Origin: Chloroflexota bacterium
Lineage (GTDB): Bacteria; Chloroflexota; Anaerolineae; Aggregatilineales; Phototrophicaceae
NCBI GenBank assembly: GCA_011525385.1
Contig: WTGF01000111.1
Coordinates: 62,001-126,000, forward strand
Direction of reading: 5' to 3'
Length of the DNA stretch: 64,000 nucleotides
The notes under the pieces are model-generated. The model did no database searches, had not been told where the DNA came from, and saw only the letters and a program-made list of their open reading frames with translations. Position 1 is the stretch's first letter. The number at the start of each line of letters is the position of its first letter. This document shows, piece by piece, positions 1 through 64,000 of this stretch. The translations under genes were made by a program, and so were the position numbers.

Positions 1-1419
1 GACTACCTCAGCTGGGTCGTTCTGGCGATCATCGTGGGCGTCGTCGCGGCGGCGATCAAATGCAGATTGCCGGCTCGGCAGGTCGTGATTGGCGCGGCGG
101 GGGCAATCCTGCTGCTAGTTGGCGTTTTGGCGTCGAATCCAATCCTCTTCCCGGAACGATTCGATCCGCCGGCGAGTCATATACAATTGAGCGAAGCAGC
201 TACTATGGCCGTCGGGATCTTGCTAATCGGGGCGAGCCTGTATGGGCATCGCCGGGGGCTGATTGACGCATTGGCAAGACCGGGCTGCGTTTCGGTGGGA
301 TGGGCCTTGCTGTTGGCGCTGCCCTACTTCCTGACCTTTTTCTTTTCTTACAGTTATCATTATCGGCTGGGCTTCGCGATCGTGCCGCTGCTGGTTTTGC
401 CCAGCGCGGTCGCATTGGCGAGCGTACTAAGTCCGGATCGAATAAGCGGATGGCGCCCCCTTATTCGACGGAGTTACACCCTGGCTCTGCTGCTTTTGGG
501 AGCGCCGGGGATTGTCTCGGCGGCTATTGATGTCACCTGGTCGAGAGTGTGGCTGGTTGATGAATGGCTTGATAGCGACACCAGAAAGTATCAGGTCTAC
601 AATCCCTCGCTGATGGAAATGGTATTCGGGCTCAAGGAGTACTTGCGAGAGAATGAACGGGAGCCGTTTATACTTGCGCCGGGCGAGGAACGACTACATT
701 TTTTCTTCCCGCGAATGCGCATCGAAGATAAGCTGATAAGCACACTCGACGAATACGAGGCGCTGGGCGCGACACATTTCATTTATGGCGCCAAGGCTCG
801 ACAGGCCTACCTGGACGCGGGCCTGGATCCAGGACGGACACAGTTGATTGCGGCATTGGGTCGGGACGATCTCTTCGAACTGAAGAAGTGGCATTATGAC
901 GGCACATTCAGCTACGAACTCTACGAGAGCGGCGATTTTGCCGCGCGCGTCGGCGAGCCGTCACGCGGTTTTGTCTCCAACGTTTATGAGCAGGAGCTAC
1001 TGTTTGGGGCTCGATTGCGCTTGATTGCGACGGATGCCTATCCGCGGAAAGCGTACAAGGGGACGCCCGTCACGCTGCTCACGATATGGCGCGCGGAAGA
1101 GGCGCTGGGGCAGGACTATCAAATCGTGCTGGAATTGACCCATCCGGAGACCCGAGTTGCCGAGTACCAGTGGCGCTTTGTTCCGGTCCAACATCGGCAC
1201 GGCTACTATTCGACGGCACTATGGGACGCCGGCGAATTGGTTAATATGTCCACGGTGCTGCGCTTGCCGAGCGACGAGCCGCTGCCGCCGGAAGACGACT
1301 ACGTGCTGCGCCTGCGCGTATGGAATCCAGAGTCGGAGCAGTTTCTGCCGCTAAGGATTGATGGCGCGGAGGCGGGCGACGCCTGGCAATTGGAGGGCAT
1401 ATACAAGTTCCGCAGTTGA
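1..1419 (+). CDS. C-terminal part of a polytopic membrane protein (glycosyltransferase-like), 5' truncated by window edge
   Basis: The reading frame is open from base 1 with no stop, so the GTG at 34 is probably internal and the gene begins outside the window. What is visible starts with about five hydrophobic segments in the first 170 residues. These are followed by a soluble tail of about 280 residues with no motif I recognise. The layout (multi-TM half plus extracytoplasmic domain) resembles PMT/ArnT-type (GT39-like) lipid-linked sugar transferases common in Chloroflexota, but the catalytic N-terminal loop would lie off the window, so this is an inference. The gene ends one base before the stop of the convergent CHAD gene. 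Confidence 0.6.
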   Translation, partial: DYLSWVVLAIIVGVVAAAIKCRLPARQVVIGAAGAILLLVGVLASNPILFPERFDPPASHIQLSEAATMAVGILLIGASLYGHRRGLIDALARPGCVSVGWALLLALPYFLTFFFSYSYHYRLGFAIVPLLVLPSAVALASVLSPDRISGWRPLIRRSYTLALLLLGAPGIVSAAIDVTWSRVWLVDEWLDSDTRKYQVYNPSLMEMVFGLKEYLRENEREPFILAPGEERLHFFFPRMRIEDKLISTLDEYEALGATHFIYGAKARQAYLDAGLDPGRTQLIAALGRDDLFELKKWHYDGTFSYELYESGDFAARVGEPSRGFVSNVYEQELLFGARLRLIATDAYPRKAYKGTPVTLLTIWRAEEALGQDYQIVLELTHPETRVAEYQWRFVPVQHRHGYYSTALWDAGELVNMSTVLRLPSDEPLPPEDDYVLRLRVWNPESEQFLPLRIDGAEAGDAWQLEGIYKFRS

Positions 1420-1420
1420 T

Positions 1421-2362
1421 CTAGCGCAGAACCAGGAGCGCGTCCGAGAATTGACGCATGCGCGCGCGCGTATTGAAGGAAGCCCGCTGTTCTTCGAATC
1501 GAAGGCGCAGCGCGGCCAAGGCCTGGTCGCGATCGGCCAGGTAGCTTTGGACGACTGCCGCCTGCTGCGGACTCAGTTTTTTGAGCCCGCTCATATAGTC
1601 GCTGAAGACGGCAATGTCGTTGATGCGTCCGAGGATCTCTTGCATCTCTTTGGCTTCTCGCAAGAAGCTGTCAGTGGTCTTGCCCAAGAGCGGCTGAAAA
1701 AACTCCAGGGCGTAGCGCAACTGTTTGAATTCGACGCGCAAGGCATGCAAGATCCTGTCGTCGGCAGCGGGCAGCACCGTGTCATAAGCTCGTACACGCG
1801 CCAGACGCTCGTGCAAAAGTATTGGCAGCACGTGACGCAACTGATGCGGCTCTTCGAGGTTTGGAACGGGCCTGGCTCCCCGGCCCGGCCTTTTGCAGAG
1901 CCGCGCGAACTGCCGCAGAAAGCGCGCATAGAACTTCGAATCGAAAAGCGCATTGAGTCCTTCGCGGTGTTCGCTGCGGCGGCTGTCCAGCCGGTCAATC
2001 ACCTGATCGAGCGCCGCCTGGTCGTCCTCCCGCAAGGAGGGGCGAAATGCCTCCAGATCATGAATCAAAACATCGAGATCGCGAATGCGGCCGAGGGCGC
2101 GCGCGATACGCCGCAAATCGTGACTGTACTTGTCGACGGTCTTGGGCTTGTAGGCGACGCCAATGAGCATGAAGAGGCTACGCATACGCCGGATGGCGAC
2201 CCGCATTTGGTGGACGGATTCGATGTCCTCGCCCGTGCGGCTGCCCGCTTCATGACGTTTCATCCGATCGAGTTGCGCGGCGAGAAGCTTGCGACCGGCT
2301 TCCGCCATTGGATCGCGCAAGGTAATGTCGCGCTTTGCTTTGGACTTGTTTAATCTGCCCAT
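1421..2362 (-). CDS. CHAD domain protein
   Basis: 313 residues. CHAD (conserved histidine alpha-helical domain) proteins are helical proteins that bind polyphosphate. The family signature is clear: HQMRVAIRRMRS at residues 51-62, GRIRDLDVL at 91-99, and a second basic helix ILHALRVEFKQLRYALEFF from about 204. Charged residues, especially Arg and His, dominate throughout. No CYTH triphosphatase domain is fused to it, unlike many family members, so a role as a polyphosphate granule protein or in phosphate homeostasis is inferred only. It is transcribed alone on the minus strand from a good promoter at 2446-2474, divergent from the methylmalonyl-CoA mutase gene. Its 3' end nearly touches the convergent membrane protein gene. 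Confidence 0.88.
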   Translation of the reverse strand: MGRLNKSKAKRDITLRDPMAEAGRKLLAAQLDRMKRHEAGSRTGEDIESVHQMRVAIRRMRSLFMLIGVAYKPKTVDKYSHDLRRIARALGRIRDLDVLIHDLEAFRPSLREDDQAALDQVIDRLDSRRSEHREGLNALFDSKFYARFLRQFARLCKRPGRGARPVPNLEEPHQLRHVLPILLHERLARVRAYDTVLPAADDRILHALRVEFKQLRYALEFFQPLLGKTTDSFLREAKEMQEILGRINDIAVFSDYMSGLKKLSPQQAAVVQSYLADRDQALAALRLRFEEQRASFNTRARMRQFSDALLVLR

Positions 2363-2445
2363 AGGTAATCGACTTTCTCGCTGATTGCTTTTGGACGGCG
2401 GTTGGATAGCGCCGGGGCGCGCAGGCGGACATCTTACTCACTCGA

Positions 2446-2474
2446 ATTATAGCGTGTTTTCCAAAATGTGTTAA
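2446..2474 (-). promoter_or_regulatory. Sigma70-type promoter for the CHAD gene
   Basis: On the minus strand a -35 box TTAACA (2474-2469, 5 of 6 consensus) is followed after exactly 17 bases by a perfect -10 box TATAAT (2451-2446). Transcription would start near 2439, leaving a leader of about 77 bases before the CHAD start codon. Confidence 0.7.
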
Positions 2475-2595
2475 GCGAAGTTTAAGGACATTAACGCTAT
2501 GTTACTGATTTCTTGCTTTGCCGCGCGCTTTCCGCAGGCCATCAATTGTCGGTTGCATGAAGCCAGGCGCCATTATCGGGCGCGCATGATGGTGA

Positions 2596-2604
2596 TGTTA
2601 TAAT
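2596..2604 (+). promoter_or_regulatory. Extended -10 promoter for methylmalonyl-CoA mutase gene
   Basis: TGTTATAAT is a perfect extended -10 element (TGn plus TATAAT at 2599-2604). No convincing -35 lies 16-18 bases upstream, which fits extended -10 promoters. The start would be near 2611, about 20 bases before the ribosome binding site of the mutase gene. Confidence 0.6.
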
Positions 2605-2633
2605 CGCCTCAATAGCGAGATGGAGAGATGCCC

Positions 2634-4310
2634 ATGCAGCGAGATTACGACGACCTGCGCGCATACCAGGGACGCTGGGAAGGCGAGACCTTGGGGGCGA
2701 GCCTCAGGGGTCGACCGGAACGAAAAGATAAGTTCAGGACGATTTCGGGCAAGGCGGTCAAAGGCCTTTACACGCCATTGGACAACGCGGACCTGAACTA
2801 CGAAAGGGATCTGGCGAATCCGGGAGACTATCCCTTCACAAGAGGCATCCATGCCACCGGTTACCGCGGCAAACCCTGGACCTTGCGTATCTTTGCCGGG
2901 TTCGGCGGCGCCGAAGAGACCAATGCGCGTTACAAGTACTTGATTGAGCGGGGCAATATGGGCTTGTCGGTCGCCTTTGACCTGCCAACCCTGATGGGAT
3001 ACGACAGCGACGCGCCGGAGGCGCTGGGCGAATTCGGCAAGTGCGGAGTTGCCGTCAGTTGCTTGCAAGACATGGAAATCCTCTTTGACGGCATTCCGCT
3101 GGATCGGATCTCGACCAGCATGACCATCAACAGTCCGGCGGCGATCATCTGGGCTTATTACATCGCCCTGGCGCAAAAGCGGGGCATCCCGCTGGATCAA
3201 CTGCGCGGCACGCTGCAGAACGACATTCTCAAAGAATACATCGCGCAAAAGGAATATATTTTCCCGCCGAAGCCGGGCATGCGCCTGGTGACCGACACCA
3301 TCGAATACGCCAGCCAGCATCTGCCGAATTGGAACAGCATCAGCGTCAGCGGCTATCATATTCGCGAAGCGGGTAGCACAGCCGCGCAAGAAGTGGCGTT
3401 TACGCTATTGGACGGGATGGAGTATGTGCGCTGGGCGCTCGAGCGCGGTTTGGACGTTGACGCATTCGCGCCTCGCATCAGCTTCTTTTTCAATGCGCAC
3501 AACGACTTCTTTGAAGAAATCGCCAAGTATCGTGCGGCGCGGCGGATCTGGGCCCGGCAGATGCGCGAGGAATTCGGCGCCAAGGATCCGCGCAGTTGGC
3601 TGATGCGCTTTCACACGCAGACGGCCGGTGTCAGCTTGACCGCGCAGCAGCCGGAGGTCAATCTCGTTCGGGTGGCGATTCAAGCGCTGGCCGGCGTGCT
3701 CGGGGGCACACAGTCGCTGCATACCAATAGCATGGACGAGGCCCTGGCTCTGCCGTCGGAACATGCGGCCACGCTGGCGATGCGCACGCAGCAGGTCATC
3801 CTCGAGGAAAGCGGCGTCGCCAATACGGTCGATCCGCTGGGCGGCAGCTACTTCATCGAGGCCTTGACAGACGAGATTGAAGCCGAGGTTTATGACTATT
3901 TTCGGCGCGTCGACGATCTGGGCGGGGTTTTGGCCGCGCTCGATGCCGGCTTCTTCATGAGTGAGATCGCCGAAGCGAGTTATCGCTATTCGCGCGAAGT
4001 GGAGGCGGGCGAGCACGGCATTGTCGGCGTCAACAAGCATGTTGAAAAAGATGAGGACCTAAAGATTCCGATATTGAAGATGGATCCACAGGGCTATGAG
4101 CGGCAAGCCGCGCGTCTGGCGCGCCTGCGGCGGGAGCGCGACAATGAGGAGACCGCGAGGACTCTGGATGCGCTGCGCCAAGCTTGTCGCGGCGAGGACA
4201 ATGTCATGCCCTATTTGATCGCATGCGCCGAGGCGGGTGCCACGCTGGGCGAGACGGTGGATGTGATGCGAGAGGTTTTTGGGGTGTACGAGGAGCCGCT
4301 GATTGTTTGA
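2634..4310 (+). CDS. mcmA: Methylmalonyl-CoA mutase, large (substrate-binding) subunit
   Basis: About 558 residues, the length of stand-alone large subunits that carry only the TIM-barrel half. It catalyses interconversion of (R)-methylmalonyl-CoA and succinyl-CoA with the B12-binding subunit encoded at 18666-19082. The family fingerprint is strong: a Pro-Phe-Thr-Arg-Gly-Ile-His substrate loop near residue 64, [31 protein letters not shown], then [15 protein letters not shown] and [18 protein letters not shown] segments further on. Two ATGs are close together. I chose 2634 because GGAGAG (2622-2627) sits 6 bases before it, whereas it abuts the ATG at 2628. The cobalamin-binding domain is absent from this protein. 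The downstream SDR gene is 79 bases away. Confidence 0.95.
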
Positions 4311-4389
4311 ATTCGGAGCGTTTGCATCGTCGAAAGTACAATGGATTAGGTCTTGAGAACGAGACAATTTACGAATTCAGGAAGCTGAC

Positions 4390-5190
4390 ATGACCACAGC
4401 CGTCGTCTTCATCACAGGCGCGTCAAGCGGCATCGGCCGGGAGACCGCCCTGGCCTTCGCCCGCGCCGGATACCACGTTTGCGGCCTGGCGCGGCGCCAC
4501 GATCGACTGGAAGCCTTGGGCGCTGAAATTACCGATTTGCCGGGTCCGCATGGCGACTTTCTAGCGGTAGCGGGCGATGTCCGTGACGCGGGCGCGGTTG
4601 AAGATGCTGTAAGACAGACGGTCGATGCCTTTGGGCGGCTGGATCTGCTGGTGGCGAATGCCGGCCTCGGCCACAGCGGGGCGGTAGTCGAGGCCGATTG
4701 GGAGGATCTGGAAACTGTGATGAGGACCAATATCGACGGCGTATTGCATGGCATACGCGCTTGTGTGCCGGCCATGCGGGCGCTTGCCGGGGGCGGGCAG
4801 ATCTTGATCGTCTCGTCGATTGTGGCGGCCGTTCATACGCCTTACACGGCGACCTATGCCGCCAGCAAAGCCTTTGTCTCCAGCCTGGCGGGTTCTTTGC
4901 GGCTGGAACTGGAGGGTGACAATATCCAGGTGACCGATCTGCTGGTGGGACGGACTGTGACGGACTTCAACGTCAACAGGCTGGGATCAATCAAGAGCGG
5001 GGCGAGCAGTCTGCCGACCATAGAGGCGGATCAAGTGGCGGAAGCCATCGTACGAGCGGCGCGGGGACGACCCAGGCGCGTAGTTTTTCGCTTTTTCGAC
5101 CGTCTAGTTCTCCTGGGCGGGATCCTGGTTCCGGGCATCATGGCGCGCCTGGCGAAACGACAGTATCAGCCACTAGATCGAGGCGATTGA
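4390..5190 (+). CDS. Short-chain dehydrogenase/reductase (classical SDR)
   Basis: 266 residues, typical for classical NAD(P)-dependent SDR oxidoreductases. Visible motifs are the nucleotide-binding TGASSGIG at 9-16, NAG at 90-92 and the catalytic Ser142/143, Tyr156 and Lys160 (YAASK). The region after the active site is basic and hydrophobic (RVVFRFFDRLVLLGGILVPG), suggesting a membrane-associated C-terminus. The substrate cannot be told from sequence. A ribosome binding site AGGAAG precedes the ATG. It follows the mutase gene by 79 bases and may share its transcript. Confidence 0.9.
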   Translation: MTTAVVFITGASSGIGRETALAFARAGYHVCGLARRHDRLEALGAEITDLPGPHGDFLAVAGDVRDAGAVEDAVRQTVDAFGRLDLLVANAGLGHSGAVVEADWEDLETVMRTNIDGVLHGIRACVPAMRALAGGGQILIVSSIVAAVHTPYTATYAASKAFVSSLAGSLRLELEGDNIQVTDLLVGRTVTDFNVNRLGSIKSGASSLPTIEADQVAEAIVRAARGRPRRVVFRFFDRLVLLGGILVPGIMARLAKRQYQPLDRGD

Positions 5191-5251
5191 TCGCCAACAT
5201 AAACATCACGATGACGAAATAGACGCAATCATCTGGCACAAGAAGACAGGC

Positions 5252-5746
5252 ATGGCCAAGAAACGGAAACTCAACTCCATACGCTTGCTCGAAGCGCGGA
5301 AGATTCCCCACGAGATTCATAGATATGACCCGCGGATTCGCGACGCGCAGGAGGTGGCGGCTGCTGTGGGCATGCCGGCGGATTCGGTCTATAAGACCTT
5401 GGTGGCGGAAGTCCCGTCCCGCAAGAAACCGATCCTGGTGCTCTTGCCTTGCAACAGAACGCTGAACTTGAAGCGGCTGGCCAAAGCCCTGGGCGCGAAG
5501 AAAGTCGCTCTGGCAGCGCATACCGATGCCGAGAAGCTGACCGGCCTGCAGGTCGGCGGCATCAGCGCCCTGGCTTTGCTACAGAAGCGCTGGGGTGTCT
5601 ACCTCGACAGGCGAGCGTTGGAACAGTCGCATATCGTGATCAGCGCCGGGGAACGCGGCATACAGGTGCGCCTGGAGACAAAGGCTCTCATTGACCTGGT
5701 GTCATGCGAGATTATTGATGTCGCTGACGCGAGCGAAACGCGCTAG
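5252..5746 (+). CDS. ybaK: YbaK/EbsC-family aminoacyl-tRNA deacylase (Cys-tRNA(Pro) deacylase type)
   Basis: 164 residues, the usual size for the stand-alone YbaK/ProX fold. The conserved features are a short N-terminal segment ending in YDP, the Lys48 in SVYKTL that positions substrate, and the GGIS loop at 102-105. The family hydrolyses mischarged tRNA, commonly Cys-tRNA(Pro). This fits the neighbourhood, because the ProRS at 39114-40556 is the archaeal/eukaryotic type without an INS editing domain. It lies 61 bases after the SDR gene on the same strand. Family membership is clear; substrate specificity (Cys versus Ala) is inferred. Confidence 0.88.
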   Translation: MAKKRKLNSIRLLEARKIPHEIHRYDPRIRDAQEVAAAVGMPADSVYKTLVAEVPSRKKPILVLLPCNRTLNLKRLAKALGAKKVALAAHTDAEKLTGLQVGGISALALLQKRWGVYLDRRALEQSHIVISAGERGIQVRLETKALIDLVSCEIIDVADASETR

Positions 5747-6017
5747 GGAACGCGGATCGACTCCCCTTCCAACCGGCTATCGAGAAAGGATGCGAGCATT
5801 TTTATCAACCCCATCCCCGGCCCTTCCCCAAAGCTTTGGGTCGTTGATGAAATCGTGACCAAGCCCGCGAGGTCTTGCAATTGCGCAGATGAAATACCTT
5901 GATCTGCGCTGGCGCTCCCACTCCCGAAGGTCAGTGTCTACGCGACCTGATGCTTCGGGATTTCCGCCCCCGTTGAGTGGCGGACTGAGGGGGAAACATG
6001 TCCGCTCCTCAGCCCTG
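5747..6017. other. Intergenic stretch with repeat-like debris between convergent genes
   Basis: No credible gene. It holds (i) a C-rich tract of the CCCATCCCCGGCCC type (5810-5826), a pattern common in dispersed bacterial repeats; (ii) an imperfect hairpin at 5961-5996 with pyrimidine-rich and purine-rich arms; and (iii) at 5777-5797 a second copy (19 of 21 bases) of the last 21 bases of pfkA (6018-6038). A 60-codon minus-strand open stretch crosses the region but has no recognisable product. It may be a small non-autonomous element or a gene remnant. Confidence 0.35.
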
Positions 6018-6983
6018 CTAGCGGGAAAGGATGCGAGCGAGATCGAAGTACTCCGGCGTGATTTGGCGCGTGCGAGAGGTACAGTCCTTTAGCGGCATAG
6101 GCAGTTGTTCGCGGCCGACGCGCGCGACCATCACGCCCGATTCGCCGCTTAAGAGCAATTCGACGGCATAGACGCCCATGCGCGTTGCCAGCAAGCGATC
6201 AAAGGCGGTCGGGCTGCCGCCGCGCTGCGTGTGCCCCAAGATGGTCAGGCGGATCTCGAAGCCGATATGCTTCTGCTCCAGGTATCTCGCCAGTTCTGGC
6301 CCTTGATAGGGCGCGCCCTCCGCCAGGACCGCGATAGCATGTGTTTTGCCGCGGATATAGGCGTCTTCGAGGGAGGAGGCGATCTCGTTCATGGTGACGC
6401 CGTTTTCGGGCGTGACCACAATTTCGGCGCCGCCCAGTATGCCCGCCATCACCGCCAGGTAGCCACAGTCGCGTCCCATGACTTCGACCACGAAGGCGCG
6501 GTTGTGCGAGGTGGCGGTGTCGCGCAGGCGGTCAACCGCATCGAGAATCGTGTTCAAGGCGGTGTCGACGCCGACGCTGGTATCAGTGCCCCAGATGTCG
6601 TTGTCGATGCTGGCTGGGATGCCGACAACCGGCACGCCGAGTTCGTGAAGCTTCTGGGCGCCGCGCAAGCTGCCGTCGCCGCCGATCACGATTACGCCCT
6701 CAATGCCGTTTTCGTTCAGTCGGCGCTGTCCTTTGCGTTGGCCCTGCGGTGTCTTGAATTCTTCGTTGCGCGCTGTCTGCAGGACTGTCCCGCCGCGCTG
6801 CAAGATCCCGCTGACTTCGCGGCTGGTGAGCAAAGCCATATCGCCGGCCAGCAAGCCTTGATAGGCTTGGCGGATGCCATAGACTTCCACATTTTTGTCC
6901 AGGCCGGCGCGAACAACCGCCCGTACAGCCGCGTTCATGCCGGGCGCATCGCCACCGCTTGTCATCACGGCGACCCGTTTCAT
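6018..6983 (-). CDS. pfkA: ATP-dependent 6-phosphofructokinase
   Basis: 321 residues, the standard bacterial PfkA length. It phosphorylates fructose 6-phosphate in glycolysis. GGDAPGMN at 10-17 is the ATP-binding loop. GGDGS at 101-105 has Gly where PPi-dependent enzymes have Asp, arguing for ATP use. SIDND at 125-129 holds the catalytic base Asp127, and MGRDCGYLA at 169-177 contributes to the sugar-phosphate site. I chose the ATG at 6983 because GGAG lies 9 bases upstream and family members start MKRIAV-like; an upstream in-frame ATG at 6998 lacks a ribosome binding site. A near copy of its last 21 bases lies about 240 bases downstream. Confidence 0.95.
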   Translation of the reverse strand: MKRVAVMTSGGDAPGMNAAVRAVVRAGLDKNVEVYGIRQAYQGLLAGDMALLTSREVSGILQRGGTVLQTARNEEFKTPQGQRKGQRRLNENGIEGVIVIGGDGSLRGAQKLHELGVPVVGIPASIDNDIWGTDTSVGVDTALNTILDAVDRLRDTATSHNRAFVVEVMGRDCGYLAVMAGILGGAEIVVTPENGVTMNEIASSLEDAYIRGKTHAIAVLAEGAPYQGPELARYLEQKHIGFEIRLTILGHTQRGGSPTAFDRLLATRMGVYAVELLLSGESGVMVARVGREQLPMPLKDCTSRTRQITPEYFDLARILSR

Positions 6984-7152
6984 AGCTCGTGACTCCATTT
7001 CATTTGTCGCGCCTCGTCACGGATGGGTCGGCAGATCGCGGACTATCCATACGACAGCGCGCAACTATTCTAAACAGTTTTAAGACGGCTGACAAATGGG
7101 GAAAGCGTTAAGGATAGTTAAGCTTCAAAGCAATCCGCCGCCGATATCTGGA

Positions 7153-10100
7153 TCAAAGATCACTATCGACCGTGATCAAGTCCGGGCTGCCGACGATCGC
7201 TTGCAGGTCGTTACACAGCTCGGTACAGACCTGCGTCGTCAGGCCGGGGAAGTTCAAGGGGAAAGATTTTTCATCTCGCTGAATAACGATGACAAAACGG
7301 TCATTGCCAGGATACTTCACCAGCGCGTTGTGGATGCGCGATAACTTCCGGCGATCTTTATCCTCGTCGGCGCTGGCATGCAATCGCACCGTGATTGTGA
7401 GCGGCGGGCTCTCCTCTTTCTGTGCTTCGCCGGGCATGTCCAAATGGTCGTCGCCGTTAGTCCATTCCGGCTCGGCCTCGTCACCTTGTTTGACCGGCTC
7501 CCCCTCGTCGGATGGCTGGGGTTCCTCGCTCGCCGCCGTTTGAACGGTCTCATCAGAAATGGGTTCGGGATCCGAAGCGGCGGCGTCCTCGCGCGCTTCC
7601 CCCACGGATTCAGGTGATAGGTCTTGCTGCGGCGGAGCTTCCTCAACCATTGCCCAAACCGGCAGCGAATCATCCATGTCAATGGGCATGTCGCCGTCAG
7701 CGGAGAAGGAATTGAAATCGATCGTGACCTTTTCGGCAATCACTTGCGGATCGCCGCGGCTGTCATCAAAGCGACCGGTAACCGCGACGATCTCCCCTTC
7801 AAACAAGCCCTTTTCGGTCTCGTCGTCGGCCAAGGCGCTGTTCAGGTCTGCAAAACGGGTCATAACCTGGGCATAGACGCGCGGGAAAAGAACGATCTCG
7901 ATGATTTCAGCGCTGTCGTGCCAATCTTCCAGACTGAGGATAGCCATCAAGTCGCTGTTGCGCGTGGTGATCTTGCGCACCCCCGTCAGTTCACCGGCTA
8001 TGCGCACCGTCTCCGGCTTGGGCGTACCATCCCGCTTGAGATCGGCGATCTTGTGCAGGTTCTGCCGCTCAAATATGTCGCGATGCCGGTCGACCGGCCG
8101 GCCAGTGACATAGAGCCCCAACAATTCCTTTTCCCATTTCAGCAGTTCGCGGGGTCGGTATTCCTCTATGCCGCGGAGGTCGTCCAGCAAATCGACCTCG
8201 AGCTCGGCTTTGTCGCCGAACATATCCAGTTGACCGACTTCCAGGTCTTTGTGATAGTTGCTGCTGGTACTGACGATGCGGTCGAGCGCGGCCATCAAGC
8301 TGGAGCGCGGGCCAAAGCTGTCCAGGGCGCCTACTTTAATCAGGCTTTCCAGCGACCGCTTGCCAAATTGGCGCATGTCAAGGCGCTGGCAAAAGTCCAT
8401 CAGATCGGCGAAGGGCGTATCTCCGCGAACAGCGAGCAATTCTTCCAGCGCGCGGGCGCCGGCATTTTTGACGGCTGCCAAGCCGAAGCGGATGGCACGC
8501 CCCCCGTCCGCTGTCGTCTCGATATCGAAATCCAGTTGACTGGCGTTAAGGTCCGGCGGCAGAATTCGGATATTCAAGCGGCGGCATTCTTCCAGAAAGG
8601 TCGAGACTTTGCCCAGGTCATCGCGTTGAACGCTGAGCAAGGCTGTCATATATTCTTCGGGATAGTGGCACTTCAAAAACGCAGTCTGCACGGTGATCAC
8701 GGCGTAATCCGCAGCGTGCGGCTTGGGGAAGCCGTAATCAGCGAAAGACTCGATCAAGTCAAAAATCTTCCCCGATATATCGGCCGGAATACCGTTACCC
8801 GGACCGCGTTCGATGAAAATGGCTTTGTGTTTGTTGAGCTCATCCGGCTTTTTCTTTGATACCGCGCGGCGCATCAGATCCGCTTCGCCCAGTTCATAGC
8901 CAAAGAGCTCGCCGCCGATCTGCATGATCTGTTCTTGATAGACGCAAATGCCGTAGGTTTCATCCAGGATCGGCTCCAGGCGCGGGTGCAGGAGTTCAAT
9001 CTCTTCTTCCCCGTGCATGCGACGATTGTAAGCCGGGATAAATTCCATCGGGCCCGGGCGATAGAGCGAGATGCCAGCCACGATATTATCGAAGACGCGC
9101 GGGCGCATCCCGCGCAGCATCTGTTGCATGCCGCCGGATTCCACCTGAAAAACGCCGATCGTCTCTGCCCGCCCCATCATGGCAAAGGCGTCATCAAGCA
9201 TCAGGCGTTCTTCGTCGCTGATCGGCGAATCATGGCGATAGGGAATATTGTCCATGTTGTAGTTGATGCCGCGATGGCGTGAAATCAGTTCGCAGGCTTT
9301 GCGCATGATCGTGAGTGTCGACAAGCCCAGGAAATCGATCTTGAGCAAGCCGATGGATTCGGCTGTTTCCATTGGGAATTGCGTGACGGCTTTTAGCGCG
9401 CCGCCGGAGGGGTCCTTGCCTGTGATGCGATGCAGAGGCAGGTAGTCCACCAGCGGACGATCGGCGACGATAACGCCGGCCGCATGCGTAGACGCGTGCC
9501 GCGTCATGCCCTGCAATTCGATTGCGGTATCGATGACGCGGGTCAGTTCAGCGTCCTCTTGATACAACGTTCGCAACTCCGGATTGGCCTCGACGTAATC
9601 GCGGATCTTCTTTTGGCGCGCCTCCTGCGGGATCATGGCGGCGGCGCGATTGATCTTGCCCAAATCGACATCCAGGGCACGGCCGACATCGCGGACTGCG
9701 GCTTTGGCGCCCATGGTGCCAAAAGTGATGATGGCGGCAACTTTGTCCTCGCCATACTTTCTCGCCGCGTAAGCAATCATCTCCCCGCGGCGGTCGTCCG
9801 GGTAATCGAGATCGATATCCGGCATGCTGACGCGGCCCGGGTTCAAGAATCGCTCGAACAAAAGGCTGTTCTGAATCGGGTTGATATTCGTGATGCCCAA
9901 GCTGTAGGCGACCAAACTTGCATTGCCAGAGCCGCGCACATTCCACCAGATATCGACAGAACGCGCGAATTGGCAGAGATCCCAGACGATCAAGAAATAT
10001 GAATCAAAGCCCATGCTGTGGATGATATTCAATTCGCGCTCGATACGCTCCGTGAATACGTTGTCCGCGCGCCAATCGGCGCCGAAACGCCACTCCATGC

Positions 10101-11040
10101 CCATTTCGATCAAGTAGCGCAGGTAGCTGTACTCATTGAAGCCGGCGGGCACGGCGAAAACCGGAATATGATACCCCTTGGGCGCAAGATCAATGTCGGT
10201 CATTTCAGCGATCTTGATGGAGTTGGCGAAGGCTTCGTCGATCAGGTTCGCTGGCGCGCCGTCGAAGGCCACCCGCATCTCGGCCGCGGATTTGAGGTAG
10301 TAGCTATTGAATGGCTCCATGCGCATCCGATCACGGTCGGATTTCAGCGCTGTCGTTTGAATACAGAGCAGCGTGTCGTGGGCATCGGAGTCGTGTTCGT
10401 GAACGTAGTGGACATCGTTGCTGGCGAGCAAACCCACCTTGCTGTGCCCGCTCTTGCGATAGTCAAAAAGCCAGCGATTCAGCCGATGTAGCTGCGGGAT
10501 GTCGTGCGCCTGCAATTCCAGGAAAAAGTTCTCGGCGCCGAATACGTCTTGATACCAACCGATCGTGTCGCGGGCAACTTGATCGTCCCCGTTCGCCACC
10601 AGGCGTGGAATCTCGGCTGCCAGGCAACCGCTGGTAGCGATGACGCCCTGGGCATGGGCCGACATGAAGTCTTTGTCAATGCGGGGTCGGTAATAGTGCC
10701 CCTCGAGCTGCGCGGCCGAGGCCATCTTCAGCAGGTTTTGATAGCCGGTCATGTCCTTAGCCAGCAGCAGCATATGATAGGGGCTGCGATCGAGGCGGGG
10801 ATCGCGATCGCGCATGGAGCGCGTCGCCAGATAGGCTTCCATGCCGACGACCGGCTTGATGCCGGCGTCGACGCAGGCGTTGTAGAAATCCATAACGCCG
10901 AACATGACGCCGTGATCGGTGATGCCAAGCGCGGGCATTTCCAGCTCCCGCGCTCGCTCGACCAGATCCTTGATCCTGCTCTGACCGTCAAGCAGAGAGA
11001 ATTCGGTATGCACATGAAGATGAACGAAGTCGCTTGTCAT
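7153..11040 (-). CDS. dnaE: DNA polymerase III alpha subunit (DnaE type)
   Basis: 1295 residues; the replicative polymerase. It starts with a PHP domain (HLHVHTEFSLLDG at 7-19, GITDHGVMFGV at 39-49) that keeps its metal-binding His residues. The polymerase palm carries PDIDLDYPDDRR at 407-418 with the catalytic Asp pair and KIDFLGL further on. Finger and helix-hairpin-helix regions, then an OB fold, follow. Between the OB fold and the last 85 residues lies an unusually acidic, low-complexity linker (about residues 1130-1208). The start is fixed by the conserved N-terminus, and an extended -10 promoter lies at 11087-11095. It is divergent from mutM. Confidence 0.97.
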   Translation of the reverse strand: MTSDFVHLHVHTEFSLLDGQSRIKDLVERARELEMPALGITDHGVMFGVMDFYNACVDAGIKPVVGMEAYLATRSMRDRDPRLDRSPYHMLLLAKDMTGYQNLLKMASAAQLEGHYYRPRIDKDFMSAHAQGVIATSGCLAAEIPRLVANGDDQVARDTIGWYQDVFGAENFFLELQAHDIPQLHRLNRWLFDYRKSGHSKVGLLASNDVHYVHEHDSDAHDTLLCIQTTALKSDRDRMRMEPFNSYYLKSAAEMRVAFDGAPANLIDEAFANSIKIAEMTDIDLAPKGYHIPVFAVPAGFNEYSYLRYLIEMGMEWRFGADWRADNVFTERIERELNIIHSMGFDSYFLIVWDLCQFARSVDIWWNVRGSGNASLVAYSLGITNINPIQNSLLFERFLNPGRVSMPDIDLDYPDDRRGEMIAYAARKYGEDKVAAIITFGTMGAKAAVRDVGRALDVDLGKINRAAAMIPQEARQKKIRDYVEANPELRTLYQEDAELTRVIDTAIELQGMTRHASTHAAGVIVADRPLVDYLPLHRITGKDPSGGALKAVTQFPMETAESIGLLKIDFLGLSTLTIMRKACELISRHRGINYNMDNIPYRHDSPISDEERLMLDDAFAMMGRAETIGVFQVESGGMQQMLRGMRPRVFDNIVAGISLYRPGPMEFIPAYNRRMHGEEEIELLHPRLEPILDETYGICVYQEQIMQIGGELFGYELGEADLMRRAVSKKKPDELNKHKAIFIERGPGNGIPADISGKIFDLIESFADYGFPKPHAADYAVITVQTAFLKCHYPEEYMTALLSVQRDDLGKVSTFLEECRRLNIRILPPDLNASQLDFDIETTADGGRAIRFGLAAVKNAGARALEELLAVRGDTPFADLMDFCQRLDMRQFGKRSLESLIKVGALDSFGPRSSLMAALDRIVSTSSNYHKDLEVGQLDMFGDKAELEVDLLDDLRGIEEYRPRELLKWEKELLGLYVTGRPVDRHRDIFERQNLHKIADLKRDGTPKPETVRIAGELTGVRKITTRNSDLMAILSLEDWHDSAEIIEIVLFPRVYAQVMTRFADLNSALADDETEKGLFEGEIVAVTGRFDDSRGDPQVIAEKVTIDFNSFSADGDMPIDMDDSLPVWAMVEEAPPQQDLSPESVGEAREDAAASDPEPISDETVQTAASEEPQPSDEGEPVKQGDEAEPEWTNGDDHLDMPGEAQKEESPPLTITVRLHASADEDKDRRKLSRIHNALVKYPGNDRFVIVIQRDEKSFPLNFPGLTTQVCTELCNDLQAIVGSPDLITVDSDL

Positions 11041-11063
11041 CTAGCTACCAACTGGAATCGATT

Positions 11064-11091
11064 TTGAAAAAACTGTGAACAGCCGTATTAT
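11064..11091 (+). promoter_or_regulatory. Candidate promoter for mutM
   Basis: TTGAAA (11064-11069, 5 of 6) and TATTAT (11086-11091, 5 of 6) are 16 bases apart, about 70 bases upstream of the mutM ATG. It overlaps the divergent dnaE -10 box, so the two promoters may compete. Confidence 0.45.
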
Positions 11092-11095
11092 AACA
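11087..11095 (-). promoter_or_regulatory. Extended -10 promoter for dnaE
   Basis: On the minus strand TGT precedes a perfect TATAAT (11092-11087). The start would be about 40 bases before the dnaE ATG. The possible -35 (TTGGAC, 16 bases upstream) is poor, as expected for an extended -10 promoter. Confidence 0.55.
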
Positions 11096-11162
11096 CCCAA
11101 GATACCATGTCCAACGAGTACATTTGACAAAATCATGAGGCGACCGAAAAAAGCGAGAAACG

Positions 11163-11990
11163 ATGCCTGAGTTACCCGAAGTTGAAACAGTTGTACGCGG
11201 ATTGCGCGAGCCGCTGGTCGGACGTACCATCATTGGCATGTGGCATGATTGGGACAAGACGCTTCACTCGCCGTCTCCCCAAGAGTTCGCGGCGCGGGTA
11301 GCTGGCCAGACGGTGCGCGGGATTGGACGACGCGCCAAATACATCTTGATCGAACTTGAACATGATGTGCTGGTGGTCCATTTGAAGATGTCCGGTCGCT
11401 TGTATGTAGCGTCCGCGGAAGACGTATACGATGCCGACAGGTGGGTGCATGTGCGCTTCGACCTGGACGGAGACAAGCAGTTGCGCTTTTCCGATGTGCG
11501 CAAGTTTGGCAAGGTCTACCTGACTGATGACCTGAGCCGCCTGCTAGGCCACCTGGGTCCGGAGCCGCTTGATCAATCATTCACGTTGGCGGGCTTTCGT
11601 GAAGGGCTTAAGGGACGCAGGCGTTCAATCAAGGCGCACTTGCTCGATCAGGAGATCGTGGCGGGTATCGGCAACATCTACGCCGATGAGGCGCTTTTTC
11701 GCGCGGGCATCCATCCCAATTGTATGGCGGGAGAACTGACGGACGAGGATGCCGAACTCTTGCATCTGACGATTCGCGACGCGCTGCTGGCCGGCATCAA
11801 ACACGAAGGCGCCAGCATAAATTGGTATCGCAAAGCGGATGGCGGCAAAGGCGAATCGCAAAACCACTTTTATGTCTATGGCCGTATGAACCTAGCATGT
11901 CGCAATTGCGGGGCGACGATCAACAAGATTCGCGTCGCTCAGCGCGGCACGCACTACTGCCCCAATTGCCAGCCGGAGCGGATATACTAA
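11163..11990 (+). CDS. mutM: Formamidopyrimidine-DNA glycosylase (Fpg)
   Basis: 275 residues, standard length. It excises 8-oxoguanine and formamidopyrimidines and nicks the strand by beta,delta-elimination. The mature N-terminus PELPEVE with the catalytic Pro2 and Glu3 is intact, which fixes the start. The C-terminal zinc finger has Cys246, Cys249, Cys266 and Cys269, and the preceding ADEALFRAGIHP segment is typical. It is divergent from dnaE. Its last 4 bases overlap the end of the convergent MBL-fold gene, so both stop codons share sequence. Confidence 0.96.
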   Translation: MPELPEVETVVRGLREPLVGRTIIGMWHDWDKTLHSPSPQEFAARVAGQTVRGIGRRAKYILIELEHDVLVVHLKMSGRLYVASAEDVYDADRWVHVRFDLDGDKQLRFSDVRKFGKVYLTDDLSRLLGHLGPEPLDQSFTLAGFREGLKGRRRSIKAHLLDQEIVAGIGNIYADEALFRAGIHPNCMAGELTDEDAELLHLTIRDALLAGIKHEGASINWYRKADGGKGESQNHFYVYGRMNLACRNCGATINKIRVAQRGTHYCPNCQPERIY

Positions 11991-12850
11991 GGGTTGCTGT
12001 AGGGAATCTCCAGGACATCGACGATCACATGGCCCTTGTCATTCCGGGTCAAGCGGCCGGCCGGTCTAGTCAAGTCGTGTGGAAACACCAGCAAAGCGCT
12101 TGTTTCCAGCGCCCAGGTTTGCCAGCGGCGTTTGGTTTCCAGGGTGACGAGCGGTTCGACATCGTAAGCGGTCATCCAGGCCAGCCGTTCCATGTGCACC
12201 GCCAAAGATGCCAGATCACAGACAAAGCCGGCATGTTGACCCATACTCTCCAGACGCAGGCTCATGTGGCCGGGCGTATGGCCCGGCGTCGCCAGGGCCT
12301 CGACGCCGGGCGCAATCGCGCAATCGCCTTCCAACAGGCGCAACTGGCCCGTCTGGTGGAGAGGCAGATAGTTGTCGATACTGTATGTGGCGCGGGTGCG
12401 CTCGTTGGGTTGGCAGGCGTCTTCGTATTCACGGCGCCTGACCAGGTATTCGGCATTGGGAAAAGCTGGCTCGCGTCGACCGGACGGGTCTATGCGAAAA
12501 TTGCCGCTGCAGTGATCATCGTGCAAGTGCGTATTAAAGACGATATCGATGTCGGCTGGCGAGACGCCGATCGCGGCCAGCCCGGCCTGAGTTCCGTCGC
12601 ACCCCGTCAGGGCGAAGCGCTTTTCTTGAGATTCGCTGAGGCAATTGCCAAAACCGGTATCGACGATGATGTTCAGCTCCCCAGCGCGGACCAACAGATT
12701 GTGATGCGCGAGCGGCACCAGTTGGCGATCGTCGGCATCCAGGTAGCGTGACCAGAGCACACGCGGCACCAAGCCGAAAATGCCGCCCGGATCCACCCAG
12801 GCTGTCGCGTCGTTGAATAGATAGATATCGATGTCGCCGACGGAAATCAT
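11987..12850 (-). CDS. MBL-fold metallo-hydrolase
   Basis: 287 residues from the ATG at 12850. The HLHDDH motif (108-113) is the metal-binding signature of the metallo-beta-lactamase fold, followed by GHTPGHMSL, which supplies a further His ligand, and a later C-terminal His region. These belong to the lactonase/glyoxalase II-like branch; the substrate is unknown. The longer reading frame up to 12949 overlaps secA by 82 bases and lacks conserved sequence, so I rejected it. The chosen start lies 17 bases after the secA stop, so it is probably the second gene of a secA transcript. Confidence 0.85.
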   Translation of the reverse strand: MISVGDIDIYLFNDATAWVDPGGIFGLVPRVLWSRYLDADDRQLVPLAHHNLLVRAGELNIIVDTGFGNCLSESQEKRFALTGCDGTQAGLAAIGVSPADIDIVFNTHLHDDHCSGNFRIDPSGRREPAFPNAEYLVRRREYEDACQPNERTRATYSIDNYLPLHQTGQLRLLEGDCAIAPGVEALATPGHTPGHMSLRLESMGQHAGFVCDLASLAVHMERLAWMTAYDVEPLVTLETKRRWQTWALETSALLVFPHDLTRPAGRLTRNDKGHVIVDVLEIPYSNP

Positions 12851-12867
12851 AATCTTCGGAAGCGAAC

Positions 12868-15672
12868 CTATGCGGTTTGCCACTTGCCCGAGGTCTGATC
12901 TTCGCGCAGGTGGCAGTGTTTGTATTTTTTGCCGCTCCCGCACCAGCAAGGCTGGTTGCGGCTGGGGCGTTTCTTGCTCTTGCGGACGGTCTGCTGCGCA
13001 GGACGCTCGCTATTGCCCATGAACAGATCCGGGCGGTATTCGCGGGTTTGACGGCGCTGCTGCGGACTCTGCACGACGGCGGGCTGCACCAGAAAGATAT
13101 TGCGCGATGCGATCTGTCGATAGGTGTCCTCGACAATGCGAAACATCTGGAAACCCTGGCGCTGATACTCGACCAACGGGTCCTTTTGCGCCACAGCTTG
13201 CAGACCGATGCCTTCTCGCAGGATATCGAGGTCGGTCAAATGACGCTGCCAGAAGTGATCAAGGGCGCGGATCACCGTTTGCCGTTCGGCGATCTCGGTC
13301 AAACCTTCGCGCGCTTCTTCCAACTGGGATTTCTTCTCTTCCAGCAGACCGCCCACGTGAAGGGAGATTGCTTTAGTCAGGTCTTCTTGTTCCAGTTCGT
13401 CGAGCGTATCCGCCGTGAGATCCGGGGGCAGCGGCAGTCCCTTGAGCGCCAATTGCTGAAACATGGCATCGACTTCCAGGTAGTCGCCGTTGTGATCGGC
13501 AGCATAGACTTCGTCCACCGACGCGGCCACTTGATCTTGGATCATCGCCAAGTAATCGGCGTGCAGCAGATCCGCGTCTTTTCCGAGCCAATCGAGGCGC
13601 TGCTTGTAAATGATCTCGCGTTGGCGGTTGACAACATCATCGTACTCGACCACTCGTTTGCGGATGTCGAAGTTGTGTCCTTCCACGCGGACTTGCGCCT
13701 GTTCGATGGATTTACTGATCATGCCATGCTGGATCGCTTCGTCTTCGGGGAAGCCGGCGGTTTTCATCAACCGTTTCACATTGTCGTTGGCGAAGCGCCG
13801 CATGAGGTCGTCATCGAGGCTTAGGTAAAAGCGGGACTGACCCGGGTCGCCTTGCCTGCCGGAGCGACCACGCAACTGGTTATCGATGCGGCGCGCTTCG
13901 TGACGCTCGGTACCCAGCACAAAAAGTCCGCCGGCGTCAAGCACCACCAGTCGGTCGCGCTCTACCGTCTTGGTCGCTTCGCCAAGCGCCTTGTTCCATT
14001 GCGTCCCGGTGGCGGCGGTCAGGTCGATGCCACCCCGGCGCAGCGCTTGCCGGGCCAAGCCTTCGGGATTGCCGCCGAGCAGAATATCGACGCCGCGGCC
14101 CGCCATATTGGTCGCGATGGTGACAGCGCCGGGGCGACCCGCCTGGGTGATGATCTCGGCTTCTTTTTCGTGCTGCTTGGCGTTAAGCACTTCGTGTTTG
14201 ATATCGGCCTTTTGCAGGTATTTGCTCAGGCGTTCGGAGGTTTCGACGGCGACCGTGCCGACCAGAATCGGTTGCTTGCGGACGTTGCGCTCGCGAATGG
14301 CCTCGACTATGGCGTTCCATTTCGCGGTTTCGTTGACATAAATCAGGTCGTCGTCGTCATCGCGAATGACTGGCTGATGCGTGGGTATGGGAATGACATC
14401 CAGTTCGTAGGTCTTCTCGAATTCTTCGGCTTCGGTGAGGGCGGTGCCGGTCATGCCTGCCAGTTTGTCATACATGCGGAAGAAGTTCTGGAAGGTGATA
14501 GTCGCCATGGTGATATTTTCCCGGCGGATCTGCACCCCTTCCTTGGCCTCGATGGCTTGGTGCAAGCCTTCGCTGAAGCGGCGACCGGGCATCAGGCGGC
14601 CGGTGAAGTCGTCGACGATGACCACTTCGCCGTTTTGGACGATGTATTCCTTATCGTTTTCATAGAGCGTTTGCGCGCGTAGACAGTTGTCGAGATAGGG
14701 CAGCATTTCCGCGTTGTCTGGATGATAGAGTTGGTTCAACCCCAGCGCATTCTCCACTTTTTCGACGCCCTGCTCCGTCAGATAGACGATGCGATCTTTG
14801 ATGTCGAGCACGAAGTCGCCGTCGGGCTCTTCGGCTTCGACACTGTCTTCGCTGCTCTTCTTGAGCCGTTTGACGATGGTCGCGAAGCGCCGGTAATAGT
14901 CGGATGGTTCGTCCGACGGCCCGGAGATGATCAGCGGCGTGCGCGCTTCATCGATCAGGATGTTGTCAACTTCGTCGACGATGGCGTAGCGCAGTTCCCG
15001 TTGAACCAGCCGGTCGTAGGACAAGACCATATTGTCGCGCAGATAGTCGAAGCCGAATTCGTTATTGGTCCCGTAGAGAATATCCGCTCGATAGGCATCT
15101 CGACGGCTGATCGGGCGCAGATATTGATAGCGCGCGTCATCGGAGATGAAGTCGGGATCAAAGAGGAAGGAGCCGCTATCGGGAAGACCGCCCGTGTTTT
15201 GAATGACGGCCGCTGAAAGGCCGAGCAAATGATAGATCGGTCCCATGATCTGCAAGCCGTGTTTGCTCAGATAGTCGTTGGGCGTCACCAGATGAGCGCC
15301 TTGGCCTTCCAGCGCATTGAGGTATAGCGGCAAAGTCGCGACCAGCGTCTTGCCCTCGCCCGTTTTCATTTCGGCGATGCGCCCCTCGTGCAGGACGATG
15401 CCGCCGATCATCTGTACGTCGTAATGACGCAAGCCGGTACTGCGCACGGAGGCCTCGCGCACGACGGCGAATGCTTCTACCATGATGTCTTCATAGCTGG
15501 CGCCGCTGGCCAACGTCGATTTGAATTCGGCGGTTTTCGCCTTTAACTGATCGTTGCTGAGCTTCTGGATCGCCGGTTCGAGCGCGTTGATTTGCTCGAC
15601 GGTTTCTTGATAGTCGGAAAGCGCCCGCTGCATCGGATCGCCGAAGATAGATTTGACTATGTTGCGGAACAT
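12868..15672 (-). CDS. secA: Protein translocase ATPase subunit SecA
   Basis: 934 residues. This motor drives preproteins through SecYEG. Walker A lies in EMKTGEGKT (about 101-109), DEVDNILIDEART is the DEAD-box region, and the second motor domain contains ATNMAGRGVDILLGG. The C-terminus ends in a zinc-binding SEC-C motif (CWCGSGKKYKHCH) used for SecB or lipid contacts. I prefer the ATG at 15672 because AGAGG lies about 4-5 bases before it; the ATG at 15684 lacks a site. A promoter lies just upstream at 15711-15719. Confidence 0.96.
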   Translation of the reverse strand: MFRNIVKSIFGDPMQRALSDYQETVEQINALEPAIQKLSNDQLKAKTAEFKSTLASGASYEDIMVEAFAVVREASVRSTGLRHYDVQMIGGIVLHEGRIAEMKTGEGKTLVATLPLYLNALEGQGAHLVTPNDYLSKHGLQIMGPIYHLLGLSAAVIQNTGGLPDSGSFLFDPDFISDDARYQYLRPISRRDAYRADILYGTNNEFGFDYLRDNMVLSYDRLVQRELRYAIVDEVDNILIDEARTPLIISGPSDEPSDYYRRFATIVKRLKKSSEDSVEAEEPDGDFVLDIKDRIVYLTEQGVEKVENALGLNQLYHPDNAEMLPYLDNCLRAQTLYENDKEYIVQNGEVVIVDDFTGRLMPGRRFSEGLHQAIEAKEGVQIRRENITMATITFQNFFRMYDKLAGMTGTALTEAEEFEKTYELDVIPIPTHQPVIRDDDDDLIYVNETAKWNAIVEAIRERNVRKQPILVGTVAVETSERLSKYLQKADIKHEVLNAKQHEKEAEIITQAGRPGAVTIATNMAGRGVDILLGGNPEGLARQALRRGGIDLTAATGTQWNKALGEATKTVERDRLVVLDAGGLFVLGTERHEARRIDNQLRGRSGRQGDPGQSRFYLSLDDDLMRRFANDNVKRLMKTAGFPEDEAIQHGMISKSIEQAQVRVEGHNFDIRKRVVEYDDVVNRQREIIYKQRLDWLGKDADLLHADYLAMIQDQVAASVDEVYAADHNGDYLEVDAMFQQLALKGLPLPPDLTADTLDELEQEDLTKAISLHVGGLLEEKKSQLEEAREGLTEIAERQTVIRALDHFWQRHLTDLDILREGIGLQAVAQKDPLVEYQRQGFQMFRIVEDTYRQIASRNIFLVQPAVVQSPQQRRQTREYRPDLFMGNSERPAQQTVRKSKKRPSRNQPCWCGSGKKYKHCHLREDQTSGKWQTA

Positions 15673-15710
15673 GGCGCCTCTCATGCTCGTTGAAGTATTG
15701 TTCGTAGACG

Positions 15711-15719
15711 ATTATATCA
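15711..15719 (-). promoter_or_regulatory. Extended -10 promoter for secA
   Basis: On the minus strand TGA precedes a perfect TATAAT (15716-15711). Transcription would begin near 15704, giving a leader of about 30 bases. This is the same TGATATAAT element seen upstream of rpsO. Confidence 0.6.
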
Positions 15720-15889
15720 TACTGGTTGAGACACTGAAGGACATCCGCCCCCCGCGATCAGCAGCGCGCGTCCCAATGAAACCATGCTCACGAAGCTGAA
15801 CGAGCGGCAATCGTCTATACGGATTGACGGGGCTTCCGGTTTTGGTGATAGACTCCCGGGTGTAGATCCCAGTGATAGCGACGGAAGCG
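15720..15889. other. Intergenic spacer with an unexplained open stretch and a hairpin
   Basis: No supported gene. On the minus strand about 60 codons run without a stop between the TVP38-type gene and the secA promoter, ending in a TAA inside the -10 box. It has no start codon with a ribosome binding site. CAAT and ATTG arms around 15810-15830 form a small bulged hairpin. It could be repeat debris or a decayed gene end. Confidence 0.25.
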
Positions 15890-16624
15890 CTATTCTTGGA
15901 CTTGTCTCCCGTATTGTTTAATCATTCGCGATATCGGCACCCGGAACAGGACCAAGACAAAGAAGGCGATGGCGGCGAGCAGGTAGAACAAGAGCAAGAG
16001 GTTCTGGTTCTGCGATGCCTCGGAGCCGATCAAGACAAAGAGCAGGGTCGGGAAGAGACCGCCGACGAAAGATACGACGATGTATACGGAGATGCGAATC
16101 TGGCTGAATCCGACAGCATAGCTGATGAAATCGTACACTGAAAACAGCAGAACACGCGCCGCCAGAAGTGACTTCCAATCGTTGAGATGGCGCTCATAGA
16201 ATTCATCGACCCGCGACATCGCGGCCGCGCCGACGAAACGACGCACGATAGGCCTGCCGAATACGCGGGCGATGATCACGTTGACAGTGCCGCCCAACAA
16301 TTCGCCCAACAGTGAATACAGCGTACCGGGAATAACGCCGAACAAGATGCCCGAGGCGAACTGAATCGGGCCCGCGGACAAGGGCGCGAAGGTGAATGTC
16401 AATGCCTTGATGCTGACAAAGATCAATGGCCCCCAGATACCCGCAGTTTTGATTGTCCTCTGCAATTCGTCGATGCCAATGGACTGAACAATGAAATAGA
16501 GGACGGTCAGCAGCGCGAGGAAAAGAGCTCCGCCAATCAGCAGGCTGCGTGAGGAAAACTCTTCTTGGGGATTGTCTTGCGCCAGTCTGCCTGACACCCC
16601 GTCCGGCTGAACCCGTTCATTCAT
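15890..16624 (-). CDS. TVP38/TMEM64 (DedA-like, VTT domain) membrane protein
   Basis: 244 residues with about six hydrophobic segments. The central part (FTFAPLSAGPIQFASGILFG, then LLGELLGGTVNVIIAR) matches the VTT/SNARE-associated domain of the TVP38/TMEM64/DedA superfamily, whose members act in lipid scrambling or envelope homeostasis. The activity of this protein is not known. The ATG at 16624 overlaps the last 8 bases of prs (the AATGAATGA junction), so translation is probably coupled to prs. The ATG at 16642 would overlap further and was rejected. Confidence 0.82.
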   Translation of the reverse strand: MNERVQPDGVSGRLAQDNPQEEFSSRSLLIGGALFLALLTVLYFIVQSIGIDELQRTIKTAGIWGPLIFVSIKALTFTFAPLSAGPIQFASGILFGVIPGTLYSLLGELLGGTVNVIIARVFGRPIVRRFVGAAAMSRVDEFYERHLNDWKSLLAARVLLFSVYDFISYAVGFSQIRISVYIVVSFVGGLFPTLLFVLIGSEASQNQNLLLLFYLLAAIAFFVLVLFRVPISRMIKQYGRQVQE

Positions 16625-17606
16625 TGAAAAGCGCACCCACACTTCTGCCTTCGTGCGCGCGCAGGATCACCTCGCCCAAGAGCGGCGCGATCGACAGAAC
16701 GGTCATATTGGGCAGCTTGCGATCTTCGGCAATCGGCAAGGTATTGGTGAAGATGATTTCACGCAGGTTCAAGCTGGCAAATCGTTGGTAGGCTTTGTCG
16801 GAGAAGAAGGGATGCGTGAAGGCGAAGAGCACGTCTTTGGCGCCGTAGTCGCGGACGACCTTGACCGCTTCGACGATGCTGCCGGCGGTGTTGACCTCAT
16901 CGTCGACCAGCAAAACGTTTTTGCCCTCGACGCTGCCGATCAGCGAGAGCGCTCGCGGACTCTCCGCATTGTCGACGCGGCGTTTTTCGACGAATGCCAG
17001 CGGTACGCCCAAGATCTGCGCCCAGTTGCGTCCTTTCTTGGCGAAGCCCAGGTCAGTCGCCACCACGACCAAATCGCTCAGCTCGCCAAGGCGCAGCCTG
17101 CGCAAGATATAGTCGCTCAAGAGGTGCAGGGCGGTGAGGGCATCGCCCGGGATGTTGAAGAAACCCTGGATTTGCCCGGAGTGCAGATCGACGGTCATGT
17201 AGCGATCGACGCCCGCGGTCTCGATCATATTAGCCACAAGGCGCGCGGAAATCGGTACGCGCGGTTGGTCTTTCTGGTCCGAGCGCGTATAGCTCATGTA
17301 GGGCACGACGAGATTGATCCGCCAGGCGGAATCGCGCTTGAGCGCATCAATCATGATGAGCATTTCCATGAAGTTTTCGTGTACGGGCGAGGCCATCGTC
17401 TGCACCAAATAGACGTCCTTGCCGCGTACGCTCTCCTCGAGCTTGATGAAGATGTTCTCGTTGGAGAAGACTTTGCGCGTATAGGCGCCCGGTTTGAGCC
17501 TGTATTCAGAAACGCTACAGATGTAATCAGTGATCTCTGCGCCAAGCGCCCGCGAGGCGCTGCCGGAGAAAATCTTCATCGAGCCAAAGCGCATGGTCGA
17601 TGACAT
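16617..17606 (-). CDS. prs: Ribose-phosphate pyrophosphokinase (PRPP synthetase)
   Basis: 329 residues. It makes PRPP from ribose 5-phosphate and ATP for nucleotide, His and Trp synthesis. Recognisable parts are the PYMSYTRSDQKDQPR flexible loop, ISARLVANMIETAG, VDLHSGQIQGFF and the PRPP-binding LLVDDEVNTAGS. Compared with textbook enzymes the catalytic loop is divergent (YTRSDQKDQPR rather than YARQDRKARPR), so this is a distant class I-like member. I chose the ATG at 17606, which has GGAAGAG upstream; an in-frame ATG at 17675 would add 23 unconserved residues. It is followed, with overlap, by the TVP38-type gene. Confidence 0.9.
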   Translation of the reverse strand: MSSTMRFGSMKIFSGSASRALGAEITDYICSVSEYRLKPGAYTRKVFSNENIFIKLEESVRGKDVYLVQTMASPVHENFMEMLIMIDALKRDSAWRINLVVPYMSYTRSDQKDQPRVPISARLVANMIETAGVDRYMTVDLHSGQIQGFFNIPGDALTALHLLSDYILRRLRLGELSDLVVVATDLGFAKKGRNWAQILGVPLAFVEKRRVDNAESPRALSLIGSVEGKNVLLVDDEVNTAGSIVEAVKVVRDYGAKDVLFAFTHPFFSDKAYQRFASLNLREIIFTNTLPIAEDRKLPNMTVLSIAPLLGEVILRAHEGRSVGALFNE

Positions 17607-17703
17607 CTGCTGCTCTTCCTGATGGACGTTGTTGACGTGCGCGGGGTTATATTTTGCGCCGGGAACTTTAGCCATGCTCTTGTTCTTGTCCGCCTTTCAG
17701 GTG

Positions 17704-18696
17704 CTATCTTCGCCGACGAAACTCAAGTTTTTGAAGGAGTTGGTCCACCGCACACTGGGGATCAATACGCTCCTGAACCATGTGCGTGATGATACCAGCA
17801 AATTCCTCCGCCGTGAAAGTGTCAAACAACCGTCCTTGCAAGGTTTCACGCAATCTGTACATGAACTCGGCGCGCAATTGCGTTGCCTGGAACGCGACCA
17901 GCAATCCATGTTTCTGCAGATAGCTGAAATGGCTTGCGATGCACTCGGCGAGATCCTTGACGCCCCTTTCCTCAATCGCGGAAGTTAGCACGATCGGCGG
18001 AACCCAGATCGGCTTGTCTCCCGCTTTGGCCTTGGTCGGGTGGCCAAGATCCAGCATCGCCTTCAAGGCGTTTTTCGCGCGCTCGGCGCCGGGCAAGTCG
18101 CTCTTGTTGACAACCAGAATATCGGCGATCTCCAGCAGGCCAGCTTTGTTCGCTTGCACATCGTCCCCGGCGCCGGGGGCTTGCACGACGATGGTTGTCG
18201 GAGAGAGCCCGGCGATATCAACTTCTGTTTGTCCAGCGCCGACAGTTTCCACGATGACGGTGTCAAAGCCGGCAGCGGCCAGCACACGAACGACGTCCTG
18301 CGTGCGCCATGCCAAGCCTCCCAGGCTGCCGCGGCTGGCCATACTGCGGATGAAAACGCCCTTGTCGCCGGCCAGCGCTTTCAGTCGTATGCGGTCTCCT
18401 AGCAGCGCGCCGCCGGTAAAGGGGCTGCTGGGATCGACGGCGACAATTGCAACGGTCCGACCGCCTTCGCGGTAAAGCTTGGTCAGCGCGGCTATGAGCG
18501 TACTTTTTCCGCTGCCGGGCGGTCCCGTTACGCCGATGATTTGACGGTCGTCAGCGTATGGAGACAGCTCTGCCAATTCCTCCGCCACGGCGTCGCGGTT
18601 GTTTTCGACCAGAGTCAGGAATCGTGACAAGGCGCGGCGATCCCCGGAGCGAATGCCCTCGAGATTCAAGTCGACTGATCGGCTGGCCGCGCGCAT
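17704..18696 (-). CDS. meaB: MeaB/ArgK-type GTPase, methylmalonyl-CoA mutase chaperone
   Basis: 330 residues. This G3E-family GTPase guards and reloads the adenosylcobalamin cofactor of methylmalonyl-CoA mutase. GPPGSGKST (58-66) is the P-loop, VDPSSPF is near 88-94, [11 protein letters not shown] (150-160) is switch/Walker B, and NKSD (197-200) is the guanine-recognition motif. The start at 18696 overlaps the end of the B12-binding subunit gene by 31 bases, so both are translated from one message. The GTPase lies with the small mutase subunit, while the large subunit is 15 kb away. Confidence 0.94.
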
Positions 18697-19082
18697 AGCT
18701 GCTCGATCGTACTGGCAATTGCGCCGAGGCTGGCGCCGGGACCAAAGACCGCGCTTACCCCGCCGTCGAGCAAGGCCTGCTGATCTTCGTCGGGCAGAAT
18801 GCCACCCACAACCAGCGGCACGTCGGCAAGATCCATCGCGTCCATTTCGGCGCGGATCGCCGGTACCAAGGTCATGTGGGAACCACTGAGGATGCTCAGG
18901 CCGACAATATCGACATCTTCCTGCAACGCCGCTTCGGCGATCATCTGCGGCGACTGACGCAAGCCGGTGTATATGACCTCCATACCCGCGTCTCGCAAGC
19001 CGCGGGCGATGACTTTGGCGCCACGATCGTGACCATCCAAGCCGGGCTTTGCGATCAATATGCGAATGGGGGATTGCCTCAT
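18666..19082 (-). CDS. Methylmalonyl-CoA mutase small subunit, B12-binding domain
   Basis: 138 residues, a stand-alone cobalamin-binding domain. DGHDRG at 16-21 is the DxHxxG signature, with His18 as the lower axial cobalt ligand. LSILSGSH and VVGGILP complete the SxL and GG motifs. It should pair with the large subunit at 2634-4310. It starts the two-gene unit with meaB from a promoter at 19114-19142. Confidence 0.94.
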
Positions 19083-19113
19083 TGCGTCAATGCCCGATAT
19101 CTATCTGCCTTTG

Positions 19114-19142
19114 ATTATAGTTCACGCTCGCCGGCAAGTCAC
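19114..19142 (-). promoter_or_regulatory. Promoter for the B12-binding subunit and meaB
   Basis: Minus strand: -35 GTGACT (19142-19137, 4 of 6 with the TGAC core), a 17-base spacer, then a perfect TATAAT (19119-19114). It begins right after the trxA terminator, and the mutase subunit ATG is about 25 bases beyond the predicted start. Confidence 0.55.
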
Positions 19143-19150
19143 ATCCAAAG

Positions 19151-19184
19151 AAAAAGGCGCTGCCGTTCCCCGGCGAGCGCCTTT
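19151..19184 (-). terminator. Rho-independent terminator of trxA
   Basis: A strong stem with AAAGGCGCT at 19153-19161 pairing with AGCGCCTTT at 19176-19184, extended by inner GCCG/CGGC pairs. On the minus strand it runs into TTTTTCTTT. It lies about 20 bases after the trxA stop. Confidence 0.85.
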
Positions 19185-19204
19185 ACCGATTCAAGCGTGG
19201 ACCG

Positions 19205-19531
19205 CTAGATATGCGCGGCAATCTGGCTGACGATTTTGCCTTTGGGCTTGAAGCCGGTGATACGTTCCACCGCTTCACCATCTTTGAACAGAATCAAAGT
19301 TGGAATACCCATAATGCCATAATTGATCAGGATATCCTGGTTGGCATCAGCATCGACTTTGGCGACGCGCAGCTTGCCGTCGTATTCATCGGCGATCTCG
19401 TCAACGATGGGCGCGATCATCTTGCAGGGGCCGCACCATTCCGCCCAAAAGTCGACCAAAACCGGCGTTTGACTGTCCAGAACTTCGCTCTGAAATTCGT
19501 CCTGGTTAACATCGAAAGTTTTCAAGCTCAT
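19205..19531 (-). CDS. trxA: Thioredoxin
   Basis: 108 residues, canonical thioredoxin length. It is a cytosolic dithiol reductant. The active site is WCGPC with Cys33 and Cys36, and the cis-Pro loop is GIMGIPTLILF. The start at 19531 is set by AAGGAG seven bases upstream; a longer frame to 19678 has no conserved sequence and crosses the control region. It is divergent from hrcA, with an 8-bp inverted repeat between them, and is closed by a clear terminator, so it is probably monocistronic. Confidence 0.96.
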   Translation of the reverse strand: MSLKTFDVNQDEFQSEVLDSQTPVLVDFWAEWCGPCKMIAPIVDEIADEYDGKLRVAKVDADANQDILINYGIMGIPTLILFKDGEAVERITGFKPKGKIVSQIAAHI

Positions 19532-19559
19532 TGTGTTTCTCCTTGGGATTCTCGGGTCG

Positions 19560-19582
19560 CGCGGCGAGACTGTTTCGCCGCG
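19560..19582. promoter_or_regulatory. Perfect 8-bp inverted repeat between trxA and hrcA
   Basis: CGCGGCGA and TCGCCGCG arms enclose a 7-base loop. It sits 29-51 bases before the trxA ATG, in the expected trxA leader, and over 70 bases before the hrcA promoter. It could be an operator or an mRNA hairpin; nothing identifies the regulator. Confidence 0.4.
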
Positions 19583-19649
19583 TGCCTGTAACTCCGTCAC
19601 GTAGTTTATGGACGAGCGGCGCGAAAAACATCTTACATCAGATTTTCCT

Positions 19650-19678
19650 TTGACGCACCCTAGAGCGCGTGTTAGCAT
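19650..19678 (+). promoter_or_regulatory. Sigma70-type promoter for hrcA
   Basis: TTGACG (5 of 6) at 19650-19655, a 17-base spacer, and TAGCAT (4 of 6) at 19673-19678. The start would be near 19685 and the hrcA ATG is at 19716. No CIRCE palindrome is present around it. Confidence 0.5.
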
Positions 19679-19715
19679 TCAAGCCATTTATGGGGAAACG
19701 TCAGCGGCATTCTTG

Positions 19716-20807
19716 ATGAACGATGAACAACAATTGCCCAATCTAAGCAGCCGTCAGGAAGACATTCTTACCTGCATCGTGCAGGCATATTCGGAAAAAC
19801 CGGAGCCGGTCGGTTCCCGTCATCTGGTAGAGAATTACCAGCTCAATATCAGTTCGGCGACCGTGCGCAACGAAATGTCTCGGCTGGAAGAGATGGGTTA
19901 TATCGCCGCGCCTCATACCTCGGCCGGGCGGGTGCCGACGGCAGCCGGCTTCCGCTATTTTGTACGTCGCTTGCTGCAAACGCGCAGTTTGACGCGTAAC
20001 GAGCAGAGCCATATTTCCGAGCGGGTCGGCACATTGCATGCGGGCATGGAACAATGGATGCGCCGCACAGCCACGTTGCTCGCGCGTTCGGTACAGTCCG
20101 CATCCATTGTCACGCCGCCAATCTCGCAGACCAATTCCTTTAAGCACATCGAGTTGATCTCGATACAAGGACGCCTCGCGCTGATGGTGCTGGTATTAAA
20201 CAGCGGCAGCGTACATCAGCGTATGCTGACACTGGCGGAACCGGTGCCGCAACTTCAATTGGCGGAGGCGGCCAAACGCGTCAACGAGATGTGCGCCGAT
20301 TTCGGCGCGCGGCAGGTGCGCCTCAAAAGCATCAACCTGCCGATGCTGGAGCGCGAAGTGGCGGAATTAACCGCCGAACTGATAGAGCATGCCGACAACA
20401 ATCAGGTGCGCGTCATCTATCGAGACGGATTGAGCCGGATGATGGAAAGCTTTGGCGATGACGAGGGAGCGCAGCAGGCGATCCGCATCCTGGAAGAGCA
20501 TACCGTGCTTAATGCCCTGGTCAACGAATTGCTGGATCGACTGCCGCCCGATGGCAGCGATGACGTGAATGTTCAGGTGGTCATCGCCGGCGACGACCGC
20601 TACGAAGATCTAAGCCGCTTGAGCATGGTGTTAAGCCGCTATGGCGATCCGGAAAAGATGAGCGGCGCCATCGGCGTATTGGGTCCCACGCATATCAATT
20701 ACGGGCGCGCTATCAGCACCGTGCGCTACGTCTCCAACTTGATGACCAATGTATTGTCGACGCTGTACCAGGACAATGTGGACGGTAACCCCGGCAGCAA
20801 CATATAA
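19716..20807 (+). CDS. hrcA: Heat-inducible transcription repressor HrcA
   Basis: 363 residues. HrcA is a winged-helix dimer that normally represses dnaK and groE operons by binding CIRCE. The N-terminal SSRQEDILTCIVQAY, GSRHLVENYQLNISSATVRNEM and TSAGRVPTAAGFRYFV are the classic DNA-binding and linker signatures. The end, GVLGPTHINYGRAISTVRYV, is also typical. I chose the ATG at 19716 because it starts just before the conserved domain and lies after the promoter; the frame is open to 19608 but that part is unconserved. It heads hrcA-grpE-dnaK-dnaJ. Confidence 0.95.
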   Translation: MNDEQQLPNLSSRQEDILTCIVQAYSEKPEPVGSRHLVENYQLNISSATVRNEMSRLEEMGYIAAPHTSAGRVPTAAGFRYFVRRLLQTRSLTRNEQSHISERVGTLHAGMEQWMRRTATLLARSVQSASIVTPPISQTNSFKHIELISIQGRLALMVLVLNSGSVHQRMLTLAEPVPQLQLAEAAKRVNEMCADFGARQVRLKSINLPMLEREVAELTAELIEHADNNQVRVIYRDGLSRMMESFGDDEGAQQAIRILEEHTVLNALVNELLDRLPPDGSDDVNVQVVIAGDDRYEDLSRLSMVLSRYGDPEKMSGAIGVLGPTHINYGRAISTVRYVSNLMTNVLSTLYQDNVDGNPGSNI

Positions 20808-20929
20808 ACTTCATAAGAAACAGGATCGCTTATACAAATCTTTTAATCCTGCGCTATGCTAGGGACGATATTTTGGCTATCCCGCGAAGGGGATCAAGAC
20901 GATTGAATTGTGCGTTTCAGGATTAGCAT

Positions 20930-21541
20930 ATGAGCGATGTAAAAGACCCAGCTGAAGAACTCGAAAAAGAAAACGAAGACGAATTGAGCGCCGCCCCCGA
21001 ATCGGCGGAAGAATTGCCGATCGAGGGAGGCGCCGACGACAGTGGCAAAGATGAGGAAGAAGCGCCGGAATTGCCGGAAGGTATTAACTTGATGCAGGCC
21101 TTCATTGAAGCGCAGCAGGAAGCGCAAAGCAATAAAGACGGCTGGCAGCGCGCCCGCGCCGAATTCGCCAATTACAAGAAGCGGATCGAGCGCGAACGGA
21201 TCGAAATTTTTCAGCGAGCGTCGCTCGACACGCTTAAGGCGCTGCTGCCGATCGTTGACGACTTCGACCGCGCCTTCGAGAGCCTGCCCGAAGATATCAG
21301 CGACAATCCCTGGATCGGCGGCGTATCCATGATCCAGCGCAAGTTCGTCACGCTGCTGGAACAATACCAAGTCGAGGCTATCGACCCGACGGGAGATCTT
21401 TTTGATCCCAATCTGCATCAAGCCATCGGCACGGAAGAGAGCGATGAAGTTGAGAGCGGGCACGTCACCGAGACATTGCAAAAGGGCTACCGCGCAGGTG
21501 ACAAGATCTTGCGATTGGCCTTGGTCAAAGTAGCGAGCTGA
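20930..21541 (+). CDS. grpE: Nucleotide exchange factor GrpE
   Basis: 203 residues. It releases ADP from DnaK. The N-terminal 60 residues are highly acidic and low complexity, followed by the long coiled-coil ([13 protein letters not shown]) and the beta-domain with the family motif [14 protein letters not shown] and [14 protein letters not shown] ribosome binding site AGGA precedes the ATG. It lies between hrcA and dnaK, the usual order. A CAGGAT/ATCCTG inverted repeat (20821-20851) lies in the hrcA-grpE spacer, with no CIRCE. Confidence 0.95.
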
Positions 21542-21602
21542 AAACGCAAAGGAATCAAAGCCAAACTGGTCAGAACACCAGAGAGAAACAGGAGTAATCG
21601 GA

Positions 21603-23489
21603 ATGGGCAGAATCATTGGAATCGACCTGGGCACCACAAACTCGGTTGTAGCAGTGATGGAAGGCGGCGAGCCGACCGTCATTCCCTCTTCGGAAGGCGG
21701 CAACCTGATCCCGTCCGTGGTCGCTATCAATACCAAAACGGGTGAGCGCCTGGTCGGGCGCGTGGCCCGCAACCAGGCCGTCGTGAACCCGGAAAATACC
21801 ATCTTTTCGGTCAAGCGCTTCATGGGCCGCAAGTTCAATGACAAGGAAGTGAAGGACGCGGCCAAACTGATGCCCTACCAGGTATCGGCGGCATCAAACG
21901 GCGACGTCCGCATTCGCTTGAACGAGCGCGACTACAGCGCGCCGGAGATCTCGGCGATGGTCCTGCAAAAGATCAAAGCGGATGCCGAGGCCTATTTGGG
22001 GGAAGCGGTCGATCAAGCGGTGATCACCGTACCGGCCTATTTCAACGATACACAGCGCAACGCGACCAAAGACGCGGGCAAAATCGCCGGTCTGGAAGTG
22101 CTACGCATCATTAACGAGCCGACGGCGTCGAGCCTGTCATATGGCTTGGGCGAACGCAACGAAGGCATCATTGCGGTCTACGACCTGGGCGGAGGCACAT
22201 TCGATATCTCGATACTCGAGGTCGCGGATGGCGTCTTTGAGGTCAAATCGACCAACGGCGATACTTACCTGGGCGGGGACAATTTCGACGACCGCGTCAT
22301 CAATTGGATAGCCGATGAGTTCAGCCGAGAAAACGGCATTGATCTCCGGAAGGATCGTCAGGCGCTGCAACGCTTGAAAGAAGCGGCCGAGAAAGCGAAG
22401 ATCGAGCTTTCGACCACCTTGAGCGCCGAGATCAACCTGCCCTTTATCACGGCAGACGCGAGCGGGCCAAAGCACATGAACATGAGCCTGTCGCGCGCCA
22501 AGCTGGAAAGCCTGGTCGACGATTTGGTGCGCAGCACCATCGAGCCTTGCCGGCTGGCATTGAAGGACGCCGGCTTGTCCACGGGCGATGTCGACGCGGT
22601 TCTGCTGGTGGGCGGCATGACGCGCATGCCGGCCATTCAGGAAGCCGTCAAGGACTTCTTCGGTAAAGAGCCGACCAAGGGCGTCAACCCGGATGAGGTG
22701 GTCGCGCTGGGCGCGGCCATTCAAGCGGGCGTGCTGGGCGGCGATGTCAAAGACATCCTGCTGCTGGATGTGACGCCGCTGACGCTGAGCGTGGAAACGC
22801 TGGGCGGCGTGGCCACCGCCATGATCGACCGCAATACCACCATACCAAGCAAGAAGTCGCAGATCTACTCGACAGCGGCCGACAGCCAGACCACGGTCGA
22901 GATCCACATCGTGCAGGGCGAACGGCCAATGGCGGGCGACAACAAGTCGCTGGGCAAGTTCATGCTTGATGGCATCCCGCCGGCGCCGCGCGGACTGCCG
23001 CAAATCGAGGTGACCTTCGATATTGACGCCAACGGCATCCTCAATGTCAGCGCCAAGGACAAGGCGACCGGGCGCGAGCAAGCGATCACGATAACCGCCA
23101 GCAGCGGCTTGTCCGATGACGAAGTCGACACGATGGTGGCGGAAGCGGAGAAGTTCGCCAGCCAGGACGCCGAACGCAAGGAAGAAGCCGAGGTCAACAA
23201 CCAAGCGGAAAGCGCCGTCTTCCAGGCCGAGAAGCTGATTCGCGAAAACAAGGACAAGCTGCCGGAGGAAGCCGTGCGGCAGACCGAGGAAAAAATCGCG
23301 GCGGTCAAGGCGGCGCAGGAGAGCGGTAACGTCTCCGAGACCAAAGCGGCGACCGAGGCGTTGATGGCGCAGTTACAGACGCTGGGCGCGCAGATGTACG
23401 AGGAGGGCGCTCCCCCGCCCCCGCCCGATGGACAGCCCGCGGCCGAAGATGACGAGGATGTCATCGACGCCGAATTCACGGAGACCTAA
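21603..23489 (+). CDS. dnaK: Chaperone DnaK (Hsp70)
   Basis: 628 residues, full length. The ATPase domain begins [12 protein letters not shown] and contains [38 protein letters not shown] and [11 protein letters not shown]. The substrate-binding domain has [11 protein letters not shown], and the helical lid ends in a Pro-rich, acidic tail ([10 protein letters not shown]) that is the usual C-terminus. AGGAG lies nine bases before the ATG. It is co-directional with grpE (61-base gap), with a 212-base gap before dnaJ. Confidence 0.98.
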
Positions 23490-23617
23490 AGAGCGCACGG
23501 CGCGTAACCGGCGAACAGGACCCGGAATGGCCTGCTCGCGCAGATCTCCAAGCGCTATTCGTGAACGAGCAAGGAGCCTTCCAAGACCAGAGAATCGAGA
23601 TACCAATGGTCAGGGAT

Positions 23618-23641
23618 CGGGGTATAATGTTTTATGCCCCG
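23618..23641 (+). promoter_or_regulatory. Palindrome containing a -10-like TATAAT upstream of dnaJ
   Basis: Arms CGGGGTATAA (23618-23627) and TTATGCCCCG (23632-23641) pair with one T:G mismatch around a 4-base loop. The left arm and loop include a perfect TATAAT (23623-23628). No good -35 is visible. It may be an operator over a dnaJ promoter, or an mRNA hairpin in the dnaK-dnaJ spacer. Confidence 0.4.
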
Positions 23642-23701
23642 TTTCGCATCCCGGTAACATGAGCGGCCGAAAAATTAGAGGGCGCGTACAGGACCCCTTC
23701 C

Positions 23702-24844
23702 ATGCCCAGAGATTATTATGAAGTGCTCGGCGTAGCGCGGAGCGCGGACACACAAGAGATCAAGACCGCCTTCCGGCGTCTGGCGCGTCAGCACCATCCC
23801 GATGTCAGCCACGAAGCCGGCGCCGAGGAGCGCTTCAAGGAGATCAACGAGGCTTACGAGGTCCTGGCCGATGACGAGAAGCGCGCCCGTTACGATCGCT
23901 TTGGCCACGCCGGCGTCAATGGCGGCGGGGGCGGCTATGGACCCGGCATGGGCGGCTTCGGCTTTGAAGACATCTTCGATATCTTCAACAGCGCTTTCGG
24001 CGATACGCCGGGGGGACGACGCCGGGCCCCCAATAGCGGGCGCGACCGGCGGGTCGATGTCACGATTGACTTCGTCGAGGCTGTATTTGGCATCGAAAAG
24101 GAGATCGAGTTTGCGCGCCTGGAACGCTGCGATGTCTGTGAGGGCAGCGGCGCGTCGGAGGGATCGAGACCCACCACCTGCCCTACCTGTGACGGCAGTG
24201 GCGAGTTGCGCCAGGTTCAGCAGACCTTCCTCGGCTCCATGGTCAGGGTGAATACCTGCCCCAATTGCGGCGGAAAAGGCAAAGTCATTTCCAAGCCCTG
24301 CCGCAATTGCGATGGTTCCGGCCGCCGGCGGAAGAAAGCCGCCTTGAATGTCAAGATCCCGGCCGGCGTCAGCGAGGGCATCCAGATTCAAGTGCGCGGC
24401 GACGGCGATGTCGGCGAACAGGGCGCCCCCCCGGGCAATTTATTCGTCGTGGTGCACGTGAAAGATCACGAATTCTTCAAGCGGGTGGAAAACGACATCA
24501 TCCTCGATATCAGCATCAACGTTGCCCAGGCCACCCTGGGCGACCGGATCAGCGTCGACACCGTGGATGGGCCGGTGGAATTGAGCCTGCCCCCGGGCAC
24601 ACAGACGGGAAAGGTTTTCCGTTTGCGCGGCAAGGGCATTCCCCGCCTGCGCAGCGACGGGACCAACTCCGGTCGCGGCGATCAGTTGGTTTACGTTCAA
24701 GTAGAGACGCCGACCCATTTGAGCGAGCATCAGCGCGAACTCTTCGAGCAGTTGGCGGAGACCTTCGGGCGCGAGATTAGGCCCCAGGCGGCCGGTCGCG
24801 GTTTTTTCGACAAAGTAATGGATTTCCTCGGCGGCGAAAACTAG
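23702..24844 (+). CDS. dnaJ: Chaperone DnaJ (Hsp40, type I)
   Basis: 380 residues. A J-domain (1-70) with HPD at 32-34 stimulates DnaK ATPase. A Gly-rich linker (about 71-105) is followed by the zinc-binding domain with four CxxCxGxG repeats (Cys pairs at 143/146, 160/163, 186/189 and 200/203). The C-terminal substrate-binding region includes GDLFV-like LFVVVHVKDHEFF. The ATG at 23702 lacks a strong ribosome binding site but is fixed by the conserved MPRDYYEVLGV start. prmA follows by 9 bases, the common dnaJ-prmA arrangement. Confidence 0.97.
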   Translation: MPRDYYEVLGVARSADTQEIKTAFRRLARQHHPDVSHEAGAEERFKEINEAYEVLADDEKRARYDRFGHAGVNGGGGGYGPGMGGFGFEDIFDIFNSAFGDTPGGRRRAPNSGRDRRVDVTIDFVEAVFGIEKEIEFARLERCDVCEGSGASEGSRPTTCPTCDGSGELRQVQQTFLGSMVRVNTCPNCGGKGKVISKPCRNCDGSGRRRKKAALNVKIPAGVSEGIQIQVRGDGDVGEQGAPPGNLFVVVHVKDHEFFKRVENDIILDISINVAQATLGDRISVDTVDGPVELSLPPGTQTGKVFRLRGKGIPRLRSDGTNSGRGDQLVYVQVETPTHLSEHQRELFEQLAETFGREIRPQAAGRGFFDKVMDFLGGEN

Positions 24845-24853
24845 CCCTCTCTC

Positions 24854-25813
24854 ATGAACAATTGGATCGAAGTATCGATGCGGGTTGACGGCGAAAGCGC
24901 GGAAGCCCTCGCCGAAGTCTTGGGGCGATTTGCTCACCAGGGCGTATCCCTGGAGCAAGATGGCATCCCGCCGGATACCTGGGACGAAGACGAAGTCCCG
25001 CCCGCGGAAAACTTGATCCTGCGCGCCTACTTCCTCGATGACGACGACTTCCCCGGCAAAAGGAGGGGATTAGAGACCGCGCTCCGCCATATGCGGCTGA
25101 TGTACCCGATGCCCCTACCCAGCTATAGCACTGTGAGGGAAGATGATTGGGCGGAGGCCTGGAAAGCGCATTATCAGCCCTTGCGCCTTGGAAAGCGTTT
25201 GCTGGTTCGCCCGCTGTGGGTCGATGTTGATTTGGCGCCAGAGGACATAGAAATCGCGCTGGACCCGGGCATGGCATTCGGCACGGGTACGCATCCCACA
25301 ACGCAGCTCTGTCTGGAGGCGCTGGAGACGATGGCGAATCCGGCGATGGATGTATTGGACCTGGGATCTGGCAGCGGCATTCTATCTATCGCGGCGGCCA
25401 AGCTGGGCGCCGGGAAAGTGCTGGCGCTGGATATCGACCCGATCGCCGTGCGAGCCACGCGGGAGAACGCCGCTCGAAATGGCGTCGCGCAGCAGATCGT
25501 CGCCGAACAAGGCAGCTTGGAGAATGTCATCTCTTCCGCGCGACGCTTTGATATGGTGCTGGTGAACATCCTGGCGCGGATCATACTCGAGATGACCGGG
25601 CGCGGATTATCCCAAATCCTGCGGCCGGGCGGGATCGCCATATTCAGCGGCATTATTGACAGTCAAGCGGACGAGGTAGAAGCAGGCCTGCGGCGCGCGG
25701 GATTGACGCCCACCGCGAGTCGCAAAATGGGCGATTGGGTACTTATAGAGACAGTACGGCCGCTAGACCAGGCCACCGGGGGCATAGTCAATCGCGATCA
25801 TGGCACAGCTTAA
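24854..25813 (+). CDS. prmA: Ribosomal protein L11 methyltransferase
   Basis: 319 residues. PrmA methylates L11 with SAM. An N-terminal L11-recognition domain with WIEVSM is followed by DWAEAWKAHYQPLRLGKRLLV and the methyltransferase core: DPGMAFGTGTHPTTQLCLEAL, then DLGSGSGILSIAAAKLGA (motif I), and VNILARII (the NPPY-equivalent position). It follows dnaJ by 9 bases and overlaps the next gene by 14 bases, so it is in the heat-shock transcript. Confidence 0.94.
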   Translation: MNNWIEVSMRVDGESAEALAEVLGRFAHQGVSLEQDGIPPDTWDEDEVPPAENLILRAYFLDDDDFPGKRRGLETALRHMRLMYPMPLPSYSTVREDDWAEAWKAHYQPLRLGKRLLVRPLWVDVDLAPEDIEIALDPGMAFGTGTHPTTQLCLEALETMANPAMDVLDLGSGSGILSIAAAKLGAGKVLALDIDPIAVRATRENAARNGVAQQIVAEQGSLENVISSARRFDMVLVNILARIILEMTGRGLSQILRPGGIAIFSGIIDSQADEVEAGLRRAGLTPTASRKMGDWVLIETVRPLDQATGGIVNRDHGTA

Positions 25814-26519
25814 CGGGAAAGAGCGATCTGAATATGTGCAAGCGATGTTCGACCGCATCGCCGCGCGTTACAACTTGATGAACCGCATTATCTCCGGCGG
25901 GCAAGACCTGAAGTGGCGTCGCTTTGTCGTGGAAGCCGCTGATTTGCCGAGAAACGGCGCGCTGCTCGACATTGCGACCGGCACCGGCGATATCGCCTTT
26001 GAAGCGCTGAAGCGGCGCCCGGAAGCCACGGTTGTCGGCGCCGATTTTGCGCTGCAAATGATGCAAGTTGGGCGGCGGCAGGGTCGCTACGGCAGCCTGG
26101 TGAGATGGACAGGCGCCGACGCGCTACAGTTGCCCTTTGCCGACAACAGTTTCGACGCTGTAGTGTCGGGTTATCTGATGCGCAATGTCGCGGATATCGT
26201 GCGCGCGCTGGCCGAACAGCGCCGGGTGCTTAAGCCGGGCGGGCGCATCGTGATACTGGACACAACCCCGCCCCCGCGCAACCTGCTGCAGCCCTTGATC
26301 CTCGCGCATTTGAAGTTTGGGATTCCGCTGCTTGGCCGTTTGATCGCGGGTAAATCCGCCAGCGACGCCTATCGCTACTTGCCGGAATCGACGCGCGCCT
26401 TCAAGACACCGCGGGAACTGGCGCATCTGGTCGAAAGCGCCGGATTCGTCGATGTGCGTTTCCGCACCTTCATGTTCAGCACGATGGCGGCGCATTGGGG
26501 CTGTAAATTGCCCAAATAG
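25800..26519 (+). CDS. ubiE: Demethylmenaquinone/ubiquinone C-methyltransferase (UbiE/MenG)
   Basis: 239 residues. It performs the last methylation of menaquinone (or the C-methylation of ubiquinone). MFDRIAARYNLMNRIISGGQ is the family opening; LDIATGTGDIAFE is SAM motif I. GYLMRNVADIVRAL and LKPGGRIVILDTTPP are the two UbiE signatures, and the C-terminus ends with FSTMAAHWGCK. In a Chloroflexota host menaquinone is the likely product, which would feed the complex I encoded in this window; that is inference. The start overlaps prmA by 14 bases. Confidence 0.92.
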   Translation: MAQLNGKERSEYVQAMFDRIAARYNLMNRIISGGQDLKWRRFVVEAADLPRNGALLDIATGTGDIAFEALKRRPEATVVGADFALQMMQVGRRQGRYGSLVRWTGADALQLPFADNSFDAVVSGYLMRNVADIVRALAEQRRVLKPGGRIVILDTTPPPRNLLQPLILAHLKFGIPLLGRLIAGKSASDAYRYLPESTRAFKTPRELAHLVESAGFVDVRFRTFMFSTMAAHWGCKLPK

Positions 26520-26600
26520 CCGCTTGTCCCGCAGGCGGCGCTTATGCGCTGCCACGCTCTTGCAAACTATTCAGCCTGCGCGTCTGTCGCTGTTCGGGGG

Positions 26601-26641
26601 GGCAAAAAAACAAGGACGAGCCAAGCACAGTTGACTCGTCC
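26601..26641 (-). terminator. Rho-independent terminator of infA (between convergent ubiE and infA)
   Basis: GGACGAG (26614-26620) and CTCGTCC (26635-26641) form a 7-bp stem with a 14-base loop. On the minus strand the stem is followed by TTGTTTTTTTGCC. It lies about 100 bases after the infA stop. On the plus strand the T-run is absent, so it mainly serves infA. Confidence 0.75.
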
Positions 26642-26738
26642 CTTAGTTATGAATCTGAAAGTTGGGATCGCGCTAAACCGCATCATCGCGGGAGGCAACG
26701 GCCATAACGTCCCTGCCCCAACGAGGAGCTTTCCGGCA

Positions 26739-26975
26739 TTAGGCGCGTACGTTGTTTTTGTGCCTGTAGATGATACGGCCTCGATTCATATCATAGGCGC
26801 TCATCTCAACTTTGACACGGTCTCCCAAAAGTATACGTATGTAATACTTTCGCATTTTGCCCGACAAATACGCCAGAACCTGATGTCCGTTATCCAATTC
26901 AACTTTGAACTGCGTATTGGGTAACGCTTCAATTACAGTTCCTTCAACTTCGATCTTTTCTTCTTTCTTGGCCAT
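26739..26975 (-). CDS. infA: Translation initiation factor IF-1
   Basis: 78 residues. An OB-fold protein that occupies the ribosomal A site during initiation. [20 protein letters not shown], then [21 protein letters not shown] and [10 protein letters not shown], are the family core. AGGGAGGA lies just before the ATG. It stands apart from the large ribosomal protein operons, where many bacteria keep it. rpsU lies upstream on the same strand, with a terminator-like hairpin between them. Confidence 0.96.
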
Positions 26976-27010
26976 GTTCCTCCCTAGTGAACTTAACAGC
27001 CTGCCTCACA

Positions 27011-27053
27011 AAATATAGAAGCCCGCTGCGGTGTCCGCCTGCGCAACGGGCTT
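27011..27053 (-). terminator. Terminator-like hairpin between rpsU and infA
   Basis: AAGCCCG (27019-27025) pairs with CGGGCTT (27047-27053), extended by inner TGCG/CGCA pairs. On the minus strand the tail is CTATATTTTG, a broken T-tract. It may be a weak terminator or attenuator, reducing rpsU read-through into infA. Confidence 0.5.
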
Positions 27054-27162
27054 ATGACTCCGGTTCCGCGGCCTGAATCCGCTGGCAAGGACCACACATG
27101 AGCCTCGCGCAACGATCGCAATCGTCAGGCGCGCTTCGGCAGCAACTCCTCAAGCGGATGAA

Positions 27163-27354
27163 TCACACTTTGCGTTGCCGCCGGCGCGAACGACGGATCG
27201 CTTTCTTCTTTTCGATACGGCGCAGTTCGCTCTTGGAAATGTGCCAACGTTTCCGGCGGACAGTGCTAAGTATGCCGGCATTTGTCACCCGTTTGCGAAA
27301 ACGCCGCAAGAGTTGTTCTTGACTTTCGCCTGGCTTTAACCTTACCGAAGCCAT
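27163..27354 (-). CDS. rpsU: Small ribosomal subunit protein bS21
   Basis: 63 residues, highly basic. VRLKPGESQEQLLRRFRKRVTNAG is a clear bS21 N-terminus, and KRWHISKSELRRIEKKKAIRR is the basic helical tail. The start at 27354 gives MASVRLK; the ATG four codons upstream has no support. It lies just after the first S1-type gene on the minus strand and before infA. Confidence 0.93.
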   Translation of the reverse strand: MASVRLKPGESQEQLLRRFRKRVTNAGILSTVRRKRWHISKSELRRIEKKKAIRRSRRRQRKV

Positions 27355-27491
27355 GCTCGAAATCACCGCCTTTTTGTATAAATCGTATGAAATGCTTAAC
27401 TCTCAGCTAAGCAGCAAAGGGAGTGTACACGACAAACCGGCCCAATGCCATATCGCGTTTCGCGCCGGCCGCCTTAAGGCTATGCTCGGGC

Positions 27492-28781
27492 TTATCGTCC
27501 CGTTTCAACCTCCGGTTCAAGCGGCGCTTCGGCTTCACCCTCCTCTTCCAGATCGGATTCAGTGGGAGGCATGGCTTGTTCATCACGTTCAGCTTCCGCC
27601 TCCGCCTCGGCAGCGGCGCGCGCTTGCGCGACCAATTCCATTTGGCGCTCTTCCCACTGTTCCAGTTCCGCTGGCGTGACCTCGGTCAAGCTCAGCCCCA
27701 AGCGCTGCTTTTCCGACTCAATGCTGATAATACGCATCAATAGCTTTTGGCCCTCGTATAAATGGCGCAAGGGATTCTCTTCCGGGTTATGCGACATCTG
27801 GCTGACGTGCAGCAGCGCTTCAATGCCCGGGTCCAGGCTGACAAAAGCGCCGAAGGACTCTACACGGCTAATGACGCCCTCGACCAATTGCCCAATGTGA
27901 TACATGTCGTCGACCAGCGACCAGGGGTTGGGCTGCAAGCGCTTCAAGCTCAGGCCGATGCGCTTGCCTTCGTCATCCAGGTGCAAGACAAAAACCTCGA
28001 CCTGATCGCCGACCGCCACAACCTGGCTGGGATGACGTACGCGGAACCAAGCCAACTCCGAAATATGAATGAGACCGTCAGCGCCGCCCAAATCAACAAA
28101 GGCGCCAAAATCGCACAAGCCGCTGATAACACCCTCGCGCGTACCCCCCTCTTCAAGTTCCTTTAACAATGCCTGTTTGCGGGCCGCGCGGTTTTCCTGT
28201 TCCGCTTCCAACTGACTGAAGACCAAGCGCCGCCGTTTGCGATTCACTTCGATCACGCGGACGCTGATTTCCTTGCCGATCAATTCTTGAAGTTGGATCA
28301 GGCGCTCGTCCTCTTTAAGTCCGCGCGGCAGATCAATCACATGACTGGCTGGAATGAAACCTCGCAAGTGGCCAAAGGGCATGATCACCCCTCCGCGGTT
28401 TGCGTCGGCGAGCACGCCGGCATAGAGTTCCTTGCTATTCATCATGGCTTCCGCGCGTTTCCAGTCTTCGTTCTGGCGCGCTTGTGAAGCGGATAGGATC
28501 AAATTGCCATCGCCGTCGTTCAAGCGCACGACCGCCACGTCGATCTCCGCATTCACCTGGAAATCCTTCGTACTCATACCCATGCGTTCGATGTCGTTGC
28601 GCGTGACTAGGCCGTCTTGTTTCCAGCCTATATCGACGATCAATCCCTGGTTGTCGATGGACAAGACGGTACCGCTGACGATATCTCCCCGCTCGATCTG
28701 GCTGCTGGCAAGGGATTCTTCCAAAAGTGAGGCAAAGTCCATCTCGTCGACAGACTGGTCCAGCGCGGTTTCTGTTTGCAT
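27492..28781 (-). CDS. rpsA: S1 RNA-binding domain protein, ribosomal protein bS1-like (copy 1)
   Basis: 429 residues with four S1 OB-fold repeats. They begin near residues 31 (GDIVSGTVLSIDNQGLIVDI), 115, 215 (GVISGLCDFGAFVDLGGADG) and 300 (VEGVISRVESFGAFVSLDPG). After them the protein ends in an Ala/Glu-rich acidic tail from about 375. E. coli S1 has six repeats; four-repeat forms are usual outside Proteobacteria. It recruits mRNA to the ribosome or otherwise binds RNA. A full-consensus promoter (28946-28974) gives it a leader of about 158 bases with a TTCGGC/GCCGAA hairpin (28850-28865). A paralogue lies immediately upstream. Confidence 0.88.
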   Translation of the reverse strand: MQTETALDQSVDEMDFASLLEESLASSQIERGDIVSGTVLSIDNQGLIVDIGWKQDGLVTRNDIERMGMSTKDFQVNAEIDVAVVRLNDGDGNLILSASQARQNEDWKRAEAMMNSKELYAGVLADANRGGVIMPFGHLRGFIPASHVIDLPRGLKEDERLIQLQELIGKEISVRVIEVNRKRRRLVFSQLEAEQENRAARKQALLKELEEGGTREGVISGLCDFGAFVDLGGADGLIHISELAWFRVRHPSQVVAVGDQVEVFVLHLDDEGKRIGLSLKRLQPNPWSLVDDMYHIGQLVEGVISRVESFGAFVSLDPGIEALLHVSQMSHNPEENPLRHLYEGQKLLMRIISIESEKQRLGLSLTEVTPAELEQWEERQMELVAQARAAAEAEAEAERDEQAMPPTESDLEEEGEAEAPLEPEVETGR

Positions 28782-28945
28782 AACTTAAAACTCTCCCGGA
28801 ACAATACGAAACTGATGCTTGATCGGAGGCAAAATAAAACCCGGTAACCTTCGGCGGTCGCCGAATAACCAGGCTCGGAATGTCCTTGTTCGTCTGCAAT
28901 TGCGGAATTACACGAACGACCTGCCCTCACCAAGAATCGCCGCGC

Positions 28946-28974
28946 ATTATACAGAGTGGCAACAGCGTTGTCAA
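28946..28974 (-). promoter_or_regulatory. Full-consensus sigma70 promoter for S1 copy 1
   Basis: Minus strand: TTGACA (28974-28969), a 17-base spacer, TATAAT (28951-28946). All twelve positions match consensus and spacing is optimal, making it the strongest promoter in the window by eye. It begins about 70 bases after the stop of S1 copy 2. Confidence 0.88.
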
Positions 28975-29047
28975 CGGCGCGAGGCAAAGTGATCGGCAAG
29001 TTTATTGGCGGTTGGCAATCAATTGCGCGGCGGGCAGATCGCCGCTC

Positions 29048-30328
29048 CTAGTCATCTTCGTCCAATGAGGAGTCGTCAGGGTTCTCTGGCGATTCATCAT
29101 CCGCGGCATCCGCGCTATCGTCTGATCCGTCGTCGGTCGCTTGGTCCTTGATCTCATTTGCGCTGTCGACCCCATCGTCGCCCACGTCGAAATCGTCTTG
29201 TTCGTCGTCCTCTTCCCCAACTTCGGTGCCCCAGCGCTGGGTGAAGCCTACACGGCGCTTTTCCGGTTCGAGGTGGCTAATGCGCAGCGAAAGCTGATCG
29301 CCCTTTTGCACGTAAGAATAGGGTTCCTTGAGGGCGCCGTCGCCCATTTCGCTGAGGTGCAGCAAGCCCTCCAGACCATCTCCCAGCGCGACAAACGCGC
29401 CGAAGTCAACCACGTTGGTTACTTGGCCTTCCACCAATTGTCCTTCGTGATAGCGGTATTGCGCCTCGTCCCAGGGATCGCTCAAGAGACGTTTTCTACT
29501 GAGCGCGATGCGATTGGTTTCGCGGTCGAGGTTCAGGACATAAACTTCGATCTTGTCGCCGATAGCCAAGATGTCACGCGGATGATCGACTCGATGCCAG
29601 GCCAGCTCACTGACGTGTATCAATCCGTCGGCGCCGCCAATATTGACAAAAGCGCCAAAATCCCGCAGTCCGGTGACGACGCCATTTACGACATCACCGA
29701 CGTTAAGTTCCGCAAGGAGTTTCTGCTTGCGCTTGGCGCGCCACTCTTTTTGAGCTTCCCGCTCGCTGAAGATGAGCCTGCGACGATCTTGATCGACTTC
29801 AATGACCTTGACACTAAGCGTAGAGCCGATCAACTCGCTCATGGCTTCGCGGCGGTCCATCGCCATGTTCGCGGAAACCAAATGAGAACTAGGGATAAAA
29901 CCTTCCAGCCGGTTCCAGCGCACGAGAGCTCCGCCTTTGTTATAGCCGCTCACTTTGACATCGACCGGGTCTTGCGAGCTCAAAAGCTCGCGCGCTTTTT
30001 CCCAGTCGTAACGCTGCAAACCCATGTTGATGGATACGATCAAGTTGTCATTTTGGTCGCGCGGGTTGACCACATAAACCGGAATGCTGGCGCCCGCCTC
30101 CAAGCTCGCGCGGAAGCTGTCTTCCATCCGATCAAGATCCTGTGAGGGAACGATGCCGTCTTGTTTTGCGCCGAGATCGACGATTATCTCGCGTTCATCT
30201 ATCTGAAGAATGGTAGCTTCGCGAATTTCGCCGCGGCGTGGCGGAGAATAGGAAAAATCGAATGATGAGGCGAGCATCTCCTCGAAATTCTCATCGGGTA
30301 CGGGGTTGCTATCATGTTGTTCACTCAT
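29048..30328 (-). CDS. S1 RNA-binding domain protein, ribosomal protein bS1-like (copy 2)
   Basis: 426 residues with four S1 repeats in the same arrangement as copy 1. The third (NGVVTGLRDFGAFVNIGGADGL) and fourth (EGQVTNVVDFGAFVALGDGL) are the best conserved. The C-terminal 70 residues are almost entirely Asp/Glu/Ser (DDGSDDSADAADDESPEN). Residues EREAQKEWRAKRKQKLL after repeat 2 parallel copy 1, so the pair are tandem duplicates. One is probably bS1; which one binds the ribosome cannot be told here. The strong promoter after its stop suggests the copies can be expressed at different levels. Confidence 0.85.
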   Translation of the reverse strand: MSEQHDSNPVPDENFEEMLASSFDFSYSPPRRGEIREATILQIDEREIIVDLGAKQDGIVPSQDLDRMEDSFRASLEAGASIPVYVVNPRDQNDNLIVSINMGLQRYDWEKARELLSSQDPVDVKVSGYNKGGALVRWNRLEGFIPSSHLVSANMAMDRREAMSELIGSTLSVKVIEVDQDRRRLIFSEREAQKEWRAKRKQKLLAELNVGDVVNGVVTGLRDFGAFVNIGGADGLIHVSELAWHRVDHPRDILAIGDKIEVYVLNLDRETNRIALSRKRLLSDPWDEAQYRYHEGQLVEGQVTNVVDFGAFVALGDGLEGLLHLSEMGDGALKEPYSYVQKGDQLSLRISHLEPEKRRVGFTQRWGTEVGEEDDEQDDFDVGDDGVDSANEIKDQATDDGSDDSADAADDESPENPDDSSLDEDD

Positions 30329-30647
30329 ATGGTTTGTTTTGCCTCCTGCATCAGCAGGTAATAATCGTGCCGGAACCCGCAGGCGAACCGCGCACTTGGG
30401 TCAACAATGAGGTCAGGGTGTCAAGAAACACAAATACTAGACCTAAACGCAGTATACATTATCTCGTTGCAGTCGGACGCCATACGCTCATGCACAGCTA
30501 AGCGAGAAACTGACTGGCGCTCACAATCCGCTAAATGCTGGTATCTACAAATCTTGCTGAAGTGAACGACTGCATAAAACGTTCATGCATTATATCGCAA
30601 ACTCCCTCGAATCGCACAATGTCGCGCTCGCAGCCAAGTAGATTCGA
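30329..30647. other. 319-base upstream region of S1 copy 2
   Basis: No gene seen. A perfect TATAAT on the minus strand (30594-30589) without a convincing -35 is the best promoter candidate and would give a leader of about 255 bases. A TGCAT/ATGCA inverted repeat surrounds it (about 30571-30590). No terminator for the upstream phosphoribosyltransferase gene is visible. Confidence 0.35.
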
Positions 30648-31175
30648 TCAGATCTCCGGCTGCGCTTCCCCAAAGCCGCGCCCCAGCAAGCCGCGATCAA
30701 TCTCCCAAGGATACACTACATAAGCGTCTGTAACATCGCCATACAGCTCTGGCATTATGTTGGAAAACAGCGATCGATAGGGATTGAAATGCAAAACACA
30801 ATTGACCGCCCGCGCTCCCGCCGCATTCACGCGTTCCCGCACGGCGATGCTGGTTCGCCCACTGCCCCAGACATCGTCGACGATCAAGGTTCGCCTCCCG
30901 CGTAGAAGCTCCGGATCGGGGAACTGCAAGAATGTCGGCCAGGCCATGATGCCGGATTGTTCTGTCGAGAGAAAGTCTACCGAAGCTGTCAGCAGGTGCC
31001 GAATGCTCAATGCTTCTGCCAACAAACCGCCCGGTATCACGCCGCCGCGCGTGATCATGACCATCGCGCCGAAGGGTCCCAGATCTTGTATGCGCGGAAC
31101 CAATCCATCGATAAGCTGGTCGACCTCTTCCCAGCTGACCAAACGATGTTTGCGCGGTTCCTGTGGCTGCATCAT
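30648..31175 (-). CDS. Phosphoribosyltransferase (purine PRTase-like)
   Basis: 175 residues. The PRPP-binding loop VDDVWGSGRT (99-108) is the type I PRTase signature, and MITRGGVIPGGLLAEAL (40-56) is the pyrophosphate-loop region seen in xanthine/hypoxanthine-type enzymes. The rest (WEEVDQLIDGLVPRIQ at the start, NPYRSLFSNIMPELYG after the loop) is consistent with an XGPRT-like protein. The base specificity is uncertain. A promoter lies at 31206-31234, inside the spacer after the methyltransferase gene, so it may have its own message. Confidence 0.82.
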   Translation of the reverse strand: MMQPQEPRKHRLVSWEEVDQLIDGLVPRIQDLGPFGAMVMITRGGVIPGGLLAEALSIRHLLTASVDFLSTEQSGIMAWPTFLQFPDPELLRGRRTLIVDDVWGSGRTSIAVRERVNAAGARAVNCVLHFNPYRSLFSNIMPELYGDVTDAYVVYPWEIDRGLLGRGFGEAQPEI

Positions 31176-31205
31176 CCATTTCTGCCGATCACATAGCGGA
31201 ACACA

Positions 31206-31234
31206 ATTATAATGGATTCGTTCAAATTGCCCAA
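31206..31234 (-). promoter_or_regulatory. Candidate promoter for the phosphoribosyltransferase gene
   Basis: Minus strand: TTGGGC (31234-31229, 3 of 6), a 17-base spacer, perfect TATAAT (31211-31206). The start would be near 31199, 24 bases before the ATG. Confidence 0.45.
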
Positions 31235-31235
31235 A

Positions 31236-32405
31236 TTACCTGGGAGCGCAGACAATGACGACGGGCCGGGCGCGACAGCGCGTCAAGACCAGCACACGCG
31301 ATTCTCCCCCCTGTTTCAGCCGCAGTCTTGCGATCAACTCTTCGGGCAGCATGGGAAAGCCGCGCTTCTTCACAGTCACCTGGCTGACCCCTCTATCTAC
31401 TAAATAGCGGCGCAGTTTCTTGAGGTTGAAGGGCATCCAGTCCAGGACTTGCCAGTACCTTCCCCAGGGCGTATGGACGATTTCATCCAAAGTCAGATAG
31501 GCGATCTTGCCGTCAAGCAAACTTGCATCAAGTATCGCCGCCAATTGTCGAACCAACTTGGCGCGAAGAACCGCAGGATCCGGCTCAAATAGCCATGCTC
31601 TCGGTTCCGAGATCTCAACGTGCTCGTCAAGATCTGCCGACAAGTGGTGAATACCGGAAGCGTCCAACCGTGTCGCCAGCGGTGGCGCAGATTGCCGGTG
31701 TCGCCACAGAACCGCTTCGCTGAGGTCGCCGTCGACCGAGATGAATTCCACCTGGCCGCCATAGCGCTGGACTTGCGCCAAGGCGACCGCGGGAGACAGT
31801 TTGACTACAAGCTCTTTGGCAGGCCAGCGCCGAATCAAAGACAGCGGAGGCACATAACACTCGACGTCGCGGATTCGTCTGCCTCCCGCATCGCGCCGCG
31901 ACGGATCGTAAAATGCGGCATCATAACCGGATGGCATGCTCGCGCGAACATCCGCCAAAGCGAATTCCACGGTGACGCCAAGCGCAGCGGCGTTGTGCCG
32001 GGCGATGGCGATACGCACGGGGTCCTTATCCAGGCCAAGGACTTGACGCCCGGATTGGGCATAGGCCATTGAGTCGCTACCAATGCCGCAACACATGTCG
32101 ACCAGCTTGTCAGACCCCAGCAGACCGGCTCGATATTGCCTAATTCGCGGGTGACTCGCTTGTTGCAAGCTCTCTTCGGTGAACAACATCCGCTGGGCCT
32201 GATGCGGGAATTTCAGCCTTGCTTTCTTCCTCAACCTAAGCGTCGACAGCACTGCGGCCGCTTGCGCCGGGGACAGCGTTTTTCTCAGTTGGGTCAGCAG
32301 AGCCAGGGTGTTCGCCTCGGAGACATCGCTATGCGCGTGCGACTCCAGAAGGCGTCGACCGGGATCGCTGCTCAAGTATTCGATGTCAGCCTGCGAAAAA
32401 CTCAT
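31236..32405 (-). CDS. Class I SAM-dependent methyltransferase with THUMP-like C-terminal domain
   Basis: 389 residues. An N-terminal helical region (1-95) precedes motif I LVDMCCGIGSDSMAYA (101-116) and the acidic GLDKDP at strand 2. FYDPSRRD near 165 occupies the catalytic motif position. The C-terminal 80 residues (GWLFEPDPAVLRAKL-like, then LKKLRRYLVDRGVSQVTVKKRGF) match the THUMP-like domain associated with this family of uncharacterised methyltransferases. An RNA substrate is plausible but not shown. It lies between an MT-like gene and a PRTase in a run of minus-strand RNA-related genes. Confidence 0.8.
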   Translation of the reverse strand: MSFSQADIEYLSSDPGRRLLESHAHSDVSEANTLALLTQLRKTLSPAQAAAVLSTLRLRKKARLKFPHQAQRMLFTEESLQQASHPRIRQYRAGLLGSDKLVDMCCGIGSDSMAYAQSGRQVLGLDKDPVRIAIARHNAAALGVTVEFALADVRASMPSGYDAAFYDPSRRDAGGRRIRDVECYVPPLSLIRRWPAKELVVKLSPAVALAQVQRYGGQVEFISVDGDLSEAVLWRHRQSAPPLATRLDASGIHHLSADLDEHVEISEPRAWLFEPDPAVLRAKLVRQLAAILDASLLDGKIAYLTLDEIVHTPWGRYWQVLDWMPFNLKKLRRYLVDRGVSQVTVKKRGFPMLPEELIARLRLKQGGESRVLVLTRCRARPVVIVCAPR

Positions 32406-32499
32406 GAGTTTGCGCGCAATCGGATCCCGGCAACTGTGGAACCGCCTCTCTCACTTTTGGAACCTGTGGCGGTGGTACGAACGCAAATGGTGAAAGCGC

Positions 32500-33327
32500 T
32501 CATTCATCCGGCGCCGCAGCGGTTTGAGGATCAACAGGCAGCCAAAGCAGACGCTGATCTTTGATGGCTTCCAAGGTCGGATTGAGAATGACCGGCCTCC
32601 CCCATCCCCCGGCGACTTCTCTGGCGAATTTGCCAACTTTGTTGACGTCTCTCACCATGTCGATCAAGACGGCGGGCTGCAAGAATCCGACCGCCTTGGG
32701 CAAACTGCTGAATGCGAGCAAAACAGCGTCCGAATCGTCCCCCAAGGCAAGCGCGCGCCAGGCGATGAATTCCCCGGCTTCCAGTTTCCAAACCGGCTTG
32801 TTGGGCGACTGGCGAATCAGAAGATGCAGGTAAGGTCCTCGGTATTCGGCCAAGTCCAAGAGATCGACATCAGCTCGCGCTACAGTGTGAATACGCCCCA
32901 ATGTATTGAGGGTAGTATGGGGTTTTTCGCCACGTATCAGGACGCCGGCGCCATCGACGGCCGGCTCAACCAGAATCCGTACAAGTCCCCCCGCTTCCAA
33001 CAGACCTACCCAGGACTCGCGGACTTCGCCCCGCGGGAGGACAGCGATAAAACGCCCACCGGGTCTCATGTTGGCGGCGATCGACCGCAGCATCTTTCTG
33101 TCGAGATCAAGGTCAAATGCCACGATAGCATCCGCCGCTGCCGGGGCAACCTCCGACCGTTGCAGGTCATCCGCCGCGGGGCAGCGCATGTCCAGGTCAG
33201 CGCGCCGACCAGCCAAGATAGCGCCGCAATGCCCGTCAATGTCCAAAAGACGCAAGCGAGAGGCGCTCGGCGGCAGATGTTTTGCCAGCGCTTCAACAAA
33301 GCGTTGTCGCATTGGCCCTGGGCTCAT
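32500..33327 (-). CDS. Degenerate methyltransferase-like protein of unknown function
   Basis: 275 residues. The first 120 look like a Rossmann methyltransferase (RLRLLDIDGHCGAILAG as motif I; MRPGGRFIAVLP as strand 5), but motif I lacks the GxGxG loop, so SAM binding and activity are doubtful. The C-terminal 140 residues (KLEAGEFIAWRALAL, then FLQPAVLIDMVRDVNKVGKF) I do not recognise. Its ATG overlaps the stop of the upstream 91-residue gene by one base (TGATG), so the two are translationally coupled. It may be a non-catalytic partner of a nearby enzyme; that is speculation. Confidence 0.65.
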   Translation of the reverse strand: MSPGPMRQRFVEALAKHLPPSASRLRLLDIDGHCGAILAGRRADLDMRCPAADDLQRSEVAPAAADAIVAFDLDLDRKMLRSIAANMRPGGRFIAVLPRGEVRESWVGLLEAGGLVRILVEPAVDGAGVLIRGEKPHTTLNTLGRIHTVARADVDLLDLAEYRGPYLHLLIRQSPNKPVWKLEAGEFIAWRALALGDDSDAVLLAFSSLPKAVGFLQPAVLIDMVRDVNKVGKFAREVAGGWGRPVILNPTLEAIKDQRLLWLPVDPQTAAAPDE

Positions 33328-33602
33328 CAGCTGTTGCTAGCCGCGTCTTTCATCAATTGCAGAAATTCCCCCCATTCTTCGTGATAGAAATGCAAGGTGA
33401 CGACGCCCAATTCCAGATGGTATGTCGTTTCACCGTCCGGCGCTTGCACTTCCCAAATCAGGTAATTCTCGGTCTCGGCAATCCCTCTGCCGGGACCATC
33501 GCTGGCATCTGTCACGATTACACTCCCCGCGCCCAATAAGCAAAGCCGCTCGGCGGCAGCGAATTGTCCTGCCGCGCTCACAAAACAATAAACCTTCTGC
33601 AT
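33327..33602 (-). CDS. Small protein of unknown function, coupled to the MT-like gene
   Basis: 91 residues, acidic, no recognised family. The sequence has two halves: MQKVYCFVSAAGQFAAAERLC with a mixed alpha/beta look, and a beta-strand-rich end (TTYHLELGVVTLHFYHEEWG). The genuine-gene case rests on codon structure and on the TGATG one-base overlap with the next gene; it has no signal peptide or TM segment. It begins just after the pnp terminator, so it heads a new transcript. Confidence 0.6.
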   Translation of the reverse strand: MQKVYCFVSAAGQFAAAERLCLLGAGSVIVTDASDGPGRGIAETENYLIWEVQAPDGETTYHLELGVVTLHFYHEEWGEFLQLMKDAASNS

Positions 33603-33625
33603 GTATGAGCAGGGTGGTTTATTAA

Positions 33626-33673
33626 ATAAGTAATCAAAAACGTGCTACTCGCGGCTGATGGCGCGGTAGCACG
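33626..33673 (-). terminator. Rho-independent terminator of pnp
   Basis: CGTGCTAC (33641-33648) pairs perfectly with GTAGCACG (33666-33673), with inner CGCG/CGCG pairs. The minus strand continues into TTTTTGATTACTTATTT. It lies about 26 bases after the pnp stop. Confidence 0.88.
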
Positions 33674-33698
33674 TCGGTAGTCGTCGTTGGCCGGCGGT

Positions 33699-35972
33699 TC
33701 AGTCGCGGCGATTTCGATCATAACCTCGTCGGTCGCCTCCGCCGCGCCGGTCATCACTGCGGCGGCCTCCGCCACGCCGGTCGCCGCCGCGGCGATCTCC
33801 TCCACCACGGCGATTGCCGCGGCTGTTGGCGGCGTCTCGCCGGATCGCTTCTTCCACATCCCAGCCCTCGAGCACAGCTTGCCTGCTGAGGCGGACCCGG
33901 CCAGTGGGGTCCACGCTGATGACCATGACCATAATCTCGTCGCCGATGCTGACTTCTTCTTCTACGCTCTTGACACGGTAGTCCGCCAACTGCGAGATAT
34001 GCACCATGCCATCGGTGCCTGGCAAGAATTCCACAAAGGCGCCGTAGTTTTCCACCCGGGTTACCCGGCCCGTATAGATCTGTCCGACCTCGGGCTCCTC
34101 TATCATCGCTTTGATCTTTTCGAGTGTTTCCAGAACCTCGGGGCCCGTTTCGCCGGCGACATAGACCAGCCCGTCTTCCTGGATATCAATCTTGACATTG
34201 TGCTCTTCCTGCAGCGCGCGCACGTTCTTGCCGCCAGGACCAATGACAGCGCCAATCTTGTCCACTTCAATTTTGAGTGATTCCATCCGTGGCGCGTACT
34301 CGCTCAGCGTGTCTCGCGGTACAGCAATAGCGTCCTGCATGACGTCCAGGATCTGCAGCCGCGCCTCTCTGGCTTGCGCCAGCGCCTGCCGCATGGTATC
34401 GCGCGTCACGCCCGCGATCTTGATGTCCATCTGCAAGGCATTAATCCCGTCGACAGTGCCGGCTACTTTGAAGTCCATGTCGCCCAAGTGATCTTCCATA
34501 CCCTGGATGTCGGTTAACACGGCAACTTTGTCGCCTTCTTTGATGAGGCCCATGGCGATGCCGCCGACAGGATTACGGATCGGAACGCCAGCGTCCATCA
34601 AGGCCAGTGTGCTGGCGCAGACGCTGGCCATGGATGTACTGCCGTTTGAACTCATAACTTCGCTGACCAGGCGCAGGACGTAAGGAAACGCCTCTTCGGA
34701 CGGGATCATCGAAAGCAGCGCCTTTTCGGCCAATGCGCCGTGCCCGATCTCGCGCCGGCGCGGACCGCGCATGGGATAAGTCTCGCCCGTGCTGTAGGGC
34801 GGGAAATTATAGTGGTGGATATAGCGCTTGTCGTCCTCAGGGCTGATGCTGTCCATGAATTGCGAATCGCGGGGCGTACCCAGCGTGGCAATGGTGAGCA
34901 CTTGCGTTTCGCCACGCATGAACATGCCGGAACCGTGCACCCGCGGCAGCAGATTCACATCTGCGAAAAGCGGGCGAATCGTAGCGTAATCGCGTCCGTC
35001 GGGGCGCACGCCTTCATTGACGATGCGAGCGCGGATGACATTTTTCATCGTCTGATCGTAAGCCCGTTCCACGTGTTTCAGGTTGTAGCGCTCGTCTTCG
35101 TCATCGATCGTTTCATTCTTCCGAGTGTATTCCGCGACTAATTCATCTTGAATCGCTCGCAGCGGTTCGCGGCGTTCGTTGCGATCACTATGCGCGGCCA
35201 TAACCTCGCGGATCCGATCGGACACTTTACCCTCGACCTCCGCCTGCAAGTCCTTGTCGATGTCGTCAACCGACGGTTCCTGTTTCTCCTTGCCGATTTC
35301 ATCTCGTATGTTGTTCTGCAGCGCAATGATGTCTTGTACGGCATCATGCGCCAGGAAGAGCGCCTCCAGCATCGTATCCTCGTCCACCTGGTCGGCATTG
35401 CATTCGACCATATTGATGGCCTCGCCTGTGCCGGAAACGCGCAGGTCCAATGGGCTGGTCTGCATCTCGGTATAAGTCGGGTTCACGGACAACTTGCCGT
35501 CGACCAGGCCGACGCGCGCGCCAGCCACCGGGCCATTCCAGGGAATGTCGGAAATCACCAGCGCGGCGCTGGCCGCGATGACGCCCAGCATGTCAGCATG
35601 ATGTTCCTTGTCGTGCGAAAGGGAAATCAGAACCACTTGCACTTCATTGCGCATGTTCTTGGGGAAAAGTGGGCGCAGGGTCCGATCAATGACGCGGGAG
35701 GTAAGAATGGCGCCTTCTGAGGGGCGGCCTTCTCGCCTGAAAAAACCGCCTGGCACTCGACCGGCGGCATACATCTTTTCTTCGTAGTCGACGCTCAAGG
35801 GAAAGAAATCCAGTCCCGGGCGCGGCGACCCCATGGTGACAGAGCAGAACAACATGGTATCGCCCATGCGCACCGTCACCGAACCACCTGCTTGTTGAGC
35901 AAAGCGGCCGGTCTCGATGATGATTTCCTTGTCCGCCACTTTACTTCGATATTCGCGTATCTCTAATGTCAT
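33699..35972 (-). CDS. pnp: Polyribonucleotide nucleotidyltransferase (PNPase)
   Basis: 757 residues. A trimeric 3'-5' phosphorolytic exonuclease of the degradosome. Order: RNase PH core 1 (from 10), helical linker, RNase PH core 2 with the catalytic Asp pair in [19 protein letters not shown], a KH domain with GPGGK, then an S1 domain ([23 protein letters not shown]). It ends in an Arg/Gly/Asp-rich tail made of [14 protein letters not shown] units, which may bind RNA. The ATG at 35972 has GGAGA five bases upstream; earlier ATGs are unsupported. It follows rpsO, the classic rpsO-pnp pair. Confidence 0.96.
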
Positions 35973-36024
35973 AGAGTTCTCCATACAGTTAAAATGCGCC
36001 AATCTGACGCGCAGTCTCATCAAC

Positions 36025-36143
36025 TACCAGCGGAACAAAAGCTGGTATCTCTGGCGCTGCCCATCATTTTGACGCATCAAGAATCATCAAATTTGCGCTG
36101 CTCGGCCTATGAGGCTGCATCGGCAGGACGGGGTCATAGGCCG
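36025..36143 (-). promoter_or_regulatory. Two hairpins in the rpsO-pnp spacer
   Basis: A 10-bp perfect inverted repeat, CGGCCTATGA (36103-36112) and TCATAGGCCG (36134-36143), with a 21-base loop, and a 7-bp repeat, TACCAGC (36025-36031) and GCTGGTA (36041-36047), with a 9-base loop. Neither is followed by a T-tract, so they are more likely RNA control structures in the pnp leader than terminators. In E. coli the same spacer holds the RNase III target for pnp autoregulation; the parallel here is inference. Confidence 0.5.
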
Positions 36144-36173
36144 ACAATTCCGCTTGTATCCCGCAAGCAGGAT

Positions 36174-36443
36174 TTATCGCCGTAACCCGAGGCGCTGCAG
36201 TAATTCACGGTACACATCCGGTTTCTTCCGAGCGATGTACTTCAAATGGCGGCGGCGTTGCCCCACTAACTTCAGCAATCCCCGCCTGGAGTGCTCGTCG
36301 TGGTTGTGTACTTTGAGGTGCTCGGTTAGTTGTTCAATCCGTGAGGTGAGCAACGCTATCTGCACCTCCGGTGACCCGGTGTCACCTTCCTCGCGGGCGA
36401 AATCGTTGATTATCCGTGTTTTAGTCGCTTTGTCCAAAGGCAT
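36174..36443 (-). CDS. rpsO: Small ribosomal subunit protein uS15
   Basis: 89 residues from the ATG at 36443, the normal uS15 length. It binds 16S rRNA helix 22 early in 30S assembly. [25 protein letters not shown] and [24 protein letters not shown] are the family core. A GGAAAG precedes the ATG; an in-frame GTG eight codons earlier is unconserved. It has an extended -10 promoter at 36513-36521 and a leader with a GACAG/CTGTC hairpin (36479-36493). Confidence 0.96.
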
Positions 36444-36512
36444 ACTTTCCGTCCCTTCTATCGTCACCGAACAGGCAGGACAGTTTTCCTGTCGGTCTTT
36501 AATAGCGCGATG

Positions 36513-36521
36513 ATTATATCA
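36513..36521 (-). promoter_or_regulatory. Extended -10 promoter for rpsO-pnp
   Basis: Minus strand TGA plus perfect TATAAT (36518-36513), identical to the secA element. The start would be near 36506, about 60 bases before the rpsO ATG. Confidence 0.6.
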
Positions 36522-36548
36522 GTTCAAGGAAGCCGCAACAATGCCGAG

Positions 36549-38693
36549 CTATTCGTCCGCTTTTTGCAGTTCGTTGACATCGTCATTCGCGACCAATTTC
36601 ACGGTATGATGGGTCCGGAACAAGCTATACTGATCTGTGCGACCGGGGAGCAAGTTCAGCACGTTTTCGATTCTCATGATCGAGACCCACAGGTCAACGT
36701 CCCAACTGTCCTCTAGCCGAGTACTGACATTGGCCGCGCTGATCGTTTGATTCTCGTTGTACATTTCCAGCAAGACGCGAACGAATTCATCGCGCTCGGC
36801 CAGCAAGACCGCGACAAAGGCGCATTCCGGATTGAGCTCGATGCCCTTGGTGTTGTAGTCACTGCGCGGGTTTGGGTATTCTTGCACGGTGACCATCTCA
36901 TTGACGAGCAAGTATTCTACAGCGTATTGGAAAGTCACACCGCTATCGAATTCCCGCAGCCGACGGTGCAAACTGCCCAGCGGGCACCAGGCGAAATTAC
37001 GGAAACTGGTGAATTGCTGTACGCTCACGACGATGCGGGTGACCATGCGGGCCACTTCGGGATCCGTCTCAAAGAGCTTGTGCGGTGGAATGCCGAGCCA
37101 TTTGCGGCTGGCCAACTCCGCGTCGTCGACATCCTCTGCTGTTTTGCTCGGCACAGGACGCGGCGTTTCGACAGGAATCCTGATTACCGGCACCAGATCA
37201 TCCGGATTGTGGCGATGCGGCACCAATTCACGCTGCAAGACACGCTCGCGCACCAGACAATCAATCCAATGCGAGCGCCACTGGTCGCTTTCATTCATGC
37301 CGGGACGGTCGAGATCACGCTCCATTGCCAATCCCTTTAGCAAGAATCCATAATTGACATATTCCCAATTTCGCGCGCTCAAAGTGTTGATGACCCGACG
37401 AACCATGCGCTCCACAATCAACAAGGTCTTGTCAACCACCGGATTCTGATAACTCAACTCGACAGCGCCGGACGCTGAAAGCTGCTTCAAGATACCCAAT
37501 GAAATCGCCTGCGATACCAAATCTTGACCGCGTTCGGAGGAAATCACGTCGCCGACATCAATCAATTGCTCTATCAAGGCAGCCAAGGTGATCTCGCTGG
37601 AGGGATTAGCGCTCTGCAGCCGGTAGAATTGGATAATGACACTCGACCACTGAGACGGGATGAAGCTCTCGGCGTCGTCGGCAACCTCCACATGGCTGAG
37701 CGATTCATGTGTTTGCAGATCGGTGAAATCGTCAATGAATTCCAGATGCAAAGAGGGGTGGCTCTGCAAGAGGCGCCCGGTGCTGCCGCGCACACCCCAC
37801 AAAACGACGGTCTTGTTCCGCTGAAGCAATGGATTAATGACGTCATTGAAGTCGCGGTCGCTGCTTGCCAAGATGATGACATCGCCCGCTTCCGGATGGC
37901 CGGCATCGGTCAGGACGTCACGCGCCATGCGCATATCCGCGCTGTTCTTGCCCGGCAGGTTGAAGACAGGATCTATATTCGCCATCATCAGGCGAGACGG
38001 CGCGTCGTCCGCCACCTCTCTTCCTGAGGAATCGACCAATGGCGGCAAGGCGCCGCGCTGGCCCCAAGGGGCATAGGCGGACATTTTCACCAGTCGGCCG
38101 TGCGCCTGCGCCTGGGAGACAAAGCGTTCGATCAGGTGATCGAGATTGACGACGAATCCCTGCTCGTTCAAGCTAATTGAGATATTCTCGAAGTCGATGT
38201 ACACCCAGACATTCTTGGGCCGCAAGCCGTACAGGTTTTCCAGCGGCTGGACCAACACGTTCTTGGTGAACTCGATGCCTGGAACCGAATCCTTTTCGTT
38301 CCAAAGGCGGATACGAGCGTTAGCTGGCGTCTCCACCTTGTCAATGAGCGGGAGCAAATCTCCCGACCGGCTCGCGACGATCAACTCGTCGATCAGTTTG
38401 GGGTCTGTGGAGAAATAACGCTCTATAAGAAACTTGACCAGATCTTCACGTTCCGACACCTCAAGAATCTCGTAACCGGCGCTGCGGAAAATCGTCTGCG
38501 GATCGACAGGCCAATCACCTTGTTCGGAATCCCAATTTGCCACGGCCACCGCCGTCAGCATGGACGAGTCGTACAGGCCTGCTACCAGAGCGGCGTTACC
38601 GCGCAAGGCTACTGCCAACTCCTGAAGGTCTATTCCCTCTTGCGAAGCGAATTGCAGGATGTCATCGGCGTCAACAATCAAATAGGCTGTCAT
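36549..38693 (-). CDS. Tandem NYN (LabA/PIN-like) domain protein with C-terminal helical/winged-helix-like region
   Basis: 714 residues. The second domain (about 158-320) is a typical NYN nuclease fold: VYIDFEN with Asp167 and Asn170, KNSADMRMARD with Asp253 and Asp259, and ILASSDRDF with Asp279 and Asp281 keep the acidic residues expected for Mg-dependent RNase activity. The first 140 residues look like a decayed copy of the same fold (LIVDADD, LTAVAVANWD, FRSAGYEILEV, IVASRSGDLLPL, ARIRLW) with only part of the acidic set. The last 390 residues are unassigned, with winged-helix-like stretches. An RNA target is inferred. AGGA precedes the ATG, with a long structured leader and its own promoter. 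Confidence 0.8.
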   Translation of the reverse strand: MTAYLIVDADDILQFASQEGIDLQELAVALRGNAALVAGLYDSSMLTAVAVANWDSEQGDWPVDPQTIFRSAGYEILEVSEREDLVKFLIERYFSTDPKLIDELIVASRSGDLLPLIDKVETPANARIRLWNEKDSVPGIEFTKNVLVQPLENLYGLRPKNVWVYIDFENISISLNEQGFVVNLDHLIERFVSQAQAHGRLVKMSAYAPWGQRGALPPLVDSSGREVADDAPSRLMMANIDPVFNLPGKNSADMRMARDVLTDAGHPEAGDVIILASSDRDFNDVINPLLQRNKTVVLWGVRGSTGRLLQSHPSLHLEFIDDFTDLQTHESLSHVEVADDAESFIPSQWSSVIIQFYRLQSANPSSEITLAALIEQLIDVGDVISSERGQDLVSQAISLGILKQLSASGAVELSYQNPVVDKTLLIVERMVRRVINTLSARNWEYVNYGFLLKGLAMERDLDRPGMNESDQWRSHWIDCLVRERVLQRELVPHRHNPDDLVPVIRIPVETPRPVPSKTAEDVDDAELASRKWLGIPPHKLFETDPEVARMVTRIVVSVQQFTSFRNFAWCPLGSLHRRLREFDSGVTFQYAVEYLLVNEMVTVQEYPNPRSDYNTKGIELNPECAFVAVLLAERDEFVRVLLEMYNENQTISAANVSTRLEDSWDVDLWVSIMRIENVLNLLPGRTDQYSLFRTHHTVKLVANDDVNELQKADE

Positions 38694-38953
38694 TATTCTG
38701 TCCTAATAAATCAAGCCACCAACCCGACATGGCGCAGGCAAGTGGCATGCACAAAGCCGCCGTGCCGAAGCACGGGCAAGCAAATTTTGCTTAGATCTGG
38801 TTGCAACAATCATCGCATCATTCAAAGAAAAATAAGTACAGGTACGTTTCAGTCTAGCACTGTAAGCTAATCTCCACAAATGCCAGCAGCAGCAAACTGT
38901 CCGATCCGTAAATGTACTTTTTTTCAGTTTACCTTCCCGACTAAAGCTCAAAG
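38694..38953 (-). promoter_or_regulatory. Long structured 5' leader of the NYN gene
   Basis: About 260 bases lie between the predicted start and the NYN ATG with no credible gene. On the minus strand it contains AAGCAAA/TTTGCTT arms, then a 6-bp stem closed by a cUUCGg tetraloop (CCGTGC TTCG GCACGG, 38775-38760), then GCCAC/GTGGC arms close to the start codon. UUCG hairpins are very stable, so the RNA is probably folded. It matches no riboswitch I recognise. Confidence 0.45.
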
Positions 38954-38959
38954 GACGCC

Positions 38960-38988
38960 ATTGTACAGGAGTTTTTCAATTGTGTCTA
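38960..38988 (-). promoter_or_regulatory. Sigma70-type promoter for the NYN gene
   Basis: Minus strand: TAGACA (38988-38983, 5 of 6), a 17-base spacer, TACAAT (38965-38960, 5 of 6). An ATTGTG/CACAAT inverted repeat (8-base spacer) overlaps the -35 and could be an operator. Confidence 0.6.
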
Positions 38989-39043
38989 TTTTCACAATAC
39001 AAGATTCGCATTAGAAGTCTCATACCATGACGCGAACGTGAAA

Positions 39044-39084
39044 AAGGGAAATTAAAAGCGCGCCGCTAGGACTGTAGACGCGCT
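39044..39084 (-). terminator. Rho-independent terminator of proS
   Basis: AGCGCG (39057-39062) pairs with CGCGCT (39079-39084). On the minus strand the stem is followed by TTTTAATTTCCC. It lies about 30 bases after the proS stop. Confidence 0.65.
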
Positions 39085-39113
39085 CTTCATTTACTTGTAT
39101 ACACGAATATCGT

Positions 39114-40556
39114 CTAATAGGCTTTCGCAAAGAGGGCGACTTTTTGGGCAGGTTGCCCAGTCTTGACGCAAAAGCCCCTTCCCCCCGGTTGGTCAAACGG
39201 GAAGCAGCGGATCGTGGCCCCCGTTTCGTCTTTGACGGCCAACTCATCTTCGTCCGATCCGCTCCACCAGGCGCGCGCCCAATTCCCGCCCTCAACAACC
39301 TGTCTCATTTCGTCGTAGGTGCCAACGTCACTGATATGCCGGTCGCGGAAGGCGCGCGCGTCTTCCAAGAGATTAGCCTGTATCGCGTTCAACAGCGCCT
39401 CTAGCGCGTCCGCAATGCCGTCCTGGGAAACAAACTGTTTGCCTTCGCGCCCCGGGACGTCCCGACGCGCCAGCACCGCATTATTTTTCTGTACGTCTTT
39501 GGGTCCGATTTCGAGGCGAACCGGGACGCCGCGCATCTCCCAGTCGTTGAACTTGAATCCGGGTGATTGCCCCTCCCGTCGATCGACATGTACACGGATG
39601 CCGGCCGCACTGATTTGGCTTTCCAACCTGTTGACCGTCTCCATAACCAGCGGTTTTTGATCGTCCTTGCGATAAATGGGAACAATCACGACCTGATACG
39701 GCGCCAACTTCGGCGGCAAGCGCAGCCCCTTGTCGTCGCCGTGTGTCATCACCACTGCGCCTACCATGCGTGTACTCAAGCCCCAGGACGTCGTCCAGCA
39801 ATAAGCCTGCGCATTGTTCTCCGCCAGATAACGAATGTCAAAAGCTTTGGCGAAGTTCTGGCCCAAATTGTGGCTCGTGCCCGACTGCAGTGCCCTTTTG
39901 TCACGCATCATCGCCTCGATCGTATAGGTGCGCAAGGCGCCCGCGAAACGTTCCATGCGGCTTTTTTCGCCCTTGATTACCGGGATTGCGGCATCTTCCA
40001 TGGCGAAATCGGCATAGATGTCCAACATCTGCAATGTCTCTTCTTCGGCTTCGTCGTGGGTCGCGTGCGCGGTGTGCCCCTCTTGCCAGAGAAATTCGGC
40101 CGTGCGCAGGAAAGGACGCGTCCGCAACTCCCAACGTACGACGTTGGACCATTGATTGATCAGCAGCGGCAAGTCGCGATAGGACTGAATCCAGTCGCTA
40201 AAGGCCTCGCCAATGACCGTTTCGGAAGTCGGCCTCACCACCAAGGGTTCTTCAAGTTCCTTCCCGCCGGCGTGCGTGACCACTGCTAGCTCGGGACTGA
40301 AACCCTCGACATGCTGCGCTTCTCGCTTGATATAACTTTCCGGTATAAAGAGCGGGAAATAGGCATTCTGATGACCTGTCGCTTTGAAGCGTCGGTCCAA
40401 ACCGCCCTTGATGCCCTCCCAGATTTCATAGCCATAGGGCTTGATAATCACACAGCCCCGAACTGGCGACGGCGCCGCCAGGTCAGCGCGATAGACGATT
40501 TCGTTATACCAACGCGAGAAATCTTTGCTTTGGGCTGTAACAGCCTGTTCCGACAT
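39114..40556 (-). CDS. proS: Prolyl-tRNA synthetase, archaeal/eukaryotic type
   Basis: 480 residues. It charges tRNA(Pro). The class II core begins with VRGCVIIKPYGYEIWEGI, has RPTSETVIGEAF (motif 2 region), and LRTRPFLRTAEFLWQEGHTAHAT. There is no INS editing insertion between motifs 2 and 3. The C-terminal zinc-binding-like extension ends in the characteristic Tyr (KAY). This is the ProS type 3 found in Archaea, eukaryotes and some bacteria, including Chloroflexota. Lack of INS fits the stand-alone YbaK-type deacylase at 5252. A terminator follows it. Confidence 0.94.
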   Translation of the reverse strand: MSEQAVTAQSKDFSRWYNEIVYRADLAAPSPVRGCVIIKPYGYEIWEGIKGGLDRRFKATGHQNAYFPLFIPESYIKREAQHVEGFSPELAVVTHAGGKELEEPLVVRPTSETVIGEAFSDWIQSYRDLPLLINQWSNVVRWELRTRPFLRTAEFLWQEGHTAHATHDEAEEETLQMLDIYADFAMEDAAIPVIKGEKSRMERFAGALRTYTIEAMMRDKRALQSGTSHNLGQNFAKAFDIRYLAENNAQAYCWTTSWGLSTRMVGAVVMTHGDDKGLRLPPKLAPYQVVIVPIYRKDDQKPLVMETVNRLESQISAAGIRVHVDRREGQSPGFKFNDWEMRGVPVRLEIGPKDVQKNNAVLARRDVPGREGKQFVSQDGIADALEALLNAIQANLLEDARAFRDRHISDVGTYDEMRQVVEGGNWARAWWSGSDEDELAVKDETGATIRCFPFDQPGGRGFCVKTGQPAQKVALFAKAY

Positions 40557-40656
40557 TTGAACACGATCCTCTTAAACGATTACGCGATTAGAATTCACGA
40601 GACCTTGCTAATGCCTCGCGCTGCCCCGTCCGTACGCTTCCTGCACGGTGCCAGGT

Positions 40657-40662
40657 ATTATA
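40657..40662 (-). promoter_or_regulatory. Possible -10 box upstream of proS
   Basis: A perfect TATAAT on the minus strand about 100 bases before the proS ATG. No -35 at normal spacing; TTGACG lies only 8 bases upstream. No T-box features (specifier loop, T-box bulge) were seen in the leader. Confidence 0.3.
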
Positions 40663-40734
40663 ATGCGCCGCGTCAAGAATGATAGCCTATAACAAGTTGG
40701 GGCCTGGATACGCTGGCAAGGAAGACCACATCAG

Positions 40735-41076
40735 CTAATCCAGCTTGGGGTTACGGTCGCCGTCCCCAGTAACTGGCGCGGGCCAATCGCGCTTGCGGTT
40801 TTTGGCGAGCTTTTTCATAACTTCTTCACCAAGATCAACACCGTTGATTTCGGCCAATTGCAGCAGATACAGCATCACATCCGCCAGTTCTTCGGCCAGA
40901 GCCGCCGGGTCGGCGCACTCTTCGCTCCATTGGAAGTGTTCCAGGACTTCACTTGCTTCCAAGACCAGCGAGATGGCCAGGTTCCGCTGACTCTGCGGTT
41001 TGGAGGAACCCTCGTCAATCCAGCCCTTGCTTTGGACAAAGTCGCGCATGGCCGCCGTCAGGGTTTCCAGGTCCAT
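40735..41076 (-). CDS. MazG-like nucleotide pyrophosphohydrolase (RS21-C6/dCTPase type)
   Basis: 113 residues. An all-alpha house-cleaning enzyme that hydrolyses non-canonical or excess dNTPs. The metal-binding EXXE (Glu40, Glu43) and EXXD (Glu63, Asp66) motifs lie in LVLEASEVLEHFQW and EELADVMLYLLQLAE. KLAKNRKRDWP near the end is the usual C-terminal helix. Substrate unknown. It lies between proS and the sugar transferase gene on the same strand. Confidence 0.88.
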   Translation of the reverse strand: MDLETLTAAMRDFVQSKGWIDEGSSKPQSQRNLAISLVLEASEVLEHFQWSEECADPAALAEELADVMLYLLQLAEINGVDLGEEVMKKLAKNRKRDWPAPVTGDGDRNPKLD

Positions 41077-41098
41077 GTTTTGCTGTCGCCTCCGCAGA

Positions 41099-42571
41099 TC
41101 AATACGCGTTTGGGCTCGAGCGAGTCAAGGACTGCCAGATAGTGCGAATGATGATCTTGATATCCAGCCAGAGAGACCAGTTTTCCACATACAGCAGGTC
41201 AAAGCGCGTACGATCGGCGATCGACGTATCGCCACGCAAGCCTTCGACCTGCGCCAATCCGGTCATGCCGGATTTCTCGCGCAAGCGGGTCATATAATTC
41301 GGGATCTGACTGCGGAATCGCTGCACATACATCGGACGCTCCGGTCGCGGACCTACCAGGCTCATATGACCCACAATAACGTTGATCAACTGAGGGATCT
41401 CGTCCCAGTTGCTGCGACGCATAAAACGGCCGATACGGGTGACGCGCGGGTCGTTTTCGACCGTCCAGGTTTGTCCCTGTGATTCCGCATCGGAGCGCAT
41501 TGAGCGAAACTTGATCATGGGAAAGGGACGTTCATCTTGCCCCATGCGCCACTGCCAGTAGAAGACCGATCCACGAGATTCCAGGCGGATCAAGAGCGCG
41601 GTCAACAACATGAGCGGTGAAAGCAAGATGAGGCCGAGCGACGCGCCGATGAGATCCAGCCCGCGCTTCAAGCTCAACTTCCAACCGCGCAAGGCGATGT
41701 CGCGTACAGTCAGCAACGGTGTTCCGCCAAGGTCGTCGACATTAAGATCGCCGGCCATATAGGAGAAGAGATCGGGATACACTTTTATGTCGACGCGCCC
41801 GCGCTGACAGAGGTTAATCAACTCAACCAGCTCGCCTCGGCGCGGATCGGACAAGGCGACAATCACCTGCTCCACCATATGCTCGTCGATCAAGCGCGGA
41901 ATATCCGCGTATTTGCCGATAATGGAGATGCCCGGGATTTCGTCCTGACTTTCATTCGCGCTCACGATGCCCACAATGTCATATCCAAGTGAAGGGCTAT
42001 TGCGTATTTTTTCAGTGATTTCATGGGCGATGCGCCCCTCGCCCACGATCAGCAAGTTGTCGCGCAGGACGCCCTGCCGGCGCAGGGAAGCCCAAACTCG
42101 TCTGTGAATCTCGCGGCCCAGGCCAGTGAGTAACATGCTGAAAAACCATACGTAGAACAAGAGACTGCGCGGATAGATCGCTTCGAATGCGGTATTTTGC
42201 AGCACGAATTCCTGGATGCCGCTTGCCAGCAGCGTACCCAGAGTAACGACGCCAAGGACATTGCGAAACTGATCAATACGGCTGGAGGCGCGCTTGAGAT
42301 GGTACAACTGTGAAAAATAGAACATCAGAATGATCGTCGACACATGCAAGACGATCATTGGAGCGAAATTGGCAATGGGGGGCTGATCCTGTGGACGAGC
42401 AAAAAACGGCAGGCTTTCTCGCGCTTCGTAGCCCAGTATGAATGCCGTTACAAGCATGGCGACATCGGCAAGGAACAAAGAAACGGTGGAAAGGGCCTTC
42501 AGATGTTCGTTGTTCCAGCGATAGGATCTAGGCGCTAGCCGGACAGAGTCGGATTGCGGATCTCCTTCCAC
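41099..42571 (-). CDS. Undecaprenyl-phosphate sugar phosphotransferase (polyprenyl glycosylphosphotransferase)
   Basis: About 490 residues. It starts lipid-linked glycan assembly by moving a sugar 1-phosphate to undecaprenyl phosphate. Four N-terminal TM helices precede a Rossmann-like CoA-binding domain (LLIVGEGRIAHEI). One more TM leads to the catalytic domain with KRGLDLIGASLGLI, MIKFRSMR and DEIPQLINVIVGHMSLVGPRP. The open frame extends to 42793 but would overlap the GT2 gene by 258 bases with unconserved sequence. I prefer a GTG at 42571, with a G-rich site (AAAGGGGGG) about 8 bases upstream and a 37-base overlap with the GT2 gene. The start is uncertain. Confidence 0.88.
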   Translation of the reverse strand: MEGDPQSDSVRLAPRSYRWNNEHLKALSTVSLFLADVAMLVTAFILGYEARESLPFFARPQDQPPIANFAPMIVLHVSTIILMFYFSQLYHLKRASSRIDQFRNVLGVVTLGTLLASGIQEFVLQNTAFEAIYPRSLLFYVWFFSMLLTGLGREIHRRVWASLRRQGVLRDNLLIVGEGRIAHEITEKIRNSPSLGYDIVGIVSANESQDEIPGISIIGKYADIPRLIDEHMVEQVIVALSDPRRGELVELINLCQRGRVDIKVYPDLFSYMAGDLNVDDLGGTPLLTVRDIALRGWKLSLKRGLDLIGASLGLILLSPLMLLTALLIRLESRGSVFYWQWRMGQDERPFPMIKFRSMRSDAESQGQTWTVENDPRVTRIGRFMRRSNWDEIPQLINVIVGHMSLVGPRPERPMYVQRFRSQIPNYMTRLREKSGMTGLAQVEGLRGDTSIADRTRFDLLYVENWSLWLDIKIIIRTIWQSLTRSSPNAY

Positions 42572-43440
42572 AGGTCGGGCCCCCCTTTCAGCAACAAGGC
42601 CGCCATAATCATCAGGTGTAAAGGCAGATTCGTAGTCTGTCGAAAGTGCTTGCGATAGAAGATCAACATGGCGCGCCAAAACTCGAACTGCGCTTTTTTT
42701 GATCGGGTGCTCGCCGCTCGTTTGACGTGACGCACCGTTACAACTGGATAATACCAGATTTTGTAGCCCGCTTGCTTCATGCGATAGGCCCAATCCAGAT
42801 CTTCGCCATACATGAAGAAACTTTCGTCCAGCAGACCTGCTTTGGCTATGGCTTCTTTCCGCACCTGCATATAGGCGCCGACCACGGAATCCACTTCCAA
42901 CTCCTGGTTTTCGTCGGCAAACGTCATGTTGTAGCGACCAAAACGGCGGTTGCGCGGAAAGAGTCTTGCCAATCCGGAATAATGGTAAAAGCTCACCATC
43001 GGGGTCGGAAAGCCACGACGACAGGCTTTGTCCAGGCTGCCGTCAAGCAGGGTCAGCTTCGGTCCCGCTGCGCCAACGTCCGGCCGCGAATCCATAAATT
43101 GGATCATGCGATAAAGAGCGTCGGCGGGCAATTCCGTATCCGGATTCAATAACAGGGCATAACGCGGCGCGCCCGCCTTCACTTCGCCCTGGTCGCTGAA
43201 ACCGAGATGTCGCAATCCAATATTGTTGGCGCGAGGATAGCCGACGTTCTCGGCATTGGCGATGACTTGCGCATCCGGGAAATCGCTGCCGACCATCGCC
43301 ACGCTGCCATCAGTTGACGCGTTGTCGACGACGACCACGCTGAATCTAAAATCACCCTCGCTCGCAAAAACGGTCTCGAGGCAGCGCCGCAAGTGCTCGC
43401 GAGTATTCCAATTAACGATGACGATGCCGATGTCCTGCAC
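42535..43440 (-). CDS. Glycosyltransferase family 2 (rhamnosyltransferase-like)
   Basis: 301 residues, GT-A fold. VIVNWNTREHLRRCLETV opens the domain, VVDNAST at 38-44 is the nucleotide-binding segment, NPDTE at 99-103 the DxD-like metal site, and FMYGEDLDWAYRMKQAG the acceptor-binding loop. The C-terminal KHFRQTTNLPLHLMIM may be membrane associated. It resembles WbbL-type transferases of cell-surface glycans. Its neighbour is the lipid-linked sugar initiating enzyme, so they probably act in one pathway. Confidence 0.88.
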   Translation of the reverse strand: MQDIGIVIVNWNTREHLRRCLETVFASEGDFRFSVVVVDNASTDGSVAMVGSDFPDAQVIANAENVGYPRANNIGLRHLGFSDQGEVKAGAPRYALLLNPDTELPADALYRMIQFMDSRPDVGAAGPKLTLLDGSLDKACRRGFPTPMVSFYHYSGLARLFPRNRRFGRYNMTFADENQELEVDSVVGAYMQVRKEAIAKAGLLDESFFMYGEDLDWAYRMKQAGYKIWYYPVVTVRHVKRAASTRSKKAQFEFWRAMLIFYRKHFRQTTNLPLHLMIMAALLLKGGPDLWKEIRNPTLSG

Positions 43441-43519
43441 TGATACCTCTGTTTTAACAAACCGCGATTCGCGGTAGCCAAGCCGGTTTACTATTTTCTA
43501 TGATCTCGGTAGCCCAAAT

Positions 43520-43538
43520 TCGCTGCCGCCGAGCGGCT
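43520..43538. repeat. 19-bp repeat with a GCCGC/GCGGC core, copy A
   Basis: TCGCTGCCGCCGAGCGGCT, identical to 48142-48160. The core is a perfect 5-bp inverted repeat with a 3-base loop. Here it is in the spacer between the GT39 and GT2 genes. Confidence 0.6.
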
Positions 43539-43604
43539 GTAGCAACAGTTTTCAATTATACACTGAGGAAAGTCTATCACGGCTTATGAGTCGCTACACG
43601 CTAT

Positions 43605-45293
43605 CTACTGCCCTGTCTCACAACTCTGGGGATTAAGGCAGTACAGAATCAGTCCCGGGTTGTGATAATAGGCCGCCATATTCATCATCGCTTGAGAGCC
43701 CGTCCAGGTCGGGCGCGCGATCTCGGCCAAGCGCGAATAGCGATCGTCGAGGGTTTCCAGGTAGGCGCGCTGCTCTTCAATGACAGCGGTCGGGACGATC
43801 CATTCCGAGCGATAGATATCAAAAGCGCGCGCATCGGAAATGATCAAATAATCGAAGTCGTCGCCTGAGGGCAGGTCTTCGGCGTATCCGACAAAATGCT
43901 GATAGTTTGGGTATATCGCCGAATCCAAGGGCACATTGTAAGAACCGTTGATGAAAAAACGGGATCCTGACGGGATGTTGTTATGGATCCAGCGCAGCAT
44001 GATCTGTCGGGTATCCGGCTGGGAAAACATCTTTGCCGCTTGTACCGACAGCGTCAAGGGCTGTACGATCAAGAGAAGCGCGACGCCGGGCATGAGAAGA
44101 CGCGGCGACAGCGCTATCCGTTCAACCAGCCATCCAGCGCCGATGGCCGAGAGAAGCGCCATGAAGGGCAAGATCTGAATCAACTGATGTTCGCTGTGCC
44201 CGGGCCGGACTGTTCGCAGCACCACCAGCGAGTATGCCAGCAACATCAGGATAAGGAGCGCGACGACGAGCAATACTGAGTTCTGTTGCAAATGGCGCGT
44301 CGACGGTCTCTGATTCCAGGCCGCATAAGTTGAAAGCGTCATCAGCAAGATGGCGGGGATGCCCAAAGCATAGAGAGCGGTATAGGTCAGCAGATATCGC
44401 AGTCCGGTCCACTGATCGACAAGGAAGAAACTGTGAACTTGCCCGGGCATTTTGTATTGCTCGACGATCCGTGACACGTCGTACCAGAAATGACCGAAGT
44501 CGCGAAGGATATACGGAGAGGCCAGAAAGAAAAACAAAGGCATCGCCAGCCAGCCGGCAAGGGCTACCGACAGCATACGCCGCGTACGGTATCGATACAA
44601 GAGAACCAGCCCAGCCGGAGCAACGATCAACGCGACGGCCGCCGCATTGTAAAAGGTCGATGCGGCCAGGCCGGTGGCAATGCCGGCTAGAATGTACATC
44701 CTTTGGCGCCATCGACTGCCGCGGCTGTAAAGAGATGCCGCGCAAGCCCACATGGCAAGCATCATCAATGCCGTAGCGGGTACACTCGGCTTGACGTAAT
44801 GCGCATGCACAACCAGTGAATATGAGCACCCGACCAAGAGCCCGGCACAAATTGCCGCGTACCTCCCCGCTATGATCCGAGCGCTGGCGTAGGCGCAGGC
44901 AACCATCACCAGACCGCCCAGGACGCTATAGATTCTGGAAAAGACATAGAGCGGGAACGCGGCGTAGTTGCGCAAGGTTTGCCCGTCGCGGTCTTCAAGC
45001 GAGAGACCGCGCGTAGCGCCTGTCAATTGGTAGAGCAAAAAATTGCTGTTGATGATGAGCGAGGGATAATTGAAAAACTCCGGATTCAGACGCCGTTTCA
45101 ATGACATTTCCACTGGAATCGCGACATTGTGGAAAGAATCCGGATTCACTGGCAGTTGTTCGTGCGCCATGCCATAGGGGGCGTAGGATGGGAAATATTC
45201 GGGTTCCAGCCAGCCGTATCCGATGCCGGCGATCCGCAAGCCCGCCGCGAATAGCAGCAGTATTGTCACCGCCCAGCAATCAATTCGTCGCAT
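43605..45293 (-). CDS. Membrane glycosyltransferase, GT39/PMT-ArnT-like
   Basis: 562 residues with about 9-10 TM segments. After the first TM a large extracytoplasmic loop carries acidic residues (GYGWLEPEYFPSYAPYG and LPVNPDSFHN) near where these lipid-phosphate-sugar enzymes keep the catalytic acid. HAHYVKPSVPATALMMLA resembles the PMT_2 region. The C-terminal 120 residues are soluble. It probably uses a polyprenyl-phosphate sugar to glycosylate a protein or glycan; donor and acceptor are unknown. It lies 80 bases downstream of murE. Confidence 0.78.
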   Translation of the reverse strand: MRRIDCWAVTILLLFAAGLRIAGIGYGWLEPEYFPSYAPYGMAHEQLPVNPDSFHNVAIPVEMSLKRRLNPEFFNYPSLIINSNFLLYQLTGATRGLSLEDRDGQTLRNYAAFPLYVFSRIYSVLGGLVMVACAYASARIIAGRYAAICAGLLVGCSYSLVVHAHYVKPSVPATALMMLAMWACAASLYSRGSRWRQRMYILAGIATGLAASTFYNAAAVALIVAPAGLVLLYRYRTRRMLSVALAGWLAMPLFFFLASPYILRDFGHFWYDVSRIVEQYKMPGQVHSFFLVDQWTGLRYLLTYTALYALGIPAILLMTLSTYAAWNQRPSTRHLQQNSVLLVVALLILMLLAYSLVVLRTVRPGHSEHQLIQILPFMALLSAIGAGWLVERIALSPRLLMPGVALLLIVQPLTLSVQAAKMFSQPDTRQIMLRWIHNNIPSGSRFFINGSYNVPLDSAIYPNYQHFVGYAEDLPSGDDFDYLIISDARAFDIYRSEWIVPTAVIEEQRAYLETLDDRYSRLAEIARPTWTGSQAMMNMAAYYHNPGLILYCLNPQSCETGQ

Positions 45294-45373
45294 CGAGTGA
45301 CTCTACCTCATATGCTGATCGGCAAATGTCGGGACGCTCAGGCTGAACATGGCCGCCGGAACCGCTGTCAGAA

Positions 45374-46915
45374 TCATCTTCCCGGCTTGGCGGTCGGCAA
45401 GGTCGCCAGCGGCTTACCCCGCAAAGCCGAGCGCATGGCAGCGCGATCGTCCCAAGGGTGCTCGGTGACGCCAAAGCACATGCTCTGCTCATGGCCCTTG
45501 CCGCAGGCCATCACCAGATCGCCGGACCGCGCCATCTGGCAAGCGCGGAAGATCGCCTGGCCGCGGTCCCGCACGCGGATGAAGCTTTCGCCTTCGATGC
45601 CGCCTTTCGCCCGGCATCCTTCCGCCATCATCTCCAGGATATCGTCGAGCGACTCCGTGCGCGGATCTTCGGCGGTTAAGACCGTCAAGTCCGCCAGTTG
45701 CGCCGACGTTTCCGCCATGAGCCGGCGTTTTTCCACATCGCGCAATCCGGCGCTGCCAAAGACCGCGATCAAACGTTTGCCGGGCGGCAGCATCACCCGG
45801 CCCGCGCTCAAAGCGCGTCGCAGCGCGTTGGGACTATGCGCGAAATCGACCATAGCGATGAAATCCTGGCCTTCATCAATCCGCTCCATGCGGCCGGAAA
45901 TCAAATCGACGGCTGCGATCCCGGCGCGAATATCCGACCATGATGCGCCGAGCTCGCGCGCGGCAACAATGGCGGCCAAGGCGTTTGAAACATTGAACTC
46001 ACCCAGCAAGCGCATCTCCAAACGCTGACCCTGCACCCGGAACGCGGTGGCATCGGGTCGGAAGCTCAAGTCAGTCGCGCGGTAATCCGCCCGTGCACGG
46101 ACGCCGTAACTCTGCAGGCGGTCTGCCGCGAAAGTACCGAAATACGACGCAGAATCGTCATCAGCGTTGATAACCGCGAGCTTTGGGATACCGGGCTTGC
46201 GCCAGGATTCGTCCAGCATCTTGAACATGACGGCCTTGGCGTCGCGGTAGTTTTCCCAACTGCCGTGGTAATCAAGGTGTTCGTGCATGACATTGGTCAG
46301 CGCCGCAACATCGATATCGACGCCATTCAGCCTGCCTTGCGCCAAGCCGTGGCTGGTCATCTCCAGGACGCAGTGAGTCAAGCCCGCTTTGACCATGCGC
46401 GCCAGGTAGGCTTGTATGCGCGGCGCGCCGGGCGTTGTGACATGCAGTCCAGTCGCTACCGTCTCGTCGCCGAAGTCGGCGGATATGGTGCTGATGTAAC
46501 CGGCTTTGACCTCCCTGGCGCGCCCCAAAATGCTGTGCAACAGATGACAAGTCGTGGTTTTGCCGTCGGTGCCGGTGACGCCGATCACAACCAGTTCCCG
46601 CGAGGGGTAATCATGCCAGGCTGCCGCCAGCGGTCCGATCACGGCTTGGGCATCGCGGACGCAAACATAGGGCACGGGCAAGTTAGTCAGATCCGCCTCG
46701 CCGACGATCGCGGCCGCGCCCGCCGCGATGGCATCCGGAATGTAGCGGTGGCCATCGGTGGATTGTCCCGCCCGCGCGACGAATATTCCCCCGGGCTGCA
46801 CCTCGAGGCTTGATTCCGTCACCGGGGCAATGATCTCGCCGGAGATGTCCCCCTGTATGGAGACCAGATGCCGCTTTGATATGGACTCTAACAGGTCTGG
46901 CAAAGTCTTGGGCAT
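45374..46915 (-). CDS. murE: UDP-N-acetylmuramoyl-tripeptide synthetase (MurE)
   Basis: 513 residues. It adds the third amino acid of the peptidoglycan stem peptide. The ATP-grasp loop TGTDGKTT is at 114-121, with TSHGLAQGR and NVMHEHLDYHG in the Mur ligase core. The substrate-discriminating motif is EDPR at 416-419: the Arg favours a diamino acid such as meso-Dap, but Asn-to-Asp and the preceding Glu differ from DNPR. Since some Chloroflexota use ornithine, the amino acid is open. I chose the ATG at 46915 (GAGAAG upstream) over a TTG at 46936. FemAB genes nearby could extend the same peptide. Confidence 0.93.
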   Translation of the reverse strand: MPKTLPDLLESISKRHLVSIQGDISGEIIAPVTESSLEVQPGGIFVARAGQSTDGHRYIPDAIAAGAAAIVGEADLTNLPVPYVCVRDAQAVIGPLAAAWHDYPSRELVVIGVTGTDGKTTTCHLLHSILGRAREVKAGYISTISADFGDETVATGLHVTTPGAPRIQAYLARMVKAGLTHCVLEMTSHGLAQGRLNGVDIDVAALTNVMHEHLDYHGSWENYRDAKAVMFKMLDESWRKPGIPKLAVINADDDSASYFGTFAADRLQSYGVRARADYRATDLSFRPDATAFRVQGQRLEMRLLGEFNVSNALAAIVAARELGASWSDIRAGIAAVDLISGRMERIDEGQDFIAMVDFAHSPNALRRALSAGRVMLPPGKRLIAVFGSAGLRDVEKRRLMAETSAQLADLTVLTAEDPRTESLDDILEMMAEGCRAKGGIEGESFIRVRDRGQAIFRACQMARSGDLVMACGKGHEQSMCFGVTEHPWDDRAAMRSALRGKPLATLPTAKPGR

Positions 46916-46961
46916 GAAACTTCTCGCGTTTGGCAATTAGCGCGTAGTCAGGCTCTGCCCT

Positions 46962-46991
46962 ATTTTATGATGAATTTCCGGAAACTGTTTA
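46962..46991 (-). promoter_or_regulatory. Candidate promoter for murE
   Basis: Minus strand: TAAACA (46991-46986, 4 of 6), an 18-base spacer, TAAAAT (46967-46962, 5 of 6). It lies right after the atp terminator. Confidence 0.45.
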
Positions 46992-46994
46992 CAT

Positions 46995-47032
46995 TGAAAA
47001 AACAAACGCGCTGGAGGATATCCAACGCGCTT
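46995..47032 (-). terminator. Rho-independent terminator of the ATP synthase Fo cluster
   Basis: A stem with GCGCG arms and CTGGA/TCC-CCA inner pairs (about 47006-47030). On the minus strand it is followed by TTTGTTTTTTC. It lies 27 bases after the b/delta gene, so the F1 genes are not downstream. Confidence 0.8.
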
Positions 47033-47058
47033 GTCAAATGCTTTGAGTTTAGGTCAGC

Positions 47059-47769
47059 TTAATTCAAGCTGCGAGCCAAACCGGTCAGTTGCGAACGGAC
47101 GCTGCCGTCGACCATGCCGCCGGGCCAGCGCACGATCAAGCCGCCCAGAATCTCCGGATCAACTTGATAATCTACTTCGTCCGCGCCAATTTCGCCTTGA
47201 ATATTTTTCTGCTCGGCCGCGGTCAAAGGCATGGCGCTGACGACTTCCACGCTGCCGCCGATGCCTTTTGCGCCCTCGGGCAGGTCCGCGATGAAGCTGT
47301 TGACCAGCGCTTTCTGCTTGGTCTTGGTGATATTCTCGTCCAAAATGCGGCTGGCCACAGCGACCGAGATGTTCAGCACCTGCTCGCGCAGGTTGCCCAA
47401 CTCGGCATTACGCGTAGCCACCGCTTCGGTTTGGGCGTCGGTTTGAATCTTGGCCGCGGCCTGGCGCGCGTCCTGCTCGACCGCGGCGGCGACATCTTCG
47501 CCGCGGCCACGGGCTTCGTCGATCACCTTCTGCGCTTCAGCCCGCGCCTGCGCCAGGATCGTATCGGCTTCAGCTTCGGCGTTTTCCCGCGCCCGCGCCG
47601 CGGCGGCCGCGTCTTCCAAGCCTTTGGCGATGCGATTGCGCCGCTCGTTGAGCATATTCACCAAGGGATCGTAGATGAAGCGTGTCATCACCGTATACAG
47701 AACGATGAAGGCGATTATCCATATCAGCATCAATCCGGGATTGATGCCCAAATTGTCAAGTACGCTCAT
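47059..47769 (-). CDS. atpF: ATP synthase subunit b fused to the C-terminal domain of subunit delta
   Basis: 236 residues, about 70 longer than normal b. Residues 13-32 form the single TM helix (MLIWIIAFIVLYTVMTRFIY), and 40-155 are the long amphipathic stator helix rich in Ala/Glu/Arg. From about 165 the sequence is the end of delta/OSCP: SVEVVSAMPLTAAEQKNI, then VDYQVDPEILGGLIVRWPG and VDGSVRSQLTGLARSL. The N-terminal six-helix delta domain that contacts alpha is missing. Mycobacteria have a b-delta fusion, but with whole delta. The gene is the last of atpZ-atpB-atpE-atpF and is followed by a terminator. Confidence 0.9.
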   Translation of the reverse strand: MSVLDNLGINPGLMLIWIIAFIVLYTVMTRFIYDPLVNMLNERRNRIAKGLEDAAAAARARENAEAEADTILAQARAEAQKVIDEARGRGEDVAAAVEQDARQAAAKIQTDAQTEAVATRNAELGNLREQVLNISVAVASRILDENITKTKQKALVNSFIADLPEGAKGIGGSVEVVSAMPLTAAEQKNIQGEIGADEVDYQVDPEILGGLIVRWPGGMVDGSVRSQLTGLARSLN

Positions 47770-47798
47770 GATGCTCTCCTGTTCGTCCCCCGCGCTAA

Positions 47799-48041
47799 CT
47801 AGCTAAGTACGAAGAGGATAATCAGCGAAACGACCAGGGCGTAAATGGCAACCGCTTCCGCGAAGGCCACGCCCAGGATCATGTTGACCTGAATGGTCGG
47901 GGTGTGATCCGGGTTGCGTCCCATCGCCTGCACCGCGCCACCCACCGCCAAACCGATGCCGATGCCGCCGCCGGCCGCGCCGATCATCGCCAGACCCGCG
48001 CCAATCGCTTTACCCAAAATAATCGTTGATTGTGGATCCAT
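47799..48041 (-). CDS. atpE: ATP synthase subunit c
   Basis: 80 residues, two TM helices joined by GRNP (41-44), equivalent to the RQP loop. The proton-binding Glu62 lies in GVAFAEAVAIYALV. The residue after it is Ala, not the Ser/Thr of sodium-binding rings, and a Gln on helix 1 is not placed as in sodium types, so proton coupling is inferred. GAAGGGIGIGLAVGGA is the glycine-rich inner helix. It lies between atpB and the b/delta gene. Confidence 0.96.
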   Translation of the reverse strand: MDPQSTIILGKAIGAGLAMIGAAGGGIGIGLAVGGAVQAMGRNPDHTPTIQVNMILGVAFAEAVAIYALVVSLIILFVLS

Positions 48042-48141
48042 TGATGTTTCCTCCAGTTTTGTTCTTGTCTGATTGCCTAAACTCGCTTGCGCGGCAGATA
48101 AAACGAACTCCGATTCCCTGCCCGTCTGCTACTCGCGCTTA

Positions 48142-48160
48142 TCGCTGCCGCCGAGCGGCT
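48142..48160. repeat. 19-bp repeat with a GCCGC/GCGGC core, copy B
   Basis: Identical to 43520-43538 and overlapping the atpB stop codon. In the mRNA it would give a short GC hairpin right at the atpB-atpE junction. Confidence 0.6.
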
Positions 48161-49577
48161 AATGTGCTTCGGCATGGTCATGATCATCATCATGATGATG
48201 GCTGACCGTTGCCAGATTCATGAAGATCGCGGTCAACAAGGCGAATACCAGAGCTTGTATGACACCGACGAAAAACTCCAAGATGAAAAAGGGCCAGGGC
48301 AGGATCGGCACCAGGAAGCTCATGACAAAGAGCAGGATCGACCCGGCGAAGATATTGCCCAAAAGACGGAAGCCAAACGAGAGAATCTTGGCGAAGTCGC
48401 CAATCAACTCCAGCAAGCCCACCGCTACATCAATACCGCCCAGCGGCGATTTGAAGAGTGTGCCAAAGTTGAAGAACTTGGTCAGATAGCCGATGCCCAG
48501 CGCCTTGAAACCAATGAACTGGATCATGACGAATGAGATCAAAGCCAGCGATAGCGTCATATTCAGATCGGTTGACGGGACGCGCACGAATGGCAAGACC
48601 ACCCAAGGCACGAGCTTGGCTTCTTCTCCCTTGGGATCCGGGTGCAGCGGGATGGATTTCTTCTTGTCGGCTTTATCGTCGCCGACATAGTCATCCGCCC
48701 ATGGAACCGGTCCCACACCGGTATAACAACTGCGATCGGCGCGCGCTTGCTTTGCGGCTACCCTAGCCGCCAATACTTCGTCATAAGCGGCCGTGGCCGC
48801 ATCCGACCCGCCAGATTCTGCGCTATGCGCCTCATCGCCGTGACCATCACTCGATTCGTCAGTAGTGTGTTCTTCCGCGCCGTGTTCGTCCTTCGCCGCC
48901 TGATAGCGCGCGTAAGCGGCGTCCTCAATCGACGCCTGCTCGGCAGCCGCGGCGGCGGCTTTCGCTTCTACCAGCGCCGCCTCGTCAGCCGCCGCCTCAT
49001 CAGCCGGGCTGATCCAGTCGCACTGGCCGTTGACGTAGGAGATGCCCAAGAAACCTTGATAGATCTCGTAGCCATCGGTGGTGATCACCTTGTATCCGCC
49101 ACTGTCAGCATCGTATTTTTCTTTGACGTGAGGATGGATGAAGCCGACGGTATCGACGCCGGGCACGAGTTCCATCCAGTTTGCCAGCAGCACCACCAGA
49201 AAGATCGTCATGAACATGTTGAAGATCAGACGGAAATGCCTGCCCGCGGCGATGCCTCCGACGAAGCCCATCAAGCCCTCGAACAGCGCCTCAAACATGT
49301 TGTAGAAGCCGCCCGGCGGAACCTCATTGCCGCTTTTGGGGCGGCGCCGCGAGACGTAAATGACGAAAAGGAGCAGCAAAATCCACACGATCACCGAACC
49401 CGTGAAGGTATTCGTCAAGCGAATATCCGTGAAGGGGACGTTAAAGCCTTCGGGGAAATTCTCTCCAGGCAATTGGATGAAGGGTATGACAGGTGGAACC
49501 CGCAACGCGACAAAAACACCAGCCAGCAGCATAAGCAAGGCGACGAACCGGCGTTTCCCGTTCCAAAAACTATTCAC
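48159..49577 (-). CDS. atpB: ATP synthase subunit a, with a large insertion
   Basis: 472 residues, about 200 more than usual. The core is present: TM1 (about 60-76), TM2 (115-137), then LSLALISFVMIQFIG, and the essential Arg404 in FGFRLLGNIFAG. Between TM2 and the next helix, residues about 145-330 are inserted. This region is Ala/Glu-rich (190-280), has His/Asp/Ser runs (HGAEEHTTDESSDGHGDEAH), and Cys186 and Cys284 flank the repeat-like centre. In the usual topology this loop is on the outer side of the membrane. The GTG start overlaps the atpZ end by 8 bases. Confidence 0.93.
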   Translation of the reverse strand: MNSFWNGKRRFVALLMLLAGVFVALRVPPVIPFIQLPGENFPEGFNVPFTDIRLTNTFTGSVIVWILLLLFVIYVSRRRPKSGNEVPPGGFYNMFEALFEGLMGFVGGIAAGRHFRLIFNMFMTIFLVVLLANWMELVPGVDTVGFIHPHVKEKYDADSGGYKVITTDGYEIYQGFLGISYVNGQCDWISPADEAAADEAALVEAKAAAAAAEQASIEDAAYARYQAAKDEHGAEEHTTDESSDGHGDEAHSAESGGSDAATAAYDEVLAARVAAKQARADRSCYTGVGPVPWADDYVGDDKADKKKSIPLHPDPKGEEAKLVPWVVLPFVRVPSTDLNMTLSLALISFVMIQFIGFKALGIGYLTKFFNFGTLFKSPLGGIDVAVGLLELIGDFAKILSFGFRLLGNIFAGSILLFVMSFLVPILPWPFFILEFFVGVIQALVFALLTAIFMNLATVSHHHDDDHDHAEAH

Positions 49578-49839
49578 TTATATCTTCCTCCTTCTGCACC
49601 GCGCTTCCATGTAGCTGTTTCGCTTTGTACCGTGTATAGAAAAAGATCGCCGCAATGCTGATGGGAACGCTCACCAGCAACATGACAAACATCATTGTGG
49701 GGCGCGTCCCGAAAAGCTCGTCCAAGCCCCAGCCAAGCAACATCGTTCCCAGAATGACGAGCAGGATTAAACACCCTACCTGCCCTACCACCCCCGCCAC
49801 CAAGCCATAGGTGGACAAAGGATTGTTATTCGGCTTCAC
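49570..49839 (-). CDS. atpZ: AtpZ/AtpI family protein (ATP synthase accessory)
   Basis: 89 residues with two TM helices (LVAGVVGQVGCLILLVILG and MMFVMLLVSVPISIAAIFF), separated by the short loop GWGLDELFGTRP. This is the small membrane protein that often heads atp operons and helps c-ring assembly or metal supply. The start is a GTG at 49839 with a weak site. It overlaps atpB by 8 bases and follows nuoN by 96 bases. Confidence 0.8.
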   Translation of the reverse strand: MKPNNNPLSTYGLVAGVVGQVGCLILLVILGTMLLGWGLDELFGTRPTMMFVMLLVSVPISIAAIFFYTRYKAKQLHGSAVQKEEDISE

Positions 49840-49900
49840 GGTTCACTTACTTGTCATCGGCGAACCAACAGCGGAAGTCCCTGCCAAGCTTGATTCGAGA

Positions 49901-49909
49901 ATTTTATCA
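49901..49909 (-). promoter_or_regulatory. Candidate extended -10 promoter for the atp genes
   Basis: Minus strand TGA plus TAAAAT (49906-49901, 5 of 6), about 60 bases before atpZ. A CTATAA/TTATAG inverted repeat just upstream (about 49927-49941) may be a control site or part of the nuoN end. Confidence 0.45.
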
Positions 49910-49935
49910 CAAACGATTTTCCATTGCTATAACGA

Positions 49936-51435
49936 TTATAGGCCGCTCGCGCCCAGCACCGCCCAGTTGTAAATCGGCGTGACCGCAATTGTGCCCAGCA
50001 AGACGACAATGCTCGCGGTGATGCCCAAAGCCCAACCGTATGAGCGCGGGATGCCCACCGGGATCTCGTCATCCGGTCCCACATCGACATACATCACTTT
50101 AATGACAACCAGATAGTAATAGAGCGCGATGATGGCATTGGCCACGGCGATCAATGCCAGCCCGACCAAATTGGACTTGACCGCAGCCTGGAAAAGGAAG
50201 AACTTGCCAAAGAAACCGGCTGTCGGCGGGATGCCGCCCAACGACAGCAATCCGATCGTGATAAAGAGCGCCAGCCAGGGACTGCGTCGGTTCAAGCCAG
50301 CCAGATCTTTGATGTCTTCCTTGCCGGTAGCCGCGATGAAAAGAATCACGCCGCCGAATACCAGTAGATTGGTGAAGATATACATGAACATGTAAAAGGA
50401 GACCGATGCGACTGCCAGGCTGTCATCCAGGCCCTGGAGCGCTGCCACGCCGATCAAGGTATAGCCGGCCTGGGCGATGGACGAATATGCCAGCAGACGC
50501 TTGATATTGCTTTGCCGCAAGGCGACGACGTTTCCCAGGGTCATGCTCACTATCGCGATCACGACCAGCAGGTTGACCCAGAAATCCTGGATCACGACGC
50601 CGGCTATCGCTAAATCGGGCGGGAAAACAGCCGTCAGAAAACGGACCAGCAAGGCAAAGCTGGCCGCCTTGCTCGAGACGCTCACAAATGCTGTGACTGG
50701 TGTCGGAGCGCCTTCGTAGACATCGGGCGTCCAAAAGTGGAAGGGCACCGCGCTCAGCTTAAAGCCGAAGCCAACCACCACCATGACCAAAGCCGCCATA
50801 ACCGCGACCAACCCCCCGTCGAATCCGCCGCTCATGGCATCGGCAATGCCGCCTAGATTGGTCGTGCCGGCGAAGCCATAGAGCAAGCTGAAACCGAAGA
50901 GCATGATCGCCGAGGCAAAGGCGCCGTAGAGGAAGTACTTCATGCCGCCTTCCGCCGAACGCAAATCGCCGCGGCGGAAGCTCGCCAGCATATAAAGCGG
51001 GATCGACAACGTCTCCAGCGCCACAAAGACCAGGATCAGGTCACTCGCGCTGGCCATCATCAAGCCGCCAAGCGTGGCAACGATCACGATCAAATAGAAC
51101 TCGCCCTTGTCACCGACGCCCTTGTCGCCCAGCGCCATCAAACAGGTCACCGCGCCCGACAGCAGCAGCATCACCTTGAATATCTGCGAGAGCGGATCGT
51201 AATTGACCATCCCGCCCCAGAGCAAAACGCCCTTCTCAAATTGCGCCGGGTCGGGAACCCAGATCAAGGGGACCAGCGCCAACAGCGCCATGCCAACGGC
51301 CGAGACAAAGACAACATTGCGGCGGGTAGCGATAGAACCGTAGATATCGGCGAAGAGCACAATCACCGCGAGCGCCGTCAAGCCGACTTCCGGCAAGACC
51401 GACGGCAGTTGCGCCCAGAGATCAAATGCTTCCAT
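49936..51435 (-). CDS. nuoN: NADH-quinone oxidoreductase subunit N
   Basis: 499 residues, about 14 TM helices. One of the three antiporter-like proton-pumping subunits. FVALETLSIPLYMLASFRR carries the conserved Glu on TM5, and the Lys-containing GFKLSAVPFHFWTPDVYEGAP is the proton-channel segment on TM7. Last gene of the nuo run. Its ATG directly follows the nuoM stop (TAG then ATG), so the two are tightly coupled. Confidence 0.95.
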   Translation of the reverse strand: MEAFDLWAQLPSVLPEVGLTALAVIVLFADIYGSIATRRNVVFVSAVGMALLALVPLIWVPDPAQFEKGVLLWGGMVNYDPLSQIFKVMLLLSGAVTCLMALGDKGVGDKGEFYLIVIVATLGGLMMASASDLILVFVALETLSIPLYMLASFRRGDLRSAEGGMKYFLYGAFASAIMLFGFSLLYGFAGTTNLGGIADAMSGGFDGGLVAVMAALVMVVVGFGFKLSAVPFHFWTPDVYEGAPTPVTAFVSVSSKAASFALLVRFLTAVFPPDLAIAGVVIQDFWVNLLVVIAIVSMTLGNVVALRQSNIKRLLAYSSIAQAGYTLIGVAALQGLDDSLAVASVSFYMFMYIFTNLLVFGGVILFIAATGKEDIKDLAGLNRRSPWLALFITIGLLSLGGIPPTAGFFGKFFLFQAAVKSNLVGLALIAVANAIIALYYYLVVIKVMYVDVGPDDEIPVGIPRSYGWALGITASIVVLLGTIAVTPIYNWAVLGASGL

Positions 51436-53157
51436 CTAGCCACCTCCCAAGAGGGCGATTAGCGGTCGAATGCCGGATTCGATCATCGGAGCCATGATCG
51501 GCGGGTACAAGCCCAATATGATAAGAGGCGCGCCCAAAATAATGAGTACGATGCGGTCGGTCGCCGCGATATCGCCGACATCATGGAATTGCTCGGCATC
51601 AAACTCGCCGAAGAAGACCTGCCCGGCCACGCGCAATACATAGGCTGCCGTGATGACAATACCCAGCGCGGACAGGATCACAATCACGCTGTAATAGTTG
51701 CTGAGCTGGAAGCTGCCTAGCTGCAAGGTAATTTGCTCGGAGGCCGCCCACATACCCTGGAAAATGGGGAATTCGGCGATAAAGCCACTGAGACCGGGCA
51801 TGCCCATACTGGTCAAACCGCCGATGACAAAAGCCACGCCCACCCAGGGCATCACTTTCATGAAGCCGCCCAGGCTGGGAATATCACGGGTATGAGCGCG
51901 ATCGTAGACCATGCCCACCACACCGAAGAAGAGGGCGGTCATCGCGCCATGGCTGAACATTTGAATGCCCGCTCCCGTCATGCCGGTCAGGTTCATCGTC
52001 GCCCAGCCCATGCTCACTAAACCCATGTGACTGACCGACGAAAAGCCAATGACATATTTGAAGTCTCGCTGCCTGAAGGCGATTAGAGCGCCATAGACGA
52101 CGTTGATCAAGGTCAGGAAAACGATCCAGGGCAAGTGCGTCTGCGCGCCGTCGGGCAGCAACTGCACGCCCGCGCGCAGGGCCGCGAAAGCCCCCACTTT
52201 CATCAAAACGCCCGCGTGAATCATCGAGACAGCCGTCGGCGCGGCCACGTGACCATCGGGCGACCAATTGTGGAATGGGAATACACCAGCCAACACGCCA
52301 AAGCCGATGAACATGAAGGGGAACCAGAAGCGCGCGAAGCTCAAACCTTCGATGCCCAGTATCTCAATCGCGAAGGCGCCATTTTCCGCCGCCAGCGTCA
52401 ACTGCACCATGCTCCAGCTATAAGGCGCGCTGTCCGCGGGCAAAATGCCGCTGGCCAGGGCCGCTTGGAAGACTTCCGCGCCGCTGCCGGAGAAAAACGC
52501 TCCCGCCGCGAAATACATCGCCACCGCGCCAACCAGCGCGAATACCGAACCAACCAGGATATACAAGGTCAGCTTCATCGCGGCGTACTCGCGCAGCTTC
52601 ACCCAACCCCAGCCCGCTATCAGCAAATACATCGGGAAGATCGCCAGTTCATAAAAGAAGAAGAGCATGAAGAGATCAACAGCGATGAAGACGCCATAAA
52701 CGCCGGCGACCAGGAACATGAAGAAAGCCATGAATTCGCGCAGGCGGTCTTCGATATTCCAGGAGATCAAGACGCCGGCAACAGCCACCATGCCGGTGAG
52801 CAAGACCATCGGCGCCGAAACGCCATCGACGCCCACGTGATAAGCGATGCCCAGCGATTCCACCCAGACGATACGTTGCTCGAAGGCCAGCGAATCGACA
52901 AACATCCGCGCGCCGCTGAGATCGCCGCCGGCCGCCAGCATCGTCATCTGCTGCTCGATCAAGCCACCGGCGCCCTTGACATAATTGTCGTAACCGAAGA
53001 ACACCGCCAGGGACAAGGCCAGAACTGCCGAAGCGGCGGTAATCGCCACCCCGCGCACCAGGTCGCGATTCTTCCTGTCCAGAAAGAGAATGACAAAACC
53101 GGCGATGATGGGAATGAAGATGATCGCCGTGAGTACCGAAAAACCCGTTGCATCCAT
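51436..53157 (-). CDS. nuoM: NADH-quinone oxidoreductase subunit M (second NuoM in order)
   Basis: 573 residues, about 14 TM. FFFYELAIFPMYLLIAGWG holds the TM5 Glu, and GVFPFHNWSPDGHVAAPTAVSMIHAGVLMKVGAF is the TM7-TM8 channel with its His and Lys. SSVSHMGLVSMGWATMNLTGMTGAGIQMFSHGAMTALFF also fits NuoM. It is the copy next to nuoN. It differs from the upstream copy in length and in the loop GVQLLPDGAQTHLPW. Two NuoM-type genes in one cluster point to a larger complex I membrane arm. Confidence 0.94.
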   Translation of the reverse strand: MDATGFSVLTAIIFIPIIAGFVILFLDRKNRDLVRGVAITAASAVLALSLAVFFGYDNYVKGAGGLIEQQMTMLAAGGDLSGARMFVDSLAFEQRIVWVESLGIAYHVGVDGVSAPMVLLTGMVAVAGVLISWNIEDRLREFMAFFMFLVAGVYGVFIAVDLFMLFFFYELAIFPMYLLIAGWGWVKLREYAAMKLTLYILVGSVFALVGAVAMYFAAGAFFSGSGAEVFQAALASGILPADSAPYSWSMVQLTLAAENGAFAIEILGIEGLSFARFWFPFMFIGFGVLAGVFPFHNWSPDGHVAAPTAVSMIHAGVLMKVGAFAALRAGVQLLPDGAQTHLPWIVFLTLINVVYGALIAFRQRDFKYVIGFSSVSHMGLVSMGWATMNLTGMTGAGIQMFSHGAMTALFFGVVGMVYDRAHTRDIPSLGGFMKVMPWVGVAFVIGGLTSMGMPGLSGFIAEFPIFQGMWAASEQITLQLGSFQLSNYYSVIVILSALGIVITAAYVLRVAGQVFFGEFDAEQFHDVGDIAATDRIVLIILGAPLIILGLYPPIMAPMIESGIRPLIALLGGG

Positions 53158-53167
53158 TATGCCATTC

Positions 53168-54802
53168 CTAGCCAGTTATTCCGGCGAACAAGGTGGCGAC
53201 GGTCGCATTGATCGTCGGCAGAATCCAGTTGGGATAAAGTCCCGTGAGCAACATCAAGAACATCAGCGGTATCATGCCCAGCAGCTCGGCCGGGGTCAAT
53301 TCCAGGTCGTAATCTCGCCAGCGCAGGTTGAAGGGACCGTGCAGAACCGCGCGGATCCCCTTGAGAATGTAGCCGCCGGTGAAAAGCAAACCGATCATGG
53401 CGATGGCCGTCAGCCCGGTGAAAACGGGCCAGGACCCGCGCACGATCAGGAATTCGCTCACGAATCCATTCAGACCGGGCAATCCCAGGCTGGCCAAGCT
53501 GGTGAATATCAGGATCGCGCCCATCACCGGCGCTTTCACCCAAAGGCCGCCGTAGTCGTTTAGGTCGCGCGTGTGCGTCTTGTGGTAAAGCGCGCCCGCC
53601 AGCAAAAACATGCCAGCCGAGCTCAAGCCGTGATTGAACATCTGCAGCACGGTACCATTCGTGGCGAGAATAGCCGTCTGCACGTCGGCGCCCGCTCCCG
53701 CCCCAGTCCAAATTTGCGCGTAAATTTGCGCCATGACGGCGATGCCGATACCGACAAAACCCATGTGATTCACGGAACTGTAGGCCACCAGCCGCTTGAT
53801 GTCATTCTGCCCGAATGCCGCAAAAGCCCCCAATACAATGCCAACCACGGACAATATGGCAAACAGCGTCGCCACATTGACGCCGATCAGCACCACCTCG
53901 GTCAGCCAGACATCGGGGAACAGGGGAATCACCAGCCGGATGAAACCATAAGCGCCCAGCTTCAGCATGATGCCCGCCAGGAGCATTGAACCGGCGGTTG
54001 GCGCTTCGCCATGCGCGTCCGGCAGCCAGGTATGGAAGGGCCAAATCGGCACTTTGATGCTGAAGGCGACGAAGAAACCGGCGAATGCCAGCGCCTTAAC
54101 CGTACTGACGTCGATGCCCAGCAGCGCCTCGCCTTGTCGGAAAAGGGGCCAGGTTTCCACCAATTCCGCCATATTGTAGGTACCGGCCGACCAGCCGATG
54201 AGTTGTGTAGCCAGCAGCATGCCCAGCGTGCCGCCAAATGAGTAGATCATGAACTTGGTAGAGGCGTAGAAGCGGCCGCTGTATTTGATGCCCGCTTTGG
54301 GCAGACTGCCCCATTGATTGATCAGGAAGTACATCGGGACCAGGGTCAGTTCATAAAAGAGGAAGAAGACCATCAGGTCCATGGCCGCGAAGACGCCCAT
54401 GCTGCCGGTCTCGAAGAAGAGCAGCAGCGCCATGTGCATATTGCTGCGGTCTTCGATGTTCCAGCTTGCCAGGATCGCCAACGGCGTCAGGATGCCGGTC
54501 AACAGAATCATCACGACGCTGATGCCGTCAATGCCCAGCGTCCAGCGCGCGCCCAGCGCAGTAAACCATTCCACATCTTGCGCCACGATGTATTGATCGT
54601 CGCCAATGGCGGGCGCCGCCGCTTGATAATCAAGAAAGACCGCGATTGAGAGCATCGCGAACAATAGCGAGAAGATCAGCGCGGTCCAGCGACCGACTGA
54701 TTTGCTTGGTCCCAGCGGCGCCATCGCAGCGACGACGAAGGCGGCCAGCGCTGGACCGAAGATCAGCACGGAGAGCGCGTCAATCCCGAAAATCTGTATC
54801 AT
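53168..54802 (-). CDS. nuoM: NADH-quinone oxidoreductase subunit M (first NuoM in order)
   Basis: 544 residues, about 14 TM. FFLFYELTLVPMYFLINQWG holds the TM5 Glu; SIKVPIWPFHTWLPDAHGEAPTAGSMLLAGIMLKLGAYGF is the TM7-TM8 channel with Lys. It lies 12 bases after nuoL and 10 before the other nuoM. It looks complete with its charged residues, so both copies should pump. This is the extra antiporter-like subunit of a 2M-type complex I. Confidence 0.93.
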   Translation of the reverse strand: MIQIFGIDALSVLIFGPALAAFVVAAMAPLGPSKSVGRWTALIFSLLFAMLSIAVFLDYQAAAPAIGDDQYIVAQDVEWFTALGARWTLGIDGISVVMILLTGILTPLAILASWNIEDRSNMHMALLLFFETGSMGVFAAMDLMVFFLFYELTLVPMYFLINQWGSLPKAGIKYSGRFYASTKFMIYSFGGTLGMLLATQLIGWSAGTYNMAELVETWPLFRQGEALLGIDVSTVKALAFAGFFVAFSIKVPIWPFHTWLPDAHGEAPTAGSMLLAGIMLKLGAYGFIRLVIPLFPDVWLTEVVLIGVNVATLFAILSVVGIVLGAFAAFGQNDIKRLVAYSSVNHMGFVGIGIAVMAQIYAQIWTGAGAGADVQTAILATNGTVLQMFNHGLSSAGMFLLAGALYHKTHTRDLNDYGGLWVKAPVMGAILIFTSLASLGLPGLNGFVSEFLIVRGSWPVFTGLTAIAMIGLLFTGGYILKGIRAVLHGPFNLRWRDYDLELTPAELLGMIPLMFLMLLTGLYPNWILPTINATVATLFAGITG

Positions 54803-54814
54803 AGATGCGTCTCC

Positions 54815-57142
<2,328 letters not shown>

Positions 57143-57150
57143 CGCGGTCC

Positions 57151-57468
57151 TTATCCTTTCAGCGTGTCAGCTTCTTCCGGTATGACCGACCGCCGATTGC
57201 GATAAACGGTGATAATGATCGCCAGGCCCACAGCGGCTTCCGCCGCTGCGATAATGAGAACAAAAGCGGTGAAAGCGTAACCGTTGAGCAGCAGGGGCGT
57301 GCCCGTTTCGCTATAGCGCCAGAACGCGACCAAATTGATATTGACGGCGTTCAGCATTAGTTCGACGCCCATCAGGATCGCCACGGCGTTACGTCGCGAC
57401 AGGACGCCAAAGACGCCGATGCAAAAGAGCGCCGCGGCAACCGCCAGATACATCCAAAGAGGCACCAT
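57151..57468 (-). CDS. nuoK: NADH-quinone oxidoreductase subunit K
   Basis: 105 residues, three TM helices. LMGVELMLNAVNINLVAFWR carries the conserved TM2 Glu and AAAEAAVGLAIIITVYRN the TM3 Glu that pass protons between modules. It lies 13 bases after nuoJ and 8 before nuoL. Confidence 0.95.
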   Translation of the reverse strand: MVPLWMYLAVAAALFCIGVFGVLSRRNAVAILMGVELMLNAVNINLVAFWRYSETGTPLLLNGYAFTAFVLIIAAAEAAVGLAIIITVYRNRRSVIPEEADTLKG

Positions 57469-57481
57469 GCGTCCCTACCCC

Positions 57482-57994
57482 CTAGCTTTCTTCATCGCGA
57501 GCGATGAAGATCGCGCCGATCATAGCTGCCGTCAACAATACCGATGCTAGCAAGAATGGCACCACATAGCCGTTGCCTTCGACCAGCGCGACGCCGAGAT
57601 CGCGCGTGGTCATCACAACTGTCGGCGCCATCTCCGAAGGATAATCGCCGAAGATCGGCACGGTGATGCCGAAGAGCAACACCAGGAAAAGCGCCAGCGA
57701 GGCGACAAAGCTCGGTATCGTCCGGATGTATCGTTCGTTGATACGGGTGACGCTGCGCGTCAACATCACGGCGAAAGTGATCAGAATCGCGATCGCGCCG
57801 ATGTAAACCAGCACCTGCACCGCCGCCAAAAAAGGCGCGCTGAGCAAAACAAAATAACCGGCCACGCCAAACAAGCTGACCATCAGCCAGATCGTGCCTT
57901 GGAACAGGTTGCGGGTCGTCACCACGCCGATGCCGCCGCCCAATGTCAAGGCGGTGAAAACGAAAAAGCCGATGGTGACCGCATTCAATTCCAT
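57482..57994 (-). CDS. nuoJ: NADH-quinone oxidoreductase subunit J
   Basis: 170 residues, five TM helices. AAVQVLVYIGAIAILITFAVMLTR is the TM3 segment with the pi-bulge used in coupling. It follows nuoH directly; nuoI, which usually lies between H and J, is missing from this cluster. Confidence 0.93.
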   Translation of the reverse strand: MELNAVTIGFFVFTALTLGGGIGVVTTRNLFQGTIWLMVSLFGVAGYFVLLSAPFLAAVQVLVYIGAIAILITFAVMLTRSVTRINERYIRTIPSFVASLALFLVLLFGITVPIFGDYPSEMAPTVVMTTRDLGVALVEGNGYVVPFLLASVLLTAAMIGAIFIARDEES

Positions 57995-58007
57995 CTTCTG
58001 CGTCCCC

Positions 58008-59234
58008 CTAGTCCCCGGCTCCGCTCGCCGCCTGCGCCAGCGACCCCTGATTGGCCCCCGACTCGCGGCGGGCTTCCTGCCCGCGCTTGCGCAATATGCC
58101 CAACAAGTAAGCGACCATTGCCAAGTTGATCAACAGCATGATGATCGTCGTGGGCAAGACATCCACTAAGCTCGCGGACAGCATATCGCGAGGCGCAATG
58201 CCCAACTCTTGCAGGATCTTTAGCGCTGCTGAAAGCAAAATCAAGTTGGCAATGGACAGCGGCACCAGGAACTTCCAGTTGAATGCCATGATTTGATCAA
58301 TGCGCAGGCGGGGCACCGTATTGCGCAACCAGAGCGTGGTCAAATAGATGATCGTGCCTTTGAGGCCCAGCCAGCCGAAGGCGATCAGCGGCGATTCGTA
58401 GTAGAGCGGTCCCATCCAGCCGCCGAAGAAGAGCAGCGCCATCAAGATGCCGTTGGTGAAGACGTGCAAGAATTCGGCCGCGAAGAACATGCCGAATTTC
58501 ATGCCCGAGTATTCGATATTGAAGCCCGCCACCAACTCCGATTCGGCTTCGATCAGATCGAAGGGCGCGCGACCGGTTTCAGCTTGTGATGAAATGTAAA
58601 AGATGGCGAAAGCCAGCGGTGAAAGCACAACGAACCACATGCCCGTTTGCGCGTTGACGATATCAAGCATGCTCATGCTGCCAGCTAGCATCACCGGCAC
58701 CAGCAGCGCGAAAACGAGCGGCACTTCATAGCTCACCAGCAGCGCGACCACGCGAAAGGCGCCCAGCAAGGCATATTTGTTGTTGCTCGCCCAGCCCGCG
58801 GTCATGATTGCAAGCGTGCCCAAAGAAGCTATCGCCACGAAATACAAAGCGCCGATCTCTAAATCGACGCCGAAATGAAAGGGCGTGAAAGGCACCACTA
58901 CCCAAATGAGTACGACGGATGCGAATGAAACCAGGGGCGCGGCATTATAGAGTACGCGATCGGCGGAGGTCGGCGTGATGTCTTCCTTGCCGAGCAGCTT
59001 GAGCAAGTCGGCAAAGGTCTGCATCAGCCCGAGCGGCCCCACACGGTTGGGCCCGATGCGGTCTTGGATCCTAGCGGCGACCTTACGCTCCACCCAGATC
59101 AAGATGATGACTGTCAGCAGCGGCACGCCGCTGACCAGCAAGACACCGACCAGCAGGGAGACAAATTGCGCCAAACCGGCGTCGGCCCCCGACTCCACCA
59201 TCAATTTGCACAGACCGGTACAAAGTTCGTCCAT
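58008..59234 (-). CDS. nuoH: NADH-quinone oxidoreductase subunit H
   Basis: 408 residues, about eight TM. It forms the quinone entry site with the peripheral arm. ILIWVERKVAARIQDRIGPNRVGPLGLMQTFADLLKLL is the strongest signature, and RAPFDLIEAESELVAGFNIEYSGMKFG the acidic loop facing NuoD/B. The start at 59234 has GGAGA upstream; a longer frame overlaps nuoA and is not conserved. The C-terminal KRGQEARRESGANQGS tail is unusual. Confidence 0.95.
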   Translation of the reverse strand: MDELCTGLCKLMVESGADAGLAQFVSLLVGVLLVSGVPLLTVIILIWVERKVAARIQDRIGPNRVGPLGLMQTFADLLKLLGKEDITPTSADRVLYNAAPLVSFASVVLIWVVVPFTPFHFGVDLEIGALYFVAIASLGTLAIMTAGWASNNKYALLGAFRVVALLVSYEVPLVFALLVPVMLAGSMSMLDIVNAQTGMWFVVLSPLAFAIFYISSQAETGRAPFDLIEAESELVAGFNIEYSGMKFGMFFAAEFLHVFTNGILMALLFFGGWMGPLYYESPLIAFGWLGLKGTIIYLTTLWLRNTVPRLRIDQIMAFNWKFLVPLSIANLILLSAALKILQELGIAPRDMLSASLVDVLPTTIIMLLINLAMVAYLLGILRKRGQEARRESGANQGSLAQAASGAGD

Positions 59235-59263
59235 AGTCGTCTCCGGCAAGCCTCCGCCCGAGC

Positions 59264-59626
59264 TTACTTCCAGTCCAGGGCGTTCTTCTTCCAAGCATAG
59301 AAGAGCGCGTCAGTCAGCAGGAAGATGAACAGGAAGCCCGCCACGAATCCAAAGAGGTTCATCTCGTTATAGGCGACAGCCCATGGGAACAAGAAAACCA
59401 TTTCCACATCAAATACCAGGAAAATCAAACCGTAGATATAATATTGAACACGAAATTGCACCCAGGTATCGCCGATGGTTTCCACACCGCATTCGTAGGT
59501 GGAACTCTTCAGCACGTTGGGCTTGCGCGGACGGACAAGCCAGGCGATCACGATCGGCAAAGCCGGGAATACCGGCGCCATCAACGCGAACAAACCGACA
59601 AAAGCCCATTCGTTCAGTACGTTCAT
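59264..59626 (-). CDS. nuoA: NADH-quinone oxidoreductase subunit A
   Basis: 120 residues, three TM helices. STYECGVETIGDTWVQFRVQYYIYGLIFLVFDVEMVFLFPWA is the family core, including the Cys loop that moves during turnover and the TM2 acidic pair. The start at 59626 has GAGGG upstream and matches the usual N-terminus; the frame extending to 59785 is unconserved. It heads the nuo transcript. Confidence 0.94.
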   Translation of the reverse strand: MNVLNEWAFVGLFALMAPVFPALPIVIAWLVRPRKPNVLKSSTYECGVETIGDTWVQFRVQYYIYGLIFLVFDVEMVFLFPWAVAYNEMNLFGFVAGFLFIFLLTDALFYAWKKNALDWK

Positions 59627-59720
59627 CGGAGCAATACCCTCAAGCTGGTTAGGACTGATGCCGCGACACTGACCAACGGCATTTCGGTATCCGATTGCGC
59701 CATTTATCACAAACTCCGCT

Positions 59721-59749
59721 AGTATATCATCACCATCACCCAAGTGCAA
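59721..59749 (-). promoter_or_regulatory. Promoter of the nuo cluster
   Basis: Minus strand: extended -10 TGA plus TATACT (59726-59721, 5 of 6), with TTGCAC (59749-59744, 3 of 6) 17 bases upstream. The start near 59714 leaves a leader of about 88 bases before nuoA. Confidence 0.5.
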
Positions 59750-59865
59750 CGGAATGTTGATGACCAAACCGGGGGATTTTTTCACAACTTCGTTTGCATG
59801 CCAATATCACTTCCAAGGACTATCGAGCGAGGAGGCGGCGATTGACGGTCTATCCCGAAAATCGC

Positions 59866-59882
59866 GTTTGCAAGCGGCAAAC
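59866..59882. promoter_or_regulatory. Inverted repeat in the nuoA-femAB divergent spacer
   Basis: GTTTGC and GCAAAC with a 5-base gap. It overlaps a weak plus-strand promoter (TTGCAA, 15 bases, TATGAT), so it could be an operator for the FemAB genes. No regulator can be named. Confidence 0.3.
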
Positions 59883-59923
59883 TCGGTCTATGATTTGCAC
59901 ATGAGCTAACTCAAAATAACGCT

Positions 59924-60952
59924 ATGAGCGAAGACCATGGCGCGCTTACCGTCCTGCGCCCCAATCCCGAGGATTGGGATCATTTTCTGCGTAGCCAGGC
60001 ACGGGCGCATCTCTTGCAGTTGGCAGCCTGGGGCGCGCTTAAATCACAGTTCGGCTGGGACGCGCAAATCGTCGCCCTGGCGGACGGCAGCGGGATCGTG
60101 GCGGGCGCTTCGGTCTTGCTGAAGAACTTGCCGCTCGGCCTGGGCAAAATGGCCTACCTGCCCCGCGGACCCTACGCGACCGACGCCGGGCACTATCCTC
60201 TGCTCTGGGAGGCGATCCGTTCGCAGACAGGCGCGGCCTTCCTTAAAGTGGAAGCCGGACATTTTCAAGATCAGCCCACGCCGGACTTTTCGGCTATGGG
60301 ATTCGCGCCCAGCCCCCAGTCAATCCAACCCAATAACACGATCCAGATCGACATAAGTGCTGATGACGAAATCATACTGAAACGCATGAACCAAGGGACG
60401 CGGCGCAAGATCCGCAAGAGCCTGAAAGCCGACGTAAACTACATTCGAGGTTCGCGCGAGGACCTTGCAGACTTCAATCGTTTGATACAACTAACGGGCG
60501 AACGCAATGACTTCGGTGTACATAGCCTAGAATACTATGAGCGCGTCTTTGAACTGTTCATCCCGGAGCATGGCGCCCTGTTGCTGGCGAAACGGGACAA
60601 CAACTCCCTCGGCGCGATCATGATCTTCGCCCTTGGATCTACCGCTTGGTACTTCTACGGCGCCTCATCGCGGGAGAATAGCAACCTGTACGCCAGCTAC
60701 GGCTTGCAATGGCGGGCGATTCAGTGGGCGAAAGCGCGCGGCTGCCTCTGTTACGATATGTGGGGCATACCCGACCACGACCATGAAACGCTGGAAGCCC
60801 AGTTCAAAATGCGTTCCGACGGCTTATGGGGCGTCTACGGCTTCAAGCGCGGCTGGGGAGGACGCATCTCCCGCGCCTCAGGCACCTGGGATTTGGCTTT
60901 CAATCCGCTTGTCTACGCCGCCTACCGAACGGCGCTCAAGCTCAGCGACTAG
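59924..60952 (+). CDS. FemAB-family aminoacyltransferase (peptidoglycan bridge type), copy 1
   Basis: 342 residues. FemABX enzymes add amino acids from aminoacyl-tRNA to lipid II stem peptides. The paired GNAT-like domains are visible: LLQLAAWGALKSQFGWD, KNLPLGLGKMAYLPRGPY, KRMNQGTRRKIRKSLKADV, and STAWYFYGASSRENSNLYASYGLQWRAIQWAKARGC, then YDMWGIPD. FGFKRGWGG near the end is the usual C-terminus. Which amino acid is transferred cannot be told. Copy 2 follows at once and PhyH after it. Confidence 0.9.
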   Translation: MSEDHGALTVLRPNPEDWDHFLRSQARAHLLQLAAWGALKSQFGWDAQIVALADGSGIVAGASVLLKNLPLGLGKMAYLPRGPYATDAGHYPLLWEAIRSQTGAAFLKVEAGHFQDQPTPDFSAMGFAPSPQSIQPNNTIQIDISADDEIILKRMNQGTRRKIRKSLKADVNYIRGSREDLADFNRLIQLTGERNDFGVHSLEYYERVFELFIPEHGALLLAKRDNNSLGAIMIFALGSTAWYFYGASSRENSNLYASYGLQWRAIQWAKARGCLCYDMWGIPDHDHETLEAQFKMRSDGLWGVYGFKRGWGGRISRASGTWDLAFNPLVYAAYRTALKLSD

Positions 60953-60981
60953 CGACCGTCCTAACTGGAAAGGATTCCATC

Positions 60982-62046
60982 ATCCTCACCGTTTCCGAGA
61001 TCGCCGATCGCGAGCAATGGAACAGTCGCTTGCGTCTGTTGCCGGCGGCGCATATCTTGCAGACTTGGGATTGGGGCGAGTTCAAACGGGAGACCACTGG
61101 CTGGCAACCGACTCGGTTGGCATTCGAGCGCGACGGGATTCCGGTTGCTCTGGCGAGCGTAGGCATGCGCAGCATGGGGCCATTTAAGATCCTGTACGTC
61201 AGCAAGGGGCCGGTGCTGGATTACGACAATGAGCCGGTCTTTCTTGAGGTGCTTGACGCGCTGGAATCGCGCGCGCGGAGCACGGGAGCCGTCTGGCTGA
61301 AGATCGACCCGGATGTCGTTTTGGCGACCGGCGTTCCCGGGGGCGCAGAGGAAAAGACCAGGGCCTGGGGTGAGCGAATATGCGCGCAGTTGAAAGACCG
61401 CGGTTGGCGCTTCTCGGATGCGCAAGTGCAATTCCGCAATACCATCAAATTCGACCTCAGCCGGACCGAGGACGAGCTCTTGATGGCGATGAGCGGCAAT
61501 ACCCGGCGCAAGATCCGCGCCGCCGGAAAGAAGGGCGTGACCGTTCGCGCCGCAGGTCATGATAATCTCGCGATATTGTACCAGCTTTACCGAATTACGG
61601 CCGCGCGCGACGGGTTCCTGATCCGACCCTATGACTACTACAGGCGCGCCTGGCAAGCCTTTATGGATGTCGGCTTGGCTCATGCCCTGATCGCCGAATA
61701 CGAAGGCGAGCCAATCGCCCATGTCATCCTCTTCCACTTCGGCAGGAGCTGCTGGTATTTCTACGGCGCTTCCGGCGACCGCGAGCGGCAGCGCATGCCG
61801 AATTACCTGTTACAATGGGAAGCGATAAAATGGGCCAAGGCCCAAGGTTACGCCGTCTATGATATGTGGGGCGCCCCCGATGTCTTCGATGAAAGCGACA
61901 GCCTGTGGGGGGTCTATCAATTCAAGCGCGGTTTCCGCGGACAGGTGCTGCGGCATATCGGCGCCTGGGATTACCCCCCGCGGCCCTGGCTGTATGACGC
62001 CTATGCCAAGTTGGCGCCCCGCCTGATGGGACTCTTGAGAAACTAG
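60982..62046 (+). CDS. FemAB-family aminoacyltransferase, copy 2 (non-canonical start)
   Basis: About 354 residues. It aligns over its whole length with copy 1: ILQTWDWGEFKRETTGWQP, ALASVGMRSMGPFKILYVSKGP, MAMSGNTRRKIRAAGKKGV, CWYFYGASGDRERQRMPNYLLQWEAIKWAKAQG and YDMWGAPD. Homology begins just after ILTVSEI, but there is no ATG, GTG or TTG near it. GGAAAGGA (60967-60974) is followed by ATC ATC CTC, so I propose an AUC start at 60982 with 7-base spacing. Alternatives are an in-frame ATG at 60826 inside copy 1, or a downstream TTG at 61032 that cuts into the domain. Confidence 0.85.
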   Translation: MLTVSEIADREQWNSRLRLLPAAHILQTWDWGEFKRETTGWQPTRLAFERDGIPVALASVGMRSMGPFKILYVSKGPVLDYDNEPVFLEVLDALESRARSTGAVWLKIDPDVVLATGVPGGAEEKTRAWGERICAQLKDRGWRFSDAQVQFRNTIKFDLSRTEDELLMAMSGNTRRKIRAAGKKGVTVRAAGHDNLAILYQLYRITAARDGFLIRPYDYYRRAWQAFMDVGLAHALIAEYEGEPIAHVILFHFGRSCWYFYGASGDRERQRMPNYLLQWEAIKWAKAQGYAVYDMWGAPDVFDESDSLWGVYQFKRGFRGQVLRHIGAWDYPPRPWLYDAYAKLAPRLMGLLRN

Positions 62047-62056
62047 GAGAGCGAAC

Positions 62057-62866
62057 ATGAATGCCAGCGAAGTCATCGATCAATTCCAGAATGAAGGATA
62101 CGCGGTCGTGCCGGGACTGTTCGAGAGCGAAGAGGTGGAAGCGATCAAGACGCATTTCATGGCTTTGAATAAGGGAGGACATGGGTACGAAGCCGATAAG
62201 GCGACCTTGCTGGGAAACGACGACCCGCTCAAGGCCTACCCGCGCCTGGTGCATCCGCATCGCTTCGATCAACTCGCGCTTGATTGGCTGCTGGACGCGC
62301 GGCTGCGCCACTGGACCACCGCCCTGCTCGGCCGCGAACCCTACGCCGCGCAGACCATGTTCTATTTCAAGCCGCCGGGCGCGCGCGGCCAGGCCCTGCA
62401 CCAAGACCAGAAGTCCTTGCGCGTCCGGCCCGGCACTTGCCTGGCGGCCTGGATGGCCGTCGATGACTGTGACGAAGCCAATGGCTGCATTCAAATCGTG
62501 CCCGGCACGCAAGACCTGCCCCAACTCTGTTTGATCGAGGCCGATCTGTCAGAGAGTTTCAGCTCCAAGACCGTGCCGATCCCGCCCGGCAAGGCCCCGC
62601 TCCCAGTCCTCATGCGCGCCGGCGACGTCCTCTTTTTCAACGGGCAAGTCATCCACGGCAGCTATCCCAATACCAGCGAGGCGCGTTTTCGCCGCGCCTT
62701 GATCGCGCACTATGTCGTCGGCGAAGCGGAAAAAGTTGCCGAGTTCTATCACCCGCTCTTGAATTTCGACGGGGATGTCGTCGAGATGAAACTGAGCGAG
62801 CAAGGCGGTCCCTGCGGCATCTTTGTCGATGAAGCCGCAGGGTCAATTGAAATGGTCTCGACTTGA
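62057..62866 (+). CDS. Phytanoyl-CoA dioxygenase (PhyH) family protein
   Basis: 269 residues. Fe(II)/2-oxoglutarate oxygenase. Iron ligands are His115, Asp117 (HQD) and His200 (IHGSYPN); Arg210 probably binds 2-oxoglutarate. AGGAG lies about 7 bases before the ATG, and the gap after copy 2 of FemAB is 10 bases, so it shares their transcript. PhyH enzymes hydroxylate varied small molecules; a link with an amino acid or lipid in the envelope is only inferred from context. It ends 18 bases before the convergent A2M-like gene. Confidence 0.88.
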   Translation: MNASEVIDQFQNEGYAVVPGLFESEEVEAIKTHFMALNKGGHGYEADKATLLGNDDPLKAYPRLVHPHRFDQLALDWLLDARLRHWTTALLGREPYAAQTMFYFKPPGARGQALHQDQKSLRVRPGTCLAAWMAVDDCDEANGCIQIVPGTQDLPQLCLIEADLSESFSSKTVPIPPGKAPLPVLMRAGDVLFFNGQVIHGSYPNTSEARFRRALIAHYVVGEAEKVAEFYHPLLNFDGDVVEMKLSEQGGPCGIFVDEAAGSIEMVST

Positions 62867-62884
62867 CCTGCGCTTCTTTACGAC

Positions 62885-64000
62885 TTAAGCCATTAGGTCA
62901 ACTGGCAGGTCGAAGGTCTTTTCACCGACAAGCAAACTGCCATCGGCGCTGTCCGTGATCGCTCGTACATCCAGGCGCCAGCCGGGCAGGCTTTCTGGGA
63001 CGTTTAACTCGATGGTCGCTTCACCATGCGCGTCCGTGCGCAGCGTCGGATTCCAATAGGGGGTCTCGACGGGTGAATCGTTTATGATCGGATCCTCAAA
63101 ATAGATCTGCCCGCCGCAGCCAGCGCCGCAGCAGCCCGAGAAGCTCAAGGCGCCCGGTTCACCCTCGGCGCTTGTGACCAGCGACGACGAAGTCGCGACA
63201 TACAGTTGCTGTCGACCGTAAAACGTAGACAGCAGAGGCGCGTTGACGCGAGGTAGCGGGGACTGCGCCGCCGGGTCGACTAAAGCGACGCTGATCTCCG
63301 CAGCGACAGGATCGCCCTTGTAATCGGTCACGCGGAATGCATAAGTCTCTTTCCCCGCTGGCGTGAGGGATTGTCTCGCCTTGCTGATGTCGATGTTGAG
63401 CCTCTGGCGCTCCGGATTAACGCCTAACTCGGTCAAACCCATCTGATAAGCCGCGATAGGATGACGCCCGCCAGCCGACACGGCTTTGAGAATGAAGACT
63501 CTCACGTAGATATTCGGGACATGCTCCGGCAGGATTTCAAATTCATAGGTCAACGTTTTGCCGGGGAGTGTGATCAATTCATGGCTGATGACGTCGTCGC
63601 GTTCGATTGTGACCAAAGCCCGCGCTTCACCCTCAAAAGGAGATGTGACCAGGATGCGGGCGCGCTCGCCGATTCTGAATTCAGTTTTTTCTTCGATCAG
63701 GCGCACAGGCTCGATAATTTCGATCCTCTGGTCATCAACCGAGTGGCCGAGATCGTCGCTAGTGATGCTGGCATGCGTCTCCATGACAACCTCGGTGCTC
63801 TTGACCCCAGACCAGAGCTTCTGATACTTGGCGACAATAAAGCTTTGTTCAGCGCCTCCGAGATGGTACGGACCGTCCCCTTTATCATCGGCGCCACGCG
63901 AGACCTGAATATCGTATGGCCCATATGACCAGAGGCCGCCAGAAGCGAATACGCCGTGAAAACTACCAAAATCGCTCAACTGGACTTCTTGCTCCCGTAC
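62885..64000 (-). CDS. Alpha-2-macroglobulin-like protein, 5' end beyond the window, short C-terminus
   Basis: At least 372 residues; the frame is open to base 64000. It has macroglobulin-type beta-sandwich stretches (ILVTSPFEGEARALVTIERDD, TYEFEILPEHVPNIYVRVFIL, VNIDISKARQSLTPAGKETYAFRVTDYKGDPVAAEISVALVD), then the LRTDAHGEATIELNVPESLPGWRLDVRAIT segment typical of the A2M domain. In full-length bacterial A2Ms this is followed by several hundred residues with the thioester (CxEQ) domain. Here translation stops right after LPVDLMA, so the protein seems to end early. SGCCGAGCGG (Cys-rich) is odd. Confidence 0.75.
   Translation of the reverse strand, partial: VREQEVQLSDFGSFHGVFASGGLWSYGPYDIQVSRGADDKGDGPYHLGGAEQSFIVAKYQKLWSGVKSTEVVMETHASITSDDLGHSVDDQRIEIIEPVRLIEEKTEFRIGERARILVTSPFEGEARALVTIERDDVISHELITLPGKTLTYEFEILPEHVPNIYVRVFILKAVSAGGRHPIAAYQMGLTELGVNPERQRLNIDISKARQSLTPAGKETYAFRVTDYKGDPVAAEISVALVDPAAQSPLPRVNAPLLSTFYGRQQLYVATSSSLVTSAEGEPGALSFSGCCGAGCGGQIYFEDPIINDSPVETPYWNPTLRTDAHGEATIELNVPESLPGWRLDVRAITDSADGSLLVGEKTFDLPVDLMA

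Follow-up and report, generated by a model that had tools for sequence, protein, structure and literature searches.

The analysed window, a 64,000-nucleotide stretch of a Chloroflexota contig, probably encodes the membrane arm of a Chloroflexi-type 2M complex I in which the second NuoM protein (M2) takes part in proton transfer, with a histidine in TM8 replacing the TM7 lysine (LysTM7). According to the available text of PMC7419157, complex I coupling models lean on an invariant, essential TM7 lysine in every antiporter-like subunit. The NuoM branch lacking this residue (K-less, as opposed to K-type), which provides the sole NuoM of some operons and the fixed partner of an ordinary NuoM in the Chloroflexota 2M complexes examined, offers a natural mutant set for testing these models.

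Gene order of the complex I clusters

Two intact NuoM open reading frames (ORFs), nuoM1 (53168..54802, 544 aa) and nuoM2 (51436..53157, 573 aa), lie on the minus strand, flanked by nuoL (54815..57142, 775 aa) and nuoN (49936..51435, 499 aa, TM7 Lys present), both also on the minus strand. The two products scored 458 bits (M1) and 421 bits (M2) against the NCBIfam NuoM model TIGR01972 (cut-off 263.8 bits), in agreement with the first-pass annotation, which had reported two intact adjacent NuoM genes. The same strand carries nuoK (57151..57468, 105 aa), nuoJ (57482..57994, 170 aa), nuoH (58008..59294, ORF of 428 aa whose true start may be further in) and nuoA (59264..59785, ORF of 173 aa with a family match from residue 58, so the true start is probably further in); nuoL, nuoK and nuoJ were likewise assigned by ORF and family match. 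The order L-M1-M2-N was present in 63 of 80 relatives (many of the remaining 17 are truncated or broken), and because of this recurrence the arrangement is not a product of chance.

The nuoBCDI genes are located away from the membrane-arm operon, on contig G000:C100, with nuoCD fused (NuoB, 294 aa; NuoCD, 626 aa; NuoI, 291 aa). NuoEFG were absent from both gene clusters, and NuoF matches in this genome occurred only on contigs C6 and C68. The C68 NuoF was not counted as part of the 2M complex: its neighbour, judged by eye, resembles FdhD, which points to an NAD-linked formate dehydrogenase.

The 2M complex I of Chloroflexi was reportedly described by Chadwick et al. in 2018. The window complex is a member of this already known kind, and the 2M label given in the first-pass annotation is upheld by two NuoM-family proteins, a 75-residue NuoL lateral-helix span and the published gene layout. 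2M complexes of Chloroflexota have been published (PMC7117926, PMC8004040), and the available text of PMC7117926 gives their layout as nuoLM1M2N with a separate nuoBCDI and fused nuoCD; the window is alike in all of these features and in its long NuoL. The available parts of this literature regard the extra NuoM as an additional pump, whereas M2 here is K-less and belongs to a different branch from M1. A limited literature search found no biochemistry on any Chloroflexota 2M complex.

Channel residues of M1 and M2

We aligned both proteins with E. coli NuoM and computed codon coordinates from the ORF starts. The TM5 Glu (E151 in M1, E170 in M2), the TM8 Lys (K281, K320), the TM12 Glu (E450, E462) and three channel histidines (E. 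coli H241, H322 and H348) were kept in both. The equivalent of E. coli K234, the TM7 lysine, is K250 in M1 (codon 54053..54055, minus strand) but Leu289 in M2 (codon 52291..52293, minus strand), and M2 carries His314 in TM8 (codon 52216..52218, minus strand), six residues ahead of Lys320. The earlier statement that both proteins keep the TM5 Glu and the TM7-TM8 Lys/His is thus correct for the TM5 Glu, the TM8 Lys and the channel His, and fails at TM7 of M2; since M2 lacks this lysine, conservation does not bear out the claim that both should pump. TM7 of M2 contains no lysine at all, its nearest preceding basic residue being Arg276, 13 residues away at the helix start, and inspection of the helix revealed no shifted lysine. 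A sequencing error at Leu289 was ruled out, as M2 of the other genomes examined has L or T there.

Across 54 loci with two NuoM in other Chloroflexota genomes, the TM7 site was K in M1 of all 54, and L (52 loci) or T (2 loci) in M2. These loci had been retrieved with M2 as the starting point (E<=1e-80), and any 2M locus whose two NuoM are both K-type may have escaped. This survey gives a better count than the first 71 M2 proteins, because those had been found with search patterns including a peptide beside the TM7 site. The canonical channel residue set was therefore incomplete in the second NuoM of the window and of 54/54 other two-NuoM loci. In the available literature, a full canonical set in the second NuoM appears as an assumption of the pumping argument, and was not found there as a published definition of 2M.

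The TM8 His at six residues ahead of the TM8 Lys was found in 56 of 60 K-less NuoM proteins vs 0/99 of the K-type, while the TM7 lysine was present in 0/60 and 99/99, respectively. The four K-less proteins without the TM8 His indicate that this residue cannot be the sole substitute. The AlphaFold2 model of M2 drew TM7 as one helix, but its confidence at TM7-TM8 (pLDDT 42-46 near the site) was too low for the model to be informative there.

The available text of PMC7419157 describes the TM7 Lys as absolutely conserved and essential, reports a TM8 pi-bulge His for MrpA/NuoL and, for NuoM/NuoN, names the TM8 Lys as the sole protonatable residue of that helix. MrpA has a TM8 His and Lys six apart, as does M2 (H273/K279 in that text; H258/K264 in this genome), and keeps the TM7 Lys by the same account, which M2 does not; M2 has the TM12 Glu, as in NuoM and in contrast to MrpA.

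Phylogeny of the K-less NuoM and its role in proton transfer

To place M1 and M2, trees were built that included the window and 20 of the 54 two-NuoM loci, hand-picked for spread. With the TM7-TM8 columns removed, the K-less NuoM formed one clade (support 100/100), corresponding to one change on the tree. M2 falls in this single clade, with the TM7 Lys absent and the TM8 His at Lys-6, together with the sole NuoM of two Bacteroidota operons and of three Chloroflexota loci. The Bacteroidota operons (Prevotella nigrescens, Bacteroides finegoldii), which by annotation lack NuoEFG, share the TM8 His with M2; unlike in the window, the K-less protein is their only NuoM. Forcing the Anaerolineae M1 and M2 into one clade was rejected (p-AU 1.7e-32). 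M1 and M2 are not sisters, and a recent tandem duplication is rejected by both tree and AU test; the sequences compared place M2 in a separate NuoM branch and not as a copy of M1. Two MrpD-like and four NuoN sequences lay beyond a branch of support 100 from NuoM. Neither NuoM grouped with the two MrpD-like proteins tested, in keeping with the first-pass assignment, and an Mrp origin of one of them is unsupported.

M2 is under strong purifying selection. In four comparisons its dN/dS was 0.041-0.050, against 0.077-0.109 for M1, and the lowest among the four antiporter subunits (synonymous sites were saturated in a fifth). M2 was the most conserved subunit in 62 of 62 cases, in a comparison that used loci found through M2.

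In the mechanism that we favour, the window would supply subunits A, H, J, K, L, M1, M2 and N, and NuoB, NuoCD and NuoI would come from G000:C100, giving four antiporter-like subunits in one assembled arm. M2 would adjoin NuoN, as the sole NuoM would in Bacteroidota, and M1 would be the added subunit. M2 would join proton transfer through an N-terminal half-channel that works without LysTM7, its TM8 His acting as a switchable group that stands in, at the H-x5-K spacing of MrpA; GluTM5 of M2 might then couple mainly to LysTM12 of NuoN. The green complex I of rhizobia also has four antiporter-like subunits by annotation, with two MrpD-like subunits replacing NuoL and, unlike M2, a K-type NuoM.

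A broader reading, plausible but held tentatively, is that there are two ancient functional types of NuoM, the textbook type, which carries LysTM7, and another whose charge has shifted to the TM8 pi-bulge His, and that the Chloroflexota 2M complex joins both in fixed order (N - K-less - K-type - L) as two differently coupled half-steps in series. If true, the K-less NuoM would argue against the LysTM7/GluTM5 pair as a universal coupling point of complex I.

It is unlikely that M2 is instead a conserved non-pumping spacer or relay, which lengthens the arm or tunes its electrostatics and moves no proton itself. The loss of a residue called absolutely conserved and essential (PMC7419157, available text) would suit such a role, but the window M2 retains the remaining channel residues and has the lowest dN/dS noted above, and in the two Bacteroidota operons and the three Chloroflexota loci above, no NuoM other than a K-less one is encoded. 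Very unlikely is a duplicated NuoM in which both copies are ordinary pumps, raising the yield by one proton per NADH through the canonical mechanism: M1 and M2 are both full-length with the TM5 Glu, TM8 Lys and TM12 Glu, and the available literature proposes extra pumping for 2M complexes, yet M2 is missing the TM7 Lys, the tree does not make the two proteins duplicates of one another, and NuoEFG is missing from both gene clusters, which means that NADH cannot be taken for granted as the donor. The conservation of the second NuoM can no longer be used as an argument for a fifth proton.

NuoL lateral helix and the second complex I

The lateral-helix span of the window NuoL (residues 671-745; 54908..55132, minus strand) comprises 75 residues, compared with 48-50 in 33 of 40 other NuoL loci and 45 in E. 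coli. This lengthening of about 26 residues relative to most one-NuoM complexes of the same phylum agrees with the insertion of about 26-28 residues anticipated in the first-pass annotation. AlphaFold2 predicted helices at 668-720 and 728-742, with low confidence at the lateral helix. The span was 73-78 in 51 of 52 two-NuoM loci with NuoL >550 aa (L141, L150 and L171, with NuoL partial or absent, were dropped), the remaining locus having a NuoL ORF that stops short, and 49 in all three one-NuoM loci with a K-less NuoM. Similar features have been reported elsewhere: the available texts describe a second NuoM with a lengthened NuoL or a lateral-helix insertion of ~26 residues in Nitrospira (clade 3) and in Ca. 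Manganitrophus Complex_I_3, which the window resembles in both respects, and long helices also in two other complexes of Ca. Manganitrophaceae.

The 40 census loci were chosen among the matches listed, avoiding known 2M loci; within this selection none carried two full-length NuoM, and 37 had one full-length NuoM and were scored at TM7. The rest were L267 (NuoM present by tblastn, 42% identical, missed by the ORF step and unscored at TM7), L279, whose NuoM is divided between two frames, and L270, which has no NuoM match in the NuoL-NuoN interval. A long lateral helix accompanied a single NuoM in 7/40 census loci. The second complex I of this genome, on contig C6, likewise has a long helix and only one NuoM gene, and the span was 78 in all 15 family loci of this complex type, 14 of them with one NuoM; the fifteenth (L218) had no NuoM or NuoN match in ~6 kb after NuoL. 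Because the long NuoL helix also occurs with one NuoM, in this genome and its family, it is not diagnostic of 2M on its own, a 2M complex cannot be called from it, and it neither proves a fourth subunit in place nor suffices as evidence for a fourth pump, contrary to its earlier use as a sign of an extra antiporter.

It is highly improbable that a NuoM of the 2M operon (M2 or M1) is shared between complexes, with the C6 complex borrowing it: the 78-residue span of that complex type with one NuoM or no NuoM match, and a PF00361 search of this 94% complete genome whose antiporter-like hits, apart from the Mrp locus on C25, were confined to C122 and C6, would allow it, but the inserts of the two NuoL types are dissimilar, a 2M locus is present as well in 18/40 census genomes, 12 of which have a short helix in their other complex, and one locus (L257) combines a long helix and one NuoM in a genome (G066) outside the 58 with an M2 match.

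The one-NuoM count excludes five loci with a span of 48 (L231-L235), in which NuoL is followed by a single other antiporter-like gene, most similar to NuoN, and after it by B, C, D and H. Enlargement of NuoJ or NuoH was considered as a possible reason for the long helix of the second complex, whose NuoJ has a DUF4397 match.

Two different NuoM proteins in the window complex

The window (G000:C122:62001-126000), from a 94% complete genome that totals 4.9 Mb over 131 contigs, carried on its minus strand nuoA, nuoH, nuoJ, nuoK, nuoL, nuoM1, nuoM2 and nuoN, in this order, followed by ATP synthase Fo genes. Contig C100 held nuoB, a 626-aa fused nuoCD with both Pfam domains, and nuoI side by side. 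Passages in the literature describe Chloroflexi complexes with two NuoM (2M) as having nuoLM1M2N, separate nuoBCDI and fused nuoCD (PMC7117926, citing Chadwick et al. 2018), and place a 2M cluster in Chloroflexus aggregans (PMC8004040, citing Chadwick et al. 2018). The window complex is a sound member of this known kind. The passages used from PMC9040806, PMC6606698 and PMC12342949 report 2M complexes in Nitrospira and Ca. Manganitrophaceae, the latter with helix insertions in other complexes too, and a passage of PMC11636273 a duplicated nuoM in Acidobacterium. The word "lysine" was absent from the main text of both PMC9040806 and PMC6606698.

The first-pass annotation had claimed two intact NuoM genes, and this was borne out: M1 (53168-54802, minus strand, 544 aa) and M2 (51436-53157, minus strand, 573 aa) both exceeded the NCBIfam NuoM cut-off. 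It had also claimed that both keep the TM5 Glu and the TM7-TM8 channel Lys/His. Each protein does carry the TM5 Glu, TM8 Lys, three channel His and TM12 Glu, but the TM7 Lys (E. coli NuoM K234) is K250 in M1 and Leu289 in M2 (motif GFGVLAGVFPFHNW vs AFSIKVPIWPFHTW), so the statement on TM7 was wrong for M2. The doubling consistently pairs two distinct kinds of NuoM, one with the TM7 Lys (K-type) and one without it (K-less), and this pairing is more interesting than the original argument with its one wrong premise. Among named records, the closest M2 (98-99% identical) were in Chloroflexi/Anaerolineae MAGs (L017-L020).

Distribution and phylogeny of the K-less NuoM

In a first set of relatives, found by a search with a peptide beside the TM7 site, the TM7 position was Leu in 71/71 full-length M2, the window's included. 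A phylum survey of 301 genomes gave 58 with an M2 match at E<=1e-80, from which 57 loci were fetched, the window not counted. Two NuoM were present at 54 of these, with TM7 Lys in M1 at 54/54 and Leu (52), Thr (2) or Lys (0) in M2; the other three (L166, L170, L181) had one NuoM, which was K-less. A separate census by NuoL (PF00662) found matches in at least 81 genomes; among 40 places fetched from the matches listed, 37 had one full-length NuoM, with TM7 Lys in 37/37, and the remaining three had one unscored NuoM, one split NuoM and no NuoM match, respectively. At the complex I locus L270 (G054:C95), NuoN directly followed NuoL with no NuoM match between. The operons of Prevotella nigrescens and Bacteroides finegoldii (plasmid loci) each had a single NuoM, which was K-less, whereas the examined NuoM of the rhizobial green complex I was K-type, unlike M2.

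When 60 K-less and 99 K-type NuoM were aligned together, the TM7 site was Leu (58) or Thr (2) in the former and Lys (99) in the latter. On TM8, the residue matching E. coli position 259 was His (56) or Leu (4) vs Leu, Val, Ile or Phe (99/99). No aligned protein combined the TM7 Lys with the position-259 His. These counts are not independent events, because the sets share much ancestry.

In a 57-row tree built with the TM7-TM8 columns excluded, the 26 K-less NuoM grouped in a single clade (SH-aLRT and ultrafast bootstrap both 100), with one change of the K state across the tree. Trees constrained to join Anaerolineae M1 and M2 (p-AU 1.7e-32) or all M1 and all M2 (p-AU 3.7e-5) were rejected; M2 is therefore not a copy of M1. 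The K-less type is found without a partner as well, which makes it simpler to suppose that a K-type NuoM joined an existing K-less one on the side of NuoL; with the NuoM root unsettled, this direction is an inference. Compared with four relatives, M2 had a dN/dS of 0.041-0.050, below NuoL, M1 and NuoN every time (a fifth comparison was saturated), and M2 was the most similar of the four genes in 62/62 relatives with all four, these loci having been found through M2.

Proposed coupling in K-less NuoM

Passages of PMC7419157 call LysTMH7 absolutely conserved and essential, place the coupling point at LysTMH7/GluTMH5 plus the neighbour's TMH12 residue, and describe a TM8 pi-bulge, with Lys as the sole residue of TM8 that can be protonated in NuoM and NuoN, His plus Lys (H273, K279) in MrpA and His alone in NuoL. 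The MrpA of the window genome, from an Mrp antiporter locus on contig C25, has H258 and K264, and M2 has H314 and K320 at equal spacing. The TM8 His site, E. coli position 259, falls inside residues 255-265, the cytoplasmic half of E. coli NuoM TM8 that a passage of PMC8357420 describes as mobile.

The alignment showed a TM7-to-TM8 residue swap in K-less NuoM, and from it we infer a functional role for the TM8 His. The switchable positive group may sit on TM8 rather than TM7 in these proteins, and GluTM5 would answer mainly to LysTM12 of NuoN. Four K-less members (two L-L, two T-L) lack the TM8 His, so His is not the whole answer.

The TM8 Lys was displaced in 6/54 M2. Five (L150, L151, L152, L165, L167) had Ala at this position, with a Lys just ahead of it, and also lacked the TM11 His; L153 had Asn. 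The M2 of L131 and L144, without TM8 His, had Glu two residues ahead of the TM8 Lys (GVEMK).

NuoL lateral helix and neighbouring genes

The first-pass annotation had taken an extended NuoL lateral helix as a 2M sign. Counted between the conserved Tyr in the D-x-(L/I)-Y motif and the Gly that precedes TM16, the span was 75 in the window and 45 in E. coli. It was 73-78 in 51/52 two-NuoM loci (in the one exception, at 59, the NuoL ORF ended early), 49 in three loci with one K-less NuoM, and 48-50 in 33/40 census loci fetched. The other seven had a span of 79, each with one K-type NuoM, and six belonged to family f2. Unexpectedly, the window genome's second complex I (L010, contig C6), with one NuoM, had a span of 78. 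Its NuoL was matched in 57/61 genomes of the organism's own family at E<=1e-60, a cut-off loose enough to let in other NuoL types, and the span was 78 in 15/15 family loci fetched for this type, 14 with one NuoM and L218 without a NuoM match. Since the long helix also accompanies a single NuoM, it speaks for a fourth subunit without proving one. An AlphaFold2 NuoL model placed helix at 668-720 and 728-742, where its block pLDDT of 40-62 was too weak for measuring a length.

The second-complex insert was unlike the 2M-type insert. Spans of 78-79 in single-NuoM loci were found at L010:11324-13828, L217-L230 (no NuoM found in L218), L236, L257, L263, L273, L276, L277, L281 and L282, and most of these inserts had a W-x-F-(W/L)-H motif, in which they differ from the insert of the 2M type. 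The second-complex NuoJ (L010:9541-10965, 474 aa) had a DUF4397 match within a large insertion between TM helices, and NuoJ length was 418-482 aa across 15 family loci of this type.

NuoF-family matches in the window genome were restricted to C6 and C68. On C68 (L186:6303-9512), a 568-aa NuoEF-like fusion and a NuoG-like protein adjoined a gene that we take by eye to be FdhD; the set is probably an NAD-linked formate dehydrogenase.

Within the window, one 236-aa protein (47059-47769) joined ATP synthase b and delta (OSCP) domains (PF00430 + PF00213). Subunit a (48159-49577, 472 aa) had a long charged insertion ahead of its conserved C-terminal part and was matched in 68/80 relatives, with lengths of 331 to 554 aa.
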